Source: Sulfurimonas sp. HSL3-1
GTDB lineage: Bacteria; Campylobacterota; Campylobacteria; Campylobacterales; Sulfurimonadaceae
Direction: 5' to 3'
Length of the DNA: 64,000 nt
NCBI RefSeq assembly: GCF_039645995.1
Contig: NZ_CP147920.1
Span: 2,294,001-2,358,000 of the forward strand
Shown here: positions 1-64,000 of the stretch, one piece after another
Position numbering within the stretch: the stretch's first letter is position 1
Layout: every line of letters starts with the position of its first letter
Notes under the pieces: generated by a model
The model's input: the letters and a program-made list of their open reading frames with translations, nothing else
What the model was told of the DNA's origin: nothing
The model's database searches: none
Program-made: the position numbers and the translations under genes

Positions 1-230
1 AGGTCGTCGTGGATCAGCGAATAGGTGTGCAGCATCTCGATGGCCAGCGCCGCATGGTTGGCCGCATCGATCAGCAGCGGGTTGAACGAGCGCACCACCC
101 CCAGCAGCAGCGCCGGGCGGAAGCGCTTGCCTCCGGCGGTCAGCATCAGCGAGAGGGCGGTGTCATAGTGGGGGTGAAAACTCTCCGCGCGGGGCAGATT
201 GTCCTGTAAAAAGCGTTCAAACTCTTCCAT
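1..230 (-). CDS. ispA: Polyprenyl diphosphate synthase (IspA-like), 5' part only
   Basis: The first 76 codons of a trans-prenyltransferase that makes geranyl/farnesyl diphosphate from IPP and DMAPP in the cytoplasm. The frame runs off the left edge, so the C-terminal two thirds are missing. Seen in the sequence: GGKRFRPALLL (the conserved GKxxRP substrate site) near residue 35 and HTYSLIHDDL, which opens the first aspartate-rich motif (DDxxD). Start ATG at 230 is preceded by GGAAGA. A TATAAA box at 271-276 on the minus strand would give a leader of about 35 nt. FPP synthase is favoured over longer-chain synthases because of the short N-terminus, but product length cannot be decided from this part. 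Confidence 0.85.
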   Translation of the reverse strand, partial: MEEFERFLQDNLPRAESFHPHYDTALSLMLTAGGKRFRPALLLGVVRSFNPLLIDAANHAALAIEMLHTYSLIHDD

Positions 231-296
231 ACGTCTTCCGTGCGGTTTAATAGCGAAATGGTAACATGATTTTATACAAAGGGAGGTTATGCCGGG

Positions 297-611
297 TCAG
301 TTGCCGGCATAGGGGTTTATGCCGCCGAGCATCCCCATAGCGGAGTGTTTTTTGTTGTCTTCGACCATCTTGACCGCGTCGTTGATCGCCGCGATTAGCA
401 GGATCTGCAGCGAGGCTTTGTCCTCGAGCAGCGAATCGTCGATCTCAAGGTCGACGGCTTCGCCCTTGCCGTTCATCTCGAGCCGTACCATGCCCCCGCC
501 CGTTTTGACGGTGAAGGTACGTTCGGCAAGTTCCGCTTCGAATTCGGCGGCCTTCGCCTGCATCTCTTCGAGCATTTTGCCCATCTCGCCGAAGTTCATT
601 TTGTCAAACAT
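297..611 (-). CDS. ybaB: YbaB/EbfC nucleoid-associated protein
   Basis: A 104-residue small DNA-binding protein of the YbaB/EbfC family, which forms dimers shaped like tweezers and binds DNA without strict sequence need. The family hallmarks are visible: an N-terminal helix rich in M, E, K and Q (FGEMGKMLEEMQAKAAEFEA), a central beta sheet with GGGMVRLEMNGKGE, and a C-terminal helix ending with Met/Gly-rich residues. Its ATG shares the A of the panD stop codon (TAATG), so the two genes are translationally coupled. Length is normal for the family. In other bacteria the gene often lies beside recR or dnaX; here it follows panD. Confidence 0.9.
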   Translation of the reverse strand: MFDKMNFGEMGKMLEEMQAKAAEFEAELAERTFTVKTGGGMVRLEMNGKGEAVDLEIDDSLLEDKASLQILLIAAINDAVKMVEDNKKHSAMGMLGGINPYAGN

Positions 612-976
612 TAGATCTCGTGCAGTACATCCGTGATGCCGTTGTCGTCGTCAACGAGGACGACAGTCGGCTTGTAGGTTTCCAACTCACGCTCTTCATA
701 CGTCGCATAGGCGACGATGATGACCTTATCCCCTTTGTGCACCTTGCGCGCCGCCGCCCCGTTGAGGCAGATGTCGCGTTTGCCGCGTTCACCGAGGATA
801 ATGTAGGTTGAGAAACGCTCACCGTTGTTGATATTGAGGATCTCCACTTTCTGGCCGACCCGCATGGCGGAGGCCTCAAGGAGTTCCTCGTCAATCGTGA
901 TGGAACCGACGTAGTTGAGGTTCGCATCCGTGACGGTGGCACGGTGAATTTTGCTGTAAAGCATTTCGATCGTCAT
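611..976 (-). CDS. panD: Aspartate 1-decarboxylase (pyruvoyl enzyme)
   Basis: Converts L-aspartate to beta-alanine for pantothenate and coenzyme A synthesis. The 121-residue product starts at [15 protein letters not shown]; an upstream extension in the same frame has no family similarity and lies between this start and the ferredoxin gene. Self-cleavage between Gly24 and Ser25 (YVGS) makes the pyruvoyl cofactor, and Lys9, Arg54-region and Tyr58-region residues of the active site are in place (ERFSTYII). Length matches the bacterial family. The gene lies 7 nt after the ferredoxin stop codon and overlaps ybaB by one base, so the three form one operon. Confidence 0.95.
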
Positions 977-983
977 GTATGTT

Positions 984-1358
984 TTATCTTCCCATCTGCT
1001 GCTGCATTGCTTCCGGCGAGATCGGTGCGTCCCACAGTTCGTCCGGAATAATGTATTCTGCGACCGGCGTCCCTCCGATGATGTGTTCATCGATGATGCG
1101 GTCGATCTTGTCTTTGGTCAAACCGTAATACATAAAGTGTCCCGGTTCGACCAGCATGACCGGCCCGGCATTACAGCGGTTCAGACACGCTGTACGTACC
1201 GGTTGTACAGTCGCAATTATACCCTTTTGCATCAAAGTCCCTGCTAAATGCTGGAAAAGGTCCTGTGTCTGCGGGTTCACGCATGACGGTTTCGGCATTC
1301 CCGGGGGAGAGGATTGCTCGCATTTGAAAATATAAAAAGCCGGCTGTGGTACACCCAT
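984..1358 (-). CDS. Thioredoxin-like [2Fe-2S] ferredoxin
   Basis: A 124-residue protein of the thioredoxin-fold [2Fe-2S] ferredoxin family, probably an electron carrier in the cytoplasm. Four candidate cluster ligands are visible: Cys13 in FYIFKCEQ, the Cys of PKPSC about 12 residues later, and the pair in [12 protein letters not shown]. The C-terminal half contains the family-typical GHFMYYGLT and an alpha helix. Start ATG at 1358 is chosen because GGAGA lies 5 nt upstream; a longer in-frame start (1409) has no ribosome site. It is first in an operon with panD and ybaB. No obvious redox partner lies nearby, so its client is unknown. Confidence 0.8.
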
Positions 1359-1476
1359 GGTATTCTCCGTTTCGAATAGAATTTGAAAAAACTCGCGTAT
1401 TATAGCCAACGGTCAAGCCGGCCGAATTTAGCGAAAAAGTTAGTGGGAAGGCTTAAGACAACGCCATTGGCGCTGC

Positions 1477-2103
1477 TTACGGCGTGACGGTGACCGTCAG
1501 CGATGCGTTGACGTCGTAGCGCGTCACGTTGATATCGAGGGTGCCGTTGGCATCCCCCGTGTAGAGGGTACCGTTCTGCTCCAGGGTCGCGTTGCTCTCC
1601 CCGGCGTTGCCCAGAATCCATGTCATGCTCTCGGTCACATCCAGCGTCGTGTTATCATCAAAAGTTCCCAGCGCCTTGAGTTGCAACGTCTGTTCCTGCG
1701 AAAGGTTCGTATCGTTATTCTCGATGGAGAGGGTGACCGATGCGAGGGCATGGACATGGACGACGGCCGTGTCGAAGAACTGCTTGTAGCTGCCGGTGAT
1801 CTCCACGTCTCCGCCGAATTCGCCGCCGCTCAGCAGCCCCGGGCTGCTCGCCGCATCTGTTGTACTGAAAAAGGCGATGGAGCTGTTTGATTCACTCCAC
1901 TCGACGAACTCCGTCGCGTTGCTGTCAGGTACGCCGTTCGTATAGGACGCTACGGCGCTCATCTGCACTTTCTGTGTGGCATAAAACGTCGTGGCATTCG
2001 CCTCCACGGCAAGCGAAGCGATGTCACCGGCAAGCGGGGTGTTGCTGTTCTCCCCGCACCCCGACAGCAGCAGTAGCGTCCCCAAAAGAATCCCTCTATA
2101 CAT
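1477..2103 (-). CDS. Lipoprotein with two Ig-like repeats, very rich in N-glycosylation sequons
   Basis: A 208-residue predicted lipoprotein: signal helix MYRGILLGTLLLLSGC with lipobox LLSGC (Cys16), then two tandem domains that look like bacterial Ig-like (Big_2-type) folds (about residues 28-115 and 118-207). The odd feature is the number of bacterial N-glycosylation sequons (acidic-X-Asn-X-Ser/Thr): EANAT, DSNAT, ESNSS, ENNDT, DTNLS, DDNTT, ESNAT, EQNGT, DANGT, DINVT and DVNAS, eleven in all. It lies 8 nt after the stop of an outer-membrane protein gene and is probably cotranscribed with it and murE. I do not recognise a specific function; a heavily glycosylated periplasmic or surface lipoprotein is inference. 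Confidence 0.75.
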   Translation of the reverse strand: MYRGILLGTLLLLSGCGENSNTPLAGDIASLAVEANATTFYATQKVQMSAVASYTNGVPDSNATEFVEWSESNSSIAFFSTTDAASSPGLLSGGEFGGDVEITGSYKQFFDTAVVHVHALASVTLSIENNDTNLSQEQTLQLKALGTFDDNTTLDVTESMTWILGNAGESNATLEQNGTLYTGDANGTLDINVTRYDVNASLTVTVTP

Positions 2104-2111
2104 TCCCTCTC

Positions 2112-2675
2112 CTAAAAACGGAAGTTGATGCCGATGTACGGCTCAAAGATCGACGACGTCGTCTCCGTCTGGTTGCTGATCATATCGAGGTCTTCCCAGC
2201 TTTTCCCCCGGTAGATCACGGAGGCTTCAAGGTCGAAACCCGCCCCCAGGGGAAGGTAGCCCCCCAGCCCGGCGAAGAAGCTACCCGAACTCACCGACTT
2301 CGTCACCGTGCGGCGCACCTCGAGTTCTCCTGTGCCAAACCCGAGTTTGAAGAAGGGGTAGAAGCCCCATTCTAAATCGAAAGCCTTGATCAGGCTGATA
2401 TCGAAATAGACGTAATCGCTGTCGCGCTCGGAGAAAATGTTCTTATCGTAACGACCGTAGCCCAGGTCCAGTTCGACCGCGTAGGAGCGGATACTTCCGT
2501 ACCCGAGCTTCAACTGGACGCCCTGCAGCGTTGCCGACGTTTTACGGTCGGATATTCCGGGGTTCTTGACGCGGAAATTTTCGCTCCCCGCAATCCCTCC
2601 GAGACCGACATGCAGCGTTGCTTCGGCATGCAGCACCCCGAGGCACAGCGCCATAATGACAATAAACCGTTTCAC
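2112..2675 (-). CDS. Outer-membrane beta-barrel protein (OmpW/OprF-like size), unknown role
   Basis: A predicted 187-residue outer-membrane barrel. It has a signal peptide (VKRFIVIMALCLGVLHAEA), alternating hydrophobic strands, Gly/Tyr-rich turns and a C-terminal YIGINFRF strand ending in Phe, the usual barrel-assembly signal. Start GTG at 2675 is preferred since AAGGCGG lies 4 nt upstream and gives a clean signal peptide; a longer TTG start at 2708 overlaps the end of murE. It follows murE closely and precedes the sequon-rich lipoprotein. Gln/Lys strands such as GVQLKLGYGSIRSYAVELD fit a small eight-stranded porin-like family. No specific family is certain. Confidence 0.65.
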   Translation of the reverse strand: MKRFIVIMALCLGVLHAEATLHVGLGGIAGSENFRVKNPGISDRKTSATLQGVQLKLGYGSIRSYAVELDLGYGRYDKNIFSERDSDYVYFDISLIKAFDLEWGFYPFFKLGFGTGELEVRRTVTKSVSSGSFFAGLGGYLPLGAGFDLEASVIYRGKSWEDLDMISNQTETTSSIFEPYIGINFRF

Positions 2676-2704
2676 CCTACCGCCTTTTTTAACCGTAATG
2701 ATAG

Positions 2705-4000
2705 TCAAACCTCACTTAACAGAGAACGAATGACCTCGCGATCGTCAAAAGGGAACTGCTTGTCGTAGATGATCTGATACTGCTCGTCGCCCTTGCCGAG
2801 CACGACGACGACCTCGTCGCCGCTGCGCGCACTCAGCGCCATGGCGATCGCCGCTTTGCGGTTTGGTTCGACCACGGCCTTCTCCGGATAGGTCATGCCG
2901 CCCAGGATGTCCGCGATGATCGCATCGGGGTCCTCGCTGCGGGGGTTGTCGCTGGTGACGAAGACCTTCTTGGCGAGGTTCTCCGCCACCCGTCCCATCA
3001 GCGGACGTTTGGAGCGGTCGCGGTCGCCCCCTGCCCCGAAGACGACCAGCATCTCCTTCTCTTTGAGGGCATTGAGGACCTGCGCCATACCGTCCGGAGT
3101 GTGGGCGAAATCGACGATAACCAAAGGAGATTCGCTCACCACTTCCATCCGTCCGCTCACCCCGGCAAAACCGCCGACCGCGTCGCACACGGCTTCGAGA
3201 TCGTCGCCGGTAACGAGGTGGACCGCTGCCACGGCTGCGGTGAGGTTGTAGACGTTGAAGAATCCGTGCATCGGACTGTGGAAGGTGTGTATCTTGCCGA
3301 AATGCTGCACAACGGCGCTGATGCCGTCATTGAGCGAATAGGCCACCACCTTGTAGGTCGCCGGGTTCTCGGCCCCGTAGGTAAAAGCGTTTTTGATGTT
3401 GAAGTCCGCCTTTGCCTCGTCCTTGTTGATCAGCTTTTTCCCTTCATCGGCAAAGAAGCTGTTCTTGACGCGGACGTACTCCTCGAGCGTCTCATGATAA
3501 TCAAGATGGTCCTGGGTGATATTGGTGAGGATCTTCAGCGCGAAATCGATCCCCTCTGCCCGCGCCTGGACGATCGCATGGGAGCTCACTTCCATGACGA
3601 AGTATTCGCACCCTGCTGCCACCGCCTGGTAGATGTGGCGATAGGTCTCCAGCAGCGTCGGCGTCGTCAGGCTTTTGCCCTCCACGACGGTGTCGTTCAT
3701 GAAAAAACCGCGGGTCCCCTGCATCGCCGCTTTGTGACCAAGGTCCAGCAGGATGGAGTAGATGGCGCTCGCCGTCGTCGTCTTGCCGTTGGTGCCGGTA
3801 ATCCCGATCACGTTGATGCGGTCAAGTCCGAACAGGGGAGCGACGTCGGCGGGGGAGATGATGGAGTGCGCACCGCGCGCCTTGGCATCGTCAAGGTAGC
3901 GGCGGTTGAGGCCCGTGAGGACGAACGCCGTTTCGGCGTCGCACTCTGCGGAGTTTTCCGTTACAAAACGGAACGGTTGATCAGGAAGCGCTATCTTCAA
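2705..4000 (-). CDS. murE: UDP-MurNAc-tripeptide synthetase (MurE)
   Basis: Adds meso-diaminopimelate to UDP-MurNAc-L-Ala-D-Glu in peptidoglycan synthesis, using ATP in the cytoplasm. The 431-residue protein has the ATP loop GITGTNGKTTTAS, the central Mur ligase His/Asp region (TNITQDHLDYH) and the DNPRSEDP motif that selects meso-DAP over lysine. The N-terminal uridine-binding domain is short, as in Campylobacter and Helicobacter MurE. The start is TTG at 4000, 20 nt inside the upstream TPR gene; no ATG fits better. The order nifU-like / small protein / murE also occurs in Helicobacter pylori. Confidence in function is high; the start is less certain. Confidence 0.95.
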   Translation of the reverse strand: MKIALPDQPFRFVTENSAECDAETAFVLTGLNRRYLDDAKARGAHSIISPADVAPLFGLDRINVIGITGTNGKTTTASAIYSILLDLGHKAAMQGTRGFFMNDTVVEGKSLTTPTLLETYRHIYQAVAAGCEYFVMEVSSHAIVQARAEGIDFALKILTNITQDHLDYHETLEEYVRVKNSFFADEGKKLINKDEAKADFNIKNAFTYGAENPATYKVVAYSLNDGISAVVQHFGKIHTFHSPMHGFFNVYNLTAAVAAVHLVTGDDLEAVCDAVGGFAGVSGRMEVVSESPLVIVDFAHTPDGMAQVLNALKEKEMLVVFGAGGDRDRSKRPLMGRVAENLAKKVFVTSDNPRSEDPDAIIADILGGMTYPEKAVVEPNRKAAIAMALSARSGDEVVVVLGKGDEQYQIIYDKQFPFDDREVIRSLLSEV

Positions 4001-4583
4001 CCGGTCGGCTCTTCAGAATGTCGCGCAGCAGGGCGCGCAGTTGATCGTCGTTGGGGTACATCGAGAGGGCCGTCTCGATGTAGTTCATCGCCATTTTGTG
4101 GTATCCGTGGCGGTTGAGCTGGCTGAGGAAGTCGATAAACTCCTCTTTTTCGGTGATAAGCACCCGCGTTGAGAACATGATGTTCTCGAAAATCGTTTTA
4201 AAATCGCCCTGCTCTTTGACCAGCTGGCGGAAATCGTCGTAAAGAATCCCGTCTTCGTAATCCAGGCGGTGGCGCAGCGGCTCGGAAAAAAGAGAGGTGA
4301 GCTGTTCCACCGTCCCGTCCATCGTCTGCAGGATCTCGGAGATGACTGTATCGGCCTGCTCCGCATCCTCTTCGCGCAGCACTTCGTAGTAATCGAACAG
4401 CGCCTCTGCCGCCTCTTCGCCGCTCATCGCCATCTCCGCGAGGATCGCCCCGTTAAAGGCCTCTTTGGACTCGGGATAATCCTGGAGCACCTGCGCATAC
4501 TGGCGCAGCGCCTCTTCATAATTTTCCTGATTGAAACTTTCGTTAGCAAGGGCAAGCGTTTTATATTTGTTGACTGGTTTCAT
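3981..4583 (-). CDS. TPR-like conserved protein upstream of murE
   Basis: A 200-residue cytoplasmic protein made mostly of helices. The N-terminal 70 residues read as tetratricopeptide repeats (YKTLALANESFNQENYEEAL, YAQVLQDYPESKEAFNGAIL), and a further helical repeat closes the protein (NYIETALSMYPNDDQLRALL). Start ATG at 4583 is chosen for the strong AGGAAGAGC site 2-8 nt upstream. Its last 20 nt overlap murE, which suggests coupling. A similarly placed small protein lies between nifU-like and murE in other Campylobacterota, but its role is not known to me. Asp/Glu content is high, so it is probably a soluble interaction scaffold. Confidence 0.75.
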   Translation of the reverse strand: MKPVNKYKTLALANESFNQENYEEALRQYAQVLQDYPESKEAFNGAILAEMAMSGEEAAEALFDYYEVLREEDAEQADTVISEILQTMDGTVEQLTSLFSEPLRHRLDYEDGILYDDFRQLVKEQGDFKTIFENIMFSTRVLITEKEEFIDFLSQLNRHGYHKMAMNYIETALSMYPNDDQLRALLRDILKSRPVEDSAS

Positions 4584-4673
4584 GCTCTTCCTTCTTTCAA
4601 AAATCGTATGCATTTCTCTCTCTCTAAGAGATAATCTATTATAACGTATTTTTTGTTATCTCACGGCGGACGC

Positions 4674-4949
4674 CTATACGGCGTCCATCTGGTTTTCCAT
4701 GCCCATCGGCAGGTTAACGACAGAGAGTTCCGGGTGAATATCCATGCGCAGCTGGCGTTCGACACCGTATTTTAGGGTATTGCCCGAACTCCCGCACCCG
4801 ACGCAGGCCCCGCCGAGCTGTACGTAGACCACGCCGTTCTTGACGCCCAGCAGTTTGATATCACCGCCGTCCAGCGCCAGAGAGGGGCGGACTTTTTCGA
4901 TGACGTTCTTCACCGGCTCGTACAGTTCTTCATCTGTAAACGGGATCAT
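4674..4949 (-). CDS. NifU-like C-terminal domain iron-sulfur scaffold
   Basis: A 91-residue stand-alone NifU C-terminal domain, which carries an Fe-S cluster and passes it to client apoproteins. The signature is RPSLALDGGDIKLLGV followed by the cluster ligands CVGCGSSG (CxxC). Start ATG at 4949 has AAAGGA about 9 nt upstream; a GTG 24 nt further out is possible. It is followed by the TPR gene and murE on the same strand, after a 90-nt gap. Small Nfu proteins of this type are usual in Campylobacterota, where the main scaffold is a separate NifU. Confidence 0.88.
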   Translation of the reverse strand: MIPFTDEELYEPVKNVIEKVRPSLALDGGDIKLLGVKNGVVYVQLGGACVGCGSSGNTLKYGVERQLRMDIHPELSVVNLPMGMENQMDAV

Positions 4950-5051
4950 ATGTGATTGTCCTTTTTTCGACACCTGTCGACATTTTTATGATCATAAAAT
5001 AGGAAAAATGCGCTTAACAAGTCATAAATTTAACAGGGACGCGGCGATTCC

Positions 5052-6278
5052 TCAGCCTGCGGGGAAGGCTTCGAGTATTGCGGCAACATAACGTGGTTTG
5101 CGCATGCCAAGCAGTACGACGTCGATCTCCGGCCGATTCACCAAAAAGGCCAGGGCACACTCCTGCAGGGGACGGTCGCACCCCTCCAGCTGCGCGCCGA
5201 CGGCATCGCGTACTTTCAGGCTGCATTCGTGGGCGACGGCGGCGCCGTAGGCCTCCAGGAAGAGCACCAGTTGCTGCGCCAATGCACCGCGTTCGGCCTC
5301 GTCGAGTTTTTCAAGCACCTGCCGGATGTGCGGCATCACCTGGCCGTAGAGGAACGACTCATATTCGCCGACCCAGCCGAATCGGTGTTTGACTTCATCA
5401 AGCTGGTGTACCAGGTTGCGCAGCGACGCCAACGCTTCGTGATCGCACAGCTGGAGCAGTTCGTTGAGATGCGCTTCGTATGTCGGTGACGGGGGATACT
5501 CCGCCAGCCGAAACATCTGCTGACCGTGCTGGGCGTTCAGGGGACGGTTCGTCAATACCCGAAGCCCGTGTTCCCTGGCCCACGCCGCACACTTGAGCCC
5601 CTCCGTCTCCAGCAGGTTGACCGGCAGCTGCACCGTTGTAAAGTGGTTCTGGGCATTTCCCGCGCTTTCGGCCGCATGGATCGCCAGAGCCACCAGGTCT
5701 TCGTAGGGGAGAAACTCCAGGTCCGTCGCCGCTTTGGCAAAACTGTTCGAACTGACGCCGTAGCCGTCGATCTTTCCGGCAGCCGCGGCTTTTTCCAGCG
5801 CGACGAATGCCCGATAGATCCGCTCGTTCATCTCATCGAGTACTTCGCTACGCTGCCGCCCTTTGTTGAGGGCATCCAGCAGGAAATACTCCGGGTTGTG
5901 GATCAGATAGCACTCCAGCGACGCGGCCTGCAGCCGTTCCAGCGAACGCTCCAGCTGGTCCCACATGAAATCGGGGTGGATGCAGTGGAAGACGTGCGGG
6001 GCGTATTCGACGACCTCCTCGAACTGCTCCCCCGCTTCCAGGCGCGCCATCGTACTCCCCTGGATGTAGCCGAATTTACTGACGATCTGCACCTTCTCCC
6101 GCGCGTCGTCCTCCATAAAACGCAGCGCCTTTGCGATGGCACGCTCCGCCCCGCCGTCCATATAGTTGGTCGAGGTATCGATAACCCTGACGCCCGAAGT
6201 GACCGCCATACGCAACGCCTCGATATGTTCGGGGTTCTCGTCGCTGACGCGGTAGGTGCCGAAACCGATCTCCGCCAT
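5052..6278 (-). CDS. Aldo/keto reductase family protein, extended form
   Basis: A 408-residue aldo/keto reductase (NADPH-dependent (alpha/beta)8 barrel). Visible are the N-terminal GFGTYRVSDENPEH, the catalytic Asp/Tyr region RVIDTSTNYMDGGAE, Lys in QIVSKFGYIQG, the IDGYGVSSNSF strand, and the C-terminal cofactor strand DVVLLGMRKPRYVAAIL. An insert of about 80 residues with helices (LLQLCDHEALASLRNLVHQL) makes it longer than the usual 320-350. Start ATG at 6278 follows GGGAG by 5 nt. It is tail-to-head with the GltB-like gene, about 100 nt downstream of it. Substrate cannot be told from sequence. Confidence 0.8.
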   Translation of the reverse strand: MAEIGFGTYRVSDENPEHIEALRMAVTSGVRVIDTSTNYMDGGAERAIAKALRFMEDDAREKVQIVSKFGYIQGSTMARLEAGEQFEEVVEYAPHVFHCIHPDFMWDQLERSLERLQAASLECYLIHNPEYFLLDALNKGRQRSEVLDEMNERIYRAFVALEKAAAAGKIDGYGVSSNSFAKAATDLEFLPYEDLVALAIHAAESAGNAQNHFTTVQLPVNLLETEGLKCAAWAREHGLRVLTNRPLNAQHGQQMFRLAEYPPSPTYEAHLNELLQLCDHEALASLRNLVHQLDEVKHRFGWVGEYESFLYGQVMPHIRQVLEKLDEAERGALAQQLVLFLEAYGAAVAHECSLKVRDAVGAQLEGCDRPLQECALAFLVNRPEIDVVLLGMRKPRYVAAILEAFPAG

Positions 6279-6380
6279 CTTTTCTCCCTTACCGGCATCC
6301 GACGCTCCCCACAACGGGAGAGGCGATGCCCATACTTTTCATAACCGAAGGATGCCATAGCCCCCTTTAGCCTTTCCTGC

Positions 6381-8129
6381 CTATCCGGCGACGGCCGCCT
6401 CGAAATAGGCATCAATGTCCCGGTTCCGCCCGCCGTCGCCGTCTCTCACGCTCAGCCGTGTATGGTCGAGCTCTTCGCGTGTTCGAACGCCCATCACCGC
6501 CATCAGCCCCCGGATCCCCTCGATCATATGACGGTGGTAATTGGCCACCCGGTGCGCCTTCTGGGCGATGAGGAAGGAAGCCCGCTTTTTCCGGTCCTGG
6601 GTCGCCAGCCCCACCGGGCAGTGTCGCCCGTTGGCCCCCGAACACTCCCGGGCGCGGATACAGCCTGCCGTCATCATAAAAGCCCGCGCAATGCCGACAT
6701 AGTCCGCACCGAGGGCCAGCAGCAGGGTCGCGTCATCAGGGGTCAGCACCTTTTCACTCGCAATGATCTTCACCTTCTCACGGGCACCGATCCGTTTCAG
6801 GTCCCGATCGGCGACGTAGAGTGCCTTGTGCAGCGTCATCCCGACGCTCATCATCATTGCCAGCGGCGCGGCGCCGCTGCCCCCGTCCGCGCCGTCAACG
6901 GTAATAAAATCGGGATAGGCATCGGAGCCCGCCGCCAGCCGCACCTCGATCAGTGCCGCGTACGGTGCGAATGCCTCGGCGGAGGCCAATACGATCTTGA
7001 TCCCGACCGGTTTCTCCGACAGCCGCTTGAGCTCCCCGACAAAGTCGAAGAGCTCCTCGAGCGTATGGGCATAGGGGAAACGGTTCGGACTGAAGATGTC
7101 TTTATAGGGCTCCACGCCGCGGTAATAGGCGATCGCGTCGGTCACTTTCTCCGCCAGGAGCTTCCCTCCCGTCTGTTTCGCCCCCTGGGCGAGCTTGATC
7201 TCTGTCATCCGGCAAAAACGCATCACCTTTCGGTACCGTTCGGGATCGAATTCCCCCTCGTCATCCCGCACCCCGTACAGGCCGCTCCCCATCTGGAAAA
7301 TAATATCGGGCAGGTCCCCCGGTACGGTCTCGGGAAACGCCTCCATCGGTGCTCTCCAGTCGATGCGGTAGCAGTTAAGTGATACGGGGTCGAAAAGATA
7401 GGTCTCCTCCTCCTTCGGTGCAAGGATCATATGGCGGTAGACCCGCTCGGCGATAGCCGGATTGACGACCATGCGCATCAGACGGTAGATGCTCCGGGCA
7501 AAGACGGTCCCCCTCTCCGCTTCCATGTATCCGCAGTTTTTCGGATCAAACCGGTGCGTCATCAAAAAGTTCGACGTCAGCGATCCCTCTCCCGTATTGA
7601 TAGGGAAATTGCCCAGAAACGCTCCCCAGGCGAACGCCTTCGTCCCCTCCGGCGAGATGGCGCCGTCGCTCATCGCCGAGCGACCCACGACCGATGCTGC
7701 GGTAAAGGGAAACCGGACGCTGCTGCCGAAAGTCACATTGAGATGTTCCGCCACCTCCTCTTTGTTCAGGACAAGATTGGCGTTTTTGAGCGTCAGGCGC
7801 GTGCCGTGCAGCGGCTGCCCCGGCGAGAACGAGGAAACGAGTCCCTTGTTCTCTGCCGCGTTATAGACCCATTTGACCTTATCAAAGGAGTCGAAAAAAT
7901 CTTCGTCACCGAAGTATTGGCGCATGGGGTCCCGCAGGGCGTAAAAGACATAACGCAGCCGCCCGACAAGGGGGTAGTTGATAAGCAACTGGTTTTCGCG
8001 CTGGATATAGCGGTCATAGACCAGCGTCATCAGGGCCAGCAGAAGCAACACCGCACCGCTGCCCTGCAGTAGGAAAGCCATGATGGGGAAGGAGTATTCG
8101 CCGTGGATGAAATCAAGGAGCTGATCCAT
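6381..8129 (-). CDS. FMN-binding glutamate synthase-like membrane protein
   Basis: A 582-residue protein with one N-terminal membrane helix (about residues 17-38) and the FMN-binding central domain of glutamate synthase (GltB-type). Seen are the FMN/substrate region PDFITVDGADGGSGAAPLAM, the strand GADYVGIARAFMMTAGCI and the Fe-S cysteines in CIRARECSGANGRHCPVG. It lacks the glutamine amidotransferase and the glutamate synthase C-terminal domains, so it is not a full GOGAT; such stand-alone proteins are common but their electron acceptor and product are not settled. Its stop codon directly touches that of the DoxX gene upstream (8129/8130), implying one operon. Confidence 0.85.
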   Translation of the reverse strand: MDQLLDFIHGEYSFPIMAFLLQGSGAVLLLLALMTLVYDRYIQRENQLLINYPLVGRLRYVFYALRDPMRQYFGDEDFFDSFDKVKWVYNAAENKGLVSSFSPGQPLHGTRLTLKNANLVLNKEEVAEHLNVTFGSSVRFPFTAASVVGRSAMSDGAISPEGTKAFAWGAFLGNFPINTGEGSLTSNFLMTHRFDPKNCGYMEAERGTVFARSIYRLMRMVVNPAIAERVYRHMILAPKEEETYLFDPVSLNCYRIDWRAPMEAFPETVPGDLPDIIFQMGSGLYGVRDDEGEFDPERYRKVMRFCRMTEIKLAQGAKQTGGKLLAEKVTDAIAYYRGVEPYKDIFSPNRFPYAHTLEELFDFVGELKRLSEKPVGIKIVLASAEAFAPYAALIEVRLAAGSDAYPDFITVDGADGGSGAAPLAMMMSVGMTLHKALYVADRDLKRIGAREKVKIIASEKVLTPDDATLLLALGADYVGIARAFMMTAGCIRARECSGANGRHCPVGLATQDRKKRASFLIAQKAHRVANYHRHMIEGIRGLMAVMGVRTREELDHTRLSVRDGDGGRNRDIDAYFEAAVAG

Positions 8130-8567
8130 CTAATTTCCTTTGAAAATCAGGTGGTCCAGGCTGTATTTTCCGGGTCCATGGCTGAGGAAAAGACCAAGGA
8201 AAATGAAATAATAGAGCGGGATTTCGAAACCGTTTTTGCTGCACTCAAAGCCGTTGGGAAGGTGTACCGTCAGGATTGCCGTTACCATGATGACCATCAG
8301 CGGCACGGCGATGAGGCGGGTCAGCAGCCCCAAAGCCAGCAGGACGACACCCGTCACTTCGATGGAGGAGACGAGGTAGGCGGTGAAAAGCGGGAACGGG
8401 TACCCCAGTACCCCGAACCACTCCGCCGTCGCATCGATCGCCTCCCATTTGAGGTGGGCCGCCTCCGTGAAACCGACGGCGACCGCCCAACGGGCAGCAA
8501 GCAGAAAAAGGCTGCCGCCGTATTCGCCCAACCGCGAAAACTCGCCATAGAACTTACCGAACCGCAT
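8130..8567 (-). CDS. DoxX family membrane protein
   Basis: A 145-residue integral membrane protein with four hydrophobic helices (LFLLAARWAVAVGFTEAAHL, LFTAYLVSSIEVTGVVLLAL, RLIAVPLMVIMVTAILTVHL, IPLYYFIFLGLFLSHG) in the DoxX/YphA pattern. Members are linked to redox or thiosulfate-linked quinone reduction, but many have no known role. ATG at 8567 is preferred because AAGGAG lies 6 nt upstream. The gene is immediately upstream of the GltB-like gene, so a shared membrane redox task is plausible. It ends the run of genes on the left of the alpha operon terminator. Confidence 0.8.
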   Translation of the reverse strand: MRFGKFYGEFSRLGEYGGSLFLLAARWAVAVGFTEAAHLKWEAIDATAEWFGVLGYPFPLFTAYLVSSIEVTGVVLLALGLLTRLIAVPLMVIMVTAILTVHLPNGFECSKNGFEIPLYYFIFLGLFLSHGPGKYSLDHLIFKGN

Positions 8568-8658
8568 CACGACTCCTTCGGGTGTCATGCAACCATTGTA
8601 GCCAAATTCAAAAACAGCCCATTAACGGGAATGAAGAAGATAGAGAAAGAAATCGGTG

Positions 8659-8692
8659 AAAAAAAGGGGGAGGTACGAAGGGGGAGCCCCCT
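8659..8692 (-). terminator. Rho-independent terminator after rplQ
   Basis: On the minus strand AGGGGG (8687-8692) can pair with CCCCCT (near 8665-8670), followed by seven T residues (8659-8665). It lies directly after rplQ and closes the alpha operon before the DoxX promoter region. A competing smaller hairpin with the first CCCCC run also exists. Confidence 0.7.
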
Positions 8693-8702
8693 CGTGATGC
8701 AG

Positions 8703-9053
8703 TTATACCAGCTCGACGAAAGCCATCGGAGCCGCGTCGCCGCGGCGTGTTCTGGTCTTGATGATGCGGGTGTAGCCGCCGTTGCGCTCTTTGTATTCCG
8801 GTGCAACTTCGTTCATCAGTTTTTTGACCGCTTCTTTGCTCTGCAGGGAAGCGAAGACGGCGCGGTGCGCGTTGGAGTCACCTTTGCGTGCCGTCGTGAT
8901 CAGCTTCTCAACGTAAGAGCGGAGCTCTTTCGCTTTCGGCAGCGTCGTTTCGATTTTTCCGTTTTCGATCAACGCAATGCTCATGTTTTTCAGCAGGGCG
9001 GCGCGGTGTGCGCTCGTACGACCGAGCTTGCGGTATCCGTGACGATGTCTCAT
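8703..9053 (-). CDS. rplQ: Ribosomal protein L17
   Basis: Large-subunit protein L17 (116 residues), placed last in the alpha operon, 9 nt after rpoA. It begins [24 protein letters not shown], the invariant L17 start that binds 23S rRNA near the exit tunnel. The family's basic C-terminal tail is short here, as in other Campylobacterota. The stop codon is followed by an intrinsic terminator at 8659-8692, so no further gene is read from this operon. Confidence 0.97.
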
Positions 9054-9062
9054 GACAGTTCC

Positions 9063-10055
9063 TTATTCAGATTCAATTTTCTTTTTCAGTACGCTGATCG
9101 TTTCGTCGCTCATCTCCTGACCGACCTGGAAGCCGGCTTCTTCGAGCTTTTCAACGATCTCGTCATACGATTTTTTGCCAAGGTTCTTGACGTTTTTAAG
9201 GTCATTCTGGCTCATCAGGACGATCTCACCGATGTATTTCAGGTCAGCGCGGTCCAGGCAGTTGAAGCTGCGCGCGGAGAGGCCGAGCTCTTCGATCGGT
9301 GCCGTCAGCTTGCCGATCTCTTCGGAAGCTTCCGCACGCTCGATCGTTGCCGGGGACTGGATGCTGATCTCGCTGCTGAAGACCGCCATCTGCGCATGCA
9401 TGACGTTCAGGGCGTTGCGGAAAGCGTCCAGCGGGCTGATCTGACCGTCAGTGACGATGTTCAGGACAACCTTCTCAAAGTTCGGGTTGTCTTCGACGAG
9501 GACGTTCTGAATCGCGTAGGTCGCTTTGCGGACCGGCGTAAAGAACGCGTCGAGGGCGATGTAGCCCTCTTCGATCTCGTCGCGGATGTCTTCACTCGGA
9601 ACGTAACCGATCCCCTGGAAGATCTTCAGCGAGAAGTTCAGCGTCGCGTCTTCGTTCAGCGTCGCGAGAAAAGCGTCCGGGGTGACAACGTCAACGTCGT
9701 CATTGATCAGATCGCTTCCTTTGATCTCGCACGGTCCGACGAAGCTGTAATCGATCGTCGCCTCTTTGGCATCGTTTTTCAGTTTGAAACGGATGCTTTT
9801 GAGGTTGATGATGAAGTCAGAAATATCTTCGAGCATACCGCGCACAGAGTCGAACTCGTGCTTGGCGCCCTCGATCTTGATCGCGATCGGCGCATAGCCT
9901 ACCGAGCTGCTCAGCAGGAACCGGCGCAGCGGGTGCGCCAGTGAAACCGCATAGCCTGTCTCGAACGGATAGGCAATGACATTCGCTTCGGTATCGCTGA
10001 TCTGCTCGACGACGAACTCTTCGGGCAGAAGCGGAGCTGTTTTGATCTTTTTCAT
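9063..10055 (-). CDS. rpoA: RNA polymerase alpha subunit
   Basis: The 330-residue alpha subunit of RNA polymerase. The N-terminal domain (about 1-230) holds the dimerisation and beta/beta' contacts ([20 protein letters not shown]); a linker leads to the C-terminal domain (about 250-330) with [20 protein letters not shown] and [14 protein letters not shown], which contacts UP elements and activators. It sits between rpsD and rplQ in the normal alpha operon order. Its alpha-CTD would be the target for the PhoB-like activator proposed for the cytochrome promoters. Confidence 0.98.
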
Positions 10056-10076
10056 AAAGCGCCTTTCGATTAAAGA

Positions 10077-10703
10077 TTATTTCGAGTAAAGCTCGACGAT
10101 GAAACGTTCTTCCACTGGAATAACAACTTCTTCACGCTCCGGCAGGCGGGTAAAGATCCCGAACTTCTTCTCGCCGTCGACGTCGACCCACGGAGCCATA
10201 CCTGTCTGGCTGGTCAGTTCGATCGCACGGACAACTTGAACGTTGTTCTTGCTCTTTTCGCGGATTTCGACCTTCTGGCCTGGTTTGACACGGTAAGAAG
10301 CGATATCGACACGTTTACCGTCGACCAGAATGTGACCATGGGTAACGAACTGGCGTGCGAAACGGCGTGTAGACGCGAATCCCATGCGGTAAACAACGTT
10401 GTCAAGGCGCTGCTCAAGCAGGTTGATCAGGTTGTAACCGGTGTTGCCTTCGCGACGCTTTGCTTCGGCGAAGAGAGAACGCATCTGCTTCTCGGAAACA
10501 CCGTACATGAACTTCGCTTTCTGCTTCTCGTTGAGCTGCAGACCGTACTCGGAGACCTTCTTGCGGCGCTGGCCGTGCTGACCCGGAGCATAAGGACGTT
10601 TGTCGAGTGCAGATTTTCCTGCAAGGCGGCGTTCGCCCTTCATGTTGAGGCTGACGCCGAATCTTCTTTCGATCTTTTCTACTGGACCTCTGTATCTTGC
10701 CAT
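10077..10703 (-). CDS. rpsD: Ribosomal protein S4
   Basis: Small-subunit protein S4, 208 residues, a primary binder of 16S rRNA. The N-terminal region [16 protein letters not shown], the S4 RNA-binding domain ([34 protein letters not shown]) and the C-terminal [20 protein letters not shown] are all present. It has no zinc cysteines at the N-terminus. It lies between rpsK and rpoA. In E. coli S4 is the autogenous repressor of this operon; whether this holds here is not known. Confidence 0.97.
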
Positions 10704-10714
10704 CTATAGCCCCC

Positions 10715-11107
10715 TTACACTCTACGACGTTTCGGCGCGCGGCAACCGTTGTGCGGCAGCGGAGTAACGTCTTTCATGAACGTGACGCGAACACCTTCGA
10801 TCGCACCAACTGATTTCACTGCTGTTTCACGGCCGGAACCCGGACCCTGAACCTTGATACCGACCTCTTTGATGCCGTGTACCATTGCTTTTTCCATAGC
10901 GGCTTCTACCGCCTGCTGCGCTGCGAACGGAGTGGACTTCTTGGAACCTTTGAAACCAAGGCTGCCAGCAGAACTCCAAGCGATCATGTTACCCATCTCA
11001 TCGGTAACGGTAACGAGCGTGTTGTTGAAAGATGCAGAAATATGCACGATACCGCGTGCAATGTTCTTCTTGACAACTTTTTTACGAGTTACTTTACGTT
11101 TAGCCAT
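10715..11107 (-). CDS. rpsK: Ribosomal protein S11
   Basis: Small-subunit protein S11, 130 residues, located on the platform near the E site. It has the conserved [21 protein letters not shown] and the GPGSGRE motif. The C-terminus reads [13 protein letters not shown]; most bacteria have CRPPK here, so an Ala replaces the first Pro. It follows rpsM by 11 nt and precedes rpsD by 11 nt in the alpha operon. Confidence 0.97.
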
Positions 11108-11118
11108 TCAATCGCTCC

Positions 11119-11481
11119 TTACGCTGCGCCGACAGTACGACGCTTCCCTTTGCGGGTACGTGCGTTTGTCTTCGTTTTCTGACCGCGGCAAGGCAGTCCC
11201 TTACGGTGGCGGAGACCGCGGTAGTTACCGAGGTCCATCAGGCCTTTGATGTCCATTGCGACTTGTTTGCGCAGGTCACCTTCGACCATGTATTTTTCGC
11301 GGATCTCTTTCGTGATCGCGGCAACGTCGTCTTCGGAGAGTTCGTAGACACGCTTGTTATAATCGATGCCAGTCGCATCGAGGATCAGGCGTGACGTATG
11401 AAGGCCGATACCGAAAATGTAGGTCAGGCCGTACTCGACGCGTTTTTTCTTAGGAAGGTCTACACCAGCAATACGTGCCAT
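11119..11481 (-). CDS. rpsM: Ribosomal protein S13
   Basis: Small-subunit protein S13 (120 residues), which contacts P-site tRNA and forms the B1 bridge. Conserved parts: [20 protein letters not shown], the helix-turn-helix [20 protein letters not shown] and the basic tail [20 protein letters not shown]. It starts 2 nt after the rpmJ stop codon, with AAGGA inside rpmJ's end as ribosome site. It is the second gene of the alpha operon. Confidence 0.97.
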
Positions 11482-11483
11482 GT

Positions 11484-11597
11484 TTATCCTTGTCTCTGTT
11501 TATGTTTAGGGTTCTTGCAGATGACTCTGACGATCCCTTTGCGCTTGATGACTTTGCAGTCATCACACATCTTCTTGACGGAAGAACGTACTTTCAT
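11484..11597 (-). CDS. rpmJ: Ribosomal protein L36, zinc-binding form
   Basis: A 37-residue gene that is easy to miss. The translation starts [19 protein letters not shown] and ends [10 protein letters not shown]. It has the C+ form zinc ligands Cys11, Cys14, Cys27 and His32. It is the first gene of the alpha operon, 2 nt upstream of rpsM. In Helicobacter it follows infA directly; here infA lies some 18 kb away (29700-29918), so the usual map-infA-rpmJ join is broken. No close second copy of L36 is seen in the window. Confidence 0.95.
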
Positions 11598-11878
11598 TGT
11601 ATGCCCTTGGTTGGTTTATATTGAAACACTCTCCCCACCCGGGGAAAAGTGGGTTCAGCCGCATTCCGCCGTGCGGAAACGGCCCACGATAACCAGCGAT
11701 TCGCTTTACGCGTTTTAGGCGGGACTCAAACCCTACCAATACTTGCAGCTGCCTTGTCAAAAAACAGATGTAAATACTCAACGCTTTGTGTTTAAAACGG
11801 TAAAGTGGACGCGTATATTACTTAAAAAAAGCTGAATGTATTATTAAGAATGCCGGCAAATTCACCCTACAGGGGCAC
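11598..11878 (-). promoter_or_regulatory. Leader/promoter region of the alpha operon
   Basis: This 281-nt gap between rpmJ and the RDD/ankyrin gene must hold the alpha operon promoter, since transcription towards rpmJ starts here. On the minus strand TTGACA (11755-11760) is followed by TGGTAGGGT, an extended -10-like element, but the spacer is 19 bp, so the assignment is weak. Closer to rpmJ lies a strong hairpin, TTCCGC (11664-11669), loop CGT, GCGGAA (11673-11678), whose stem extends further with a mismatch. The hairpin has no T-run and is therefore more likely a leader structure than a terminator. No gene is seen here. Confidence 0.4.
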
Positions 11879-12877
11879 TTACTGTTCCCTGCCGTAGCGC
11901 AACGCCCTTTGCAACGCGCGGTCATTTTTCGCCAACGTCCGGATGGATACCCCTTTATTATCTTTTGCCCGCGTATCCGCACCTTTGAAGACCAGCACCT
12001 TGACTATCTCGATATGCCGCTGCTTCATGGCATAAAAAAGCGGTGTGCGCCCTTCGTCGTCCCTGGCATTGACGTCCGCTCCCCTCACAATGAGACGCAC
12101 CGCTTTGTAATCGTCGTCTGTTGCCCCTTTGACCAGGGCGAAGAGCTGCTGCGTCACATCCGAACCCTGACCGGACGAAGCGCTTGCCGGTACGGGCGCC
12201 GACTGTGAGCCGCCGAACTCCATATGCGATTCGTAGCGGATGCGGTACGTTACATTCCCCTCATGCATGTTCATACCCCCATGCATAGCTCCTGTCTGTA
12301 GCCCCGTTTGCATATTCGGCTGCGACGACGAGACGATTTTTCCCATCTGCGACAACAGGCTCCCTGCCGCACTGGCGAAAAAGAGCATGCCGCCGATACT
12401 GGAGAGAAGCGTCACGATGAAAAAGAGGGTCGCAATGTTCCTGGCGCTCTTGTAGCTGCCCGTACCCTCGCTATCCCGATCAAGCACGGAACTTCCGACC
12501 GCCATGTCATGCAATGCATGCCGCTTTTTTGAAAACAGTATGACAAAAAGCGGCAGGACGAAGAGAAAGGAGAATCCTTTGATGATCTCACGGATAAACG
12601 CCCTTAAAAAAGCGATACGCCCACCGTCAGGGCCGACAATCCGCAGCCCCAGCGCCAGCTTTCCGACGGTCCCCTGATAGGACGAGGCATGCATCAGCGG
12701 CATATAAAGCAGCGCGGCGATCGAAAGGGTCACAGCGAGTACGATCGACATCCCGGAAGACTCGAACCCAAAGAGAAGCGGAAACGCAAAGAAAAGACCG
12801 AAAAATGCGTTGAGAACGATCATATCGATCCAATACGCCAAAAACCGGTTCCAAACAGATACATAGCGCTGCTCCAT
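11879..12877 (-). CDS. RDD membrane domain fused to ankyrin repeats
   Basis: A 332-residue two-part protein. Residues about 1-150 are an RDD domain with three hydrophobic helices (VWNRFLAYWIDMIVLNAFFG, GMSIVLAVTLSIAALLYMPL, and IKGFSFLFVLPLFVILF) and the motif QGTVGKLALGLRIV; a fourth helix lies near 150-175. A Met/Gly/His-rich linker follows (MQTGLQTGAMHGGMNMHEG), then two to three ankyrin repeats (KAVRLIVRGADVNARDDEGR, TPLFYAMKQRHIEIVKVLVF). Start ATG at 12877 has GGAGGGG 6 nt upstream; a TAGAAT -10 sits at 12906-12911. RDD proteins are of uncertain function; the ankyrin tail suggests a docking role at the membrane. Confidence 0.75.
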   Translation of the reverse strand: MEQRYVSVWNRFLAYWIDMIVLNAFFGLFFAFPLLFGFESSGMSIVLAVTLSIAALLYMPLMHASSYQGTVGKLALGLRIVGPDGGRIAFLRAFIREIIKGFSFLFVLPLFVILFSKKRHALHDMAVGSSVLDRDSEGTGSYKSARNIATLFFIVTLLSSIGGMLFFASAAGSLLSQMGKIVSSSQPNMQTGLQTGAMHGGMNMHEGNVTYRIRYESHMEFGGSQSAPVPASASSGQGSDVTQQLFALVKGATDDDYKAVRLIVRGADVNARDDEGRTPLFYAMKQRHIEIVKVLVFKGADTRAKDNKGVSIRTLAKNDRALQRALRYGREQ

Positions 12878-13000
12878 GCATTTCCCCTCCGCTAAAAATG
12901 TGTAGATTCTAACAAAAATAACTTCAATTTCTTTATGCCGCAACACTACCTGTAATCGCTGCGGACTGGCAGCATATCGCCTGAGGGTCAAGCAGAATCT

Positions 13001-13015
13001 CGGATATCATATCCG
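13001..13015. promoter_or_regulatory. 15-bp perfect palindrome, possible operator
   Basis: CGGATAT-C-ATATCCG lies in the 220-nt gap between the start of the RDD/ankyrin gene and the end of the first nine-haem cytochrome gene. It is about 90 nt upstream of the TAGAAT box of the RDD gene. A dimeric regulator could bind it; equally it could be chance. Confidence 0.3.
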
Positions 13016-13056
13016 TCAGAACATTGCCAATGCGGGCTTGGTGATGGGGTATTATG

Positions 13057-13085
13057 AGAAAGGGGGTGCCGGTAAGGCACCCTTT
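13057..13085 (-). terminator. Hairpin terminator after first nine-haem cytochrome
   Basis: GGGTGCC (13064-13070) and GGCACCC (13076-13082) form a 7-bp stem with loop GGTAA. On the minus strand the stem runs into CCCTTTC, a short T-run. It follows the stop codon of the cytochrome gene at 13098. Confidence 0.6.
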
Positions 13086-13097
13086 GTCGCGGAGGGA

Positions 13098-14804
13098 TCA
13101 ATCCCCTCCAGGGCCGTTGTGGCAGTCGTAGCAGCTGACCGCGTGGCCGGCGGCGAAGGTCTTCATCCCACCCTCGGTGCTGAAGCTGCGCGCCGAGAAG
13201 GTCTTTGAGAGGAAACTGCCGCGGTAATCGCTGCCGTGGCAGACAGCGCACTGTGCGCGGTTGCCTTCGGCGGCATGCTCATGCGCACCCACCCAAGACT
13301 GTCCGACGCTGTGCATTCCGTGCGGCCCGCCGCTGGTCGTTGCCGGCACCGTATCATGACAGGCCGTACATTCGGCAATCGTCCCCACATGCCCCTGTAC
13401 GGCAATACTCTGGAGGTTGTCCTCCGTATGCGAACTCGGGTAGATGGCATGGGTCGAGCCGTGGCAGGCCGAACACTGCATGTCGCCGTGGCCCGTGCTG
13501 AACCTGTAGAGGCTCACCCCAGACGCCGGCGTGTTCGGGTTCGTCGCGAAACGGGTGTCGAGCGCCGCACGCAGCGTCCCCGTCTGCATATCCGTCACCG
13601 CCGTCTCATACCGCTTCCCGTCCTGGTGGCATGCCTGGCAGTTAGGCTCTTCCAGCCAACCGACCCTGCCGTGCTGTCCGACGGCGTTCATACTGCCGTG
13701 ACAGCTCTGGCACTGGATACTGCTGATCTTGCCCATCGCCCCGCGCAGACACTTCGTCGTCGCGCCCGGGTGGCAGCGGTAACAGGCGTCGCGGTTCGTC
13801 GAGCTGTTCAGGGGCTGGCCGTTCACCGGATCTTTGACCTCGGCATGCAGGGAGTGCAGCGCCTCGGTCAGCGGTTTCGTCCCGCTCACCCCTGCTGTCC
13901 CCAGGGCATTGGTACTGTGGCAGGTGGCACAGAGCACCGGGTTGCCGTTCTTGGCCGTCGTATAGAGCCCCGCATCGTCATAAGACATGTAACCCGCGAC
14001 CTGTAGTTCCGCCTGGTGCGCGCTCACCGCCGTCGGATGCTCCTCATCGTGCAGCCGCAAAATATTCCATTTGAAATCCTTTTCCAGATCGGCATCGTTC
14101 TCCCATCCGGATGAAGGCATCGCCTCGCTATAGCCGCTGGCACTGCCATGACAGGCGCGGCAGTCCATCTCGTCGCTGACCGGTAGCACGACCTTTGTAG
14201 TCGCCAACACGTTCCCCGACGCATCCTTCGCCGTTACGTCGATCATCGGGTAGTAGTCCTTACTGCCGTCATCGTTATAGGGCGTGATCGGCAGCCCCGT
14301 CGCTTCCCACCAGTTTTCCCCTGCATTGTAATGTAGTGAATGCCCGGTCATCTCCGGCGTATGGTTGCCCGTCAGGCCGACATCAGGGGCAGGGCTTACA
14401 AGAAAGAGTCTGCCCACGTAGTCCCAAAAGTTCGTCTTGAGATTGTGACGGTTGTCGTAGACGCTCGTCGTATTGTATTTCCCGTCCAGTGACGGTGCTG
14501 ATGCATAGGTGATAGTGACCCCGGAGGTCACGTGCTTTTCACCGCCGTCAGCTTTCATAATCAACTGCGCATTGAGCGTATTGTAGGGCGGCAGGATCGA
14601 AAAGACCGAAAAGTCCTTCCCGTCCATGCAGTGCATCCCCAAGTCGTTCCAGGCCAGTAATGTATAAGAAGCCGTACTCGTACCGCCGCTTCCACCTCTG
14701 CCTTTTTTGCCTCTGTGCCCATCGCTTTTCGCGTTGGCCCCCGTTACCATAGCACAGGCCAAAGCCACGCACACGACACCGGCAAGTACTCTTTTGCCTT
14801 TCAT
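13098..14804 (-). CDS. Nine-haem c-type cytochrome, soluble/secreted paralogue
   Basis: A 568-residue exported multihaem cytochrome with a signal peptide (MKGKRVLAGVVCVALACAMV, cleaved near ANA). The N-terminal 200 residues form a haem-free beta-rich domain beginning YTLLAWNDLGMHCMDGKD, a sequence block also seen in multihaem proteins of metal- and sulfur-metabolising bacteria. Nine CxxCH motifs follow from about residue 215: CRACH, CATCH, CYRCH, CQSCH, CQACH, CSACH, CTACH, CAVCH and CYDCH. Start ATG at 14804 follows AAGGAGG by 6 nt. The downstream neighbour at 14948-16669 is a near-identical paralogue. Role is probably periplasmic or extracellular electron transfer; partner unknown. Confidence 0.9.
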   Translation of the reverse strand: MKGKRVLAGVVCVALACAMVTGANAKSDGHRGKKGRGGSGGTSTASYTLLAWNDLGMHCMDGKDFSVFSILPPYNTLNAQLIMKADGGEKHVTSGVTITYASAPSLDGKYNTTSVYDNRHNLKTNFWDYVGRLFLVSPAPDVGLTGNHTPEMTGHSLHYNAGENWWEATGLPITPYNDDGSKDYYPMIDVTAKDASGNVLATTKVVLPVSDEMDCRACHGSASGYSEAMPSSGWENDADLEKDFKWNILRLHDEEHPTAVSAHQAELQVAGYMSYDDAGLYTTAKNGNPVLCATCHSTNALGTAGVSGTKPLTEALHSLHAEVKDPVNGQPLNSSTNRDACYRCHPGATTKCLRGAMGKISSIQCQSCHGSMNAVGQHGRVGWLEEPNCQACHQDGKRYETAVTDMQTGTLRAALDTRFATNPNTPASGVSLYRFSTGHGDMQCSACHGSTHAIYPSSHTEDNLQSIAVQGHVGTIAECTACHDTVPATTSGGPHGMHSVGQSWVGAHEHAAEGNRAQCAVCHGSDYRGSFLSKTFSARSFSTEGGMKTFAAGHAVSCYDCHNGPGGD

Positions 14805-14833
14805 ACCGTCCTCCTTATACAAACGTGAGGACT

Positions 14834-14866
14834 ATTATGAAAAAAAGTTATGAAGATTGAATGAAG
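14834..14866 (-). promoter_or_regulatory. Promoter of first nine-haem cytochrome with 11-bp direct repeats
   Basis: A CATAAT -10 (14834-14839, minus strand) lies 10 nt from two half-sites read on the plus strand as ATGAAG at 14850-14855 and 14861-14866, exactly 11 bp apart. On the coding strand this is CTTCAT-N5-CTTCAT, covering the -35 region. The spacing is that of OmpR/PhoB-type activator sites. The same layout is found in front of the second cytochrome and the dihaem peroxidase. Confidence 0.6.
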
Positions 14867-14947
14867 ATTTCTCAGAAAGGAGTGGCCAGAATGGTTACAA
14901 ATCTATGAGAGGAGACCGACGCGGGCGGCACCTCTCTGAGTGAAAGA

Positions 14948-16669
14948 TCAATCCCCTCCGGGACCGTTGTGGCAGTCATAGCAGCTGACTGCGTGGCCGG
15001 CGGCGAAGGTCTTCGTTCCCCACTCGGTGCTGAAACTGCGGGCCGAGAAGGTCTTGGAAAGGAAACTGCCGCGGTAGTCGCTGCCGTGGCAGACGGTACA
15101 CTGGGAGCGGTTCCTTTCGGCGACGCCTTCGTGCGCGCTCACCCAATACTGGCCGACGCTGTGCATACCGTGCGGCCCTTCAGCCGTTGTCCTCGGCATC
15201 GTGTCATGGCAGGCCGTACATTCGGCGATGGTGCCCTCGTGCCCCTGCACCGCGATGCTCTGGAGATTATCCTCCGTATGTGCGCTCGGGTAAATGGCGT
15301 GGGTCGAACCGTGGCAGGCCGAACACTGCATGTCTCCGTGGCCCGTGCTGAAACGGTAGAGACTCACCCCCGACGCCGGCGTGTTCTGGTTCGTCGCGAA
15401 ACGGGTGTCGAGCGCCGCACGCAGCGTGCCCGTCTGCATATCCGTCACCGCCGTCTCATACCGCTTACCGTCCTGGTGGCAGGCCTGGCAGTTAGGCTCT
15501 TCCAGCCAGCCGTTGCGGCCGTGTGTTCCGACGGCGCTCATGCTGCCGTGGCAGCTTTGGCACTGGATATTGCTCTGCTTGCCCATTGCGCCGCGCAAAC
15601 ACTTCGTCGCCGCCCCCGGGTGGCAGCGGTAGCAGGCGTCCCGGTTCGTCGAGCTGTTCAGGCTCAACCCGTTCACCGGGTCTTTGACCCCGGCATGCAG
15701 GGAGTGCAGCGCCTCGGTCAGCGGTTTCGTCCCGCTCACACCCGCCGTCCCCAGCGCGTTGGTGCTGTGGCAGGTCGCGCAGAGCACCGGGTTGTTGTTC
15801 TGCGCCGTCGCCTCCAGGCCGGCACTGTCATATCCGTTGTAGCCGGCCGCTTGCAGCTCGGACTGATGCGCGCTCACTGCCGTCGGATGCTCCTGGTCGT
15901 GCAGCCGCAGGATATTCCATTTGTAATCTTTCTCCGGGTCGGCGTCGTTGGCCCAGCCCGCATTCGGCATCGCCGCCGTATAGCCGCTTGTCGAACCGTG
16001 GCAGGCACGGCAGTCCATCTCGTCGCTGACCGGCAGCACGACCTTGGTCGTCGCCAGCACGTTCCCCGACGCATCCTTCGCCGTCACATCCACCATCGGA
16101 TAGTAGTTCTTGCTCCCGTCGTCGTTATACGGGGTAATAGGGAGGCCCGTCGCCTCCCACCACTGCTCCGCCGCGTTATAACTCAGTGTATGTCCGGTCA
16201 ATTCAGGGGTATGATTGCCCGTCAATCCCGTGTCCGGTGCAAGTGTCGCGTTGAAGAGTGCTCCCACGTAGTCCCAAAAGTTCGTCTTCAGGTCATTACT
16301 GTCGGTATAGACGCTCGTCGTATTGTACTTCCCGTCCAGCGACGGGGCGGCGGTATAGGTAATCGTCACCCCGCCGGTCACATGCTTATCGGATGTCCCC
16401 GCCCGCTTGATCAGCTGGGCGTTCAGATTGTTATAGGGCGGCAGGATGGAGAAGACGGAAAAATCCTTTCCGTCCATGCAGTGCATCCCCAGATCGTTCC
16501 AGGCCAGTAGCGTGTAATCGGCCACGGTACCGTTCCAGGTCGTTCCCCCGCCGCTGACATCACCGACGACCTCACTGTCGCCCTCGGTTGTTGTCGCCAT
16601 CTGGCATCCTCCCAGCCAAACGGCTGCGATAACTACACTCGCTGTCTTCCGCCAAAGTTGCGTTTTCAT
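14948..16669 (-). CDS. Nine-haem c-type cytochrome, lipoprotein paralogue
   Basis: A 573-residue paralogue of the preceding gene, with the same order of nine CxxCH motifs (CRACH, CATCH, CYRCH, CQSCH, CQACH, CSACH, CTACH, CTVCH, CYDCH) and the same AWNDLGMHCMDGKDFSVFS domain. It differs at the N-terminus: VVIAAVWLGGCQMATTTEG carries a lipobox (LGGC), so this copy is membrane anchored while its sister is soluble. ATG at 16669 has GAGGAG 6 nt upstream; the ATG 6 nt earlier abuts that site. Identity to the sister is high over most of the length, suggesting a recent tandem duplication or gene conversion. It is divergent from the response regulator. Confidence 0.9.
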   Translation of the reverse strand: MKTQLWRKTASVVIAAVWLGGCQMATTTEGDSEVVGDVSGGGTTWNGTVADYTLLAWNDLGMHCMDGKDFSVFSILPPYNNLNAQLIKRAGTSDKHVTGGVTITYTAAPSLDGKYNTTSVYTDSNDLKTNFWDYVGALFNATLAPDTGLTGNHTPELTGHTLSYNAAEQWWEATGLPITPYNDDGSKNYYPMVDVTAKDASGNVLATTKVVLPVSDEMDCRACHGSTSGYTAAMPNAGWANDADPEKDYKWNILRLHDQEHPTAVSAHQSELQAAGYNGYDSAGLEATAQNNNPVLCATCHSTNALGTAGVSGTKPLTEALHSLHAGVKDPVNGLSLNSSTNRDACYRCHPGAATKCLRGAMGKQSNIQCQSCHGSMSAVGTHGRNGWLEEPNCQACHQDGKRYETAVTDMQTGTLRAALDTRFATNQNTPASGVSLYRFSTGHGDMQCSACHGSTHAIYPSAHTEDNLQSIAVQGHEGTIAECTACHDTMPRTTAEGPHGMHSVGQYWVSAHEGVAERNRSQCTVCHGSDYRGSFLSKTFSARSFSTEWGTKTFAAGHAVSCYDCHNGPGGD

Positions 16670-16722
16670 CTTCATCTCCTCTCATCACTGGGGGAAGCCC
16701 CCCGACATTTTTCTCCATTGCC

Positions 16723-16755
16723 AGTATGGAACATCTGTATGAAGATTTGATGAAG
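16723..16755 (-). promoter_or_regulatory. Direct-repeat box and -10 of lipoprotein cytochrome
   Basis: A CATACT -10 (16723-16728, minus strand) is followed at 10 nt by ATGAAG half-sites at 16739-16744 and 16750-16755 (plus strand), 11 bp apart. The box lies between the divergent cytochrome and response-regulator genes and also overlaps the -35 area of the regulator's own promoter, so autoregulation is possible. Confidence 0.6.
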
Positions 16756-16771
16756 GGTTACCAACCCCTTG

Positions 16772-16777
16772 TATAAT
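16772..16777 (+). promoter_or_regulatory. TATAAT -10 of response regulator gene
   Basis: Perfect TATAAT 27 nt before the GTG start, giving a leader of about 20 nt with an AAGGAGG site. TTGATG at 16747-16752 may serve as -35 with a long 19-bp spacer; it overlaps the direct-repeat box. Confidence 0.6.
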
Positions 16778-16804
16778 ACGGATAAATACCAAGAAGGAGG
16801 CAAA

Positions 16805-17467
16805 GTGGATATCCTGATTGTCGAAGACGAACCCGTTGTGGCCCGGCAGCTTGAGGAGACCCTGCACCAGGAGGCGTACAAAACCGTTGCCGCCGGCAGC
16901 GTCGCCGCAGCAAAACACGCCATGCAGGAGCAGAACTTCGACCTTATCCTTCTGGACTGGAACCTCCCCGACGGCGACGGCATCACACTGCTGCACGGCT
17001 GGCGGTCGCAGAAAATCTGCATTCCCGTCCTCGTCCTTTCGGCCAACATCACCGTCGACGACCGGGTGCATGCGCTCAATGCCGGCGCCGACGACTACCT
17101 GTGCAAACCCCACTCGAGCATCGAGCTGCTGGCACGTGTCCGCGCCCTGCTGCGCCGGGACGCGCCGCTTAAAAGCTCCAAGCTGAATGCCGACGATGTC
17201 GTCGTCGATATTATTGCAAGGGAGGTAGGCGTGGCCGGCGCCCCTGTCAAACTCAGTCTGGCAGAGTTCGACCTGCTGACGCTGCTGATGCAGCACCAGG
17301 GCATCGTCCTGACACGCTTCCAGCTCAACGAACACATCAGCAAGGATTTCGACCGGATCTCGGTCAGCAACCTTATCGATGTCCATATCCGCAATATCCG
17401 CAAAAAGCTTGACCGCCCGGAACTGATCCAGACCGTCCGCGGTGTCGGCTATACCATTAAAGCATAA
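16805..17467 (+). CDS. OmpR/PhoB-family response regulator
   Basis: A 220-residue two-domain regulator. The receiver (1-115) has the acidic pair in VEDEP, phosphoacceptor Asp in LILLDWNLPDGDG, the Ser/Thr switch (VLSANITV) and Lys in DYLCKPH. The C-terminal winged helix (about 125-218) has the transactivation loop and recognition helix DRISVSNLIDVHIRNIRKKL and ends in the family-typical VRGVGYTIKA. GTG at 16805 is chosen as AAGGAGG lies 4 nt upstream. It is divergent from the lipoprotein cytochrome and convergent with a histidine kinase operon, its likely partner. Confidence 0.93.
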   Translation: MDILIVEDEPVVARQLEETLHQEAYKTVAAGSVAAAKHAMQEQNFDLILLDWNLPDGDGITLLHGWRSQKICIPVLVLSANITVDDRVHALNAGADDYLCKPHSSIELLARVRALLRRDAPLKSSKLNADDVVVDIIAREVGVAGAPVKLSLAEFDLLTLLMQHQGIVLTRFQLNEHISKDFDRISVSNLIDVHIRNIRKKLDRPELIQTVRGVGYTIKA

Positions 17468-17473
17468 CGGCAT

Positions 17474-17488
17474 CCGGGCAGAGCCCGG
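17474..17488. terminator. Hairpin between convergent regulator and kinase genes
   Basis: CCGGGC (17474-17479), loop AGA, GCCCGG (17483-17488) lies 7 nt after the response regulator stop codon, in the 165-nt gap between convergent genes. There is no T-run, so it may only be a 3'-end structure. Confidence 0.35.
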
Positions 17489-17632
17489 CTCCCTACGCTA
17501 ACGCTGTGTTCCCCTCGGCGGTGAGCCCATGCGCAGATGAACCGCGCTGTTTCCTTGACAATGCGGTATCCGGGCAAAACAAGGGTACCGCTCGCACAGT
17601 GATGTTTCCCGAAAACAGCCGAAAATCGTACG

Positions 17633-19669
17633 CTACAGCGTCGTCAGACAGAGACGCGCCGTGCTTCCCCGGCCCACGCCGTCGCTTGAAAGCGTCAGTT
17701 CCGCACCGATATGCTGGGCATAGCGCCGGCTCAGGGCCAGGCCCAGGCCGCTGCCGCCGCGTGCCCGATCCGTTTCCTCCGACTGTACAAAGGGTTCAAA
17801 GACATGCTTCAGCGTCTCGGCCGTCATCCCCCGCCCGGTGTCCTGTACCCGAAGGCAGAGGACAGACTCTGTCGTATCGAACCGGCAAATGACGCTGCCG
17901 CTGTCGGTAAACTTCACTGCATTGGAGAGCAGGTTGAGGATGATCTGCCGCAGGAAACGGCGGTCGGCGACCACGGTCGCGTCCGGCACGGACGCCGGCA
18001 GAAGGAGTGCCACCCCTTTTTGCTCCGCCAGGGGGGCGAGCAGCGTCCCCACCTCATCGAACATCTCGCTAATCTCCGTCGTCTGGAGGGTTTCCAGCTC
18101 CGGCTCGTACTTTCCGGCATCCAACCGCGCCAGGTCCAGCAAATCGTTTACCATCCCCAGCAGCTGCTGGGCGGCATGCTCAATCCCCCCGATGCGTTCA
18201 AGCGCGCCCGCTTCCAGTTTGCCGTAACCGACCAGGAACTGGGTCTGGGACAAGATGGCGTGCAGCGGGGTACGCAGGTCGTGAGAGAGATGGGAGATGA
18301 ACGCCGTTTTCGCCGCCGAGTCGCGGCGCAACCTGTTATAGGCGCGGATCTGCCCGATCCGTGCCGCGATCATCGAAGCGACGGCACGGAAAAACGCCTG
18401 CTCTTCCTCCGCCAGCCCTTCGGGCAGGATAAGCGAACCGTAGTATTTGAGCGTTTCATGCTCGAAGTCGTACACGAAGAGCGTCGGCATCGCTTTTGCC
18501 GCCCCGGCACGGGCGAACCGTACATTGTACTCGGGGGCAAGCATTTTCAGTTCGGAGAGGGCCGTTTTCAAGCAGGCACTCTCCTCCTCCGTCTCCATCA
18601 GGCGGTGGAAAAGGGCGATCATCTGCGTCAGACGCTGCAGACGGAAAACGTTCTCCCGTTCCAGCGCCTCGAAGGCGCGGCGGATATCCTCCGCCATCGC
18701 GTTGAACGCCTGCGCCAGTTGCCCGATCTCGTCCGTGCGTCCGCTGTCGACCGGGAGACTGTACTGGCGGGTCCGCACCATATCCGATGCCTGGCGCTGC
18801 AGCGCCCCGAGCGGGGCGACGATGCGACGCGAGAACCAGAAGGCCGCCGCGGCGATCACCCCGACGCCGAAGATCAGCATCAGGCTCAAAAGACGGTTCA
18901 GGTCGCCGATCAGCGAGCGCTGGAGCGCCCGATCCAGGTGGTAGACGACGTACCAGCCCGCCAGTTGCGGCGCCAGCGAGCGGTAGAGCCAAAGCGTCCG
19001 CTTCTTCTCCACCACGCCCTTGAGCCCCTCCACCCTGAAGGGGGGCAAAGTCCCCCCGATGGTGCTGCCCGTCTCCGTATTGACAAAGAAACTCGATGCC
19101 GGGGCACCTTCCAGATTAAAACGCTGCAGGTTCGCTGTTTTGTACTCCATTACCAGATAGCCGATCACCCGCTCCGCCCCCAAAGCCGCGTGCACCGGGA
19201 CCTCCAGCAGCAGAAGTCCGTCGTCCGCCTGGACGGGCGCACTCTGCCCCACGGCACGCTCGAAGGCGCGATACCGGGCGTAGGGCTTCCCTGTCAGCGC
19301 CACATCCGTCGCGGCGACAACTCGGCCGTTGAGCCCCAGCGCCAACAGCGTGATGTCAAGATCATACACCCCCTTGTAACGCTCCAGCAAGGATGCCACC
19401 CGGCGGTCGAGGTCGTTGATCAGCAGGTCGTCCATGACAACCGAACCGGCCAGAAAGTGCAGCTCCCGATAGAGCTGCTCGATATGGTCCTCGACATCCG
19501 AAACGACCTGTGCCATTCTCCCCTGATGTTCATCATAGAAATGCTCCGTATAGAGCCGCTCCTCACTCACGAGCGTATAGGCGAGGATCGCCGCATACGG
19601 CACGACGCCGATCAGAAAGATCAGCAGCAGCAGTTTCGCTGCCATATGCCGCCGGATCCAGCCGATCAC
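17633..19669 (-). CDS. Membrane sensor histidine kinase with periplasmic sensor and HAMP
   Basis: A 678-residue kinase. Order: membrane helix about 10-32, periplasmic Cache-like sensor (about 35-255), second helix about 262-282, HAMP (about 283-336), a GAF-like region (about 340-450), then HisKA with the phosphoacceptor His in FISHLSHDLRTPLHAIL, and HATPase with N-box NLLSNAVKFTDSG, G1 DTGRGM and G2 GGSGLGLALSRR. Its ATG overlaps the binding-protein stop by 4 nt, so the two are coupled. The nearby convergent response regulator is probably its partner. The signal is not evident; the operon with a periplasmic binding protein and a porin suggests a small anion or nutrient. Confidence 0.92.
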   Translation of the reverse strand: MIGWIRRHMAAKLLLLIFLIGVVPYAAILAYTLVSEERLYTEHFYDEHQGRMAQVVSDVEDHIEQLYRELHFLAGSVVMDDLLINDLDRRVASLLERYKGVYDLDITLLALGLNGRVVAATDVALTGKPYARYRAFERAVGQSAPVQADDGLLLLEVPVHAALGAERVIGYLVMEYKTANLQRFNLEGAPASSFFVNTETGSTIGGTLPPFRVEGLKGVVEKKRTLWLYRSLAPQLAGWYVVYHLDRALQRSLIGDLNRLLSLMLIFGVGVIAAAAFWFSRRIVAPLGALQRQASDMVRTRQYSLPVDSGRTDEIGQLAQAFNAMAEDIRRAFEALERENVFRLQRLTQMIALFHRLMETEEESACLKTALSELKMLAPEYNVRFARAGAAKAMPTLFVYDFEHETLKYYGSLILPEGLAEEEQAFFRAVASMIAARIGQIRAYNRLRRDSAAKTAFISHLSHDLRTPLHAILSQTQFLVGYGKLEAGALERIGGIEHAAQQLLGMVNDLLDLARLDAGKYEPELETLQTTEISEMFDEVGTLLAPLAEQKGVALLLPASVPDATVVADRRFLRQIILNLLSNAVKFTDSGSVICRFDTTESVLCLRVQDTGRGMTAETLKHVFEPFVQSEETDRARGGSGLGLALSRRYAQHIGAELTLSSDGVGRGSTARLCLTTL

Positions 19670-20085
19670 TGCGACCTCCCCGCTTCATAATGCAGCACGG
19701 TGACATTCGCATCCTCCGCCATGGCGTAAGGGATGTAGCCCAAAGCACCCTCCACCTGCTGCACGTAGGCCAGAACCGCTTCGGCGGAACCCACGACCTT
19801 CGGCGGCCGCTGACCGAGGTAGTGGCGCCGGATCCACCACTCCCGCAGCGCCGCACGGGAGAGCTGCAGCGTCTCCCGTTCGAACTGCTGGCGCAGCGGA
19901 TTCTCCGCCCCCAGCTGCAGCGGGAAGAGCCTCACGTCTCTGACATAACGAATTTTGCCGAGGTAGACATCGCGTATCTGTGCCGTGCTCAACGCGCTTA
20001 GGGGGGAGTCGGCACGGATGATGAGGGCCCACTCCTCGGCGTTAAGCGCCAGGGAGAGGAGCAGAATCAGTACCGGTTTCACCAT
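19666..20085 (-). CDS. Small PstS-like periplasmic binding protein
   Basis: A 139-residue exported protein (signal MVKPVLILLLSLALNAEEWA) of the PBP-like group related to phosphate-binding proteins. Typical blocks are LIIRADSPLSALSTAQIRDVY, LGKIRYVRDVRLFPLQLG and VLAYVQQVEGALGYIPYAM, covering one lobe of a normal PstS. Start 20085 has AGGA 8 nt upstream; 20094 is an alternative. It overlaps the kinase gene by 4 nt and follows the porin by about 10 nt. Such short proteins often sit beside sensor kinases and may present ligand to the kinase Cache domain; that link is inference. Confidence 0.8.
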   Translation of the reverse strand: MVKPVLILLLSLALNAEEWALIIRADSPLSALSTAQIRDVYLGKIRYVRDVRLFPLQLGAENPLRQQFERETLQLSRAALREWWIRRHYLGQRPPKVVGSAEAVLAYVQQVEGALGYIPYAMAEDANVTVLHYEAGRSQ

Positions 20086-20095
20086 CGTACGCATC

Positions 20096-21106
20096 CTAGA
20101 AGAGCATCGAGAACGACACAATCATCACGTCCTCGTTCTCCCGGGTATGAAACTGGTACTCGCCTTTGAGCGCCACGGGGAAAAGCGGACGATAGGTATA
20201 CCCTACGACAGTAACCGTGTCATCGGAGTTGGCCACATAGTCCGTTGTGTACTCCAGACGCAGTACCGCGTAATGGTGATCACGGATCTGCCGGGTTCCC
20301 TGGAGGTACCCCCCCGCATTGCTGCGCGTGTTGTCATCATTCCGCCGGTAGCCGGCTTCGGCTATGATCCTGGTCAACGGTGTACGGTACTGACCCGATA
20401 CATAGAGGTAACCCCACGCCTCCTCTTCGACCCGCTCCTCGTAGCGTCCGGCATTCACCCCGTACGACCAGGCCCCCCGTTCGCCGATGACACCGATCCC
20501 GCTTTGGCGCTCGATATCGAAGTTGTTATAGAGATTGTCACCGTTAAACGCCGCATCCAGGTCTTTCGTGATCTGCATCAGGACATTGACGCTGACGGAC
20601 CCCGCCGTGATCTTGGCATCAATGCCCGTAGTAAAGCGGGGAAAGATCTTCTCCGTGATGCTGGGACTGGAGGTCGTATCGCGCAGAACATTGACCGGCA
20701 TCCGGTTCCAGTAGCCGACCGGCGTATTGAACTTTCCGACCGTCACCTGCAGCCGTTCAGAAGGTTCATACTGGAGGTAAACGCGCTCCGTATGGGGGGT
20801 GCCGTCGATATCGGTCTGGGCATCGTACCCGTAGCGCCTCCGGTACAGATCGCCCCACTCAATCTCCGCAAGTCCGCTCCACGCTCCCTTTGTACCGTAC
20901 AACATGACGGCCAGATCATCGAGACTGATCTCGCTTGATCCTTTGAAGTTGTTCCAGTAGGCCAGGGAGAAGTACCCGCCGAGGTAGAGCGGCGTTTTAC
21001 CGACCTGCACCCCTTCGCCGAGACGGTATTCGTCCGCTGCCGCCCCCGTCAGTGTCAATAGTGCCAGGAGCCCCGCGGTCCAAACCCGTCCCATCATCTT
21101 CATCAT
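20096..21106 (-). CDS. Porin-like outer-membrane protein of the sensor operon
   Basis: A 336-residue predicted barrel with signal peptide (RVWTAGLLALLTLTGAAADE) and many amphipathic strands (LYLGGYFSLAYWNNFKGSSE, YLQYEPSERLQVTVGKF, YALLRLEYTTDYV-like segments), ending VMIVSFSMLF with the terminal Phe. The GKFNTPVGYWNRMPVN stretch resembles phosphate/anion-selective and DUF3570-like porins, but the family is not certain. It is first in the porin / binding-protein / kinase operon. A TATAAT box (21112-21117) ends only 5 nt before its first ATG, so the mRNA is probably leaderless. Confidence 0.75.
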   Translation of the reverse strand: MMKMMGRVWTAGLLALLTLTGAAADEYRLGEGVQVGKTPLYLGGYFSLAYWNNFKGSSEISLDDLAVMLYGTKGAWSGLAEIEWGDLYRRRYGYDAQTDIDGTPHTERVYLQYEPSERLQVTVGKFNTPVGYWNRMPVNVLRDTTSSPSITEKIFPRFTTGIDAKITAGSVSVNVLMQITKDLDAAFNGDNLYNNFDIERQSGIGVIGERGAWSYGVNAGRYEERVEEEAWGYLYVSGQYRTPLTRIIAEAGYRRNDDNTRSNAGGYLQGTRQIRDHHYAVLRLEYTTDYVANSDDTVTVVGYTYRPLFPVALKGEYQFHTRENEDVMIVSFSMLF

Positions 21107-21111
21107 GCCCC

Positions 21112-21156
21112 ATTATACAATGACTCCTCATAACGGCGGAGGCTTTGGGCTATAAT
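21112..21156. promoter_or_regulatory. Divergent promoters with -10 boxes next to both start codons
   Basis: Between the porin (-) and the CvfB-like gene (+) only 56 nt remain. TATAAT on the minus strand (21112-21117) lies 5 nt from the porin ATG; TATAAT on the plus strand (21151-21156) lies 6 nt from the cvfB-like ATG. Transcription would begin at or within the start codons on both sides, and neither gene has a ribosome-binding site. Confidence 0.65.
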
Positions 21157-21162
21157 GTCGGT

Positions 21163-22017
21163 ATGAATAGTACCCTTACCCCCACCCTTGACTTCGGTCG
21201 CGTCAACACCCTCCGGATCGACCGCTTTGCCGTGCCCGGTGCCTACCTGATGGCGAAGGACGGCAGCGACGTCCTGCTACCCAACCAGTACGTGACCGAT
21301 GCCATGGCGATCGACGACCTCCTGGAGGTCTTTGTCTATACCGACTCCGAAGACCGTCCCGTCGCAACCACCGATCGGCCGACGGCGATGCGTGACGAAT
21401 TCGGCTTTTTCACCGTCGTCGACGTCGCCAAATTCGGCGCCTTCGTGGACTGGGGACTGCCCAAGGACCTGCTGGTACCGAAAAACCGTCAGAAGACCCC
21501 CTTCAAAGTCGGTGAAAAGCGTTTTTTGCGGGTTGTCAAGGATGAAGAATCCGACCGCCTCGTCGGAGTGGAGCGCATCAGCAAGTACCTCTCGCATTCA
21601 CCGAGGGGCTACCACCCGAACAAAGAGGTGAAGCTGCTCTTTATTGCCAAAACGCCCCTGGGCTTCAAAGTGATCGTCGACGATGCCTACGAGGGGCTCG
21701 CCTTCGATAACGAGATCTTCGAACCGGTCGCGGTCGGCGACAGCCGGACCGGCTATGTGAAACAGGTCCGTGCCGACGGCAATTTTGACGTCAGCCTGCA
21801 GCCCGTCGGGAAAACGGCCCGCGCCGGCAGCGACCAGGCGAAGGTCCTCGCCCCCCTCGACGCGGCGGGCGGCATGCTGCCGTACAACTCCAAAAGCGAT
21901 GCTGACCTCATCACCAAAACCTTCGGCCTGAGCAAAAAGGCGTTCAAGAGAGCGCTCGTCCAGCTGCAGGAGAGCGGCGATATCGAGGTCAAAGAGACCG
22001 GGATCTACCGCAAATAG
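21163..22017 (+). CDS. CvfB-like S1-domain RNA-binding protein
   Basis: A 284-residue protein of the CvfB/YitL family, with repeated S1-type OB folds and a C-terminal winged helix. The diagnostic stretch KFGAFVDWGLPKDLLVPKNR is at about 92-111; GDSRTGYVKQVRADGNFDVS marks another S1 unit and TKTFGLSKKAFKRALVQLQ the winged helix. Family members bind RNA and influence virulence or translation in Staphylococcus; the role here is unknown. The start at 21163 has no Shine-Dalgarno and the -10 is 6 nt before it, so it is probably leaderless. Confidence 0.88.
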   Translation: MNSTLTPTLDFGRVNTLRIDRFAVPGAYLMAKDGSDVLLPNQYVTDAMAIDDLLEVFVYTDSEDRPVATTDRPTAMRDEFGFFTVVDVAKFGAFVDWGLPKDLLVPKNRQKTPFKVGEKRFLRVVKDEESDRLVGVERISKYLSHSPRGYHPNKEVKLLFIAKTPLGFKVIVDDAYEGLAFDNEIFEPVAVGDSRTGYVKQVRADGNFDVSLQPVGKTARAGSDQAKVLAPLDAAGGMLPYNSKSDADLITKTFGLSKKAFKRALVQLQESGDIEVKETGIYRK

Positions 22018-22021
22018 TGCG

Positions 22022-22219
22022 ATGGCGAAGAAGAAACCGGCCGAATCCTATGCCGATCTGAAGATCGTTTTCGAACATGAACAGGAGCTTTGGCAGCTGC
22101 TGCGCCTCGACCCCAACAGCATGAACGTCGTCGTGCGTGCACAAGAAAGCGGCAAAGAGCGTACCCTCCCCTTCGCCCATCTCCCGAAAAGCGTCAAGAA
22201 AAAGATCCGCCCCCTCTAA
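22022..22219 (+). CDS. Small conserved-looking protein after cvfB-like gene
   Basis: A 65-residue basic protein beginning MAKKKPAESYADLKIVF and ending LPKSVKKKIRPL. It starts 4 nt after the CvfB-like stop, so coupled translation is likely. Codon third positions match the neighbours and the residues alternate as in a small folded domain, supporting a real gene. No family is recognised. The basic ends and its RNA-binding neighbour suggest a nucleic-acid link, but that is a guess. Confidence 0.6.
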   Translation: MAKKKPAESYADLKIVFEHEQELWQLLRLDPNSMNVVVRAQESGKERTLPFAHLPKSVKKKIRPL

Positions 22220-22249
22220 CGAACCAAACGCCCCTTTTCATAAACAGTG

Positions 22250-22255
22250 TATAAT
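22250..22255 (+). promoter_or_regulatory. TATAAT -10 of amrS
   Basis: Perfect TATAAT 65 nt before the chosen amrS start, in the gap after the 65-residue gene. No clear -35. Confidence 0.5.
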
Positions 22256-22319
22256 GGAATATAAGCAGTTCCTATTCAGGCGATCCGTTTTCTACCGATT
22301 ACAGATGAAAGGAGAGCGT

Positions 22320-23345
22320 ATGTCAGCCCCTGCATGGTTATCCAAAAAACTCGATGACGGCCGCATCCTCTGCGAGGCGTGCCACCAGCACTGCAAACTT
22401 TCAGAAGGCGAGTACGGCGTCTGCGGTATCCGCAAAGTCGAAGGGGGGCAGCTACAGTTGCTCACCTACGGCCTGGCCGCCGCCGTGAACGTCGACCCCG
22501 TCGAAAAAAAACCGATGTTCCACTTCCTGCCCGACACCAAGGCCTTCTCCTTCGGAACGGTCGGCTGCAACTTTGCGTGCAAATTCTGCCAGAACGCGGA
22601 CATCTCCCAGTACCCCAAGGAGCACGACCATAAGATCGCGGGACAGCCGCTCAGCCCCGAACAGATCGTTGCCCTGGCCAAAGAGTACGGCTGCGACTCC
22701 ATCGCCTACACCTACAACGAACCGGTCGTCTTTTTCGAATACACCTATGATACGGCCAAACTCGCCCACGAGGCGGGATTGAAGAACATCTACGTCACCA
22801 GCGGCTTCGAGACCCACAAGGCCATTGACACCCTGCTGCCCTACCTCGACGGGATGAATATCGATATCAAGGGGTACACGGAAGCGTTCTACGAGGACAT
22901 CTGCGGCGCCAAACTCAAGCCCGTGCTCGATACGGTCAAATACGCCCACGACAAGGGGATCTGGATCGAAATAACGACCCTGCTGATTCCCGGGAAGAAC
23001 GACAGCGACGAGGAGATAAGAAAGATCGCGCGTTTTGTCGCCGACCTCGACGTGAACATCCCCTGGCACGTCAGCGGCTTTTACCCCATGTACAAGATGC
23101 TCGACACCCCGCCAACTCCGCCAACCACCCTGATCCGCGCCTACGAGATCGGCAAGGAGGAGGGGCTCAACTTCGTTTACATCGGCAACTACGACGACGA
23201 GGACCGCGAATCGACCTACTGCCCCAACTGCGGCTTCAAGATCATCAACCGCAGCGGCCATATCGGCCAGTACGTACAGAACCACCTCACCGACGAAGGC
23301 AACTGCCCGCAGTGCGGGACGCATATCCCGGGGGTGTGGGAGTAA
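22320..23345 (+). CDS. amrS: AmmeMemoRadiSam-system radical SAM enzyme
   Basis: A 341-residue radical SAM protein of the AmrS type, formerly annotated as a pyruvate-formate-lyase-activating enzyme homologue. The cluster motif is GCNFACKFCQNADIS (CxxxCxxC). N-terminal cysteines (CEACHQHCKLSEGEYGVCGI) and a C-terminal ribbon (CPNCGFKIINR, CPQCGTHI) frame the barrel. ATG at 22320 has GGAGAG 4 nt upstream. The two usual partners (AMMECR1 and Memo homologues) are not beside it in this window. The reaction of this system is not firmly known. Confidence 0.88.
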   Translation: MSAPAWLSKKLDDGRILCEACHQHCKLSEGEYGVCGIRKVEGGQLQLLTYGLAAAVNVDPVEKKPMFHFLPDTKAFSFGTVGCNFACKFCQNADISQYPKEHDHKIAGQPLSPEQIVALAKEYGCDSIAYTYNEPVVFFEYTYDTAKLAHEAGLKNIYVTSGFETHKAIDTLLPYLDGMNIDIKGYTEAFYEDICGAKLKPVLDTVKYAHDKGIWIEITTLLIPGKNDSDEEIRKIARFVADLDVNIPWHVSGFYPMYKMLDTPPTPPTTLIRAYEIGKEEGLNFVYIGNYDDEDRESTYCPNCGFKIINRSGHIGQYVQNHLTDEGNCPQCGTHIPGVWE

Positions 23346-23444
23346 GGGCGCTTGCCTATCTCATAGGTGCTCCCATTGTCCCAATGAAAGTGCATACTTT
23401 CCGATCTCAAACAATTATAAAATGATCTACAATTTCCAATAAGC

Positions 23445-23450
23445 TATAAT
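23445..23450 (+). promoter_or_regulatory. TATAAT -10 before AT-rich hypothetical gene
   Basis: TATAAT in the AT-rich gap 30 nt before the ATG at 23481; the region marks the left edge of the AT-rich patch. AT-rich sequence raises the chance of a false match. Confidence 0.4.
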
Positions 23451-23480
23451 ATTTCAAAAACCGCTGATTTTGGAAAAAGT

Positions 23481-24251
23481 ATGAGACAATTAATTGTTAT
23501 TTTTATGATTTCAATTTCTTTTTTTTGTTTGTCTGTACAAGCAAAAAATGAGTTAAATAGTTCACTGAAGTCGAGCAGTGAAATAAATTTCACCAAGAGC
23601 AATCAACCTAACACTCTTAAACTCCTGAAAAATGATAAAGAGAGGATAAAAAGAGAAGAAATATTTCGGGAAGAAGTCAGGAAAGAAATAGAAAAATCTC
23701 GTAAACCAACGACATGGTATGCCAGAATATTGAAATTTTTCAATACTCCGCTGGGTATCTGGTTGCTTTCTACCGTTGTTGTTGGTGTTCTCGGTTGGCT
23801 TATATCTCGGTGGCAGAGTAGATTAACTGAAGAACGAAAAAATAAAGCAAAAATGGAGGAAATCGATCTCCAAATAGCTCTTCGTTTAAAACACCTACAT
23901 ATAAGTTTAAAAAAACCTTCTCCCTGGAGTGAATATAAACATTACAGCATACAAGTAAAAGATTTCCTAACTGGCATACCTTACACTGCTTTGTCTCCTG
24001 ATTTAAAAGATAGAACTACTATGTCATTACTCTTTGAACTAGGAAAAACTATACGTTCAATAGATGAGAAAAATAAAATTCAAAATTCAATCGATGCCTC
24101 AATGGCTTTGTACAATATTATGACTGAAGGATGGGGAGATAATACGGAAAAAAGCATGGAAGAAAACCGTAAAAAAGAACTTGTTGGAGCGTATAAAAAA
24201 CATATTGCAAGTTTACAGCTTGATAGGTGGAGTTTTTCAGTCAACAAGTGA
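23481..24251 (+). CDS. AT-rich hypothetical exported/membrane protein
   Basis: A 256-residue protein whose codons are strikingly AT-rich compared with all flanking genes, so it is probably acquired. Order: signal-like helix (IVIFMISISFFCLSVQA, 1-21), a Ser/Asn/Lys-rich stretch, a charged coiled segment (KERIKREEIFREEVRKEIEK), a membrane helix (TPLGIWLLSTVVVGVLGWLI, about 90-109), then a soluble helical domain of 140 residues (KMEEIDLQIALRLKHLHISL onward). It carries two acidic-X-N-X-S/T sequons (ELNSS, EINFT). No family is recognised. It abuts the REP-flanked transposase, which supports an accessory origin. Confidence 0.65.
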   Translation: MRQLIVIFMISISFFCLSVQAKNELNSSLKSSSEINFTKSNQPNTLKLLKNDKERIKREEIFREEVRKEIEKSRKPTTWYARILKFFNTPLGIWLLSTVVVGVLGWLISRWQSRLTEERKNKAKMEEIDLQIALRLKHLHISLKKPSPWSEYKHYSIQVKDFLTGIPYTALSPDLKDRTTMSLLFELGKTIRSIDEKNKIQNSIDASMALYNIMTEGWGDNTEKSMEENRKKELVGAYKKHIASLQLDRWSFSVNK

Positions 24252-24283
24252 AGTGATAGGTTTTTTCGTTCTTTCTTCTTTCT

Positions 24284-24316
24284 CTCGTTCCCACCGTCTC
24301 GGTGGGAATGCATATG
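24284..24316 (+). repeat. REP hairpin, left copy
   Basis: Stem TTCCCACCG (24288-24296), loop TCT, CGGTGGGAA (24300-24308) with flanks CTCG and TGCATATG. Its 33-nt core is the exact reverse complement of the right copy at 24887-24919; together they flank the transposase gene. Confidence 0.85.
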
Positions 24317-24324
24317 TTATGAAA

Positions 24325-24858
24325 TCACCAGGTCGGATCGACGCTCAACAGTCCGGGTATGCCTTCATAATCCCTCGCGCTGGAGTACCGCCAGTGTGAA
24401 GCAGTATCAACATAGCCCCTTTTAACAGGATTGTTATGGATATACTCTATGCGCTCTCTCATCATTGCATCGCCAAGTAATTGCTTCGGGGCGATGCCTT
24501 CCTGCCACAACTGGAATTCCTTTCCAACCTTATGGGCCTTTTTGTAAAACGCCAACTGATCGAGGATCGTCGTCACTTTTTTTTCCTGAAGATGATCAAT
24601 GATCTTTCTTGCCGTGTACGACTTGAAACGCGCCATGTCCTTGGCGATATCTTCACTGCGGGCGACAAGGTGCAGATGGTTTTCCAGTATCACGTAGGCA
24701 TGTATTTTCAGGTTGGAAGTCTCTTTTAGATAGTTCAAGCTTTCAAAGACGATGTTGATTGTTTCGGGGCGGGTGAATATCGGTATCCAATGCAGTATCG
24801 TGCAGGTCACGAAGTGCGGAGCTGTCGGTTCATAAACCTTGTAGCGGCTTCTGCCCAT
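24325..24858 (-). CDS. REP-associated tyrosine transposase (RAYT, Y1 HUH type)
   Basis: A 177-residue single-strand transposase of the IS200/IS605-related Y1 family. It has the HUH metal motif in ENHLHLVAR, the catalytic Tyr in RFKSYTARKIIDHL, and the family-typical start YKVYEPTAPHFVTCTILHWI and C-terminal HNNPVKRGYVDTASHWRYSS. The gene appears intact. It lies between inverted REP copies, which RAYTs recognise and cut in studied relatives. It is on the opposite strand to the hypothetical gene before it. Confidence 0.92.
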   Translation of the reverse strand: MGRSRYKVYEPTAPHFVTCTILHWIPIFTRPETINIVFESLNYLKETSNLKIHAYVILENHLHLVARSEDIAKDMARFKSYTARKIIDHLQEKKVTTILDQLAFYKKAHKVGKEFQLWQEGIAPKQLLGDAMMRERIEYIHNNPVKRGYVDTASHWRYSSARDYEGIPGLLSVDPTW

Positions 24859-24886
24859 TTATGCTTCTTTTACTCTATTCGATCTC

Positions 24887-24919
24887 ATATGCATTCCCAC
24901 CGAGACGGTGGGAACGAGG
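24887..24919 (-). repeat. REP hairpin, right copy
   Basis: Stem TTCCCACCG (24894-24902), loop AGA, CGGTGGGAA (24906-24914). Exact inverted match to the left copy over 33 nt. Confidence 0.85.
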
Positions 24920-25024
24920 GAAAATATATGTCAGTTTTTCGTTCGTCAATTATTCCAGCAAATAAAGACATGTATCCACAAATAATTAGAGTATAAAAAC
25001 CTAGATGAAGCTTTTTCATAATAA

Positions 25025-25870
25025 CTATTCACTTAGTTCATCTATGTTTATTTGACAAGCAGTCAGGTCTGCTGGTGGTAAATCAAAAAGATTGCCACTG
25101 CATATTTTATTAAACTCAAATCTTTGTTCTATTCTTGCTCTAGTATTAAAAATTTGATCTTCAAGTTTAATTCCGAGTATTGTGCTTGCATTTTCTTTGG
25201 CCCATGCCATATACTCGGTAAAAGTCATCTCTTTTGTGTACTTTTTTTCAAAGTATCTTTGACAGCTAGTATATTTTTCTAAATAAATTCTGTTTTTTAA
25301 AATAGGAGCTTCTATGATTTTCTGCCAAGCCCATGCATACTGGAGAGATAAAGCTGTTTGTGTCTTTGGGAAATGAAGATTTTTAGCTTCTTCGACAATA
25401 ATAAGCCGTTCAACATCATCTCTTATACCATTATTGTTATCATCAATCCCAAGTAATGTGGCATTATTCTTTTCTTTATCCGGTTCCGGCGGTAGGCGGT
25501 GGCCGTGGATAATCTTGTAGACCGTCACGTTCTGCTCCTGCGAATATTCCCCATCGACTTCTGCCCTAATAGTCGCCGTCCCTTCCGCTTTGGCAAACAG
25601 CTTCGTGCCGTTGATCTCGGTCACGTTTGTATCGCTGATATGCCAGACGATATTTTTATTGGAAGTGATATCTTGCCCGTCGTCCGTCTTGAGTGTCACT
25701 GTCGTATCGTTGTTCTCCGGAAGCTCAACAGTTTCAATCTGCAGCTCCAGTGTCTGCAGGGCGGGGTCGATGGTTTGCGTTGTATTCGTTTCAGTTCGTT
25801 GCTCCCTCTCGGTGCATCCCTGGAAAAGCACGACTGCCAGCAAGAGCATCATGAAAATATAGTAACGCAT
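25025..25870 (-). CDS. Chimeric lipoprotein: Ig-like N-part, Ca-loop, AT-rich C-part
   Basis: A 281-residue lipoprotein: signal helix with lipobox (VVLFQGC), one Ig-like (Big_2-type) domain (about 38-118), a linker with a calcium-loop-like repeat (GIDDNNNGIRDDVER, about 136-150), then a helical domain with four Cys (TSCQRYF, NKICSGN, LTACQIN). The DNA coding for the N-terminal half is GC-rich like the chromosome, while the last 150 codons (25025 to about 25480) are AT-rich; the change falls at the end of the Ig domain. Five acidic-X-N-X-S/T sequons lie only in the N-terminal half. Function unknown; the layout suggests a fixed anchor with an exchangeable C-terminal cargo. Confidence 0.7.
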   Translation of the reverse strand: MRYYIFMMLLLAVVLFQGCTEREQRTETNTTQTIDPALQTLELQIETVELPENNDTTVTLKTDDGQDITSNKNIVWHISDTNVTEINGTKLFAKAEGTATIRAEVDGEYSQEQNVTVYKIIHGHRLPPEPDKEKNNATLLGIDDNNNGIRDDVERLIIVEEAKNLHFPKTQTALSLQYAWAWQKIIEAPILKNRIYLEKYTSCQRYFEKKYTKEMTFTEYMAWAKENASTILGIKLEDQIFNTRARIEQRFEFNKICSGNLFDLPPADLTACQINIDELSE

Positions 25871-25969
25871 TTTTAAACCTTTTTAAACATATTTAGTTAT
25901 ATTATTGCTTTTCAAATAAACAAGCGCTGAAATTGATGCAGGTGGAATCAGCCGGACGGCTATCTTATT

Positions 25970-25999
25970 TGCATTCCTATCGAAACGGTGGGAACAAGG
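25970..25999 (-). repeat. Degenerate solitary REP hairpin
   Basis: GCATTCCTATCG-AAA-CGGTGGGAA (25971-25994) matches the right REP copy with two C-to-T changes that still allow G-U pairs. No transposase lies beside it. Confidence 0.65.
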
Positions 26000-26063
26000 G
26001 AGCATCCCGCCTCAAGGTCGCCCGTAACCCATCCGCAACCCATCCTCTATACAATCCCTGCCC

Positions 26064-27344
26064 ATGAAACGGGTGGCGATACTGTTGCTGGTGCTGCTGT
26101 TCTGTGCCCGGGGGGCCGAGGAGCATGCAAACGCATCGTGGGGCATGGCCTCGGTACTGCGCAGCGCCACCATTCCCTATGCGACGACACAAAACGACCC
26201 CCTGCTGAACAGCTATGTGCTGCTGCTCTACCTTGAGACGCCTTACTTTTTTTTAGACGGCACCGAAGCGGGCATCCCCCTCTGCGGCAACGACCGCTGG
26301 AGCGTCGCCGCCTACGGTGCCATGCACTTTGTCGATATGCCGCGACATGACTCAGACTACTTCAGCGACGATACCGCCGACCTCGGCGTAATGGCGCGTT
26401 ACCGTATAGGAAAGTGGCACACCGACCTGCTGCTGCTCAGCGACCCGGCGCGGCGGGTCCATGCAAAACTGCGTGTCGGCACCGAACTGGAACGGGGGGC
26501 ATGGTCGTGGCGCCCCTACGCCGCAGCAGGGATCAAAAGTGCGGAGTACAACAGCTACTACGACGGGCAGAACCGCGTCCGTGTCGGCACAGACGCCGAG
26601 GCCGAAGCGGGCGTAAACACGCGCCTGTACCTGACCGATGACATCGCCCTGATCGCCAACGCGAAGCTGCGCTACCTGGGCGACGAAGCGGCCAAAGCCC
26701 CCACGACCGATTCCGCATGGCAGAGCGAACTCTACCTCGGGGCGGGGATCTTTCAAAACAGGGGACAAACAGTGCACGGATTCGACCCCAAAGGCTACCT
26801 TCGGATCGCCTTCGGCGAAGCGACGCCTTCCTCTTTCAGTGAAAACCTTCTGGGCGAAGGGGTCCGGGATAAACACGGGCTCTACCTGCTCTCCCTCTTT
26901 TATGGCTTCCCCTTAGCACAGACCCTCTTCGGTGTGCCGATCCGCACCTACTTCACACCGGGTTTCGTCCACCATTTCGCCAACGACCTTCAGCCCCCCG
27001 CCCAGGAGTACGTCGGCGCTTTCAAGTTCTACTACCGGCCGCCGCCCTGGTGGCTCCGGTTCGGGTTCGGGACGGGACTCTCCTACATCACCCGTACAAC
27101 CTATATCGAACGCTCCATCAATGCCAAGGACGGGTACGACCACACCTCGCATCTGCTGCAGTACCTCGACTTCTCTTTCGATGTCGAGCTGTGCCGTCTC
27201 TTCGGAAGCGGATGGAAAGCCCTCTGGTTCGGCTACGCCCTGCACCACCGCTCCGGCGTCTTCGAAGCCGCTCATCAATACGGCCAGATCAAAGGGGGCA
27301 GCAACTACAACACCTTTTACCTGCAGCTGCATTTCGGCGAATAG
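26064..27344 (+). CDS. MipA/OmpV-like outer-membrane protein
   Basis: A 426-residue predicted outer-membrane protein with signal peptide (VAILLLVLLFCARGAEE). The first two thirds follow the MipA/OmpV pattern (SAWGMASV-type start, DLGVMARYRIGKWHTDLLLL, RPYAAAGIKSAEYNSYYDG). The last 110 residues contain WFGYALHHRSGVFEAAHQY and end FYLQLHFGE, reminiscent of PagL-type lipid A deacylases, so it may be a two-domain fusion; this second reading is tentative. No ribosome site is seen; TACAAT (26050-26055) ends 8 nt before the ATG, which suggests a leaderless mRNA. It converges with the cyclase gene with a 5-nt gap. Confidence 0.7.
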   Translation: MKRVAILLLVLLFCARGAEEHANASWGMASVLRSATIPYATTQNDPLLNSYVLLLYLETPYFFLDGTEAGIPLCGNDRWSVAAYGAMHFVDMPRHDSDYFSDDTADLGVMARYRIGKWHTDLLLLSDPARRVHAKLRVGTELERGAWSWRPYAAAGIKSAEYNSYYDGQNRVRVGTDAEAEAGVNTRLYLTDDIALIANAKLRYLGDEAAKAPTTDSAWQSELYLGAGIFQNRGQTVHGFDPKGYLRIAFGEATPSSFSENLLGEGVRDKHGLYLLSLFYGFPLAQTLFGVPIRTYFTPGFVHHFANDLQPPAQEYVGAFKFYYRPPPWWLRFGFGTGLSYITRTTYIERSINAKDGYDHTSHLLQYLDFSFDVELCRLFGSGWKALWFGYALHHRSGVFEAAHQYGQIKGGSNYNTFYLQLHFGE

Positions 27345-27349
27345 CGGCG

Positions 27350-28618
27350 CTACATCACCGTCCGGTTGCGGCCGAGCTGTTTGGCGCGGTAGAGGTTCAT
27401 GTCCGCCTCGAAAACAAGATGGCGGGGGTTGTCGCGCAGCCGTTCACTGTATTCGGCGATGCCGATACTGACAGTAACAGGGGTACTGATGATGCACCCT
27501 TCCCACGTCCGGTTTTCAAAACAGGTACGGATTTTCTCGCAGATGCCGAACGCCTCTTCCGCCGTCGTCCCCGGCAGGATTGCCAGAAACTCCTCGCCGC
27601 CGTAACGGAAGATATGATCCGTTTTGCGCAGATGTTTTGAGAGTGTTTCCGCCATCCCGATGATGACGGTGTCGCCGTCCTGGTGACCGCAGGTATCGTT
27701 GACTGATTTGAAGTGGTCAAGGTCAAACATCACGACGCAAAAAAGCGTGCCGATCAGGCTGTGCAGACGGATTTCGCTGCTGAGGATCTCCATCAGGTCC
27801 CGGCGGTTCAGCAGACCCGTCAGTGCGTCCTTGGAGACGTCGTCGATCAGCGTCTGCTGGGTCACGTTGATATTGAGTTCGTTGTAGAGATACATCGACT
27901 GGCGGACCAGCATGATGTAGTCAATGAAGATCTTGTGGTAGTCCTCTCGGCGAATGGAGCGGTAGATGTTCTTGGTGATCAGGTGGATTTCGTGGTGCGT
28001 GTCGAGCATATCCTTGCGCACCATGGGGTCCGGGATGAACTTGACAAGCTCCTCGCTGTGCAGCCAGCTGCCGCACATGCAGAGGTGTTCGTCGAACTCT
28101 ATCCGCGCATCGGGGTTCATCACCCGGATATCCTTGATCACCTCAAGGATCCACTCCAGGTGCTCTATGACGGCCGGGATGCCGATCTGTTGCTTGATCT
28201 GCCGTTCGAGCGTCTTCTGGTCGTTGTCGAGGCTCGGCTCCAGGTACCCGGCGGCACTGGCATTGATCGCCTTACGAACGTAAAGTTCAATCGCATCCGG
28301 CAATCCCTTGATATCGCTCACCCCCTCCAGCTCATCGATCAAAAAGGTATAGAGCGTATCGAAAGCCCCCCTGTACTCGACGTAGGGAAGCCCCATCTTG
28401 AAATGAAAGAGCCCCAGCTGCTTGAAGCGCGCAAAAAAAGCCGCATCCTCATCATAGACTGCAGCGAGAAAACTGGCAAGCTGGGCCTGCTTGAGATGGT
28501 CAAGATCCACCCCTTTTAAGAACTCCTCAACATAAGTATTCTTGATCAGATCTTCATAAAAACGGTCAAAAGCGCGGTGCAGCAGCCCTTCGAAAAGGGT
28601 GATATTCGATTTAATCAT
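27350..28618 (-). CDS. Globin-CZB-GGDEF diguanylate cyclase
   Basis: A 422-residue cyclase making c-di-GMP from GTP. Residues about 1-150 look like a globin-coupled sensor: GLFHFKMGLPYVEYRGA holds the proximal His72 and the GLP..Y..A signature. Residues about 165-265 look like a zinc-binding CZB domain: CMCGSWL plus HHEIH (C-x3-WL and H-x3-H). The C-terminal 160 residues are GGDEF with intact FRYGGEEF and an I-site RKTD. Start ATG at 28618 has GAAGGAGAGG upstream; TATAAT at 28682-28687. It could join haem-gas and zinc/redox sensing; ligands are inferred from motifs only. Confidence 0.78.
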   Translation of the reverse strand: MIKSNITLFEGLLHRAFDRFYEDLIKNTYVEEFLKGVDLDHLKQAQLASFLAAVYDEDAAFFARFKQLGLFHFKMGLPYVEYRGAFDTLYTFLIDELEGVSDIKGLPDAIELYVRKAINASAAGYLEPSLDNDQKTLERQIKQQIGIPAVIEHLEWILEVIKDIRVMNPDARIEFDEHLCMCGSWLHSEELVKFIPDPMVRKDMLDTHHEIHLITKNIYRSIRREDYHKIFIDYIMLVRQSMYLYNELNINVTQQTLIDDVSKDALTGLLNRRDLMEILSSEIRLHSLIGTLFCVVMFDLDHFKSVNDTCGHQDGDTVIIGMAETLSKHLRKTDHIFRYGGEEFLAILPGTTAEEAFGICEKIRTCFENRTWEGCIISTPVTVSIGIAEYSERLRDNPRHLVFEADMNLYRAKQLGRNRTVM

Positions 28619-28681
28619 CACCTCTCCTTCAACCAATGTTTTATTTCATTGAACTGTGAGAAATTATTACATCATAGAGTC

Positions 28682-28687
28682 ATTATA
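28682..28687 (-). promoter_or_regulatory. TATAAT -10 of the globin-GGDEF gene
   Basis: Perfect TATAAT about 64 nt before the ATG, in the 117-nt gap below the oxygenase gene. Confidence 0.5.
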
Positions 28688-28735
28688 CACCATTTTATTT
28701 CGCGCTTTCTGTCTCCTGCTCCTAGCTCAATTCCT

Positions 28736-29455
28736 TCAGCTGATGATGGCATCGTGCCACTGCACGAGGGTCAGCCGGTATCCGCCGGTGACGGGCAGGA
28801 CTTCATGACTGTAGACCGGGTTGCTCGGGAAGATGACCATATCCCCGGCTTTGGGGCGTATACACACCGGCACCCCGTCGGCGCCACTGAGGTAATTAAA
28901 GCGCAGCTCTCCTCCGGAGAAGTGCATCCCCTCCCCCTCTTCATCCCGATGTGTCGTCGCGAAGAGCACTGTTGTGATCTTACGCGCCGGGGCGACCTGT
29001 GTAAACCCGACCGTCTCCCCCTCGCTGTTCACCAGTTCGTTCGAATCATCGGCATGCTTGATATAGAAGCCTCCATTCGTGTACTCCAGGGCCTGCACCT
29101 CCGTAGCAGTCGTCAGGGCCACTTTAAAATAATCTTCAATCTGTTTCTGGTGATAGGCGAAACTGAGGTTGTACCCTTCAAGCAAGGCTTCGGGCAGTTG
29201 ATGGATCGCCGTCTTCCGGATATCCTCTTCCAATTCCGGCACGATCACGCCGAGTTGGCTGTGCTTGACCAGTGCCCGCTCGCCTTCGCTCTTTTCGGAA
29301 GTATACGCTGCGATCTCGGCACAGGCTTCGGCGGAGAGAAAGTTCTCGATGATAAGATAGGGGTAGTCGTAATAGGGGTTGGCCATCAGGCGGGTCTCAT
29401 ATCGGAGGTCGGCGATGAAGTCATCGCAGTAGACAAAATTGCTGATTTGCCGCAA
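28736..29455 (-). CDS. 2-oxoglutarate/Fe(II)-dependent oxygenase
   Basis: A 239-residue (from TTG at 29455) double-stranded beta-helix oxygenase. The Fe ligands are His/Asp in FYIKHADDSNEL and the distal His in VYSHEVLPVTGG, with Arg of YRLTLVQW binding 2-oxoglutarate. PYLIIENFLSAEACAEIA marks the N-terminal strand. The TTG has GGAG 6 nt upstream; ATG at 29386 is a shorter choice that keeps the full domain. PKHD-type relatives hydroxylate proteins or small molecules; substrate unknown. It sits between the cyclase and tRNA-Pro on the minus strand. Confidence 0.82.
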   Translation of the reverse strand: MRQISNFVYCDDFIADLRYETRLMANPYYDYPYLIIENFLSAEACAEIAAYTSEKSEGERALVKHSQLGVIVPELEEDIRKTAIHQLPEALLEGYNLSFAYHQKQIEDYFKVALTTATEVQALEYTNGGFYIKHADDSNELVNSEGETVGFTQVAPARKITTVLFATTHRDEEGEGMHFSGGELRFNYLSGADGVPVCIRPKAGDMVIFPSNPVYSHEVLPVTGGYRLTLVQWHDAIIS

Positions 29456-29533
29456 GCAGTTCTCCGTGCCCGTAAAGGCGAAAGTGGAATCTGAAATAGT
29501 AACCTAAATTTTGAAAAAAAGTGTGGTGGAAAA

Positions 29534-29610
29534 TGGTCGGGATGACAGGGCTCGAACCTGCGACCCCCAAGCCCCCAGCTTGGTGCGCTACCAGACTGCG
29601 CTACATCCCG
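29534..29610 (-). tRNA. tRNA-Pro (GGG)
   Basis: A 77-nt cloverleaf with encoded CCA. Acceptor CGGGATG/CATCCCG, anticodon stem CCAAG/CTTGG with loop CTGGGGG (anticodon GGG), T-loop TTCGAGC. A TATAAT lies just upstream at 29623-29628. Confidence 0.95.
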
Positions 29611-29622
29611 ACGAGGAGGGAA

Positions 29623-29628
29623 ATTATA
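29623..29628 (-). promoter_or_regulatory. TATAAT -10 of tRNA-Pro
   Basis: Perfect TATAAT 12 nt upstream of the tRNA 5' end on the minus strand. No matching -35. Confidence 0.55.
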
Positions 29629-29653
29629 TCCAAAAAGTTTAAAAATTCATGCT

Positions 29654-29682
29654 GGAACCGTACTGAAAAACAGTACGAATTC
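29654..29682 (-). terminator. Hairpin after infA
   Basis: CGTACTG and CAGTACG (29659-29665 and 29671-29677) form a perfect stem around an A5/T5 loop, extended by GGAA/TTCC. There is no direct T-run, so it may be a partial terminator or processing site ending the S10-spc-map-infA transcript. Confidence 0.5.
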
Positions 29683-29699
29683 CATGGGGGAAGCACGTA

Positions 29700-29918
29700 T
29701 TATTTATAGCGGTACGTAATGCGGCCCTTGTCCAGGCTGTACGGCGTCAGTTCGATCTTGACGCGGTCGCCCGGAAGGATCTTGATGTAGTGCATCCGCA
29801 TCTTGCCGGCAATGTGGCACAGGATCACGTGGCCGTTCTCAAGCTCTACACGAAAAGTCGCGTTCGGCAGCGCTTCAACTACTGTACCGTCAACCTCAAT
29901 GACATCATCTTTTGCCAT
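29700..29918 (-). CDS. infA: Translation initiation factor IF-1
   Basis: A 72-residue OB-fold factor that binds the ribosomal A site at initiation. [25 protein letters not shown] is the invariant IF-1 start. It is the last gene of the secY-map-infA segment; its ribosome site (AAGGAG) lies inside the end of map, whose TAA ends one base before its ATG. In many relatives rpmJ follows; here tRNA-Pro follows. Confidence 0.97.
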
Positions 29919-30686
29919 TTATGCTCCTTGGGGTAATGATAAGATTTCCGCTTTGCCGCCGATGACAGCAACCGTATGTTCGTAATGCGATCCGCGCAGT
30001 CCGTCGCTGCTGACGACGTCCCAGCCGTTTTCCAGGATCACCGCCTTGGCCTCTTTTTGGCAGATCATCGGCTCGATGCAGAACACCATGCCGTTCTTGA
30101 TCTTCGGACCCGCCTTGGGGTTGGAACCCTCCAGGTAGTTCGGGATCTCCGGTTCCTCATGGGGACGCTTGCCGATGCCGTGGCCGCAGAACCCGCGCAG
30201 CGGCACAAAGCCGCGTTCGAGAATGAACTGCTCAATCGCCATGGAGAGCTCTTTGAACCGCATCCCCTCTTCAATGATATCGATGGCATAGTAGAGCGAA
30301 TCTTTGGCACAAGCGATCAACGCATTGTCCTGCTCGGTCACCGTTCCAACCGGGACGGTAATGGCCGAATCACCGTAATAGCCTTCGAGTTCCGTCCCGA
30401 TGTCATAGCCGATGATATCGCCTTCTTGCAGACGGTAATCATTGGGAATGCCGTGGATGATAACTTCATTGAGAGAGGTACAGACAGCATTGGGAAATCC
30501 GTAGAGCCCTTTGAAAGAGGGACGCGCGCCGTGGCTGCGGATGTAATCCTCAGCCATGGCGTCGAGCTCTTTAAGGCTCAGCCCCGGACGGGTCTCTTTA
30601 CGGAGAAGGTCAAGGGTACCGCCGACGATAGCGTTGGCGGCACGGAGTTTTTCGATTTCTTCAGGTTTGCGCAGCGCGATGGCCAT
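29919..30686 (-). CDS. map: Methionine aminopeptidase, type I
   Basis: Removes the initiator Met from new proteins. 255 residues with the pita-bread metal ligands: Asp in GYDIGTELEG and GDSAIT, His in CGHGIGKRPHEEPE, Glu in FCIEPMI and the C-terminal Glu in HYEHTVAV. It follows secY by 5 nt and directly precedes infA; the three genes are read together, a usual arrangement in Campylobacterota. Confidence 0.97.
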   Translation of the reverse strand: MAIALRKPEEIEKLRAANAIVGGTLDLLRKETRPGLSLKELDAMAEDYIRSHGARPSFKGLYGFPNAVCTSLNEVIIHGIPNDYRLQEGDIIGYDIGTELEGYYGDSAITVPVGTVTEQDNALIACAKDSLYYAIDIIEEGMRFKELSMAIEQFILERGFVPLRGFCGHGIGKRPHEEPEIPNYLEGSNPKAGPKIKNGMVFCIEPMICQKEAKAVILENGWDVVSSDGLRGSHYEHTVAVIGGKAEILSLPQGA

Positions 30687-30691
30687 GGGAG

Positions 30692-31954
30692 TTACAGACC
30701 AACCGCGCTGAGGGTTTCGTACTTGCTCATGTAGATCTGCGCTTCGATCTTGCGCATCGTATCAAGAGCAACCTGAACGACGATAAGTACGGCCGTACCG
30801 CCGAAGTAGAACGGTACACCCATCCCCTTGACGATGATCCACGGCAGGGTCGCGACCAGGCCGAGGTAGATCGCCCCGGTGAACGTCAGGCGGGATGCCG
30901 TTTCGTTCAGGAACTCCTTCGTCGCTTCGCCCGGACGCACGCCCGGAATGAAACCGCCCTGGCGCTTGAGATTATCGGAGATATCCTTCGCATTGAAGAC
31001 GATCGACGCATAGAAATACGCGAAGAAGACAACGAACAGGAAGGTCAGGAAGTTAAAGAAGTAGCCGCTCGGATTGAGCAGGTCCGCTACTGCCTGAACA
31101 TACGGGTTCGTACTGCTGGAGAGCACCGTCATCGGGAACATCAGGATCGCCGAAGCGAAGATGACCGGGATGACGCCCGACAGGTTGACCTTGATCGGGA
31201 TGTAGTTCATCACGCGCTTGTTCTGGTTCGCCATCATCGTTTTCTTGGCATACGTCACGGGGATGCGGCGTTCGCCGAGTTCCACGTAGATGATGATACC
31301 GACGGTGACGAGGATCAGCAGCAGGATCGCAATGACCGTGATGAAGCTGATCGCACCCGTATTAAGCATCGTGACCGTCTGACCGATCGCAGACGGGATC
31401 GCAGAGACGATCCCGGCGAAGATGATCAAAGAGATACCGTTGCCGACGCCGCTTTGCGTAATCTGCTCACCGATCCACATCAACAGCATTGTACCGGCGA
31501 GCATGGAGATCGCCGCGACCATGACAAAAGTGCCGTGGTCCATCAGGATTGCGCTGCTGCCGTCTTTGCCCGTCATGCTCTGCAGACCGATGCTGACCCC
31601 GACCGCCTGCACAAGGGTGATGGCAATCGTGGAGTAGCGGATGATCTGCATATATTTGACCATGCCGTCGCGCTCTTTTTTCATCTGTCCAAGGTTCGGG
31701 AAGGTCGCTGCAAGCAGTTCCATAATGATCGACGCGGTAATGTAAGGCATGATACCGAGTGAAATGATGGAGAGACGTTCGACGGCGTTTCCGCTGAACA
31801 TGTTAAACAGGCCGAGAGCATCGGAGGAGTGTGAATCGAAGAAAGAGGCGATGACGGCAGTGTCTACGCCCGGTACCGGCACGTAGGCCAGTAGCCGGTA
31901 GAGGAACAGAAACCCGATCGTAATGAGGATCTTGTTGATGAGCTGCTGGTTCAT
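30692..31954 (-). CDS. secY: Protein translocase subunit SecY
   Basis: The 420-residue channel subunit of the Sec translocon, with ten hydrophobic helices. Conserved parts are LGIMPYITASIIMELLAATF, the basic cytoplasmic loop with RRIPVTYAKK, and GGFIPGVRPGEAT. Its first base overlaps the rplO stop (TAATG), so it is coupled to the spc operon. Partners SecE/SecG are elsewhere. It is needed to export the many lipoproteins and cytochromes of this window. Confidence 0.97.
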   Translation of the reverse strand: MNQQLINKILITIGFLFLYRLLAYVPVPGVDTAVIASFFDSHSSDALGLFNMFSGNAVERLSIISLGIMPYITASIIMELLAATFPNLGQMKKERDGMVKYMQIIRYSTIAITLVQAVGVSIGLQSMTGKDGSSAILMDHGTFVMVAAISMLAGTMLLMWIGEQITQSGVGNGISLIIFAGIVSAIPSAIGQTVTMLNTGAISFITVIAILLLILVTVGIIIYVELGERRIPVTYAKKTMMANQNKRVMNYIPIKVNLSGVIPVIFASAILMFPMTVLSSSTNPYVQAVADLLNPSGYFFNFLTFLFVVFFAYFYASIVFNAKDISDNLKRQGGFIPGVRPGEATKEFLNETASRLTFTGAIYLGLVATLPWIIVKGMGVPFYFGGTAVLIVVQVALDTMRKIEAQIYMSKYETLSAVGL

Positions 31955-32352
31955 TACTTGCCGGTTGTTGTAACGTTTTCGTCTTTGATCTTGGAAGCAA
32001 GGTCTTTCGCAGATGCGCCGACCAGTTTGACCTTAGTCACGGCCTTGCTCATCTTGTGAACACCGCGGATCGCTTCGACTGTGATCTCGTCGAGTGCCGC
32101 AACCGCTTTCATGCGGTCGACGTTGATAACGTACGGTTTAACAACACGTGACGTGAACCCGATCTTCGGCAGACGGCGTGCCAGCGGCTGCTGACCACCC
32201 TCGAAGTTACGCTTTGCATTGTAACCTGAACGTGCCTTCTGACCTTTGTTACCTTTACCTGCGGTTTTACCGTTACCGCTACCCTGACCGCGGCCCAGAC
32301 GCTTTGTATTGCTTGTGGAGCCCGCTGCAGGTGTCAAGTTTTCGAGTGCCAT
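31954..32352 (-). CDS. rplO: Ribosomal protein L15
   Basis: Large-subunit L15, 132 residues, an assembly protein. The glycine-rich start [19 protein letters not shown] is clear. It follows rpsE by 4 nt, with no rpmD (L30) in between, as is normal in Campylobacterota. Its stop overlaps secY by one base. Its lysine- and alanine-rich C-terminus ends [12 protein letters not shown]. Confidence 0.95.
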
Positions 32353-32356
32353 ATGC

Positions 32357-32800
32357 TTATCCTTTCATACGCGCAAGCGCTTCGATCGTCGCGCGGACAA
32401 CCGAATTCGGATTGTTCGAACCGATGGATTTCGTCAGGATGTCCTGGATACCCGCGAGTTCGAGAACCGGACGCATCGCACCACCGGCGATAACACCGGT
32501 ACCTTCGGATGCCGGTTTCATCAGGATGCGGCTTGCGTTGAACTTGTGCTCGATATCGTGCGCAATTGTAGTCCCTTTAATCTTAACATCCGTCAAGTTT
32601 TTGAACGCTTCGTCTACCGCTTTGCGGATTGCGTCAGGAACCTCTTTGGCTTTGCCGTAACCGAAGCCGACGATGCCGTTCTTGTTACCGACGACGACCA
32701 GCGCGGTGAAACGGAAACGACGACCACCTTTGACAACTTTTGTGACCCGACCGATGTGTACGATCGATTCTTCGAATTCTTCTCTGTTGACAGTTTTCAT
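32357..32800 (-). CDS. rpsE: Ribosomal protein S5
   Basis: Small-subunit S5, 147 residues, the short form found in this phylum (E. coli has 167). The dsRBD-like part [20 protein letters not shown] and the [20 protein letters not shown] region are present, important for decoding fidelity. It sits between rplR and rplO. Confidence 0.97.
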
Positions 32801-32810
32801 CGATCAGTCC

Positions 32811-33167
32811 TTAAAACTTAATTTCATTCGCGCGAAGAGCATCGGCAAATGCCGCAACGACGCCGTGGTAGACGTAACCGTTACGGTCAAAGAAGATCTC
32901 GCTGACGCCGGCTGCTTTGAGCTTGCCTGCGAAATCCGCTGCCAGTGCTGCCGCACCCTCTTTGTTCGCTTTCGCACCCAGCGGCTTCGTGTTGGAAGCT
33001 GCCAGTGTCACCGCGCTCGCGTCGTCGATTGCCTGGACGCTGAGGTAGCGGTTAGAGCGGAAGATGCTGACGCGCGGCTTCGCTGCCGTACCGTTGATGT
33101 TTGCACGGATGCGGCGCTTGCGCTGAACACGTTTTGAAACTTTTGCTTTCAATACTTTTGCATTCAT
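32811..33167 (-). CDS. rplR: Ribosomal protein L18
   Basis: Large-subunit L18, 118 residues, which binds 5S r[23 protein letters not shown] is the conserved basic start, and the end reads [20 protein letters not shown]. It sits between rplF and rpsE, each with an 10-11-nt gap. Confidence 0.96.
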
Positions 33168-33178
33168 CTGCTCACCCC

Positions 33179-33715
33179 TTATTTCTTGGCTGTTTTACCG
33201 GCTTTGCGGACAATATGCTCTTCAACATATTTGACACCTTTGCCTTTGTAAGGCTCCGGCGGACGGAAAGCGCGGATCTCGGCAGCCATCTGGCCGAGTT
33301 GCTGGTTGTCAACACCCTTGAGTGTGATAACGTTCTTGTCGACAGAAACATCAACACCCGCAGGGATGTCGTAGTTGATGTCGTGGGAGAAGCCGAGCTG
33401 CAGGTTCAGGACTTTGCCCTGGACCGCGGCACGGTAACCGACACCGTTGATTTCGAGCTTGCGTTCGAAACCTTCAGTGAGGCCCTTGACGATGTTCGCT
33501 GCGAGGGCACGGTAGGTTCCCCAGAATGCGCGGTGCTCGCGTGCATCGGATTTGGATGCAAACGTCAGGGTGTTGTCTTCGATCGTGAAGTCAACGTTGC
33601 CTTTCGTGTCGAGGGTGCGCGTGTTGTTGCCTTTTTTGAAAGTGATAACTTCACCGTCAGCCGTTACGTTCACATCGGCCGGGAATGCGACCGGAGCTTT
33701 ACCAATACGTGACAT
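33179..33715 (-). CDS. rplF: Ribosomal protein L6
   Basis: Large-subunit L6, 178 residues in two similar halves that bind 23S rRNA near the factor-binding site. [17 protein letters not shown] and the C-terminal [18 protein letters not shown] are diagnostic. It follows rpsH by 11 nt. Confidence 0.97.
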
Positions 33716-33726
33716 GCGTTATCTCC

Positions 33727-34122
33727 TTACCAAACTGTACAAAGTACTTCACCGCCGACGCCAAGCTCGTAAGCTTTATCGTTCGGGATGACACCTTTGG
33801 AAGTACTGACGATGATCGTACCGTAGCCGTTTTTGAAACGCTTGATGTCGTCACGGCCCTTGTACACGCGGCGTCCCGGTTTGGAAACGCGCTTCATCTC
33901 GTTGATGACGGTTTTACCCGCTTCATCATACTTCAACACAACGTTGATGCTCTTCTTGTTGCCGTCTTCGACAACGTTGAAGCTATCAATGTAACCCTTC
34001 TCTGCGAGAATACCAACGACTGCTTCGACGGACTTGGAGTGCATCAGCGTTGTCACGTCGAGGCGACGCATTGCTGCATTCCGGATACGGGTCAAAGAGT
34101 CTGCAATAAGATCATTTACCAT
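33727..34122 (-). CDS. rpsH: Ribosomal protein S8
   Basis: Small-subunit S8, 131 residues, a central-domain assembly protein. [20 protein letters not shown] and the C-terminal [20 protein letters not shown] are conserved. In E. coli S8 represses the spc operon by binding the rplE start region; not shown here. It follows rpsN by 36 nt, the widest gap in this part of the operon. Confidence 0.97.
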
Positions 34123-34158
34123 TTTATTTTTCCTTGCTAACAGTCAGGAGTTTCAAGC

Positions 34159-34344
34159 TTACCAGCTTGACTTTCTGACGCCTGGGATCAATCCCTCATT
34201 TGCCATTTTTCTAAAGCAAACACGACAAATACCGAAGTCACGGAGTACAGAGTGCGGACGACCGCAGATCTGGCAACGTGTGTAAGCGCGAACCGCGAAT
34301 TTCGGTTTGCGCTGCTGTTTTGCGATCATGGACTTCTTAGCCAT
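34159..34344 (-). CDS. rpsN: Ribosomal protein S14, zinc-binding short form
   Basis: Small-subunit S14 of the 61-residue C+ type, with zinc ligands CQIC and CRVC ([28 protein letters not shown]). Its ATG shares a base with the rplE stop (TAATG). Together with L36 it shows that this organism keeps zinc-type ribosomal paralogues; zinc-free copies, if any, are outside the window. Confidence 0.96.
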
Positions 34345-34889
34345 TACTCTCTTCCTTTCGCGAACGGCATACCCATGGATTCGAGCAGGGTAAATGCCTC
34401 TTTGTCACTCTGCGTTGTTGTGACAATAGTGATGTTCATCCCGTGGATCTGCATGATGGAATCATAGTTGACTTCCGGGAAGATCAGCTGCTCGTTCAGA
34501 CCGAAGTTGTAGTTACCGCGGCCGTCGAAACCGTTGCGCGGAATACCACGGAAGTCTTTCACGCGCGGCAGAGCGACAGCGATCAGTTTGTCCAGGAAGG
34601 TGTACATGTTCTCACCGCGCAGGGTGACTTTGACACCGACCGGCATCCCTTCGCGGACTTTGAAGCCTGCGACGGATTTGCGTGCGTCTACGACAGTCGC
34701 ATGCTGACCGGCGATCAGGCTGATCGTGTCCTGGATGTTCTGGATCAGTTTGTTGTCTTTCATCGCGAAGCCGGTACCGACAGAGATGATAATCTTTTCG
34801 ACCGCCGGGATCTGCATCGGGTTCTTGATCTCAAGCTTGCTCTGCAGTTCCGGTTTCATTGCGACATATTTATCTTTCAAACGTGCCAT
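34344..34889 (-). CDS. rplE: Ribosomal protein L5
   Basis: Large-subunit L5, 181 residues, binds 5S rRNA and P-site t[23 protein letters not shown], the P-loop region [20 protein letters not shown] and [20 protein letters not shown] are conserved. It follows rplX by 3 nt. Confidence 0.97.
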
Positions 34890-34892
34890 AAC

Positions 34893-35123
34893 TTACGCCT
34901 CCACTTTGCGGACATTGGATGCATCGATCGGCATCTCTTTGCTCATGAATCCGCCCTTCGGGTTCTCTTCGGTCGGCTTGACCGCTTTTTTCGCGAGCTT
35001 GCAGCCTTTGACGAGGACCTTGTTCTCTTTCGGCATGACCATCAGAACTTCTGCCTTGGTGCCTTTGTCGTCACCGGCAATGATCTCGACCATATCGCCT
35101 TTTTTGAAGTTAAACTTTGCCAT
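34893..35123 (-). CDS. rplX: Ribosomal protein L24, short form
   Basis: Large-subunit L24 with only 76 residues (about 100 in E. coli), the KOW-type core kept (KGDMVEIIAGDDKGTKAEVL). Similar short forms occur in Campylobacter. It overlaps rplN by one base (TAATG). Confidence 0.95.
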   Translation of the reverse strand: MAKFNFKKGDMVEIIAGDDKGTKAEVLMVMPKENKVLVKGCKLAKKAVKPTEENPKGGFMSKEMPIDASNVRKVEA

Positions 35124-35491
35124 TACACAACCTCCGGAGCCAGGGAAACGATCTTCATGAAACCTGCATAGCGTACTTCACGGCTAACAGGACCGAAGAT
35201 ACGGGTACCGATCGGCTCTTTTTTCGCGTCGAGGATGACGGCGGCGTTGTCATCGAAACGGATCAGAGAACCGTTTTCGCGCTGTACTTCTTTTTTCGTA
35301 CGGACAACGACAGCCTTGACGACCTGACCTTTTTTGACTTTTCCGGTCGGGAGCGCTTTCTTGACTGAAGCAACGATAACGTCACCTACAGAAGCGTAAC
35401 GGCGCTTGGAACCGCCCAGAACCTTGATACACATGATCTCTTTCGCACCAGTGTTATCTGCAACGTTCAGACGAGTAAAGCTCTGGATCAT
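35123..35491 (-). CDS. rplN: Ribosomal protein L14
   Basis: Large-subunit L14, 122 residues, part of inter-subunit bridges. [20 protein letters not shown] and [20 protein letters not shown] are diagnostic. It overlaps rpsQ by 4 nt (ATGA). Confidence 0.97.
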
Positions 35492-35739
35492 GACTCTACT
35501 CCTGTGGCGACAACGCTTTTAAGTTCGAAAGACTTTGTCTTGGACATCGGGCGGCACTCGACCGCGATCACTTCGTCACCGACGTTCAGCGTGTTGTTCT
35601 CATCGTGGATGAGATATTTTTTGAAACGCTTGACCGTTTTGTGGTAGCGCGGGTGCATAACGCGGCGCTCGACAACGACCGTCGCCGTTTTGTCACCGGC
35701 TTTCTTGACGACTACACCCTGAATTTCACGTTTAGACAT
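35488..35739 (-). CDS. rpsQ: Ribosomal protein S17
   Basis: Small-subunit S17, 83 residues, OB fold binding 16S rRNA. Conserved [20 protein letters not shown] and [20 protein letters not shown]. It lies 10 nt after rpmC and overlaps rplN. Confidence 0.97.
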
Positions 35740-35749
35740 TCGGGTCTCC

Positions 35750-35935
35750 TTACTTCGCTGCGCTGAGCGCAGTGTTGATACGGGCGATATCTTTGCGCAC
35801 GTTGCGCAGTTCGCTCGTGTTCTGCAGTTGCATCGTTTTTTGCTTCAGTCTCAGCGTGAAGAGCTCAGTCTTCTTCTCTTTGAGCATTGCGCTCAGTTCC
35901 GCTGAAGTCTTCTCTGCCAAATCAGTATACTTCAT
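35750..35935 (-). CDS. rpmC: Ribosomal protein L29
   Basis: Large-subunit L29, 61 residues, two long helices near the exit tunnel. [20 protein letters not shown] and [15 protein letters not shown] are typical. Its first 14 nt overlap the end of rplP, an unusually large overlap for this operon. Confidence 0.96.
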
Positions 35936-36347
35936 TGTCCATCTCCGCCGTTACAATTTTCGTTTTGAATGGCAGCTTGTGCATCGCAAGCGTCAGCGCT
36001 TCGCGTGCCAGGGACTCTTCAACGCCACCCATTTCGAAGATGATACGACCCGGTTTAATGTTCATTACCCACTGGTCGATTGCACCTTTACCTTTACCCA
36101 TACGTACTTCAAGCGGTTTCGCCGTAAGCGGCTTGTCCGGGAAAACACGGATCCAGATCTTACCCTGGCGCTTGATGTGACGGGTTGCCGCGATACGCGC
36201 CGCTTCGATCTGACGGGAGTTGATACGACCCGCTTCGACCGCTTTGAACGCGATATCACCGAACGCAAGCTTGTAGCCGCTACGCGCTTTACCGCGGTTG
36301 CGACCCTTCATGTACTTGCGGTATTTCATTCTTTTTGGCATCAACAT
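35922..36347 (-). CDS. rplP: Ribosomal protein L16
   Basis: Large-subunit L16, 141 residues, contacts A-site t[23 protein letters not shown] and [20 protein letters not shown] are conserved, as is the modifiable Arg region near residue 80. It follows rpsC by 2 nt and overlaps rpmC by 14 nt. Confidence 0.97.
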
Positions 36348-36349
36348 GA

Positions 36350-37051
36350 TTAATCCGCCTTTCTCGGAGCACGACCGCGGCGCTCACGCTTATCTTCTTC
36401 TTTAGGTTCCGGCTGGATACCTTTGGAGAGGACTTCACCTTTGAAGATCCAGACCTTGATACCGATGATGCCGTAGGTTGTATGCGCTTCGGCAAAACCG
36501 TAATCGATCTTGGCACGGAGCGTATGCAGCGGCACGCGACCTTCGCGGTACCACTCGGTACGTGCCATTTCAGCACCACCGAGGCGGCCAGCGACGGCGA
36601 TACGGATACCCTTGGCACCGGCACGCTGTGCGTTCTGCATTACTTTCTTCATCGCACGGCGGAACGCAACACGGCGCTCCAGCTGTGTCGCAACGTTCTC
36701 AGCAACGAGCTGCGCCGCGATCATCGACTTTTTCTCTTCTTTAATGTTGACGGCAATGTCTTTGCCGATCAGGTTCTGAAGCTTTGTTTTGAGCTTCTCG
36801 ATATCAGCACCTTTTTTACCGATGATGATACCCGGGCGTGCTGCGACGATAGTGACGCGCAGACGCTTGACCGTACGCTCGATGATGATGTTGTTCACAC
36901 CCGCATAGTAGAGTTCCTTTTTCAGGAAAGTACGGATTTTGTGGTCTTCGCCCAGGTTGGCCGGTGCGTTTTTGAAATTCGGATACCAGCGGGACTCCCA
37001 GTTACGGTTGATGCCCAGACGGAATCCGATCGGATTGACTTTCTGACCCAT
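36350..37051 (-). CDS. rpsC: Ribosomal protein S3
   Basis: Small-subunit S3, 233 residues, shaping the mRNA entry. It has the N-terminal [20 protein letters not shown], a KH domain with the loop [16 protein letters not shown] and the C-terminal [19 protein letters not shown], ending in a basic tail ([12 protein letters not shown]). It follows rplV by 2 nt. Confidence 0.97.
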
Positions 37052-37053
37052 AA

Positions 37054-37371
37054 TTATTTACCCTCTACTTCTACTAAGATGTGTGCCGTCGGTTTGCGGA
37101 TCCCGCTTGCCATACCGCGAGCACGCGGACGGAAGCGCTTGAGAACCGGACCGTTGTCAACACGGCAAGAAGTGATCACACAGTCGCTGGCATCGTTGCC
37201 GCTGTTCGCGACAGCCGATGCGACGACTTTAGAGATGATCTTCGCCGCTTTGTTCGGCGTGAACTCCAGTGCAGCGATCGCTTCTTCAGCGTTCATGCCC
37301 TGGATTTCACGTGCGATGAGGCGAGACTTCGTCGGAGAGACGCGGATAAATTTCAACAGTGCTCTTGCCAT
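37054..37371 (-). CDS. rplV: Ribosomal protein L22
   Basis: Large-subunit L22, 105 residues, whose extended beta hairpin lines the exit tunnel. [20 protein letters not shown] and [20 protein letters not shown] (the tunnel hairpin, a macrolide-resistance hotspot) are seen. It follows rpsS by 3 nt. Confidence 0.97.
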
Positions 37372-37374
37372 GCG

Positions 37375-37650
37375 TTACCCTTTTCTCTGTACAGAGCCCT
37401 TGTGGCCCTTGAATGTACGTGTCGGAGCGAACTCACCGAGCTTGTAGCCGATGTGGTTCTCTGTCACGTAGACCGGTACAAACTGGCGTCCGTTGTGGAC
37501 GTTGAGTGTCAGACCGATCATATCCGGCAGGATCACGCTGCGGCGTGACCATGTCTTGATAGGCTTATTGCTCTTCGCTTCTTTGGCTGCGAGCACTTTT
37601 TTCATCAAATGGTCGTCTACGAACGGACCTTTTTTTACTGAACGTGCCAT
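37375..37650 (-). CDS. rpsS: Ribosomal protein S19
   Basis: Small-subunit S19, 91 residues, head protein at bridge B1a. [20 protein letters not shown] and the basic core [26 protein letters not shown]-like and TFKGHKG motifs are conserved. It follows rplB by 3 nt. Confidence 0.97.
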
Positions 37651-37653
37651 CGA

Positions 37654-38484
37654 TTAACCTTTCTTACGACGAGTGATAATAAGCTTATCGCTCGCTTTTT
37701 TACGACGCGTTTTCGCACCCTTGGTCGGTTTACCCCACGGAGTAACCGGGTGACGACCGGAGTTTGTCTTACCTTCACCACCACCGTGCGGGTGGTCAAT
37801 CGGGTTCATCGCGGAACCGCGCGTCTGCGGACGGATACCCATGTGGCGTGTACGACCGGCTTTCGCGAAGACGATGTTGCTGTACTCTTCGTTACCGACA
37901 GTACCGACAGTCGCCATACACTCGCCGAGGACGTAGCGCATTTCACCGGAAGGCAGACGCAGGGAGACGTACTTGCCGTCACGACCCATGATCTGAGCGG
38001 AAGCACCGGCAGAGCGGACCATCTGGCCGCCTTTACCCGGCTTGAGCTCAACATTGTGGACGGTAGTACCGACCGGAATGCTCTTGAGCTTCATCGCGTT
38101 GCCCGGCTTGATGTCGAGGCCTTCGACTGCAGCTGCAACCGTGTCACCGACGCTCAGCCCTTTCGGCTGGAGGATGTAACGCTTCTCGCCGTCTGCATAA
38201 GTGATCAGTGCGATGCGGCAGTTACGGTACGGGTCGTACTCGATCGCGGCAACTTTGCCCGGGATACCGAACTTGTTGCGTTTGAAATCGATGATACGGT
38301 AGAGCTTCTTCGCGCCGCCTTGCTTGTGGCGGGACGTGATGCGTCCGTTGTTGTTACGACCAGCGTGTGCCGGCAGCTTGACCAGCAGAGAGCGGACAGA
38401 GGCCTTTGCTGTGATGTCACCGGAGTCGATGTTTGTATAGAAACGGCGACTCGGGGTAATTGGTCTGTATGTTTTAATTGCCAT
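37654..38484 (-). CDS. rplB: Ribosomal protein L2
   Basis: Large-subunit L2, 276 residues, close to the peptidyl-transferase centre. The invariant [20 protein letters not shown] with its essential His is present, as are [20 protein letters not shown] and the basic C-terminus. It follows rplW by 2 nt. Confidence 0.98.
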
Positions 38485-38486
38485 GA

Positions 38487-38768
38487 TTACACCGCCATCG
38501 ATTCGATTGCCGCGCCCTCAGGCAGCTTGACATAAAACTTTTTATAGTCGTTCTGCTTGCCCATGACACCGCGGAAGCGTTTTGTCTTACCGCTTTGGTT
38601 CAGTGAGTTGATACGTGTCGGGATGACACCGAAGTACTCGCGGAACACCTCTTTGAGACCGGTTTTGGTCATGCGCGGGGATGTCTGAACAACGACAACA
38701 CCCTCTTCCTGCAGACCAAGCGTTTTCTCAGTGTAAACGATTGATTTAATATCTGTAATATCAGCCAT
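38487..38768 (-). CDS. rplW: Ribosomal protein L23
   Basis: Large-subunit L23, 93 residues, at the tunnel exit where SRP and trigger factor dock. [20 protein letters not shown] and the C-terminal [20 protein letters not shown] fit the family. It follows rplD by 1 nt. Confidence 0.95.
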
Positions 38769-38769
38769 C

Positions 38770-39381
38770 TTAGCTCTCTTTTGTCAGATTTTCCCATACC
38801 GCTTTTTCGATAACGACTGCGCGGTATGCTGATGCCAGGAATGCATTCAGTTCATTCTCTTCAACCAGGTAAGTTGACTGGATGTTACGGAAGGCCAGGA
38901 ACGTGTTCTCATCAACGATGGACTTGACGAGCAGTGCGTCACGAACGCCCAGCTTGTCAAACATCGCCTTGGCATCTTTCGTTTTGCCTGATGCGATCTC
39001 GATCGAATCAACGATGAAGAGTTTGCCTTCTGCCGCCAGAGCGTCAAGGGCAAAGTTCAGCGCAAGCTTCTTCTGCTTCTTGTTGACTTTCTGGTCGTAG
39101 TTACGGCCTGTGTTCGGACCGTGAACGACGGCACCACCGACCCATACAGGTGAACGGCGTGAACCGGCACGTGCACCACCGCGGCCCTTCTGTGCCCACG
39201 GCTTCTTACCGCCGCCGCGCATCTCGGAACGAGTCTTCGCAGAAGCTGTATCGGCACGCAGACCTGCCTGGTATGCTTTCACATACAGGTAGAGGTTGTG
39301 CGGATTGATACCTGAAAAGCTTTCCGGCAGTGCGAGCTCGGATGCTTTTTCAAAATTTTCATTCAATACGATAGCGCTCAT
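38770..39381 (-). CDS. rplD: Ribosomal protein L4
   Basis: Large-subunit L4, 203 residues, with its extended loop ([40 protein letters not shown]) lining the exit tunnel. In E. coli L4 represses the S10 operon; not known here. It overlaps rplC by 4 nt (ATGA). Confidence 0.97.
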
Positions 39382-39953
39382 TTAACAACCTTTACACGAC
39401 CCATTGCACCGTTTGCGCCCGGGATGGAACCCGCGACGACGAGGATGCCGTTTTCTGCGTCGTAAGAAATCACTTCGTTTTTGACGGTGACTTGCGTGTT
39501 ACCGTACTGACCTGCCATTTTGCGGCCCGGCATAACGCGGCCCGGCCACTCACAGTTACCGATTGAACCCGGACGGCGGTGGAAACGTGAACCGTGTGCT
39601 GCAGGACCCCCTGCAAAGTTCCAGCGCTTCATAACACCGCTGTAACCGCGACCTTTCGTGTTGAAAGAGGCTTTGACCACTTTCGCTTCACCCAGGGAAG
39701 CAGTCTCGAGGTCACCGGCTTCCGTGTTGCTGACAGTCAGCGTCACGAAACGGTTAAACTCTTTGGGCAGATCATATTTCTTCTGCTGACCTTCGATGGA
39801 CTTGTTCATCTTTTTGCCGTCATTGTATGCAACGATCGCGCGGCCGTTCTCGACTTCGCAGACCTTTGCCTCTTTGACTTTCAGAAGCGTTACCGGAGTG
39901 CTCGGAACGCTGATAGTACGGCTCATACCGATTTTTTCAACAATAAATTCCAT
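39378..39953 (-). CDS. rplC: Ribosomal protein L3
   Basis: Large-subunit L3, 191 residues (209 in E. coli). The long loop reaching the peptidyl-transferase centre is clear ([40 protein letters not shown]), including the Gln-methylation area. It follows rpsJ by 11 nt. Confidence 0.97.
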
Positions 39954-39964
39954 TGTGCTACTCC

Positions 39965-40276
39965 TTACTTGTCCATCGAGCGGACTTCAACATCCACTTC
40001 CGGCGCCAGATCAAGTTTCATCAGAGAGTCGACCGTGTCCGGCGTAGCGGACACGATGTCGATCAGACGGGCGTGCATACGGATCTCGAACTGCTCACGG
40101 CTGTCTTTGTTGACGTGAACGGACTTAAGAACCGTATATTTACGGATTTTAGTCGGAAGCGGAATCGGGCCGCGGATTTCCGCGCCCGTGCGCTTAACTG
40201 CTTCTACGATAGAACCAACCGAACGATCCAGTACACGGTGATCGTACGCTCTAAGTTTCAAACGAATCTTTTCCAT
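39965..40276 (-). CDS. rpsJ: Ribosomal protein S10
   Basis: Small-subunit S10, 103 residues, first gene of the S10 operon; also NusE in antitermination. [20 protein letters not shown] and [20 protein letters not shown] are diagnostic. Transcription starts from a strong promoter at 40334-40362, giving a leader of about 50 nt. Confidence 0.97.
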
Positions 40277-40333
40277 TATTTTTCCTCATAAAGAACTCGT
40301 TGGATCAGGTCCAACTATTATAAAGGGAGCGGA

Positions 40334-40362
40334 ATTATACTGAGATCACTTTCCAAATTCAA
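40334..40362 (-). promoter_or_regulatory. Main sigma70 promoter of the S10 operon
   Basis: TTGAAT (40357-40362), a 17-bp spacer and TATAAT (40334-40339) on the minus strand. A second TATAAT lies at 40317-40322 and could be an additional start. Together they drive rpsJ and some 20 genes downstream. Confidence 0.85.
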
Positions 40363-40402
40363 GGGTTTTAGGGGGGTTCGGACGAATTTTATCCAAATTT
40401 AT

Positions 40403-40429
40403 TTCCTTTTCAAAAGGAAGTGATAAAAT
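40403..40429 (+). promoter_or_regulatory. 17-bp palindrome beside the TAAAAT -10 of the AAA ATPase gene
   Basis: TTCCTTTT-C-AAAAGGAA (40403-40419) is a perfect inverted repeat ending 4 nt before TAAAAT (40424-40429). It covers the -35 area of the ATPase promoter and could be an operator. Confidence 0.4.
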
Positions 40430-40455
40430 CATATTGACAAAACAGAGGAGCAACG

Positions 40456-41526
40456 ATGACCGAACTGCTGGAAAAATTCTACCGCCAGGACCTCCATGCC
40501 GGCGGATACGTCGAACGCAAATTCTCCCCACCGGAACACTCCTTCTACCTCAGCGGCATCCCCCTCAGCGGCAAGAGCATGCTGATCAAGCACTATCTGC
40601 TGCAAAAGAAGAAGGCCTCCTACCTCTACGTCGACTGCAGCGATATCCGCATCGACACGGAGCGCTTCAATGCCCAGATACGCTCGTTCTGTAATACCCA
40701 CGAGATCGCCACCCTCGTGCTGGACAACTACCGGCCGGCGCTGCTGCTTCCCTCGGTCACGCAGCTGATTCTGATCGCCCGGGAGGTCCCCGAAGCCGAG
40801 GGGTTTCCCCACTACCGTCTCTTCCCCCTCGATTTCGAGGAGTTCCTGGCGTTCGAGCGCAAATACGATGAAAGCGCCCTCAATGACTTTTTGCAGCTGG
40901 GAGGGCTGCCGGTCATGCACAAAACCCCCTCCGAAGAGCGCCACCCCCTGCTGCAGCGCGCCTTTAAAGAGGCCCTCGGCGACATCGGTTTCGACCTGAT
41001 GCTGCTGGCCGCGCGCCTGCACACCCAGAAGGTTTCCGCCTTCATGCTCTACGAGCGGCTCAAGAGCGAGCGCAAAATCTCCAAGGACATGCTCTACCGC
41101 CACTATGCCAGCATGCTCTCCGAGGGGTATCTGCACGCCGTGGCGAAGTTCGGCCACCCCCGGGCGACCAAAAAGCTCTACCTCTGCGACATCGCGCTCA
41201 AAAACGCCCTGGTGTTCCAGAAGCACTTCGGGCGCCTTTTCGAGAATATGGTGCTGACCGAACTCGCCAAACACCACGGCGAGGTATTTTACGAGGAGCA
41301 GATCGACTTCTACCTTCCCGAAAGCAACCGCGTCATTCTCTGCATGCCCTTCGGGACCAAGGAGATCCTCTTCAAAAAGATCGAACAGGCCGAAGCGTTC
41401 ATCGTCACCCACGGCGTGCAGAGGGTCGAAGTCGTCACGATGAGCAGCGAATCCTCCCTGCACCACCCCTTCGTCGAGGCGGAGATGATCCCGTTCGCGC
41501 AGTGGGCGCTGGGCGAAGAGGAGTAG
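40456..41526 (+). CDS. AAA_14 / DUF4143 ATPase
   Basis: A 356-residue ATPase. The Walker A is SGIPLSGKSMLI, Walker B is ATLVLDNYRP, and the C-terminal part (about 185-350) is of DUF4143 type with KLYLCDIALKNALVFQKHFG and FENMVLTELAKHHGEVFY, a fold related to restriction-like nucleases but with a weak catalytic pattern. Start ATG has GAGGAG 6 nt upstream. The gene stands alone between the S10 operon and a GGDEF-EAL gene. The family is common and its role is poorly known. Confidence 0.82.
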   Translation: MTELLEKFYRQDLHAGGYVERKFSPPEHSFYLSGIPLSGKSMLIKHYLLQKKKASYLYVDCSDIRIDTERFNAQIRSFCNTHEIATLVLDNYRPALLLPSVTQLILIAREVPEAEGFPHYRLFPLDFEEFLAFERKYDESALNDFLQLGGLPVMHKTPSEERHPLLQRAFKEALGDIGFDLMLLAARLHTQKVSAFMLYERLKSERKISKDMLYRHYASMLSEGYLHAVAKFGHPRATKKLYLCDIALKNALVFQKHFGRLFENMVLTELAKHHGEVFYEEQIDFYLPESNRVILCMPFGTKEILFKKIEQAEAFIVTHGVQRVEVVTMSSESSLHHPFVEAEMIPFAQWALGEEE

Positions 41527-41552
41527 TCCCATCGTTCCATCACGATCTGTTG

Positions 41553-41558
41553 TATAAT
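41553..41558 (+). promoter_or_regulatory. TATAAT -10 of the GGDEF-EAL gene
   Basis: Perfect TATAAT 23 nt before the ATG at 41582; GGCAAGG is the ribosome site. Confidence 0.55.
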
Positions 41559-41581
41559 AGACTCAAAAACGAAAGGCAAGG

Positions 41582-43900
41582 ATGAAGGGCATTTCACTCC
41601 TGCACCTCTCCAAACATTTCGACAAAGCCGATGACTTCCGGCGGCGCTTGCTGCGCCTGCTCTATGACAACCTCTCCGGGGCCACCGTCGTCATCTGGTT
41701 CAATGCCTCGCTTTTTGTCTACATCCTCTGGCCCGTGGCCGACCATACGCAGCTGGCGGTCTGGTACGCCCTCCTGACGGGGGTCACACTCCTGCGCCAC
41801 CTGGACACCCGCCGTTTTTTCCGACAGGAGACCCCCCCATACGACACATGGTACCGGCGGCTCTTTATAGGCGTCCTCTTCTCCGCGCTCATCTGGGGGA
41901 GTGTGCCGCTGCTTTTCTTCACCGAAGTCACTCCCACCTACCAGATGTTCATCATTATCATCATCATCGGGATGAGCGCCGGGGCGCTCAGCACCCTGGC
42001 GGCGGACCTGCGCCTCTCTTTCATCTACCTGTTCGGTCTGCTGGTCCCGCTGGCCTACCGTCTGCTCGACGAAGGTTCCCCGATTTTTGTCGCCTCGTTT
42101 GTCCTCCTCCTCGCCTTTATCGCCGTCGTGCTGCATACGGCCCAGGAGTTCCACCGCAGCCTCGTCGAAAGCTACCGTACCCTGGAGCTCTACCAGAACA
42201 CCAAAGACCGGCTCGGCAAAAGCGAAAAGCGGCTGCAGATGATGTTCGATCAGACGCCGATCGGCATCTTCTACTACGATACGGACCTCTTCATCATCGA
42301 CGCCAACCGCGCCCTGTGCAACTTCCTCCAGGCACAGCGCGAGGAGCTGATCGGTCTCAGTCTCCGGGATCTCCCTGACCAGCGCCCGCTCCAGGGGGCC
42401 TACCGTGACGGCGACTACACCCGCCGCGCACTGTATGAAGGTCCCTACCACACCAAACTCCGCGGCCTGGACCTCTGGATCAAAGTGGAATTCACCCCCA
42501 TCGTCGACGACCGGGGTGAGATGGTCGGCGGCATGGCAATGTTCACCGACAAGACCCAGGAGCACATGGCGATGAAGCAGGCGAAGTTCCTCTCCTTGCA
42601 CGATCCGCTCACACAACTGCCCAACCGGGAACTGCTCAAAGAACGTATCCGGCAGCTGCTCAAAGAGGACCGGCGCCTTGCCCGCTTCTCGGCACTGCTC
42701 TTTCTCGACCTTGACCGCTTCAAACATATCAATGACACGGCCGGGCACCTCGTCGGCGACCGTCTGCTCATCGAATCGGCCAAACGACTTGACGCGCTGC
42801 TGCGTGAAAGCGACACCCTCAGCCGCCTCGGGGGAGACGAGTTCGTCATCCTGCTGCCGCTGATCGCCACCGACGAGGACGGCACCGTCCGCCATGCGTT
42901 TCAAGTCGCCGAAAAAATCCATGAGGCCCTGCGCCGCCCTTTCCATATCGAAGGGCATCAGCTCTACACCTCATGCAGCATCGGCGTCACCACCCTGGAG
43001 AGCGCCCCCGAAGATATCGACGAGGTGCTCAGGCGCGCCGATACGGCGATGTACCAGGCCAAAGCGGAGGGGCGCGACCGTACCCGGTTCTACGATCCGG
43101 AAATGGACCAGAAAGCCCGCGATTACCTCCGAACGCAGCGGCGGCTCCGGCACGCGATCGAAACGGGAGGCTTTACCCTCGTTTACCAGCCTATCGCCCA
43201 CATCACGACCGACAACGTCGTTGCCGCCGAAGCCCTGCTGCGATGGCATGACGAGATCGGCAACGAAATCCCGCCCGCGCACTTCATTCCGGTCGCCGAA
43301 GAGTCGGGGCTGATCAAAGCGATCGGCGAATGGATCATCAACGAGGCGTGCCGGCAGATCGGCGCCTGGCAGAAAGCGGGACTATTCTGCCTTGATTACG
43401 TCTCCATCAATATCAGTCCGCGGCAGCTGATTGAGGGCGACTTCGCCGACCTCGTCGCCGAGAACATCCGGCGCCACGCCATCGCCCCCGAAACACTGCG
43501 ACTCGAGATCACGGAGACGGCGCTGATCGAGAATTTCGACAAAACGAAAAGACTGATCGACACGCTCAATGCCCAGGGCATCAAGTTCATCATCGACGAC
43601 TTCGGCACCGGCTACTCCTCCCTCTCCTACCTCAAGCAGTTCGCCTTTTCCGCCCTCAAGATCGATCAGAGCTTTATCCGCGATATTCTGCATGACCCCA
43701 AGGATGCCACCCTGGTGCGCGCCATTATCGATATCGCCCGCCAGTTTGACTACCAGGTGATCGCCGAAGGGGTCGAGGAGGATGCACAGCGCGAGATGCT
43801 GCGTGAGAACGACGACGCCATCGCCTACCAGGGCTACCTCTGCAGCCAGGCGGAAACGGCCGAGGCCTTCGAGAAGCATCTGCACAGGAAGTGCGGTTAG
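41582..43900 (+). CDS. Membrane PAS-GGDEF-EAL protein
   Basis: A 772-residue c-di-GMP protein. Order: about six hydrophobic helices (30-190, e.g. AVWYALLTGVTLLRHL, LFIGVLFSALIWGSVPLLFF), a PAS domain (about 215-330, FDQTPIGIFYYDTDLFIIDA), GGDEF (about 340-500) with intact RLGGDEF and I-site RESD, and EAL (about 515-770) with EALLRW and DDFGTGYSSL. Both catalytic sets look complete, so it may make and break c-di-GMP, with one activity controlled by the membrane part. It stands alone in the plus direction. Confidence 0.92.
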   Translation: MKGISLLHLSKHFDKADDFRRRLLRLLYDNLSGATVVIWFNASLFVYILWPVADHTQLAVWYALLTGVTLLRHLDTRRFFRQETPPYDTWYRRLFIGVLFSALIWGSVPLLFFTEVTPTYQMFIIIIIIGMSAGALSTLAADLRLSFIYLFGLLVPLAYRLLDEGSPIFVASFVLLLAFIAVVLHTAQEFHRSLVESYRTLELYQNTKDRLGKSEKRLQMMFDQTPIGIFYYDTDLFIIDANRALCNFLQAQREELIGLSLRDLPDQRPLQGAYRDGDYTRRALYEGPYHTKLRGLDLWIKVEFTPIVDDRGEMVGGMAMFTDKTQEHMAMKQAKFLSLHDPLTQLPNRELLKERIRQLLKEDRRLARFSALLFLDLDRFKHINDTAGHLVGDRLLIESAKRLDALLRESDTLSRLGGDEFVILLPLIATDEDGTVRHAFQVAEKIHEALRRPFHIEGHQLYTSCSIGVTTLESAPEDIDEVLRRADTAMYQAKAEGRDRTRFYDPEMDQKARDYLRTQRRLRHAIETGGFTLVYQPIAHITTDNVVAAEALLRWHDEIGNEIPPAHFIPVAEESGLIKAIGEWIINEACRQIGAWQKAGLFCLDYVSINISPRQLIEGDFADLVAENIRRHAIAPETLRLEITETALIENFDKTKRLIDTLNAQGIKFIIDDFGTGYSSLSYLKQFAFSALKIDQSFIRDILHDPKDATLVRAIIDIARQFDYQVIAEGVEEDAQREMLRENDDAIAYQGYLCSQAETAEAFEKHLHRKCG

Positions 43901-43918
43901 CCGAGGGGCTTCGATCCT

Positions 43919-45691
43919 TCAGTGCAGCGGATAACGCTCCATCGTGACGGCCTTGACGCCGGTCGGGGCACCTATGGCCACTTCCCGGTGCACATTGAGG
44001 GCCGGAGCAACGTGCACATCGCGTCCATAAATGTAGCTCTGGTCATCAACGATCACCTTGTAGGCCTTGTCCAGCATCAAAGCCCGCGCGGGCGAGGGGA
44101 TGATCAGCCGGGAGACATCGCTGTGCAGCGCTTCGATCTCAGATGGTTTCAGGCTACCGTTCGCATCGAAAAAGCGCGCCATGACCTCATCGTTGCCGCG
44201 GAATTCGTCCCCGGCATGGTTGGCTTCGAGGTAGAGCGTGTACTCATAGCGGCCGTCGGCCAGCATCGGCTCCTTGATATGGGCAAAACCGCTGTCCGAC
44301 TGGCTCCAGTGGTACCACCCCATCTGCTTCGCCCCCGCGCCGAATTTACGCGGGAATACAAAGGTGCTGTCAACAACGGCACCGATCCCCGAATGGCAGC
44401 CGATGCAAAAGAGCGTCTCCTCGTAGGTCTGGGGCCGCAAGTAGCCCTGCTTATCCTCGATGAAGCCCTGATAAACCCATCCCAGTCCCGTATTGAGGCC
44501 CGTCTCTTCATTGCCGGTGATCGTACGCAGCCGGTTGGGGAAGTCATCTTTGTCCTTGATCTCCGCCTGGGCCGCGTTGGAGAGCTGCGGGTAGGTGTTC
44601 CAGGCGCTCTTGCGTCCGTAACGCAGCTCTTTCATCCGCGGGGCCATCCCGACGCTGCCGTTGGCATCCACGTCGATATAACGCACCGTGTGCAGGAACT
44701 CCGTCTGTTCGGGGTAGAGGCCAGGCGCCATGTGCAGCGCGTTGTCGATCTGCGCGTCTTCGGCCCGCCCGACGTAGTACATGGAGTAGTTGTAAAAGCG
44801 CTTCGTTTCAAAATCGTACGAGGGCGCGGCCCAGCGGTAGACGACCTTTGTCGCCCTGTCGAGGGTACCGTTTTGGTTCAGGTCCACCCCGAACACCTTC
44901 TCGTCCACCGGCTCGATCGCAATGTCGCTGCGTTTGATCAGCGCCTCCACAACGGCGAGGTTGACCTTGTAGACCTCTTTGTCAAAGACGCCCTCCTCGT
45001 TCTGCCGCATCACTTCCGGCAGCCGGATCAGCACATCGTCCGTGGAGCCGTTCGTCGGCCAGAAAGTACCGAGGAAAGGGGAGTAGGCAAAGGCCCGCCA
45101 GCCGGTATAGGCACCCTTCGGGTCACGGTCGAACCCCTCCCCGTCGAACGCGAAGTAGCAGTCGGGGGTAAAGCCGCCCCACTTCCCGTCATGGTTGTAA
45201 TCCCAGGCTTCCGGAACATGTTTCAGGATCTCGCCGAGCATAATGCTCCCGTTGGCGTCAAAGTAGTTGTCCCCGCGGACATAATCGAGGATCGCCGCAT
45301 CGGACACGGCGGCGACGGCATCGGTACGGTCGCTGAAGAGGTTGGTCCACGGGTTCTTGTAGGTCGCTTCGCTGAAGCTGTAGCTCTCCTGCAACGCCGC
45401 ATCGTCGATATAGTTGGGTTCCACCGAATTGGTATGGCAGCTGAAACAGGGGTTGTGCGTGTTCCCGCCGCCATCCTCCGTTTTCGTGTAACACTGCGAC
45501 GTCACATAGGCGCCGTAACTGTTCTTGACGGTCATCGCCGTCACGTCCGTAAAAAGCTGTTCCGTTTCATAGAGACTCGCATTCACCTCGGGAAGAGGTG
45601 TTGGCGTCGCATTGGCGTCACCCGCCGGGGTATCGCTGCTGCAGCCTGAAAACAGTAAAACAAATGCCAGAAGATAAGAGGGGTATGTCAT
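43919..45691 (-). CDS. Dihaem c-type cytochrome lipoprotein
   Basis: A 590-residue lipoprotein (YLLAFVLLFSGC lipobox, Cys at 17) with two haem sites, CFSCH near residue 83 and CIGCH near residue 415, widely spaced as in dihaem enzymes rather than small carriers. Asp/Asn-rich loops such as DVDANGSVG and DLNQNGTLD look like calcium loops. Five acidic-X-N-X-S/T sequons are present. Start ATG follows AAGGAAAG. It is last in the seven-gene Lol-like operon and follows the PhoX-like gene after two hairpins. I do not recognise a named family; it recurs beside PhoX-like proteins as far as I recall, but this needs a search. Confidence 0.75.
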   Translation of the reverse strand: MTYPSYLLAFVLLFSGCSSDTPAGDANATPTPLPEVNASLYETEQLFTDVTAMTVKNSYGAYVTSQCYTKTEDGGGNTHNPCFSCHTNSVEPNYIDDAALQESYSFSEATYKNPWTNLFSDRTDAVAAVSDAAILDYVRGDNYFDANGSIMLGEILKHVPEAWDYNHDGKWGGFTPDCYFAFDGEGFDRDPKGAYTGWRAFAYSPFLGTFWPTNGSTDDVLIRLPEVMRQNEEGVFDKEVYKVNLAVVEALIKRSDIAIEPVDEKVFGVDLNQNGTLDRATKVVYRWAAPSYDFETKRFYNYSMYYVGRAEDAQIDNALHMAPGLYPEQTEFLHTVRYIDVDANGSVGMAPRMKELRYGRKSAWNTYPQLSNAAQAEIKDKDDFPNRLRTITGNEETGLNTGLGWVYQGFIEDKQGYLRPQTYEETLFCIGCHSGIGAVVDSTFVFPRKFGAGAKQMGWYHWSQSDSGFAHIKEPMLADGRYEYTLYLEANHAGDEFRGNDEVMARFFDANGSLKPSEIEALHSDVSRLIIPSPARALMLDKAYKVIVDDQSYIYGRDVHVAPALNVHREVAIGAPTGVKAVTMERYPLH

Positions 45692-45703
45692 ATTTCTTTC
45701 CTT

Positions 45704-45735
45704 GCAGACCGTACGGAGGAGGCGGTACGGTCTGC
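45704..45735 (-). terminator. Intercistronic hairpin before dihaem cytochrome
   Basis: An 11-bp perfect stem, GCAGACCGTAC (45704-45714) and GTACGGTCTGC (45725-45735), loop of 10 nt, ends 12 nt before the cytochrome ATG. There is no T-run. It may act as attenuator, RNase site or block to ribosome access. Confidence 0.55.
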
Positions 45736-45760
45736 ACGAAGAGAAGGCGGAAAGCCCTCT

Positions 45761-45781
45761 CTGATCGCCGGGGGCGATCAG
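45761..45781 (-). terminator. Hairpin overlapping the PhoX-like stop codon
   Basis: CTGATCGCC (45761-45769), loop GGG, GGCGATCAG (45773-45781). It includes the stop codon of the PhoX-like gene (45778-45780). No T-run follows. Confidence 0.5.
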
Positions 45782-47652
45782 AACTTGAACGGTCCAAAGA
45801 CACCGACGAAGGACTCTTTTTGCGCATCCGTCGCCTGGCCGACGAGGCCGTACTCCGCGTCACCGGTAGAGACTTCACCGAAGGGGTGCTGCGTGACGAC
45901 GGTGAGGTAGTCGTAACCCTTGACGTTGCGCTCCCAGTACGGAGACGTTGTCTCGGAACCGTACGGCGTGGAGATGATGCGGGTCATCTTTTCGCTAACG
46001 ACATCATAGGCCCAGACAAAGTCATTCGGGTGGTAGCCGGTGTCTTCGCCGATCGCCAGGATGTTCTGTCCCGCGAGATAGGTCACGTTGTCCGGGTTGG
46101 CGATGCCGCTGGCCGCACAAGTGTAGCTTTCATAGGCGGAACCTTCCGGGTAGCTTGCCGGCGCACCTGCGACAACCCCGTACATGTTGCTGACGACATA
46201 GTTACTGTCGATCTTGCTCTGCACCGTATCATAGGCTGCCTGACTTTCGCCGTTGATGTTCAGGCCGTAAACCGCGCCGCACTTGTTGTCGCTGAGCTGG
46301 ACGTCGCCCTCGCCATCCGTCATCCCTTTAGTGACCTGGCTCATTGCTACGAACAGGACACCGTGATCAGGGTCAAAGGTGATCCCCTCTTCTTTTCTGA
46401 ACTCGGTCGTCGCGCCCTTCATCGCAGCGTAACGGCGTGTTTCGAGGAATGCTGCTGCTTTGTCCATACCGGTTTTGACCTGCAGACACTCTTTGCCCAT
46501 CGCCGTGTTGACGTAGGTATAGCCCGGGTTACAGGCATCGGCAACAGGCGCTTCGTAAGCAAAAATGTCGCTGAAGACCGGCTCGCCGGCAACGATCGTC
46601 CGGATCTCCGCATCCGTCGCGTGCCCCAGTTTGATCCACATCAGGTCGGCTTTGCCGGCACCTTCGTCGGAGGTCTGGATCCATTTGGCCGCGTACAGTG
46701 TCCCCGCGCTCAGATCCTGCGCTGCATCGGCAATATACATGTAGAAGCCGACGTTCGTGCCATCGTCAGAGAGGTACGCCGTACGCTCGTCCGGCATGAC
46801 GTAGGCAAGTTCCCATGCCGCGCGGCCCATGCTGAAGTGTTTTGTATAACCGAAGACCGGTGTCGCAGCAGACGCGTCAACCGTGACTTCCGGGATCCAG
46901 CCGTAGAAGTACGGGTTGTTGTCCGCCGTGGCGTTCGCGTTGTTCTCGTCATTCCAGTAGAACTTCGTCACCTCGTTGAAGCGGGAATTGCCTGTCAGCT
47001 TCGTGGAAGGATCGAGCGTATCCTCGATTTTTTTCGCATCGGGTTCATACTCTTCGGAGCCGAGGTGCGATTCCCACGGCGTTGTCATACCGGCACAATG
47101 GACCCAGCCGCCGAACTCCGCTTTCTGGCTGATATACTGCATGGAGTCCGGTTTGACGGAGAGCGTACCGTTGTTCTGCTGCAGCTCCATCCCGTACATG
47201 CCGCCGATGCCGCATTCGAACTGGTTGACCATGAAAATACGGCCGTTGGCGCGCAGAATAGAGGAGTGGTCCAGACCCGAACCGTCGCCGCTGTTCGTAC
47301 CGTTACAGATATACGGGCTGCCGTCGGTAAAAGCGATCGCCGCGTCCGTATGGTCTTTGAGCAGGCCGAAAGTCTCGCCGTTGTTCACATCCGCCGTCGC
47401 CATCAGCTTCGTAAAGCCAATCGTCGCCGTCTTACCCGTTTCGAGGTAGGTCACGCTGTCTGTTGCGCGGAGTGAAGACTTCTCCTCATCGAGCACAGGA
47501 GCGCTCAGCTCCGAAAAAGAGAGCAGTGTCGCTTCGTTCGCGTTCGGAGTAATGCCGTCAACGCCGTTGGAGCCGTCTTCGGTACAGCCGCTGAGCATCA
47601 GCAGTGCTGCTGCCGAGGCGGATAACATGATCATTGTTTTATCAAACTTCAT
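45778..47652 (-). CDS. PhoX-like (DUF839) lipoprotein
   Basis: A 624-residue protein of the PhoX/DUF839 beta-propeller type; PhoX proteins are Ca/Fe-dependent alkaline phosphatases. Typical parts are EEGITFDPDHGVLFVAMSQV, a Cys/Asn-rich centre and IANPDNVTYLAGQNILAIGE. Instead of the usual twin-arginine signal it has a Sec lipobox (AAALLMLSGCTED). ATG at 47652 has AAGGAT 8 nt upstream. The same frame stays open to an ATG at 47760 with GGGAG, which would add a 36-residue membrane helix; which start is used is open. It lies between a beta-barrel gene and the dihaem cytochrome. Phosphatase activity is not proven. Confidence 0.75.
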   Translation of the reverse strand: MKFDKTMIMLSASAAALLMLSGCTEDGSNGVDGITPNANEATLLSFSELSAPVLDEEKSSLRATDSVTYLETGKTATIGFTKLMATADVNNGETFGLLKDHTDAAIAFTDGSPYICNGTNSGDGSGLDHSSILRANGRIFMVNQFECGIGGMYGMELQQNNGTLSVKPDSMQYISQKAEFGGWVHCAGMTTPWESHLGSEEYEPDAKKIEDTLDPSTKLTGNSRFNEVTKFYWNDENNANATADNNPYFYGWIPEVTVDASAATPVFGYTKHFSMGRAAWELAYVMPDERTAYLSDDGTNVGFYMYIADAAQDLSAGTLYAAKWIQTSDEGAGKADLMWIKLGHATDAEIRTIVAGEPVFSDIFAYEAPVADACNPGYTYVNTAMGKECLQVKTGMDKAAAFLETRRYAAMKGATTEFRKEEGITFDPDHGVLFVAMSQVTKGMTDGEGDVQLSDNKCGAVYGLNINGESQAAYDTVQSKIDSNYVVSNMYGVVAGAPASYPEGSAYESYTCAASGIANPDNVTYLAGQNILAIGEDTGYHPNDFVWAYDVVSEKMTRIISTPYGSETTSPYWERNVKGYDYLTVVTQHPFGEVSTGDAEYGLVGQATDAQKESFVGVFGPFKF

Positions 47653-47770
47653 CGTCCAATCCTTGTTTAAAAAAGATGGCGAATTGTAGAAGGCGAATAT
47701 TACGCCCGCGATGCCGATTGATATCGCCAGCGTTACGGCAAGGATACGTTTTGAAAACATTCGTTTCTCC

Positions 47771-48910
47771 CTAGTAGCTGGCCTGCCACTCCAGGTAGAA
47801 GCGCTCGCCGTAGGGACCGAACGCGCTGCTGTCGCTGCCGAAACCCAGCAGCATACCGGCCGTGAAGGTATTGTGGTCGTTCAGGGTGTAGGTCAATGAC
47901 GGTGCGACGAAACGGCTGCTCGCCTCGTCGAAACTCTCTATATAGAGAAACGACCCGCTGAAAGCGAGGTTGAAATCGTATGTCAGAGTCGTCCCGGCGT
48001 AAAAAGGGGACTGCACCATATTCCCAACCAGTTCATCGGCGTAGTTGTCAAGCAGCTGCGTATAGGTGAAGGTCTCGGAACTGTAGAGTGCTTCAACGAC
48101 CCAGGTGATGCCGTTCTCGAACCCGTAGTCGAACCCGGCGATCCCCTGGAAAAACTCGGTGTCCAGGAGGTCGCTTTTGAAATACCCCCCTTCGCTCCGC
48201 CACTCCGCCCCGGTACTGAAAAAGTTCCCTTCAAGCTCATACCCGATCATCAGGGTATCTTCGCTGCGGATAAAATCGAGTCCGACATCGGCGAAGGCCA
48301 GATACCCTTTGGCGCGGGCAGCATACTTGAACGTGCGGTCGTGGCGGACGGATGCGACGGCAGTGACGGTGCTGAGATCACTGGGGGCATAGCTGTAGGT
48401 CGCCGCCAATACACCGTACACCTCGTCGGGTTCCAGGGCATAGCTGTTTTTCGCGTTATAGAGGTCCGTCGGCGTCCAGATCCGCCCCACCCCCATGCTG
48501 ATCTTCTGTATCCCGGCGGTGATCCGCTGCACACTGTCCTCGTAGCCGCCGTAGAGGCGGTAGATTCGTGCATGGGCAGCCCCAGGCCCGTAATGCTGCG
48601 CTTCGGTGCGCACTTCGAACGGGATATCCGGCCGGACCTCGTCAAACAGCGCGAATTCGTCGCTGTGCACATACCCATTCCCCAGGTAATTGACGACGTC
48701 ACCGATACCCGTCAAGAAATAGGCCCCGCTGCGCCAGCCGCCGCTGAGCCGGAGCCGGTCATAGTCATAGGTGTACGCCGTGTTGTCGAGACCGGAGTGC
48801 TGCTGCTGCAGGAAATTCGTATTCTCGATCGTGAAGGTCGTTTCCGCCGCCTGCAGCGGCAGCAGGACTGAAAGCAGTACCGACCCAGCCCATAGCCGCC
48901 AAAGGGTCAT
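47771..48910 (-). CDS. Outer-membrane beta-barrel of the Lol-like operon
   Basis: A 379-residue barrel with signal peptide (WRLWAGSVLLSVLLPLQAAE). Strands alternate through the length (YDYDRLRLSGGWRSGAYFLT, IARIYRLYGGYED-type segments) and the last strand ends EWQASY. It overlaps the ABC ATPase gene by 4 nt and precedes the PhoX-like gene by 10 nt. The position between an exporter and two lipoproteins suggests an outer-membrane exit or anchoring partner, but its family is not recognised; a plain porin is the alternative. Confidence 0.7.
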   Translation of the reverse strand: MTLWRLWAGSVLLSVLLPLQAAETTFTIENTNFLQQQHSGLDNTAYTYDYDRLRLSGGWRSGAYFLTGIGDVVNYLGNGYVHSDEFALFDEVRPDIPFEVRTEAQHYGPGAAHARIYRLYGGYEDSVQRITAGIQKISMGVGRIWTPTDLYNAKNSYALEPDEVYGVLAATYSYAPSDLSTVTAVASVRHDRTFKYAARAKGYLAFADVGLDFIRSEDTLMIGYELEGNFFSTGAEWRSEGGYFKSDLLDTEFFQGIAGFDYGFENGITWVVEALYSSETFTYTQLLDNYADELVGNMVQSPFYAGTTLTYDFNLAFSGSFLYIESFDEASSRFVAPSLTYTLNDHNTFTAGMLLGFGSDSSAFGPYGERFYLEWQASY

Positions 48911-49575
48911 GGCACGACTTGCCCGTCGCTGAGCTTGATGATCCGGCGGGCCTGTTCCACGACGTAATCGTCGTGAGAAGAGAAGAGGATCGTGATCTTT
49001 TCGACCGCGTTAAGCTGCTTCATCATCGCCATCAGGTGCTCGGAGTTGCGCGAATCGAGGTTCGCCGTCGGCTCGTCGGCCAGGATGAGCTTCGGTTTTG
49101 CCGCCACCGCCCGGGCCACGGCGACACGCTGCTGCTGACCCCCGCTGATGTGGCCGGGCATGGCATCGAGCTTCTCCTCTATCTCCAGAAGACGTGCCAC
49201 TTCCGCCACCCTCTGTTCGATCGCTTCGGGCGCAAAACCGCGCAGCTTCATAATGAAGCCGATGTTCTCGCGCACGGTGAGGACGGGTACAAGGTTATAG
49301 GCCTGGAAGACGAAGCCGATCTGCTCCAGGCGCAGCCGCGAGCGCGCCCCCTCGTCCAGGCCCGAGAGTTCGGTACCGTCGATGGTGATGGAGCCGCTGT
49401 CGACAGCGTCGAGCGCCCCGATAGCGTTGAGCAGCGTCGTTTTGCCGCAGCCCGACGGCCCCGTAATGACCCCGTACTCCCCCGTCGCGACGGCGAGGTC
49501 GATATCGCGCAGGGCGTGCACCTCGCGCTCCGTATCCTTGTAAAAATATTTGTTCACTCTGCGCAGTTCGATCAT
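48907..49575 (-). CDS. ABC ATPase, LolD/MacB type
   Basis: A 222-residue ATPase: Walker A GPSGCGKTTLLNAIG, Q-loop VFQAYNLVPVL, signature SGGQQQRVAVARA and Walker B PKLILADEPTANLDS, with the H-loop in FSSHDDY. LolD- and MacB-like type VII exporters share this pattern. It overlaps both neighbours by 4 nt (a permease upstream, the barrel gene downstream). Its partners are the two FtsX-type permeases. Confidence 0.92.
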   Translation of the reverse strand: MIELRRVNKYFYKDTEREVHALRDIDLAVATGEYGVITGPSGCGKTTLLNAIGALDAVDSGSITIDGTELSGLDEGARSRLRLEQIGFVFQAYNLVPVLTVRENIGFIMKLRGFAPEAIEQRVAEVARLLEIEEKLDAMPGHISGGQQQRVAVARAVAAKPKLILADEPTANLDSRNSEHLMAMMKQLNAVEKITILFSSHDDYVVEQARRIIKLSDGQVVP

Positions 49576-50807
49576 ACCTGTATCACCTCGATAGGATTAA
49601 GCTTTTTGAGCCTTCGCAACGGCATCAGCACCGAAACGATCGCCGCGGCGACAATGGCCAGGAAGGTGTTGGAGAAGTAGCGGCTCTTGATATCGGCATA
49701 CACGACGGCGTTGTAGCCGAAGGCCTCCAGACCCGCCGCGTATTCGCGCAGGTCGAGCCCTTGCGTCTGCAGGTACCACAGGGCGGCGTAGCTGGTGAAC
49801 GCCCCCAGCACGAAACCGACCACGCCCAGCACCAGCGCCTCCGCGGCGACCTGGGTGCGCAGCTGCGACTGGGGCGTTCCCAGTGCGATCAGGATGCCGA
49901 ACTCCCGGGTACGTTCCAACACCGAGACGAGCATGACGCCGAAGATCCCGATCAGTACGACGAGCATGACGATGGCGAAGGTGATGGAGTTGAAGATGAC
50001 CATCATCTCCTGCATCTGCTGGAGCACCGGATAGAGCGTCTGCCACGTCTCGACCTCCAGCCCCGGGAAGGCGGCCTGTAGCCGCGCGGCAACCGCTTCC
50101 GTCTGCGCAGGCACCGCCAGCCGCAGCGCCACCTGGGTCGCGCCGTTCTCCCCCAGTCCCGAAAAGGTGCGGCTGCGCGGCAGGGCGACGTAGATCGTCT
50201 GGTTGTCGATAAGCAGGTTCGACGTCTGTACGATCGCCGTCACATAGAGCGAAACGGCGCTGATATCCCCCTGGGCGTTCTGCGACGAGAAGACCAGGCG
50301 GTGTCCCACCTCGACGCCCAGGTCTTCCGCCAGTTTCTTGCCGATGGCACAGCCGTTCTGCCGCCGGCCCCAATCGATCTTCCCCGCTTTGACGAAGCCG
50401 GAGAGCTGCCCGAAGCGCTCTTCGGCCTCGAGGTCGATGCCGACCAGCCGCCCCATCGCCGACTTGCGCGCCGTCGAGGCCAATCCGGTCTGCGACAGCC
50501 GGACGGAGTAGGAGGCGACCGCCGGGTCCGTATCGAGCGCTGCCAGCAGCGGCCGGTCGTCGGCGATGGCGTACTCTAGGCTCTGGTAGAGCCGGAACTT
50601 CGGGGCATAGACGGAGATCTCGCCGCTGTCGCTGCGGATCGTGCTCTCGCGCATCGTTTTGACCATGCCGTCGTAAAGCCCCTCGATGGCGAGCATCGCC
50701 GTCATACTTCCGGCGATCATGAGGATGACGAGCCCGGAACGGCGGGCGCGGCGCCACAGGCTGTGCCACGCCATCTTCAGTGCCAATGCGAAGGTCGTTT
50801 TAGACAT
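49572..50807 (-). CDS. FtsX/MacB-type ABC permease (second of two)
   Basis: A 411-residue permease with one N-terminal helix (RRSGLVILMIAGSMTAMLAI), a large periplasmic domain (about 45-270) and three C-terminal helices (about 285-400, e.g. NSITFAIVMLVVLIGIFGVM, LGVVGFVLGAFTSYAALWYL). ATG at 50807 overlaps the preceding permease by 8 nt. Topology matches LolC/LolE and MacB, which move lipoproteins or substrates without a membrane tunnel. It pairs with the 406-residue permease. Confidence 0.88.
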   Translation of the reverse strand: MSKTTFALALKMAWHSLWRRARRSGLVILMIAGSMTAMLAIEGLYDGMVKTMRESTIRSDSGEISVYAPKFRLYQSLEYAIADDRPLLAALDTDPAVASYSVRLSQTGLASTARKSAMGRLVGIDLEAEERFGQLSGFVKAGKIDWGRRQNGCAIGKKLAEDLGVEVGHRLVFSSQNAQGDISAVSLYVTAIVQTSNLLIDNQTIYVALPRSRTFSGLGENGATQVALRLAVPAQTEAVAARLQAAFPGLEVETWQTLYPVLQQMQEMMVIFNSITFAIVMLVVLIGIFGVMLVSVLERTREFGILIALGTPQSQLRTQVAAEALVLGVVGFVLGAFTSYAALWYLQTQGLDLREYAAGLEAFGYNAVVYADIKSRYFSNTFLAIVAAAIVSVLMPLRRLKKLNPIEVIQV

Positions 50808-52020
50808 GGTGCATCGCCTCCACCGGGGTGTAGCGCTTGACGACCGCAATGGGGTAGAGGACAGCCAGCATATTGAGGGCAAAGACGACCCCCGCGTTCC
50901 AGCCGATGGTGAACCAATCAAAACGCATCGGGATCTGGTCGTCGACGATCCCGTAGTCGCGGTACGCCTCCGCGATCCCCTCGATCACCATGGGGTGCAG
51001 CTCGAAATACCAGGCGATCGGCGCCCCCACTGCCACGGAGAGCCCGACGGCCGCCGTCGCAATCAGCAGCATCTCCAGCAGTAGCAGTGCGGAGACGTTC
51101 CGGGGGGAGAGGCCGATGGCGCGCAGCATCCCCAGCTCCCGGGTCCGTCCGACGATGTTGAGGAAACTGAAGATCATGATGACAAAGAAGATGACGACGA
51201 AGAAGACCCCCATCGAGATGTAGCCGAAGACGCTGTCCACCTCCATCGCCTCCACCTGCGCATGCATCAGCACCGTCCACGGCACGGCCTCGAGCCCCTC
51301 TGCCAGACCAGCCTGCACCGCGTTGACCGTCTGCGGCAGCGCCGTGAGATCATCGACGGAAGCAACGATGTACGACGCCATATCCCCGCTCAGCATCAGG
51401 GTGTCGTAGTACGCCTTGTTTACAAACGCGGAGGAGGCGTCAAATTCGAAAAGGCCCGTTTTGAAAATGCCGACGACCCGGAAATTCTCCGCGGCGAAGG
51501 AGTCGTCCGTCGCCGTGCCGATGAGCGCCACCGTATCGCCGACCCCCACCTTCAGCCTGACAGCCAATTCGCTGCCGATGTAAAGCGCGTTGGTGTCGTT
51601 GTCCTCGAGGTAGCGCCCCTCACGGCGCGCTTCGGCCATTTTGGACAGCCGCCGTTCCCCTCCGGGGTTGATGCCCACGACCATCGCCCCGACGGAGTCA
51701 CGGGGAGTGGAGAGCAGCGCGAAACTCTCCAGGCGCGGGGCATAGGCCGCGATCCCCTCCGTGCGCGCCAACAGCGCCTCTTCCGCCGAGACATCGGTCA
51801 GCAGGTAGTCGTAACCCCCCTCTTCACGGTACCCTTTTTTATAGATATGCAGGGCGTTTTCATAGATGTCGAGGGCGCTTTTGAGCATATGTGCATGCGA
51901 ACCGTCCATCAGGGCGACGTAGACGATAAAGAGCAGGGAGCTGAAAAACGTCAGCGCAAAGGTGACGACGGTCCGCCCTTTGTAATGGAGGATGTTTTTC
52001 AGCGCCAGTCCGAACATCAT
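50800..52020 (-). CDS. FtsX/MacB-type ABC permease (first of two)
   Basis: A 406-residue permease with the same four-helix layout: KGRTVVTFALTFFSSLLFIV near the start, a periplasmic domain, then GYISMGVFFVVIFFVIMIFS and LLLLEMLLIATAAVGLSVAV. It follows the LolA-like gene by 5 nt. Two different permeases in one operon with one ATPase mirrors LolC/LolE/LolD. It carries no lipoprotein signal. Confidence 0.88.
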   Translation of the reverse strand: MMFGLALKNILHYKGRTVVTFALTFFSSLLFIVYVALMDGSHAHMLKSALDIYENALHIYKKGYREEGGYDYLLTDVSAEEALLARTEGIAAYAPRLESFALLSTPRDSVGAMVVGINPGGERRLSKMAEARREGRYLEDNDTNALYIGSELAVRLKVGVGDTVALIGTATDDSFAAENFRVVGIFKTGLFEFDASSAFVNKAYYDTLMLSGDMASYIVASVDDLTALPQTVNAVQAGLAEGLEAVPWTVLMHAQVEAMEVDSVFGYISMGVFFVVIFFVIMIFSFLNIVGRTRELGMLRAIGLSPRNVSALLLLEMLLIATAAVGLSVAVGAPIAWYFELHPMVIEGIAEAYRDYGIVDDQIPMRFDWFTIGWNAGVVFALNMLAVLYPIAVVKRYTPVEAMHHV

Positions 52021-52025
52021 GATCC

Positions 52026-52757
52026 CTAGCGCGAGTAGCGTTTAAGCGCCTGCTTCGTGAAATAGCTGCCGCTCACGCCCCGGTCGTAGACGACGTCGGA
52101 GAGAAGCACCAGCGTCTCGTTCTTCTCCTTGCCCTTCTCCAGCGGTTTGATCCGCATGACCGTCGGGACATGGTGGGTACCGAAGGTTTTGACGTCGCTG
52201 TAAAACATCTCCCGCACCTTGCTGCCGAAATCGTCGTAAAAGACGTCATGCATCTGGGTATAGGTCTGCCGATCGATCGTCGAGACGATCCGTCCCCACA
52301 CGACAGCGGCATCGGGTTTCGGGGTGAAAGCGATGGTCACCGTCTCCGCCGTCTTTTCGAGGATCTCCGCATCGTAGTCGTCGACCATCGAGCTCTCCTT
52401 AACCATATCGTCGTTGGTAAAGTCGCTTCCCATCCAGCTCTGCAGCATCATCGATGGCGGGATCTTGACGATGCGTTCGATCTTCGGCACGTACTGCCAT
52501 AGCTGCTTGTCAAGTTTCAGGAAGGTGATGCCGCGGTCTTTGGGCGGGTAAAGGATCTTCATAAAGCTCTTCGTCTTCCCTTCGGCCCAGCTCTCGATCC
52601 GCACCGTCCGCTTGTGCCGTGCCGAGGTGATGACCATCTCCAGCTTCATGTAGACGTCTTTACCGCGAAGATTGTCTTCCACTTTTTTGACAATGTCAGA
52701 CGCCTCGGAACCGAACAGCAGGAGCGTCATCGAGAGCCAGAGCAACAGTAACCGCAT
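52026..52757 (-). CDS. LolA-like outer-membrane lipoprotein-sorting protein
   Basis: A 243-residue exported protein (signal RLLLLWLSMTLLLFGSEAS) of the LolA-like group with an open beta-barrel half. Seen: DNLRGKDVYMKLEMVITSAR, ILYPPKDRGITFLKLDKQLW, YVPKIERIVKIPPSMMLQSW and MGSDFTNDDMV. Such proteins carry hydrophobic or lipid-linked cargo across the periplasm. It is first in the operon, with a TATAAT at 52785-52790 and GGGAGGG ribosome site, and is followed by its transporter genes. Confidence 0.85.
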   Translation of the reverse strand: MRLLLLWLSMTLLLFGSEASDIVKKVEDNLRGKDVYMKLEMVITSARHKRTVRIESWAEGKTKSFMKILYPPKDRGITFLKLDKQLWQYVPKIERIVKIPPSMMLQSWMGSDFTNDDMVKESSMVDDYDAEILEKTAETVTIAFTPKPDAAVVWGRIVSTIDRQTYTQMHDVFYDDFGSKVREMFYSDVKTFGTHHVPTVMRIKPLEKGKEKNETLVLLSDVVYDRGVSGSYFTKQALKRYSR

Positions 52758-52784
52758 CGCGTATTCCCTCCCCTCGTTTTACCG

Positions 52785-52790
52785 ATTATA
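52785..52790 (-). promoter_or_regulatory. TATAAT -10 of the Lol-like operon
   Basis: TATAAT on the minus strand, about 28 nt upstream of the LolA-like ATG. It faces the rnhB promoter in the 68-nt divergent gap. None of the ATGAAG direct repeats found at the cytochrome promoters is present. Confidence 0.6.
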
Positions 52791-52813
52791 GCTATATTTG
52801 GGCCGGAACACCC

Positions 52814-52819
52814 TAAAAT
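52814..52819 (+). promoter_or_regulatory. TAAAAT -10 of rnhB, leaderless layout
   Basis: TAAAAT ends 6 nt before the rnhB ATG (52826), leaving no space for a Shine-Dalgarno sequence. Confidence 0.5.
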
Positions 52820-52825
52820 ATCTAA

Positions 52826-53386
52826 ATGGAAACAGCAGCACCCCTATGCGGGATCGACGAAGCGGGGCGGGGCCCCATCGCCGGTCCCCTCGTCATGGCG
52901 GGCGTCATTTTGCACGCACCGCTCGAAGGCCTGAACGATTCGAAAAAACTGACGGAAAAAAAGCGCGAAGCGCTTTACGCGCGCATTACGGCAAACGCGG
53001 CCTACCACATCGTGCGTTTTTCCTCGCAGCAGATTGATGATGACGGCATCTCTGCCTGCCTCTCAAAAGGGCTCAAAGAGATCATGAAAGTGCTGGGGGA
53101 GGCCGATTACCTCTTTGACGGCAATTCGACCTTCGGGGTGAGCGGGCTACGGACGCAGGTGAAGGCCGACGCCGACGTCCCCGAAGTGAGCGCGGCCTCC
53201 ATCCTCGCCAAGGTCACCCGCGACCGGGAGATGGTCGCCCTGGCCGACACCTACCCTCAGTACGGCTTTGAAAAACACAAGGGGTACGGTTCGGCGGCGC
53301 ACATCGAGGCAATCAAGACCCACGGCTACAGCGCCGTCCATCGCCGCAGCTTCCGCCTGAAAGCCCTGCAGCCTACGCTGTTTTAG
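52826..53386 (+). CDS. rnhB: Ribonuclease HII
   Basis: Removes single ribonucleotides and RNA primers from DNA. 186 residues with CGIDEAGRGPIAGPLVMAGV (catalytic Asp-Glu), Asp in YLFDGNSTFG and the C-terminal RDREMVALADTYPQYGFEKH and KGYGSAAHIEAI. Start has no ribosome site and the -10 is 6 nt upstream. Its last 14 nt overlap the convergent acyltransferase gene. Confidence 0.95.
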   Translation: METAAPLCGIDEAGRGPIAGPLVMAGVILHAPLEGLNDSKKLTEKKREALYARITANAAYHIVRFSSQQIDDDGISACLSKGLKEIMKVLGEADYLFDGNSTFGVSGLRTQVKADADVPEVSAASILAKVTRDREMVALADTYPQYGFEKHKGYGSAAHIEAIKTHGYSAVHRRSFRLKALQPTLF

Positions 53387-54089
53387 CCGCGGCCTCTTTC
53401 GCCGATGCCATAAAGGCCCGGTACTGCTCCTCGATGTTCTCCAAGGCGAGCGGCTCGCCGATGTGGATGTGCACTTCGTATGGCTGCTTGAACGGAGAAG
53501 CCTGGTACACTTTTTCGAGCTGGTCGTCGATATAGATCGGGACGATCTGCATTTTGTTCGCCTTGGCGATCTTCTCCGCGCCCGGCTGGAACGGCCCCAC
53601 CCCCTCGCCGCCGAAACGCTCCCCCTCGGGGAACATAAAGAGGTTCAGGTCCGGGGCGACCTGGAAAATATGCTTGATCTTTTTAAAAAAGGCGAGCATC
53701 CCCTTGCCCGCTTTGAGGTCGACAGCGATGCAGCCGCTGTATTCGAAAAACTTCCCGTAGATCCTGTTATCGAGCAGTGTCTGCTTGGCGATCCACATCC
53801 CCGCCTTCTGCTGCGTGGAAAAGAGCGACTCAATACTGATGATGTCGAGCAGACTGCGGTGGTTGGCGATATAGAGCACCCGGTTCGCCTCGGGCAGGTC
53901 GCCGTGCATCACCGGCACGACGTTGAGGTATTCCAGTACGCTGAGCGAATAGTTCTGGCGCTCCTTCGAGAGGGCGTGATAACGGTCGTGTTCATCCAGC
54001 TGCGTGTCCAGATAGACGTGGCGGAAGATAGGAATGAACTTCTTCCCGAGCCAGATCATATAGAGATATTTGCGGAGGTTTTTAAACAT
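53373..54089 (-). CDS. Lysophospholipid acyltransferase (PlsC-like)
   Basis: A 238-residue membrane-bound acyltransferase likely making phosphatidate from lysophosphatidate. Motif I is NHRSLLDIIS (NHxxxxD), motif III FMFPEGERFGGEG and motif IV IVPIYID. ATG at 54089 lies 7 nt after TATAAT (54097-54102), so a leaderless mRNA is likely; a longer start at 54116 would run through the promoter. It converges with rnhB with a 14-nt overlap. Confidence 0.88.
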   Translation of the reverse strand: MFKNLRKYLYMIWLGKKFIPIFRHVYLDTQLDEHDRYHALSKERQNYSLSVLEYLNVVPVMHGDLPEANRVLYIANHRSLLDIISIESLFSTQQKAGMWIAKQTLLDNRIYGKFFEYSGCIAVDLKAGKGMLAFFKKIKHIFQVAPDLNLFMFPEGERFGGEGVGPFQPGAEKIAKANKMQIVPIYIDDQLEKVYQASPFKQPYEVHIHIGEPLALENIEEQYRAFMASAKEAAAKTA

Positions 54090-54096
54090 GGCGGGT

Positions 54097-54102
54097 ATTA
54101 TA
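54097..54102 (-). promoter_or_regulatory. TATAAT -10 of plsC-like gene, leaderless layout
   Basis: Perfect TATAAT 7 nt before the ATG, no ribosome-binding sequence between. Confidence 0.6.
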
Positions 54103-54162
54103 GCAGGTAATAACACAGAGAATCCCCCAGTGACAGGGGCATAAAACTGTCTCGTACTACTC

Positions 54163-54669
54163 TCATCGCAGCAGGATCGGTTTGACCCACTCCGGCTCGG
54201 CGTAGTCCACCTCGGGAAGGGTGTTCAGGCGGTTGGTCTGGTCGATTACCTCCCCGGTACCGGCGGGGGCGAAAAGGTAGATGCCCGCCGATGCGTTCAC
54301 GGTCTGCATCAGTGTCAATCCCTGCGCGGCGGCGAAGGCTTCGGGCCTGACGTCCGGTTGCAAACGGATCAGGACATTTCCCGTCGCGATAAAGCGGTTG
54401 CGTTCGCTCCGGCGCTCTGACGTGTAAAAGACCCGGCGGTATTCGGAGCCGGAAGAAGCCGTCTTCGCCGCCACCTCGGCCGGAACGGCCTTCACGACCC
54501 GCTTGGCCGAAGCACCGGGGGAGCGTAAGAGTGCCATTTCATCCTCTGCGCGGTAAAAAACCATCGAGGCTTTTTTCGTCTGCAGTACCTGTTTGGTCAT
54601 TACCGGAACCTCGGCCGTTGCCGCAGCCGTCAGCAACCACCCCGCCATGATTATCATACGTACCATCAT
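54163..54669 (-). CDS. Stand-alone subtilase propeptide-like protein
   Basis: A 168-residue exported protein (signal helix RMIIMAGWLLTAAATAEV). Its last 80 residues (FIATGNVLIRLQPDVRPEAF to PEVDYAEPEWVKP) look like the I9/fervidolysin-type propeptide that folds and inhibits subtilases: GxVxVxL strand, Ala/Gly helix and the closing VEYAEP-type strand. It lies 9 nt after the subtilase gene that lacks such a domain. ATG at 54669 follows AAGGGG by 5 nt. A trans-acting chaperone or inhibitor is the natural reading; it is inference. Confidence 0.7.
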   Translation of the reverse strand: MMVRMIIMAGWLLTAAATAEVPVMTKQVLQTKKASMVFYRAEDEMALLRSPGASAKRVVKAVPAEVAAKTASSGSEYRRVFYTSERRSERNRFIATGNVLIRLQPDVRPEAFAAAQGLTLMQTVNASAGIYLFAPAGTGEVIDQTNRLNTLPEVDYAEPEWVKPILLR

Positions 54670-54678
54670 ACTCACCCC

Positions 54679-57090
54679 TTAATGTCCCCGAACCTGCAGC
54701 GACCAGCTTTTAAACGTCCCCTCTGTACCGGCCCGGAGGTCTTTGACGGTCAGCGTCCATGTGCCGGCCGCACCCTCGTCAAGAGCGCGGACGGTGGAGA
54801 AGCGCCAGTTAGCGTAGGAACCCTCGAGGTAGTAAGCCCCGCCGTATGCCAGATGGCTTTCCGTTCCCTCCGGTGATGTCAGCCGGATATCAAGGTCCCC
54901 GGGACGGGCATGGTCGATGGTGACCCAGACATCGACATGTTCCACGCTCAATGCCTGCGTCTCGGTAATCGTGGACGTCACACCGGTGGCGTTCGCATCG
55001 GGAACCGTCGTATCCGCGATGTCGTTTGTCAGCTTCGGCAGCACGGTCTCCGCGCCGAGTGAAGCAAACCCTTCCGCCTTGGCGACGGCGGCTGCGGCAT
55101 CCAGCAGCCCGAAGCCGTAGTTGTGGTTGATATGCCACCCCGCACCGTTGGTCGTCCAATCGCCGTCACCCGGATCGTTTTTTCTGGCTGTCGTAGCGAG
55201 GATATAGCGTATATCGCGGTAGGTCAGGTCCGGGTTCGCACTGAGCATCAAAGCGGCGACCCCGCTGACCATGGGCACGGCCGCCGACGATCCGTTCATA
55301 TAATTGGTATAGTCGCCGTTCTCATTGCCCGGAACATCAAAATAGACCGGGAGATTCGTTTTGGGATCGAGACGGTACGTTTCAACGAAGCCGGTCGATT
55401 CAAACCCGTAGTCGTACCCGGTGTAATCCGTCGTCACAATCGCCGCTCCGTTTACGGCATCATACTGCTCACCGAACTCGCCGCCCGGCGCCGCGAGCAG
55501 AACATTCGCACCGAAATTGGCATAGGAGGAGTAACTGCCGTCCTTATCGGTGGCCGTCACGGTAATAACATAGGGGTTGTTCGCGACGCCGGCATTGTTG
55601 GCATTACCGATGTGCAACGGGGAGTAATCCGAATTGCTGCGGTCGTTCCCCGCGGCCATGACGTAGACGATCCCTTTCCCGCTGCGCCCCTGCTCCGCCC
55701 CTGTCTGTAACCCGTCGATCAGCGTCTGGTCACCATAGAGAATTTCGGAGGGGTCGCCCCAGCTGTTCGAGGAGATGTCCATCTCTTTGGAGAGCGCTTG
55801 GATCAGCGTAACGTCCGTCAGCGGCGACTGCGAGAAAACATTATAGCCCGCCAGCTTGACAAACGGGGCCACCCCTTTGACACCGACACTGTTCCATCCC
55901 GAAGCGGCGACGAGACCCGCGCAGGCCGTCCCATGCGCAGAGAGGTAGGGATCCGTAGCGAGCTGGTCCGCATCGGGCGACGGGTCGTTCGAGCCGTCAG
56001 ACCAGCGGTAGCTCTTCGTCAGGTCGAGGTTCGAAGCCAGATCCGGGTGGACGGCTTCAATACCCGTATCGACCACGCCCACGTAAATATTGCGGCGGCC
56101 CGCGTAGGACTCCCAGACTGAAGCGACATTGATGTCGTTCGGTTCTGTCGCATCCAGATGCCACTGATATTGGGTGAGAGGGTCTTCATAGACCCCGGTA
56201 TCACTGCTCATGGGGTCGGTTCCGGCAAAAAACTCGCCGTAATCACCCAGCGCATCCCCGTCGCTGTTTGCGGCTGCCGGATTCGTGCCGACCAGCAGTT
56301 CGAAATCATCAAAAAGGGCGTCGTTGTCTGCATCGTGGAAAAGATGGGTCGTTCCCGCGAACAGCTCCTGGATCGTTGTCGACGCCACGGCATCCCCATA
56401 GGACTGCGAATCGTTCAAGAGGGCCACATCCTCCATCGCACCGCCTGTGGTCAGTTTTGCCGGGTTGAATGCGCTGAGCGCCGTCGACGGGGATGCAAAA
56501 AGAAATCCGGAGAGGCGGGCGAGCACCGATTTTATCTCCGTCTCGTCCGTCAGCCCCTCTCGCCGGATCCACTCCGCCGCAATCGTGGTGAAGGCATTCA
56601 CCCTGACATTGTTGTTTAGCAGATCCGCCACTGTCACGTAAGCATATAGGCTACCCTGGACGGTTTTGACCGCTGCAGCGTCATACTGTCCATCGTCGTT
56701 CGGATCGATATCCTCACCCCCTGCAGCCTTCACCAGTACCAGCTGCGTCGATGCCAGACCGGGGAGCGAGACCGTAAATTTCCCGACCGTCTGCTCTGTG
56801 TACGGCACCAACGTCACATTGTCATCCATCAGGTCTGTTGCGGCATTGAATGGTGTCGTGACTGTCAGGTATTGCTGCTGTCCCGCCAGGTCGGTTACGG
56901 TGACCGTTGCCCCGCCGATGGGGCCTAGAGCGACACTGTTTGCGACTGTCGTTGTTGGGTCAGGTGGAACGACCGGATCATCCGGCGTTGAGGAGCCGCC
57001 GCCGGAACCGCAGCCGTGAAACAGCAATGTCAGCCCGAGAAGCACTGCCCCGCTGCCTCTCATTACCCGATCAAAACATTTCTGTCTCAC
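54679..57090 (-). CDS. Kexin-like subtilase lipoprotein with P-domain
   Basis: About 803 residues. Order: lipoprotein-type start (VLLGLTLLFHGCGSGGGSS), a beta-rich N-domain with about 200 residues, a Ca-binding stretch (DADNDALFDDFELLVGTNP), the S8 catalytic domain with Asp in VGVVDTGIEAVHPD, His in LSAHGTACAGLVA, oxyanion Asn in MAAGNDRSN and Ser in YMNGSSAAVPMVSG, then a C-terminal P-domain (RPGDLDIRLTSPEGTESHLA, WTLTVKDLRAGTEGTFKSWS). It has no inhibitory propeptide of its own. GTG at 57090 (with AAGGGG) is preferred; ATG at 57108 is possible. TATAAT at 57120-57125. Confidence 0.88.
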   Translation of the reverse strand: MRQKCFDRVMRGSGAVLLGLTLLFHGCGSGGGSSTPDDPVVPPDPTTTVANSVALGPIGGATVTVTDLAGQQQYLTVTTPFNAATDLMDDNVTLVPYTEQTVGKFTVSLPGLASTQLVLVKAAGGEDIDPNDDGQYDAAAVKTVQGSLYAYVTVADLLNNNVRVNAFTTIAAEWIRREGLTDETEIKSVLARLSGFLFASPSTALSAFNPAKLTTGGAMEDVALLNDSQSYGDAVASTTIQELFAGTTHLFHDADNDALFDDFELLVGTNPAAANSDGDALGDYGEFFAGTDPMSSDTGVYEDPLTQYQWHLDATEPNDINVASVWESYAGRRNIYVGVVDTGIEAVHPDLASNLDLTKSYRWSDGSNDPSPDADQLATDPYLSAHGTACAGLVAASGWNSVGVKGVAPFVKLAGYNVFSQSPLTDVTLIQALSKEMDISSNSWGDPSEILYGDQTLIDGLQTGAEQGRSGKGIVYVMAAGNDRSNSDYSPLHIGNANNAGVANNPYVITVTATDKDGSYSSYANFGANVLLAAPGGEFGEQYDAVNGAAIVTTDYTGYDYGFESTGFVETYRLDPKTNLPVYFDVPGNENGDYTNYMNGSSAAVPMVSGVAALMLSANPDLTYRDIRYILATTARKNDPGDGDWTTNGAGWHINHNYGFGLLDAAAAVAKAEGFASLGAETVLPKLTNDIADTTVPDANATGVTSTITETQALSVEHVDVWVTIDHARPGDLDIRLTSPEGTESHLAYGGAYYLEGSYANWRFSTVRALDEGAAGTWTLTVKDLRAGTEGTFKSWSLQVRGH

Positions 57091-57119
57091 GTATCCCCTT
57101 TTCGCCATACTTTCAACTC

Positions 57120-57125
57120 ATTATA
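57120..57125 (-). promoter_or_regulatory. TATAAT -10 of the subtilase gene
   Basis: TATAAT on the minus strand, 29 nt upstream of the GTG start and 11 nt from an alternative ATG. Confidence 0.55.
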
Positions 57126-57389
57126 CTAGTCTCCTGGCAAATACCGTCACGGCCTCATGCCAAGGATCAGAGTGATGTTGATGATAGTATATTATTTTAT
57201 TTATAATAAAAAATTAATGTATGGATCAAAAGAATTTATGAGAGAAGATGCCGCGGAGTTGCTCCGGCACCGCTTCCGGCAGGACCAGCCCCTGCTGTGG
57301 CGGTGCGACTGCCAAAGGGCACTGCTGCTCTCCGCCGACTTGGAGCGTTCGGCATCGAAGGAGAACAGGTCACCCTTACGGCGGCGGGA
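57126..57389. other. Gap with a possible broken gene
   Basis: This gap between the divergently placed subtilase and the 3' end of the peroxidase holds a plus-strand frame from ATG 57217 (60 codons, stop at 57397-57399) behind a TATAAT at 57202-57207. Codons look real from about 57238 to 57345 (GC-rich third positions, LLWRCDCQRALLLSADLE), after which a second frame starting near 57348 (FGIEGEQVTLTAAGSG) looks better, as if one base were gained or two lost. The frame then runs into the peroxidase gene. A decayed gene fragment is the best guess. Confidence 0.3.
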
Positions 57390-58610
57390 TCAGGGCTGAT
57401 AGCCGTCGGAGAGGGTCTTCAGGAAGGCGACGATTGCATCCTCCTGTTCCCCCGTCAGGTGAAGATCGCCAAGCTCTTTCGTATTAATATTCTCAGGAAC
57501 TTCCGGCGCCGGCCAGCACCCCTGCGCCATGGCATCCGCTTCGGTGGTCATAGCGTCTCCGCACCGTGGCAGCACGTCACGCGTATTGTAGAAGTGAACG
57601 ATCGATTTCAGGCTTTTGAAGTAACCGTTGTGGGTATAGGCCTTCACAAAGAGCGCGTCGGGCCGCTTGTCGACGTTGCGCAGCGTCGGCACCTTCTGCT
57701 TGCCTTCGTTTTCCGCCGCAAACGCCGCGTAATCCATGCGGGTAGCCAGGAACTCCCCGAGACCGCGGTCCGTCCATGCGTAGCCCAGCGGGTTGTACTG
57801 TGCGTCCTGGGTGTAAAAGGGGTTCTCCGGGTTGCGGGGCACACCGAGATTGTCAAAGGTGTAATCGGTCAGGAGCGGCGGCGTGCCGTCCGTCCCTTCG
57901 TTCAGCACGTGGCAGTTCGCGCATTTGCCCTTGCCCTTGAAAAGGTCAAGCCCTTTGCGCTCCTCCTTTGTCAGTTCGGCCCTGCCCTGTAAATAGTAGT
58001 CATATTTCGACGTGAATGCGTTGACCTCATTCGATGCCTCGTAGGCGGCGATGGAGAGCGCAATGGCGTCAAAGGCACTCTCGACGTTCTCCGGCAGACA
58101 GACGCTCTCTCCCCACACGGACGTAAACAGATCGGCATAGAAGCCGCTGCAGACCCCTGTCACAACGTCACCCGGTGTCGCAAGGGCCTGTTCAAGCGGG
58201 TTCAAAAAGGGACCCTGTGCCTGGTCCGCGGCGGGGTTGCCCAGCTTTTCACCCGTCGCACGGCCATTCCAGAAATTGCCGCCCATGAATACCGCCTGTT
58301 TCTGCTGCATGACATAATGCAGAATCGGGCTCAGGGTCGCGTACGCCGCACTCGGCGGTTTCCGGTTGCCGAAACGCCCGGGGACCGATCCTTCGTAGAC
58401 CGCACCGGAGGCATTGGTGGCCGAGAGGGGACCGGTGAAGCCCGATTCGGGCGCGTGACACCCGGCACAGGAGAGGTTCCCGTTGTATGAAAGGCTTTGA
58501 TCGAAATAGATCATTTTACCCAGCGCTTCCTCAGGGCTCAGAGCGCCTGCCGTCGCCGACGCACTCAAACCCACTACTGCCAAACAGGCCACCAGCATTT
58601 TATGTTGCAT
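57390..58610 (-). CDS. Dihaem peroxidase, MauG/CcpA type
   Basis: A 406-residue exported enzyme (signal MLVACLAVVGLSASATAGA) of the bacterial dihaem cytochrome c peroxidase/MauG family. The two haem sites are CAGCH near residue 50 and CANCH near residue 233. Other features are GNRKPPSAAYATLSPILHYV, FWNGRATGEKLGNPAADQAQ and VPTLRNVDKRPDALFVKAYT. It would reduce H2O2 or modify proteins in the periplasm, using electrons from small cytochromes. ATG at 58610 follows AAGGAGG by 6 nt. Its promoter shares the direct-repeat box of the nine-haem cytochromes. Confidence 0.9.
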   Translation of the reverse strand: MQHKMLVACLAVVGLSASATAGALSPEEALGKMIYFDQSLSYNGNLSCAGCHAPESGFTGPLSATNASGAVYEGSVPGRFGNRKPPSAAYATLSPILHYVMQQKQAVFMGGNFWNGRATGEKLGNPAADQAQGPFLNPLEQALATPGDVVTGVCSGFYADLFTSVWGESVCLPENVESAFDAIALSIAAYEASNEVNAFTSKYDYYLQGRAELTKEERKGLDLFKGKGKCANCHVLNEGTDGTPPLLTDYTFDNLGVPRNPENPFYTQDAQYNPLGYAWTDRGLGEFLATRMDYAAFAAENEGKQKVPTLRNVDKRPDALFVKAYTHNGYFKSLKSIVHFYNTRDVLPRCGDAMTTEADAMAQGCWPAPEVPENINTKELGDLHLTGEQEDAIVAFLKTLSDGYQP

Positions 58611-58949
58611 AACACACCTCCTTATGGTTTCAGTGTATTATGCTCGCATCAAAATGAAAAAATAATGAAAAAAATCTATAAATGTTTTTTAACGTTCAAG
58701 CATACTGCTCTATAGCTCCTTGCTGGACAACAGAGACGGCGCCTTTTCATAAGACTTTTTGGTTTTGGGGACATGCAGGCCCGCAGATCTGGCCGATGGG
58801 CCTGTGTGTACCGGCTTCACGGGTGCTTTTGCCAAATGTACAGATAAAACCGTTGCGTTTTTCGGTCAAACTGCGCAATATCATCAGCATGTCGTTTTTA
58901 ACGGATAAATGCTCGTTGGAGGATCATATTTTGGAAGTTGTTATGGGGG
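58611..58949. other. Gap between dihaem peroxidase and tRNA-Ser
   Basis: Besides the peroxidase promoter (58637-58670) I see no gene with support. A 47-codon minus-strand frame (58747-58890, starting MLMILRSLTEKRNGF) lacks a ribosome site and was not accepted. No terminator after tRNA-Ser is evident, though inverted G/C-rich segments near 58770-58800 could pair. Confidence 0.4.
58637..58670 (-). promoter_or_regulatory. Promoter of dihaem peroxidase with 11-bp direct repeats
   Basis: CATAAT -10 (58637-58642, minus strand), an 11-nt gap, then ATGAAA at 58654-58659 and 58665-58670 (plus strand), 11 bp apart. This matches the architecture at the two nine-haem cytochrome promoters, with A in place of G at the last half-site base. 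Confidence 0.5.
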
Positions 58950-59038
58950 TGGCGGACAGACAGGGATTCGAACCCTGGGAGGTATGACCCTCGCCGGTTT
59001 TCAAGACCGGTGCATTCAACCAGCTCTGCCATCTGTCC
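58950..59038 (-). tRNA. tRNA-Ser (TGA)
   Basis: An 89-nt class II tRNA with encoded CCA. Acceptor GGACAGA/TCTGTCC, anticodon loop CTTGAAA (anticodon TGA), long variable arm, T-loop TTCGAAT. Part of a four-tRNA run Gly-Leu-Cys-Ser in transcription order. Confidence 0.95.
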
Positions 59039-59061
59039 ACAAATAAAAAGTCGGAGTTTGG

Positions 59062-59135
59062 TGGAGGCGCCACCCGGACTCGAACCGGGGATCAAGGTTT
59101 TGCAAACCCATGCCTTACCACTTGGCTATGGCGCC
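59062..59135 (-). tRNA. tRNA-Cys (GCA)
   Basis: A 74-nt tRNA with encoded CCA and discriminator T. Acceptor GGCGCCA/TGGCGCC, anticodon loop TTGCAAA (anticodon GCA). The anticodon stem (TGGGT/ACCTT) has a T-T mismatch at its base, which is slightly weak. Confidence 0.93.
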
Positions 59136-59140
59136 ACCGG

Positions 59141-59228
59141 TGGTGCCCGGAGCCGGGATCGAACCGGCACGATCGCAATGATCGAGGGATTTTAAGTCCC
59201 TTGCGTCTACCAATTTCGCCATCCGGGC
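59141..59228 (-). tRNA. tRNA-Leu (TAA)
   Basis: An 88-nt class II tRNA with encoded CCA. Acceptor GCCCGGA/TCCGGGC, anticodon loop CTTAAAA (anticodon TAA), long variable arm, T-loop TTCGATC. It lies 5 nt before tRNA-Cys. Confidence 0.95.
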
Positions 59229-59238
59229 TCAAGACACC

Positions 59239-59294
59239 AAAAAAAACCCCAACTCAAACCTCTGCTTTGAAGTCTAAGAAGTTTCAGTTGGGGT
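59239..59294 (-). terminator. Hairpin with T-run between tRNA-Gly and tRNA-Leu
   Basis: On the minus strand ACCCCAACT-G-AAAC pairs with GTTT-G-AGTTGGGGT (arms 59281-59294 and 59246-59259; one G-G mismatch), followed by eight T residues (59239-59246). It has the form of an intrinsic terminator, yet three tRNAs follow with almost no room for another promoter. Confidence 0.75.
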
Positions 59295-59309
59295 GTTTAA
59301 AAATAAAAA

Positions 59310-59384
59310 TGGAGCGGGAAACGAGGTTCGAACTCGCGACCCCAACCTTGGCAAGGTTGTGCTCTACCACTGAGCTATTCCCGC
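59310..59384 (-). tRNA. tRNA-Gly (GCC)
   Basis: A 75-nt tRNA with encoded CCA. Acceptor GCGGGAA/TTCCCGC, anticodon loop TTGCCAA (anticodon GCC), T-loop TTCGAAC. First tRNA behind the strong promoter at 59405-59433. Confidence 0.95.
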
Positions 59385-59404
59385 ATCTGTTGTTGTGGAC
59401 CGAA

Positions 59405-59433
59405 ATTATAGGCAAATCCCTTTCCAATGTCAA
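59405..59433 (-). promoter_or_regulatory. Consensus sigma70 promoter of the tRNA run
   Basis: TTGACA (59428-59433), 17-bp spacer, TATAAT (59405-59410) on the minus strand, 20 nt before tRNA-Gly. A perfect consensus promoter. Confidence 0.93.
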
Positions 59434-59464
59434 GGCTTTTTCGAGCTTTTGCCGAAAACTTCGC

Positions 59465-59470
59465 TATAAT
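59465..59470 (+). promoter_or_regulatory. TATAAT -10 of ilvD
   Basis: TATAAT 40 nt before the ilvD ATG; it faces the tRNA promoter. AGAAGGA is the ribosome site. Confidence 0.6.
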
Positions 59471-59510
59471 CTCGAAAATTTGCATATTATATATAGAGAA
59501 GGACCAATCT

Positions 59511-61199
59511 ATGCGCAGCGATACAGTCAAACGCGGCTTCGACCGCACCCCGCACCGGAGTCTTTTCAGAGCGACCGGCCTCAAAGACGAGGATTTTGAC
59601 AAACCGTTTATCGGGGTTGCCAACAGCCACATCGACATCATTCCGGGCCACTTCTTCCTGCAGGAGTACGGCCGTATCGTCAAAGAAGCGATCCGCGAAG
59701 CGGGTGGGGTCCCGTTCGAGTTCAACACGATCGGCGTCGACGACGGGATCGCCATGGGCCACGATGGCATGCTCTACTCCCTGCCCAGCCGCGAACTGAT
59801 CGCCGACAGCATCGAAACCGTGATGAACGCCCACAAGCTCGACGCACTGATCTGTATCCCCAACTGCGACAAGATCGTTCCGGGGATGATCATGGGTGCC
59901 CTGCGCGTCAATGTTCCGACGCTCTTCGTCTCCGGCGGCCCGATGGCGGCCGGCCACAAAAAAGACGGCACGCCGATCGACCTGGCTACAGCCTTCGAAG
60001 CCGTCGGCCAGCACGCCGAAGGCAATATGAGCGACGAGGAGCTCTACGAGATCGAATGCGAAGCCTGCCCGTCGGGCGGTTCGTGCTCGGGGATGTTCAC
60101 CGCCAACTCCATGAACACCCTCTGTGAAGCGATGGGTATCGCCCTGCCGGGCAACGGTACGGTCCTCGCGATGACGCCGGAGCGGATCGAGATGGTCAAG
60201 CAGGCAGCCAAGCGTATCGTCGAGATGGCCAAGGCGGATGATCCGAAGTACAACCTCCGCAACGTCCTCAACGAAAAAGCGATCCACAACGCCTTCGTCG
60301 TTGACATGGCGATGGGCGGTTCAAGCAATACGGTCCTTCATATGCTTGCCATCGCGAAAGAGGCGGAGGTCGATTTCGACATTACCAAGATCAACGAGAT
60401 CGCGAAAAACGTTTCGCATATCGCGAAGATCTCCCCGTCGCTCGGCACCGTCCACATGGAGGACATCGGCCGTGCGGGCGGGGTCAATGCCGTCATGAAA
60501 GAGGTGAGCCGCCGCGGCGGACTGCTGCACCTGGACAACCCGACGGTCACGGGGGAAACGATCGGCGAACGTATCGCCGATGCCGAGATCAAAGATACCG
60601 GCGTCATCCACACCAACGAAAACGCCTACTCCCCGGTCGGTGGCCTCTCCATCCTCTTCGGCAACCTTGCTGAAGAGGGCGCCGTCGTCAAAACGGCCGG
60701 CATTGCACCGAGTATGCGCCAGTTCAAAGGCACCGCCGTCTGCTTCAACTCCCAGCAAGAGGCGATTGCCGGCATTATCGGCCACAAGGTCAAGCCGGGC
60801 AACGTCGTCGTCATCCGCTACGAAGGTCCCAAAGGCGGACCGGGTATGCAGGAGATGCTCGCGCCGACGTCGCTCATCATGGGGATGGGCCTCGGCGAGA
60901 GCGTCGCCCTCATCACCGACGGCCGCTTCTCGGGTGCGACCCGCGGTGCCTCTATCGGTCATGTCAGCCCCGAAGCGGCCGAGGGCGGCCTGATCGGTCT
61001 GATCGAGGACGGCGACGAAATCGAACTCGACGTCGATACGCACCTGCTGCAGCTCAACGTTGCCGGGGAAGAGCTTGAACGCCGCCGTCTGCACTTCAAA
61101 CCGCACAAGAAGGCCATCAGCTCCAAATGGCTCAAGCGCTACAGCCTGCTCGTCTCCAACGCCTCCAACGGCGCCGTGCTGAAGACGGAACTGGACTAA
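59511..61199 (+). CDS. ilvD: Dihydroxy-acid dehydratase
   Basis: Dehydrates 2,3-dihydroxy-isovalerate and -methylvalerate in valine and isoleucine synthesis. 562 residues with the Fe-S ligands in [15 protein letters not shown] and [20 protein letters not shown], and the C-terminal [23 protein letters not shown] at 59511 has AGAAGGA 7 nt upstream; an upstream in-frame extension runs through the promoter. It is alone, divergent from the tRNA run. Confidence 0.97.
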
Positions 61200-61235
61200 G
61201 TCCAGTCCGGCTCAGCATCTAGTCCTTCGCTTGCG

Positions 61236-61298
61236 TTGCCTTTTAAGGCTTGTACGATTCGCAATTTAGTTGCTCACATGTATTGCCCTTTAGGGCTT
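61236..61298. repeat. Two similar short hairpins after ilvD / at pglF stop
   Basis: TTGCCTTTTAAGGCTT (61236-61251) and TTGCCCTTTAGGGCTT (61283-61298) are 47 bp apart and differ by two paired bases, so the stem is conserved. The second contains the TAA stop of pglF (61290-61292). They lie between convergent ilvD and pglF and may be 3'-end structures for both. Confidence 0.5.
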
Positions 61299-63068
61299 AT
61301 GATCAAACTCCGGTACAATCTGTTTCAACGCCGCCACCTTGTCCTTTGTCTCTAAAAGCTTTTCGATATCTTCTTCCAGCTTGTCAATGGGGTAGTCCGT
61401 TTTGCCGGCAATGAAGATGGAGCTGTACCGGGTCTTCTCCTCCGTATCGTCTATCAGCAGCTCTTCGTAGAGCTTTTCGCCCGGGCGCAGGCCGCACACT
61501 TCGATCTTGATCTCATCCTCTTTGCCGTAGAGCCGAATCATCTGCCGGGCCAGATCGATGATCTTCACCGGTTCGCCCATGTCAAGAATAAAAAGCTCTC
61601 CCCCTTTGGCAATGGCGGCCGCCTGCAGCACCAGCTGGCATGCCTCCGGGATCAGCATGAAGTAGCGCGTCATCTCCGGGTCGGTTACCGTGACCGGCCC
61701 GCCCGCTTCGATCTGCCGTTTGAACTTCGGGATAACGCTGCCGCTGGAACCCAGCACGTTGCCGAAACGCACGGCGACGATCTCCGTCGCACCGCTCTGC
61801 ACGTTCCCCGCATAGAGCTCCGTCACCCGCTTCGTCGCCCCCATAACATTGGTCGGGCGCACCGCCTTGTCCGTCGAGACGATGACCACCTTCCCAACGC
61901 CCGCAGCAATACTGGCATCGATGACGTTTTTCGTCCCCAGGACGTTATTGCGTACCGCCGCTGTCTTGTTGGCTTCGCACAGCGGGACATGCTTGTAGGC
62001 CGCGGCATGGATGACGATGTCGGCTCCGAAGGCCGCCATCTTCTCCTCCAGTATCCTGCCGTCGGTCACGCTGAACATCTCCAGCGAGGCCTCGGGAATC
62101 GCTTCGCCGACCGTGTAGAGATTGAACTCGCTGTGGTCGATCAGGGCCAGGGCCGACGCGCCGAAACGGCGGCACTGGCGGGCGATCTCACTGCCGATGC
62201 TGCCTCCCGCACCGGTGATAAGCACGCGCTTTCCTTTCACAAAACCCGCAATCACCTCCTTGTCCAGGTCTTTCGGATGACGGGCGAGGAGATCTTCGAT
62301 GGAAAGATCTTCGAGTTTATCATACTGCCCTCCCAGCAGCCGCACCCGTTTGACTTCATTCACCCCGGCATCGCTCAGACGCGCGTAGAGCGCCTGGAGC
62401 TCATCCTGCGCCAGGGTGCTGGTAACTATCGCCGCGGCAATCCCGCGCTCGCGGATCAGGGATTCAACTGCCTCCTCGCCGTATACGCGGATATTGCTGA
62501 TATAGGTCCCGACGGCACTGCGGTTTTCCGCTGAGAGCACAACGACCGCGGAGGGGTAGTACGGGATATCCCCCTCCTGCGCACTTTTGATGATCGAAGC
62601 CGTTTTGGGGTTGACGCCTAACAGCAGTACCGGTTGCTGGTGGGATGAGCGCTCCTGCTCCGTCATCAGCCGTTTGGCAACACGCAGGGCGCCGATGGCA
62701 AAGATGGAGAGAAAAAAGTCGATGATGATCACACTGCGGGGAAAAGGGTCGAAGAGTGCCGGGAATAGCAGGTAAAAGCCCGTGAAAACCGTATAGGCCG
62801 CCACATGGGCCTTGACAATGTTCTTGGCCTCCGCGAAGCCGACGAAACGCCAGACGATAAAGTAAATCCGAAAAAAGAAAAACGCGACGACCTTGAAGCC
62901 GACCAGGTAAAGGTAGACCGTATCAAAAGATGAAAAGAACCGCAGCGGGATGTCAAAGTTGAAGCGCAGGGCGTAGGCGCCGTACAGCGTTGCCAGGGAG
63001 AGGAGCATATCCAGCAGCAGAAAGAAAAGGATCCGCTTGCCGGACGTCGGTCGCAACAGCCCGCTCAC
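61290..63068 (-). CDS. pglF: UDP-GlcNAc 4,6-dehydratase, membrane type (PglF-like)
   Basis: A 592-residue protein like Campylobacter PglF and WbpM. Four hydrophobic helices (about 10-130, e.g. ILFFLLLDMLLSLATLYGAY) are followed by a first Rossmann-like part and the dehydratase domain (about 280-580) with GAGGSIGSEIARQ, the TDK triad region VSTDKAVRPTNVMGATKR and RFGNVLGSSGSVIPKF. It makes UDP-4-keto-6-deoxy-GlcNAc for bacillosamine-type sugars. GTG at 63068 overlaps the aminotransferase stop (GTGA). Confidence 0.9.
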   Translation of the reverse strand: MSGLLRPTSGKRILFFLLLDMLLSLATLYGAYALRFNFDIPLRFFSSFDTVYLYLVGFKVVAFFFFRIYFIVWRFVGFAEAKNIVKAHVAAYTVFTGFYLLFPALFDPFPRSVIIIDFFLSIFAIGALRVAKRLMTEQERSSHQQPVLLLGVNPKTASIIKSAQEGDIPYYPSAVVVLSAENRSAVGTYISNIRVYGEEAVESLIRERGIAAAIVTSTLAQDELQALYARLSDAGVNEVKRVRLLGGQYDKLEDLSIEDLLARHPKDLDKEVIAGFVKGKRVLITGAGGSIGSEIARQCRRFGASALALIDHSEFNLYTVGEAIPEASLEMFSVTDGRILEEKMAAFGADIVIHAAAYKHVPLCEANKTAAVRNNVLGTKNVIDASIAAGVGKVVIVSTDKAVRPTNVMGATKRVTELYAGNVQSGATEIVAVRFGNVLGSSGSVIPKFKRQIEAGGPVTVTDPEMTRYFMLIPEACQLVLQAAAIAKGGELFILDMGEPVKIIDLARQMIRLYGKEDEIKIEVCGLRPGEKLYEELLIDDTEEKTRYSSIFIAGKTDYPIDKLEEDIEKLLETKDKVAALKQIVPEFDHKP

Positions 63069-64000
63069 ACCACCACCTTCCGGATGATGTCGGAGACCCT
63101 GATAACATCCTCCTGCGTCATCTGGGTGCCGCTCGGCAGGCAGAGGCCGCATGAGAACAACTGTTCACTAACACCGTCCGTCACTGCTTCGGCCCCCGAA
63201 AACAGGGGCTGAAGGTGCATCGGTTTCCAGAGGGGACGGCTCTCGATATCGTGATCTTCCAACGCGGTTCTGACCCGCTCGGGATCGGAATGACCCAGGG
63301 TCAGCGTCGTCAGCCAGCGGTTCCCCTGGGCACCCGGCAGCTCCGGCATAAAATCGATTTCGTCGATCTCCCCCAGCGCTTCTTGGTACCAGCCGAAGAT
63401 CCGGCGCCGCTGCGTCACGCGCTCGGCCAGCACCTCCATCTGCGCCACGCCGATGGCAGCTAGGACATTACTCATCCGGTAGTTGTACCCCAGCTCTTTG
63501 TGCTCGTACCATGGCGTCGGCTCTTTCGCCTGCGTCGCATAGAACATCGCCTTTGCGATCGCCTCTTCACTTTTAGAGACGAGCATCCCCCCGCCGGAGG
63601 TGGAGAGGATCTTGTTTCCGTTGAAGGAGTAGACGCCGAAGTCGCCCCAGGTGCCCGTATGGACACCATCCAAGGTCGCCCCGAGGCTCTCGGCCGCATC
63701 TTCGATCACAACGATACCGTGCTCCCGGCAGATCGCCATGATCCGCCGCATCTCCGCGCACTGGCCGTAAAGGTGGGTCACTATCAGGGCCTTCGGCGGT
63801 TTCGGTGCACGCGCTATCGCAAGCTCGAGCAACTCAGGGGAGAGATTCCAGCTCTTTGCGTCGGCATCGATGAAAAGCGGCGTCGCCTGCTGGTAAAGGA
63901 TGGCGGCAACGGAACCGATGAAGGTGAACGACGACGCCAAAACGATATCGCCCTCCCCGATACCGCTGACACGCAGCGCCAGGTGCAGCGCCGCCGTCCC
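63065..64000 (-). CDS. pglE: PLP sugar aminotransferase (PglE-like), 5' end cut
   Basis: 312 codons of a DegT/DnrJ/EryC1/StrS-family aminotransferase; the N-terminus lies beyond the window edge (frame open to 64000, beginning GTAALHLALRVSGIGEGDIV). The PLP lysine is in SFNGNKILSTSGGG, with VIEDAAESLGATLDG (Asp of PLP ring) and the C-terminal PLWKPMHLQPLFSG. Its product would be UDP-4-amino-sugar from the PglF product. It overlaps pglF by 4 nt. Homologues serve N-glycan or legionaminic-type pathways; which one cannot be told. Confidence 0.88.
   Translation of the reverse strand, partial: GTAALHLALRVSGIGEGDIVLASSFTFIGSVAAILYQQATPLFIDADAKSWNLSPELLELAIARAPKPPKALIVTHLYGQCAEMRRIMAICREHGIVVIEDAAESLGATLDGVHTGTWGDFGVYSFNGNKILSTSGGGMLVSKSEEAIAKAMFYATQAKEPTPWYEHKELGYNYRMSNVLAAIGVAQMEVLAERVTQRRRIFGWYQEALGEIDEIDFMPELPGAQGNRWLTTLTLGHSDPERVRTALEDHDIESRPLWKPMHLQPLFSGAEAVTDGVSEQLFSCGLCLPSGTQMTQEDVIRVSDIIRKVVV

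Follow-up and report, generated by a model that had tools for sequence, protein, structure and literature searches.

A predicted lipid-anchored kexin/ASP-type subtilase of Sulfurimonas sp. HSL3-1 and the adjacent gene that very probably supplies its propeptide in trans

Two adjacent genes of Sulfurimonas sp. HSL3-1 raise the question of how a subtilase that seems to carry no propeptide of its own could mature, and whether the secreted protein encoded by the next gene takes the place of the missing domain. Both lie on the minus strand of the window, as we call the whole stretch of 64,000 nucleotides that was analysed. We consider it very probable that one encodes a lipid-anchored subtilase of kexin/ASP type and the other its separate, co-expressed and secreted ORF2-type propeptide, which would serve as a folding template and then as an inhibitor through its C-terminal Arg. 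The features computed here that bear on this reading are sequence and structural homology, linkage, co-divergence, the lack of a cis propeptide, fused relatives and an exact C-terminal register. The parts of the locus are as follows.

54679-57108, minus strand: lipoprotein subtilase (S8) with P-domain, 809 aa, apparently without a cis propeptide (ORF; Pfam; PDB profile search)
57010-57108, minus strand: signal peptide of the protease, lipobox-like LLFHGC, predicted lipidated Cys33 at 57010-57012 (sequence)
56185-57009, minus strand: N-terminal region of the protease, residues 34-308, acidic DxDxD-type repeats of calcium-binding type (comparison with ortholog L018; Pfam)
55108-56094, minus strand: catalytic domain of the protease, residues 339-667, triad positions Asp347, His392 and Ser608 (Pfam; alignment)
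54694-54945, minus strand: P-domain of the protease, residues 722-805 (Pfam PF01483, E 2.2e-21)
54675-54680, minus strand: Shine-Dalgarno-like AAGGGG for the small gene, sharing nucleotides with the stop codon of the protease (sequence, consensus only)
54163-54669, minus strand: probable trans-acting propeptide/chaperone, ORF2-like, 168 aa from the ATG (AF2 fold, VIA-align, Pfam, linkage)
54613-54669, minus strand: residues 1-19 of the small protein, signal peptide assigned by eye (sequence)
54397-54612, minus strand: residues 20-91 of the small protein, N-terminal extension like that of ORF2 (VIA-align to 3wqb_B from model residue 25)
54187-54396, minus strand: part of the small protein between the N-terminal extension and the C-terminal tail (AF2, pLDDT about 81-97 by block)
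54166-54186, minus strand: C-terminal tail VKPILLR of the small protein, predicted to lie in the active site with Arg168 in S1 (cis-cleavage register, VIA-align)

The protease stop codon (54679-54681) is followed after 9 nt, on the same strand, by the ATG of the small gene at 54669; the shared strand and the tight spacing support the initial annotation. The longer small frame (54163-54675, minus strand, 170 aa) begins with a GTG that is a possible start; the ATG appears to be the better one because AAGGGG stands 5 nt ahead of it. The short distance from the stop codon to the ATG and the overlap of AAGGGG with that stop codon make it likely that both genes are translated from one mRNA. The extent first given for the pair, 54163-57090, was right except in the choice of start codons. 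A few kb from the protease, at 49572-52757, genes for two permeases of FtsX/MacB type and for a LolA-like protein of outer-membrane lipoprotein sorting follow one another in the window, and a cluster of four tRNA genes (Ser, Cys, Leu, Gly) is found at 58950-59384 on the minus strand.

The small protein had been described from its sequence as secreted, with a propeptide-like C-terminal part, and its predicted fold bears out the latter. In Pfam, its C-terminal part matches PF18492 (ORF_2_N; E 1.7e-5, 25.5 bits, curated cut-off 29.2) and PF22148 (fervidolysin prodomain; E 0.0012, 19.6 bits, curated cut-off 21); since both scores fall under the cut-off, the protein is not filed in either curated family. 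Seven of the ten small proteins of the genus match ORF_2_N and three the fervidolysin model. The AF2 model, of moderate quality (mean pLDDT 70; residues 48-76 of low confidence, 165-168 under 50), comprises the elements E92-103, H109-116, E118-125, E130-135, H141-148 and E154-162. Its best structural match in VIA-align is ORF2 bound to ASP (3wqb_B; Z 9.5, rmsd 2.5, 95 of 99 residues), covering model residues 25-168 with the N-terminal extension included; PC1/3 prodomains (Z 7.8-8.2) and subtilisin prosegments (Z 5-6) come next. Residue 168 of the model lies opposite residue 110 of PC1/3, which we take to be the last residue of that prodomain. Foldseek returned the same set with E-values of 0.01-0.05, and sequence-profile searches of the PDB, with the ten genus proteins or with all 53 separate relatives, retrieved no propeptide, so that fold comparison alone gave one. 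Homology to propeptides beyond chance is established by the structure comparison together with the relatives and the linkage considered below.

The protease points to the same known system. A profile of eight proteases ranks ASP (3hjr_A, E 3e-81) above furin and kexin as its top PDB match, which it aligns in a single stretch that extends through the P-domain. In Aeromonas sobria, the ORF2 gene lies just downstream of asp and mature ASP needs ORF2, which inhibits the enzyme with an IC50 of 84 nM and whose C-terminal Gln-Pro-Lys sits at the ASP catalytic centre; such external-propeptide operons are already known in four further genera of proteobacteria, Vibrio, Shewanella, Chromobacterium and Pseudoalteromonas (PMC5638518). 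An HMM of the ten genus small proteins, run against a Vibrio campbellii locus of 69 ORFs (L164), recovered the gene directly downstream of the ASP-like protease with an E-value of 2.5e-4. After the HMM had been grown, this gene scored 3e-6 and the corresponding Pseudoalteromonas gene (L163), itself an ORF_2_N protein above the Pfam cut-off, 1.1e-5. Thus the small protein and ORF2 are homologous in fold and, through the Vibrio and Pseudoalteromonas relatives, in sequence.

Because the small protein fits ORF2 best in structure and the protease fits ASP best by profile, the pair is a new representative of the ASP/ORF2 kind, from Campylobacterota and with a protease predicted to be lipid-anchored. 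Both systems combine an S8 protease that has a P-domain and lacks a propeptide with a chaperone gene directly downstream, and in both small proteins an N-terminal extension precedes the propeptide-like body and the C-terminal tail, whose last residue is basic (Lys in ORF2, Arg here). The Sulfurimonas protease differs from ASP in its predicted lipidation, its long additional N-terminal region and its phylum; it stops about 14 residues past the ASP-matched region, and for this reason no counterpart of the ASP Arg566 part is seen. ASP/ORF2 is known from experiment, whereas the present pair is known here from sequence and predicted fold. Furin, PC1/3 and kexin share the catalytic and P-domain architecture and the prodomain fold, but these proprotein convertases carry the prodomain in the same polypeptide and cleave it off themselves, whereas here it would be a separate gene product. 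VvsA/VvsB of Vibrio vulnificus was set aside as a parallel, VvsA being described as chymotrypsin-like (PMC11272048).

To survey the phylum, S8 matches were drawn from 397 Campylobacterota genomes, very long (autotransporter-like) frames being left out, and about 75 further loci were fetched. Starting from the ten sequences of the genus, the small-protein HMM was iterated over the survey loci, in which six-frame translation gave 2417 ORFs of 80 aa or more, and converged on 58 ORFs, 7 inside S8 proteins and 51 separate; with two weak matches added by hand, the separate set used below contains 53 proteins. Fused counterparts, whose occurrence in other genomes was a proposed check of the initial annotation, do exist: in L091, L106, L107, L108 and L148, the same propeptide profile is found N-terminal to the catalytic domain. 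Unlike the Sulfurimonas pair, these fervidolysin/I9-type enzymes are single polypeptides without a lipobox and without a P-domain.

The fused forms bear on the alternative that the small protein is a dedicated inhibitor only, in the manner of fungal POIA1 or malarial SUB1-ProM, and that the protease folds unaided. Stand-alone propeptide-like inhibitors beside subtilase genes do exist, SUB1-ProM being one, and are regarded as independent of chaperone activity (PMC6993865). POIA1, the yeast peptidase B inhibitor, Arabidopsis SPI-1, TgMIC5 and SUB1-ProM all present the propeptide fold as a separate gene product, as the small protein does, and neither fold nor C-terminal tail would tell the two functions apart. 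However, targets such as SUB1 retain their own cis propeptide (PMC6993865), whereas the Sulfurimonas protease has none; these inhibitors do not replace a missing propeptide, as the small protein is proposed to do. Moreover, the closest known pair needs ORF2 for maturation (PMC5638518), and relatives bear the same domain fused, as their sole propeptide. We therefore consider a purely inhibitory role improbable and favour a propeptide that both assists folding and inhibits.

The lack of a cis propeptide, also part of the initial annotation, holds on closer analysis. In Pfam, Peptidase_S8 matches residues 339-667 of the protease (E 2.6e-46) and P_proprotein residues 722-805 (E 2.2e-21), and no propeptide family matches. 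Asp347, His392 and Ser608 are invariant in the protease alignment, as is the lipobox Cys, although the lipobox itself varies (FSGC or FCGC in orthologs, LLTAC in paralogs). The signal peptide and the LLFHGC-G lipobox predict a bacterial lipoprotein, and from the lipobox alone the protease may be exposed at the surface. The surface maturation system suggested in the initial annotation gains no support from the present evidence. An AF2 model of the protease from an eight-row alignment had a mean pLDDT of 45 and was not used. About 275 residues separate Cys33 from the catalytic domain, and it could be supposed that this region, which sits at the propeptide position, is a strongly diverged cis propeptide and that the small protein does something else. 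In the ortholog L018 (genome G003, 563 aa), however, the lipobox is followed by the catalytic domain within about 30 residues; the region is almost wholly absent and there is no room for a propeptide, yet the small partner is kept with the same C-terminus. Across the lipoprotein class, the distance from the Cys to the catalytic domain ranges from 19 to 379 residues, and in Pfam none of the 61 N-terminal regions of lipoprotein subtilases in the survey matches a propeptide family, while 8 contain TSP3_bac. The corresponding regions of 21 non-lipoprotein secreted subtilases gave propeptide matches to PF22148 (6), I9 (5) and Tk-SP (2). A diverged cis propeptide is thus very unlikely; judged from sequence, the region is no propeptide, because no propeptide family matches it and L018 has a partner almost without it.

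Linkage between the two genes is conserved far beyond the window, as the separate-propeptide reading had presupposed. All 51 separate relatives in the survey loci adjoin an S8 gene on the same strand and none occurs elsewhere, compared with 232 adjacent and same-strand ORFs among 2327 others. Across the 397 whole genomes, 57 of 61 matches at E <= 1.2e-7 have an S8 match no more than 1.2 kb away; matches above E 1e-6, most of them confined to the signal-peptide part at the N-terminal end of the profile, were disregarded. Of the remaining four, two adjoin an S8 gene that is truncated or broken, and the other two are unlinked. L159 carries at 4356-5245 an intact ORF2-like gene beside a broken subtilase gene (129-aa fragment). 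The unlinked ORF2-like proteins, each of 133 aa, are encoded at L161 4194-4595 and L160 3979-4380 (genomes G215, G369). Both genomes also hold a lipoprotein S8 without a neighbour (L140, L145), and the unlinked small proteins resemble partners from the same protease clade; possibly the pair has been drawn apart here, in which case action in trans would be needed.

Within the genus, an intact small gene stands beside every protease ortholog found, and nine further pairs show the same order of protease and small gene. The genome itself encodes a second pair, 44% identical, and a close relative has three. Second paralogous pairs of the genus (L014 5171-8101, L019, L020 and L021) have chaperones ending in Tyr instead of Arg, and L020 carries two Tyr-ending pairs in near tandem. 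A profile search of genome contigs added one record, a locus of the same genus, and plasmid searches with two small proteins gave no match. Nearly all relatives of the small protein have signal-like N-termini. In L044, L095, L127, L141 and L142, the small protein has its own lipobox-like N-terminus, so that both partners may be lipid-anchored there. Proteases and partners diverge together (mirror test, r 0.79 overall; protease-first r 0.88, small-first r 0.74), a correlation reached in 0 of 2000 permutations in each case. That the small protein is a chance neighbour with a propeptide fold or a functionless remnant, for which its modest single-sequence E-values could be invoked, is scarcely credible in view of the all-adjacent distribution, the exactly conserved C-terminus, the intact copy beside every genus ortholog, the linkage beyond the genus and the co-divergence.

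Trans propeptides, called rare in the initial annotation, are less so than this suggests: besides the experimentally known A. sobria ASP/ORF2 (PMC5638518), a neighbouring small partner accompanies 52 of the 61 lipoprotein subtilases surveyed in the phylum, leaving 9 without one, and 0 of 21 other secreted subtilases. By sequence, the separate arrangement is common in Campylobacterota. The association with lipidation (Fisher p 2e-12) is descriptive, because the tree has few independent changes and the counts are not independent events; the remaining enzymes were labelled for lipobox and cis propeptide partly by eye. An exception is the lipoprotein subtilase L147 (3100-5622), which has a cis propeptide just ahead of its catalytic domain.

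The catalytic-domain tree has two clades. In the first, the protease gene mostly comes first and a P-domain is present (28 of 28 protease-first enzymes); in the second, the small gene comes first, the P-domain is absent (24 of 24), and the fused L091, L106, L107, L108, L148 and L135 are included. Five of the seven fused proteins have an Arg exactly seven residues past the conserved aromatic of an [AH]P[DN][FW] motif, and the separate small proteins end where the fused proteins carry this Arg. Ten residues from the C-terminus, 48 of 53 separate proteins have a Pro (33 of 38 at under 50% identity). Their last residue is Arg in 30, Tyr in 12, Gln in 4, Lys in 3, Leu in 2 and Met and Glu in one each.

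The most likely course of events, modelled on ASP/ORF2, would begin with export of both proteins. The beta-sheet of the small protein would then, at the membrane or within the periplasm, pack on the catalytic domain while this is unfolded or partly folded, and template its folding. VKPILLR would lie in the substrate groove as the non-primed half of a propeptide does after cleavage, and Arg168 would fill S1; the small protein would therefore be a product-like inhibitor from the start, and an autoprocessing cut would be unneeded. Its dissociation or degradation would then release the active enzyme. By analogy with ASP/ORF2, we infer the assistance to folding, the inhibition through the C-terminal residue in S1 and the release; the pair would be located in the periplasm or at the surface.

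Since its own N-terminus would lose nothing in this process, the protease would keep its lipid anchor. Dentilisin of Treponema denticola (PrtP/PrcA/PrcB) offers an analogy, being an acylated subtilase whose operon partners are needed for expression. PrcB is not known to be homologous to propeptides. PrtP has a cis propeptide, unlike the Sulfurimonas protease as read here; its activation removes the acylated N-terminus, and its anchoring is attributed to other lipoproteins (PMC8167434). By this analogy, splitting off the propeptide may preserve the anchor. The rationale fails for ASP, which is extracellular and has no lipobox, and for the Vibrio enzyme, also without a lipobox, both of which have a separate chaperone; the Pseudoalteromonas enzyme (L163) looks like a lipoprotein.

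For Campylobacterota as a whole, we put forward a proposal whose chances we regard as about even. A trans propeptide would be the normal state of lipid-anchored subtilases, allowing them to fold without loss of the anchor. The same propeptide would have moved between fused and separate states in two lineages of opposite gene order (protease first with a P-domain; propeptide first without one), and the P1 preference of each partner protease would be readable from the residue (Arg, Tyr, Gln or others) with which its separate propeptide ends. What was found described in the searchable open-access literature stops short of the wider pattern, in which one lineage has the propeptide first and a single domain occurs both fused and separate.

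The arrangement is found here throughout another phylum, where fused and separate forms of one domain exist side by side as natural pairs; consequently, the costs and benefits of splitting a propeptide are open to test. ORF2 is now bridged by sequence to ordinary subtilase propeptides. For lipoproteins, a reason for the split is suggested, in that an enzyme from which a fused propeptide is cut off would lose its anchor with it, as reported for PrtP (PMC8167434). Finally, the Arg- and Tyr-ending paralogous pairs suggest that the specificity of a protease may be predictable from the last residue of its partner.
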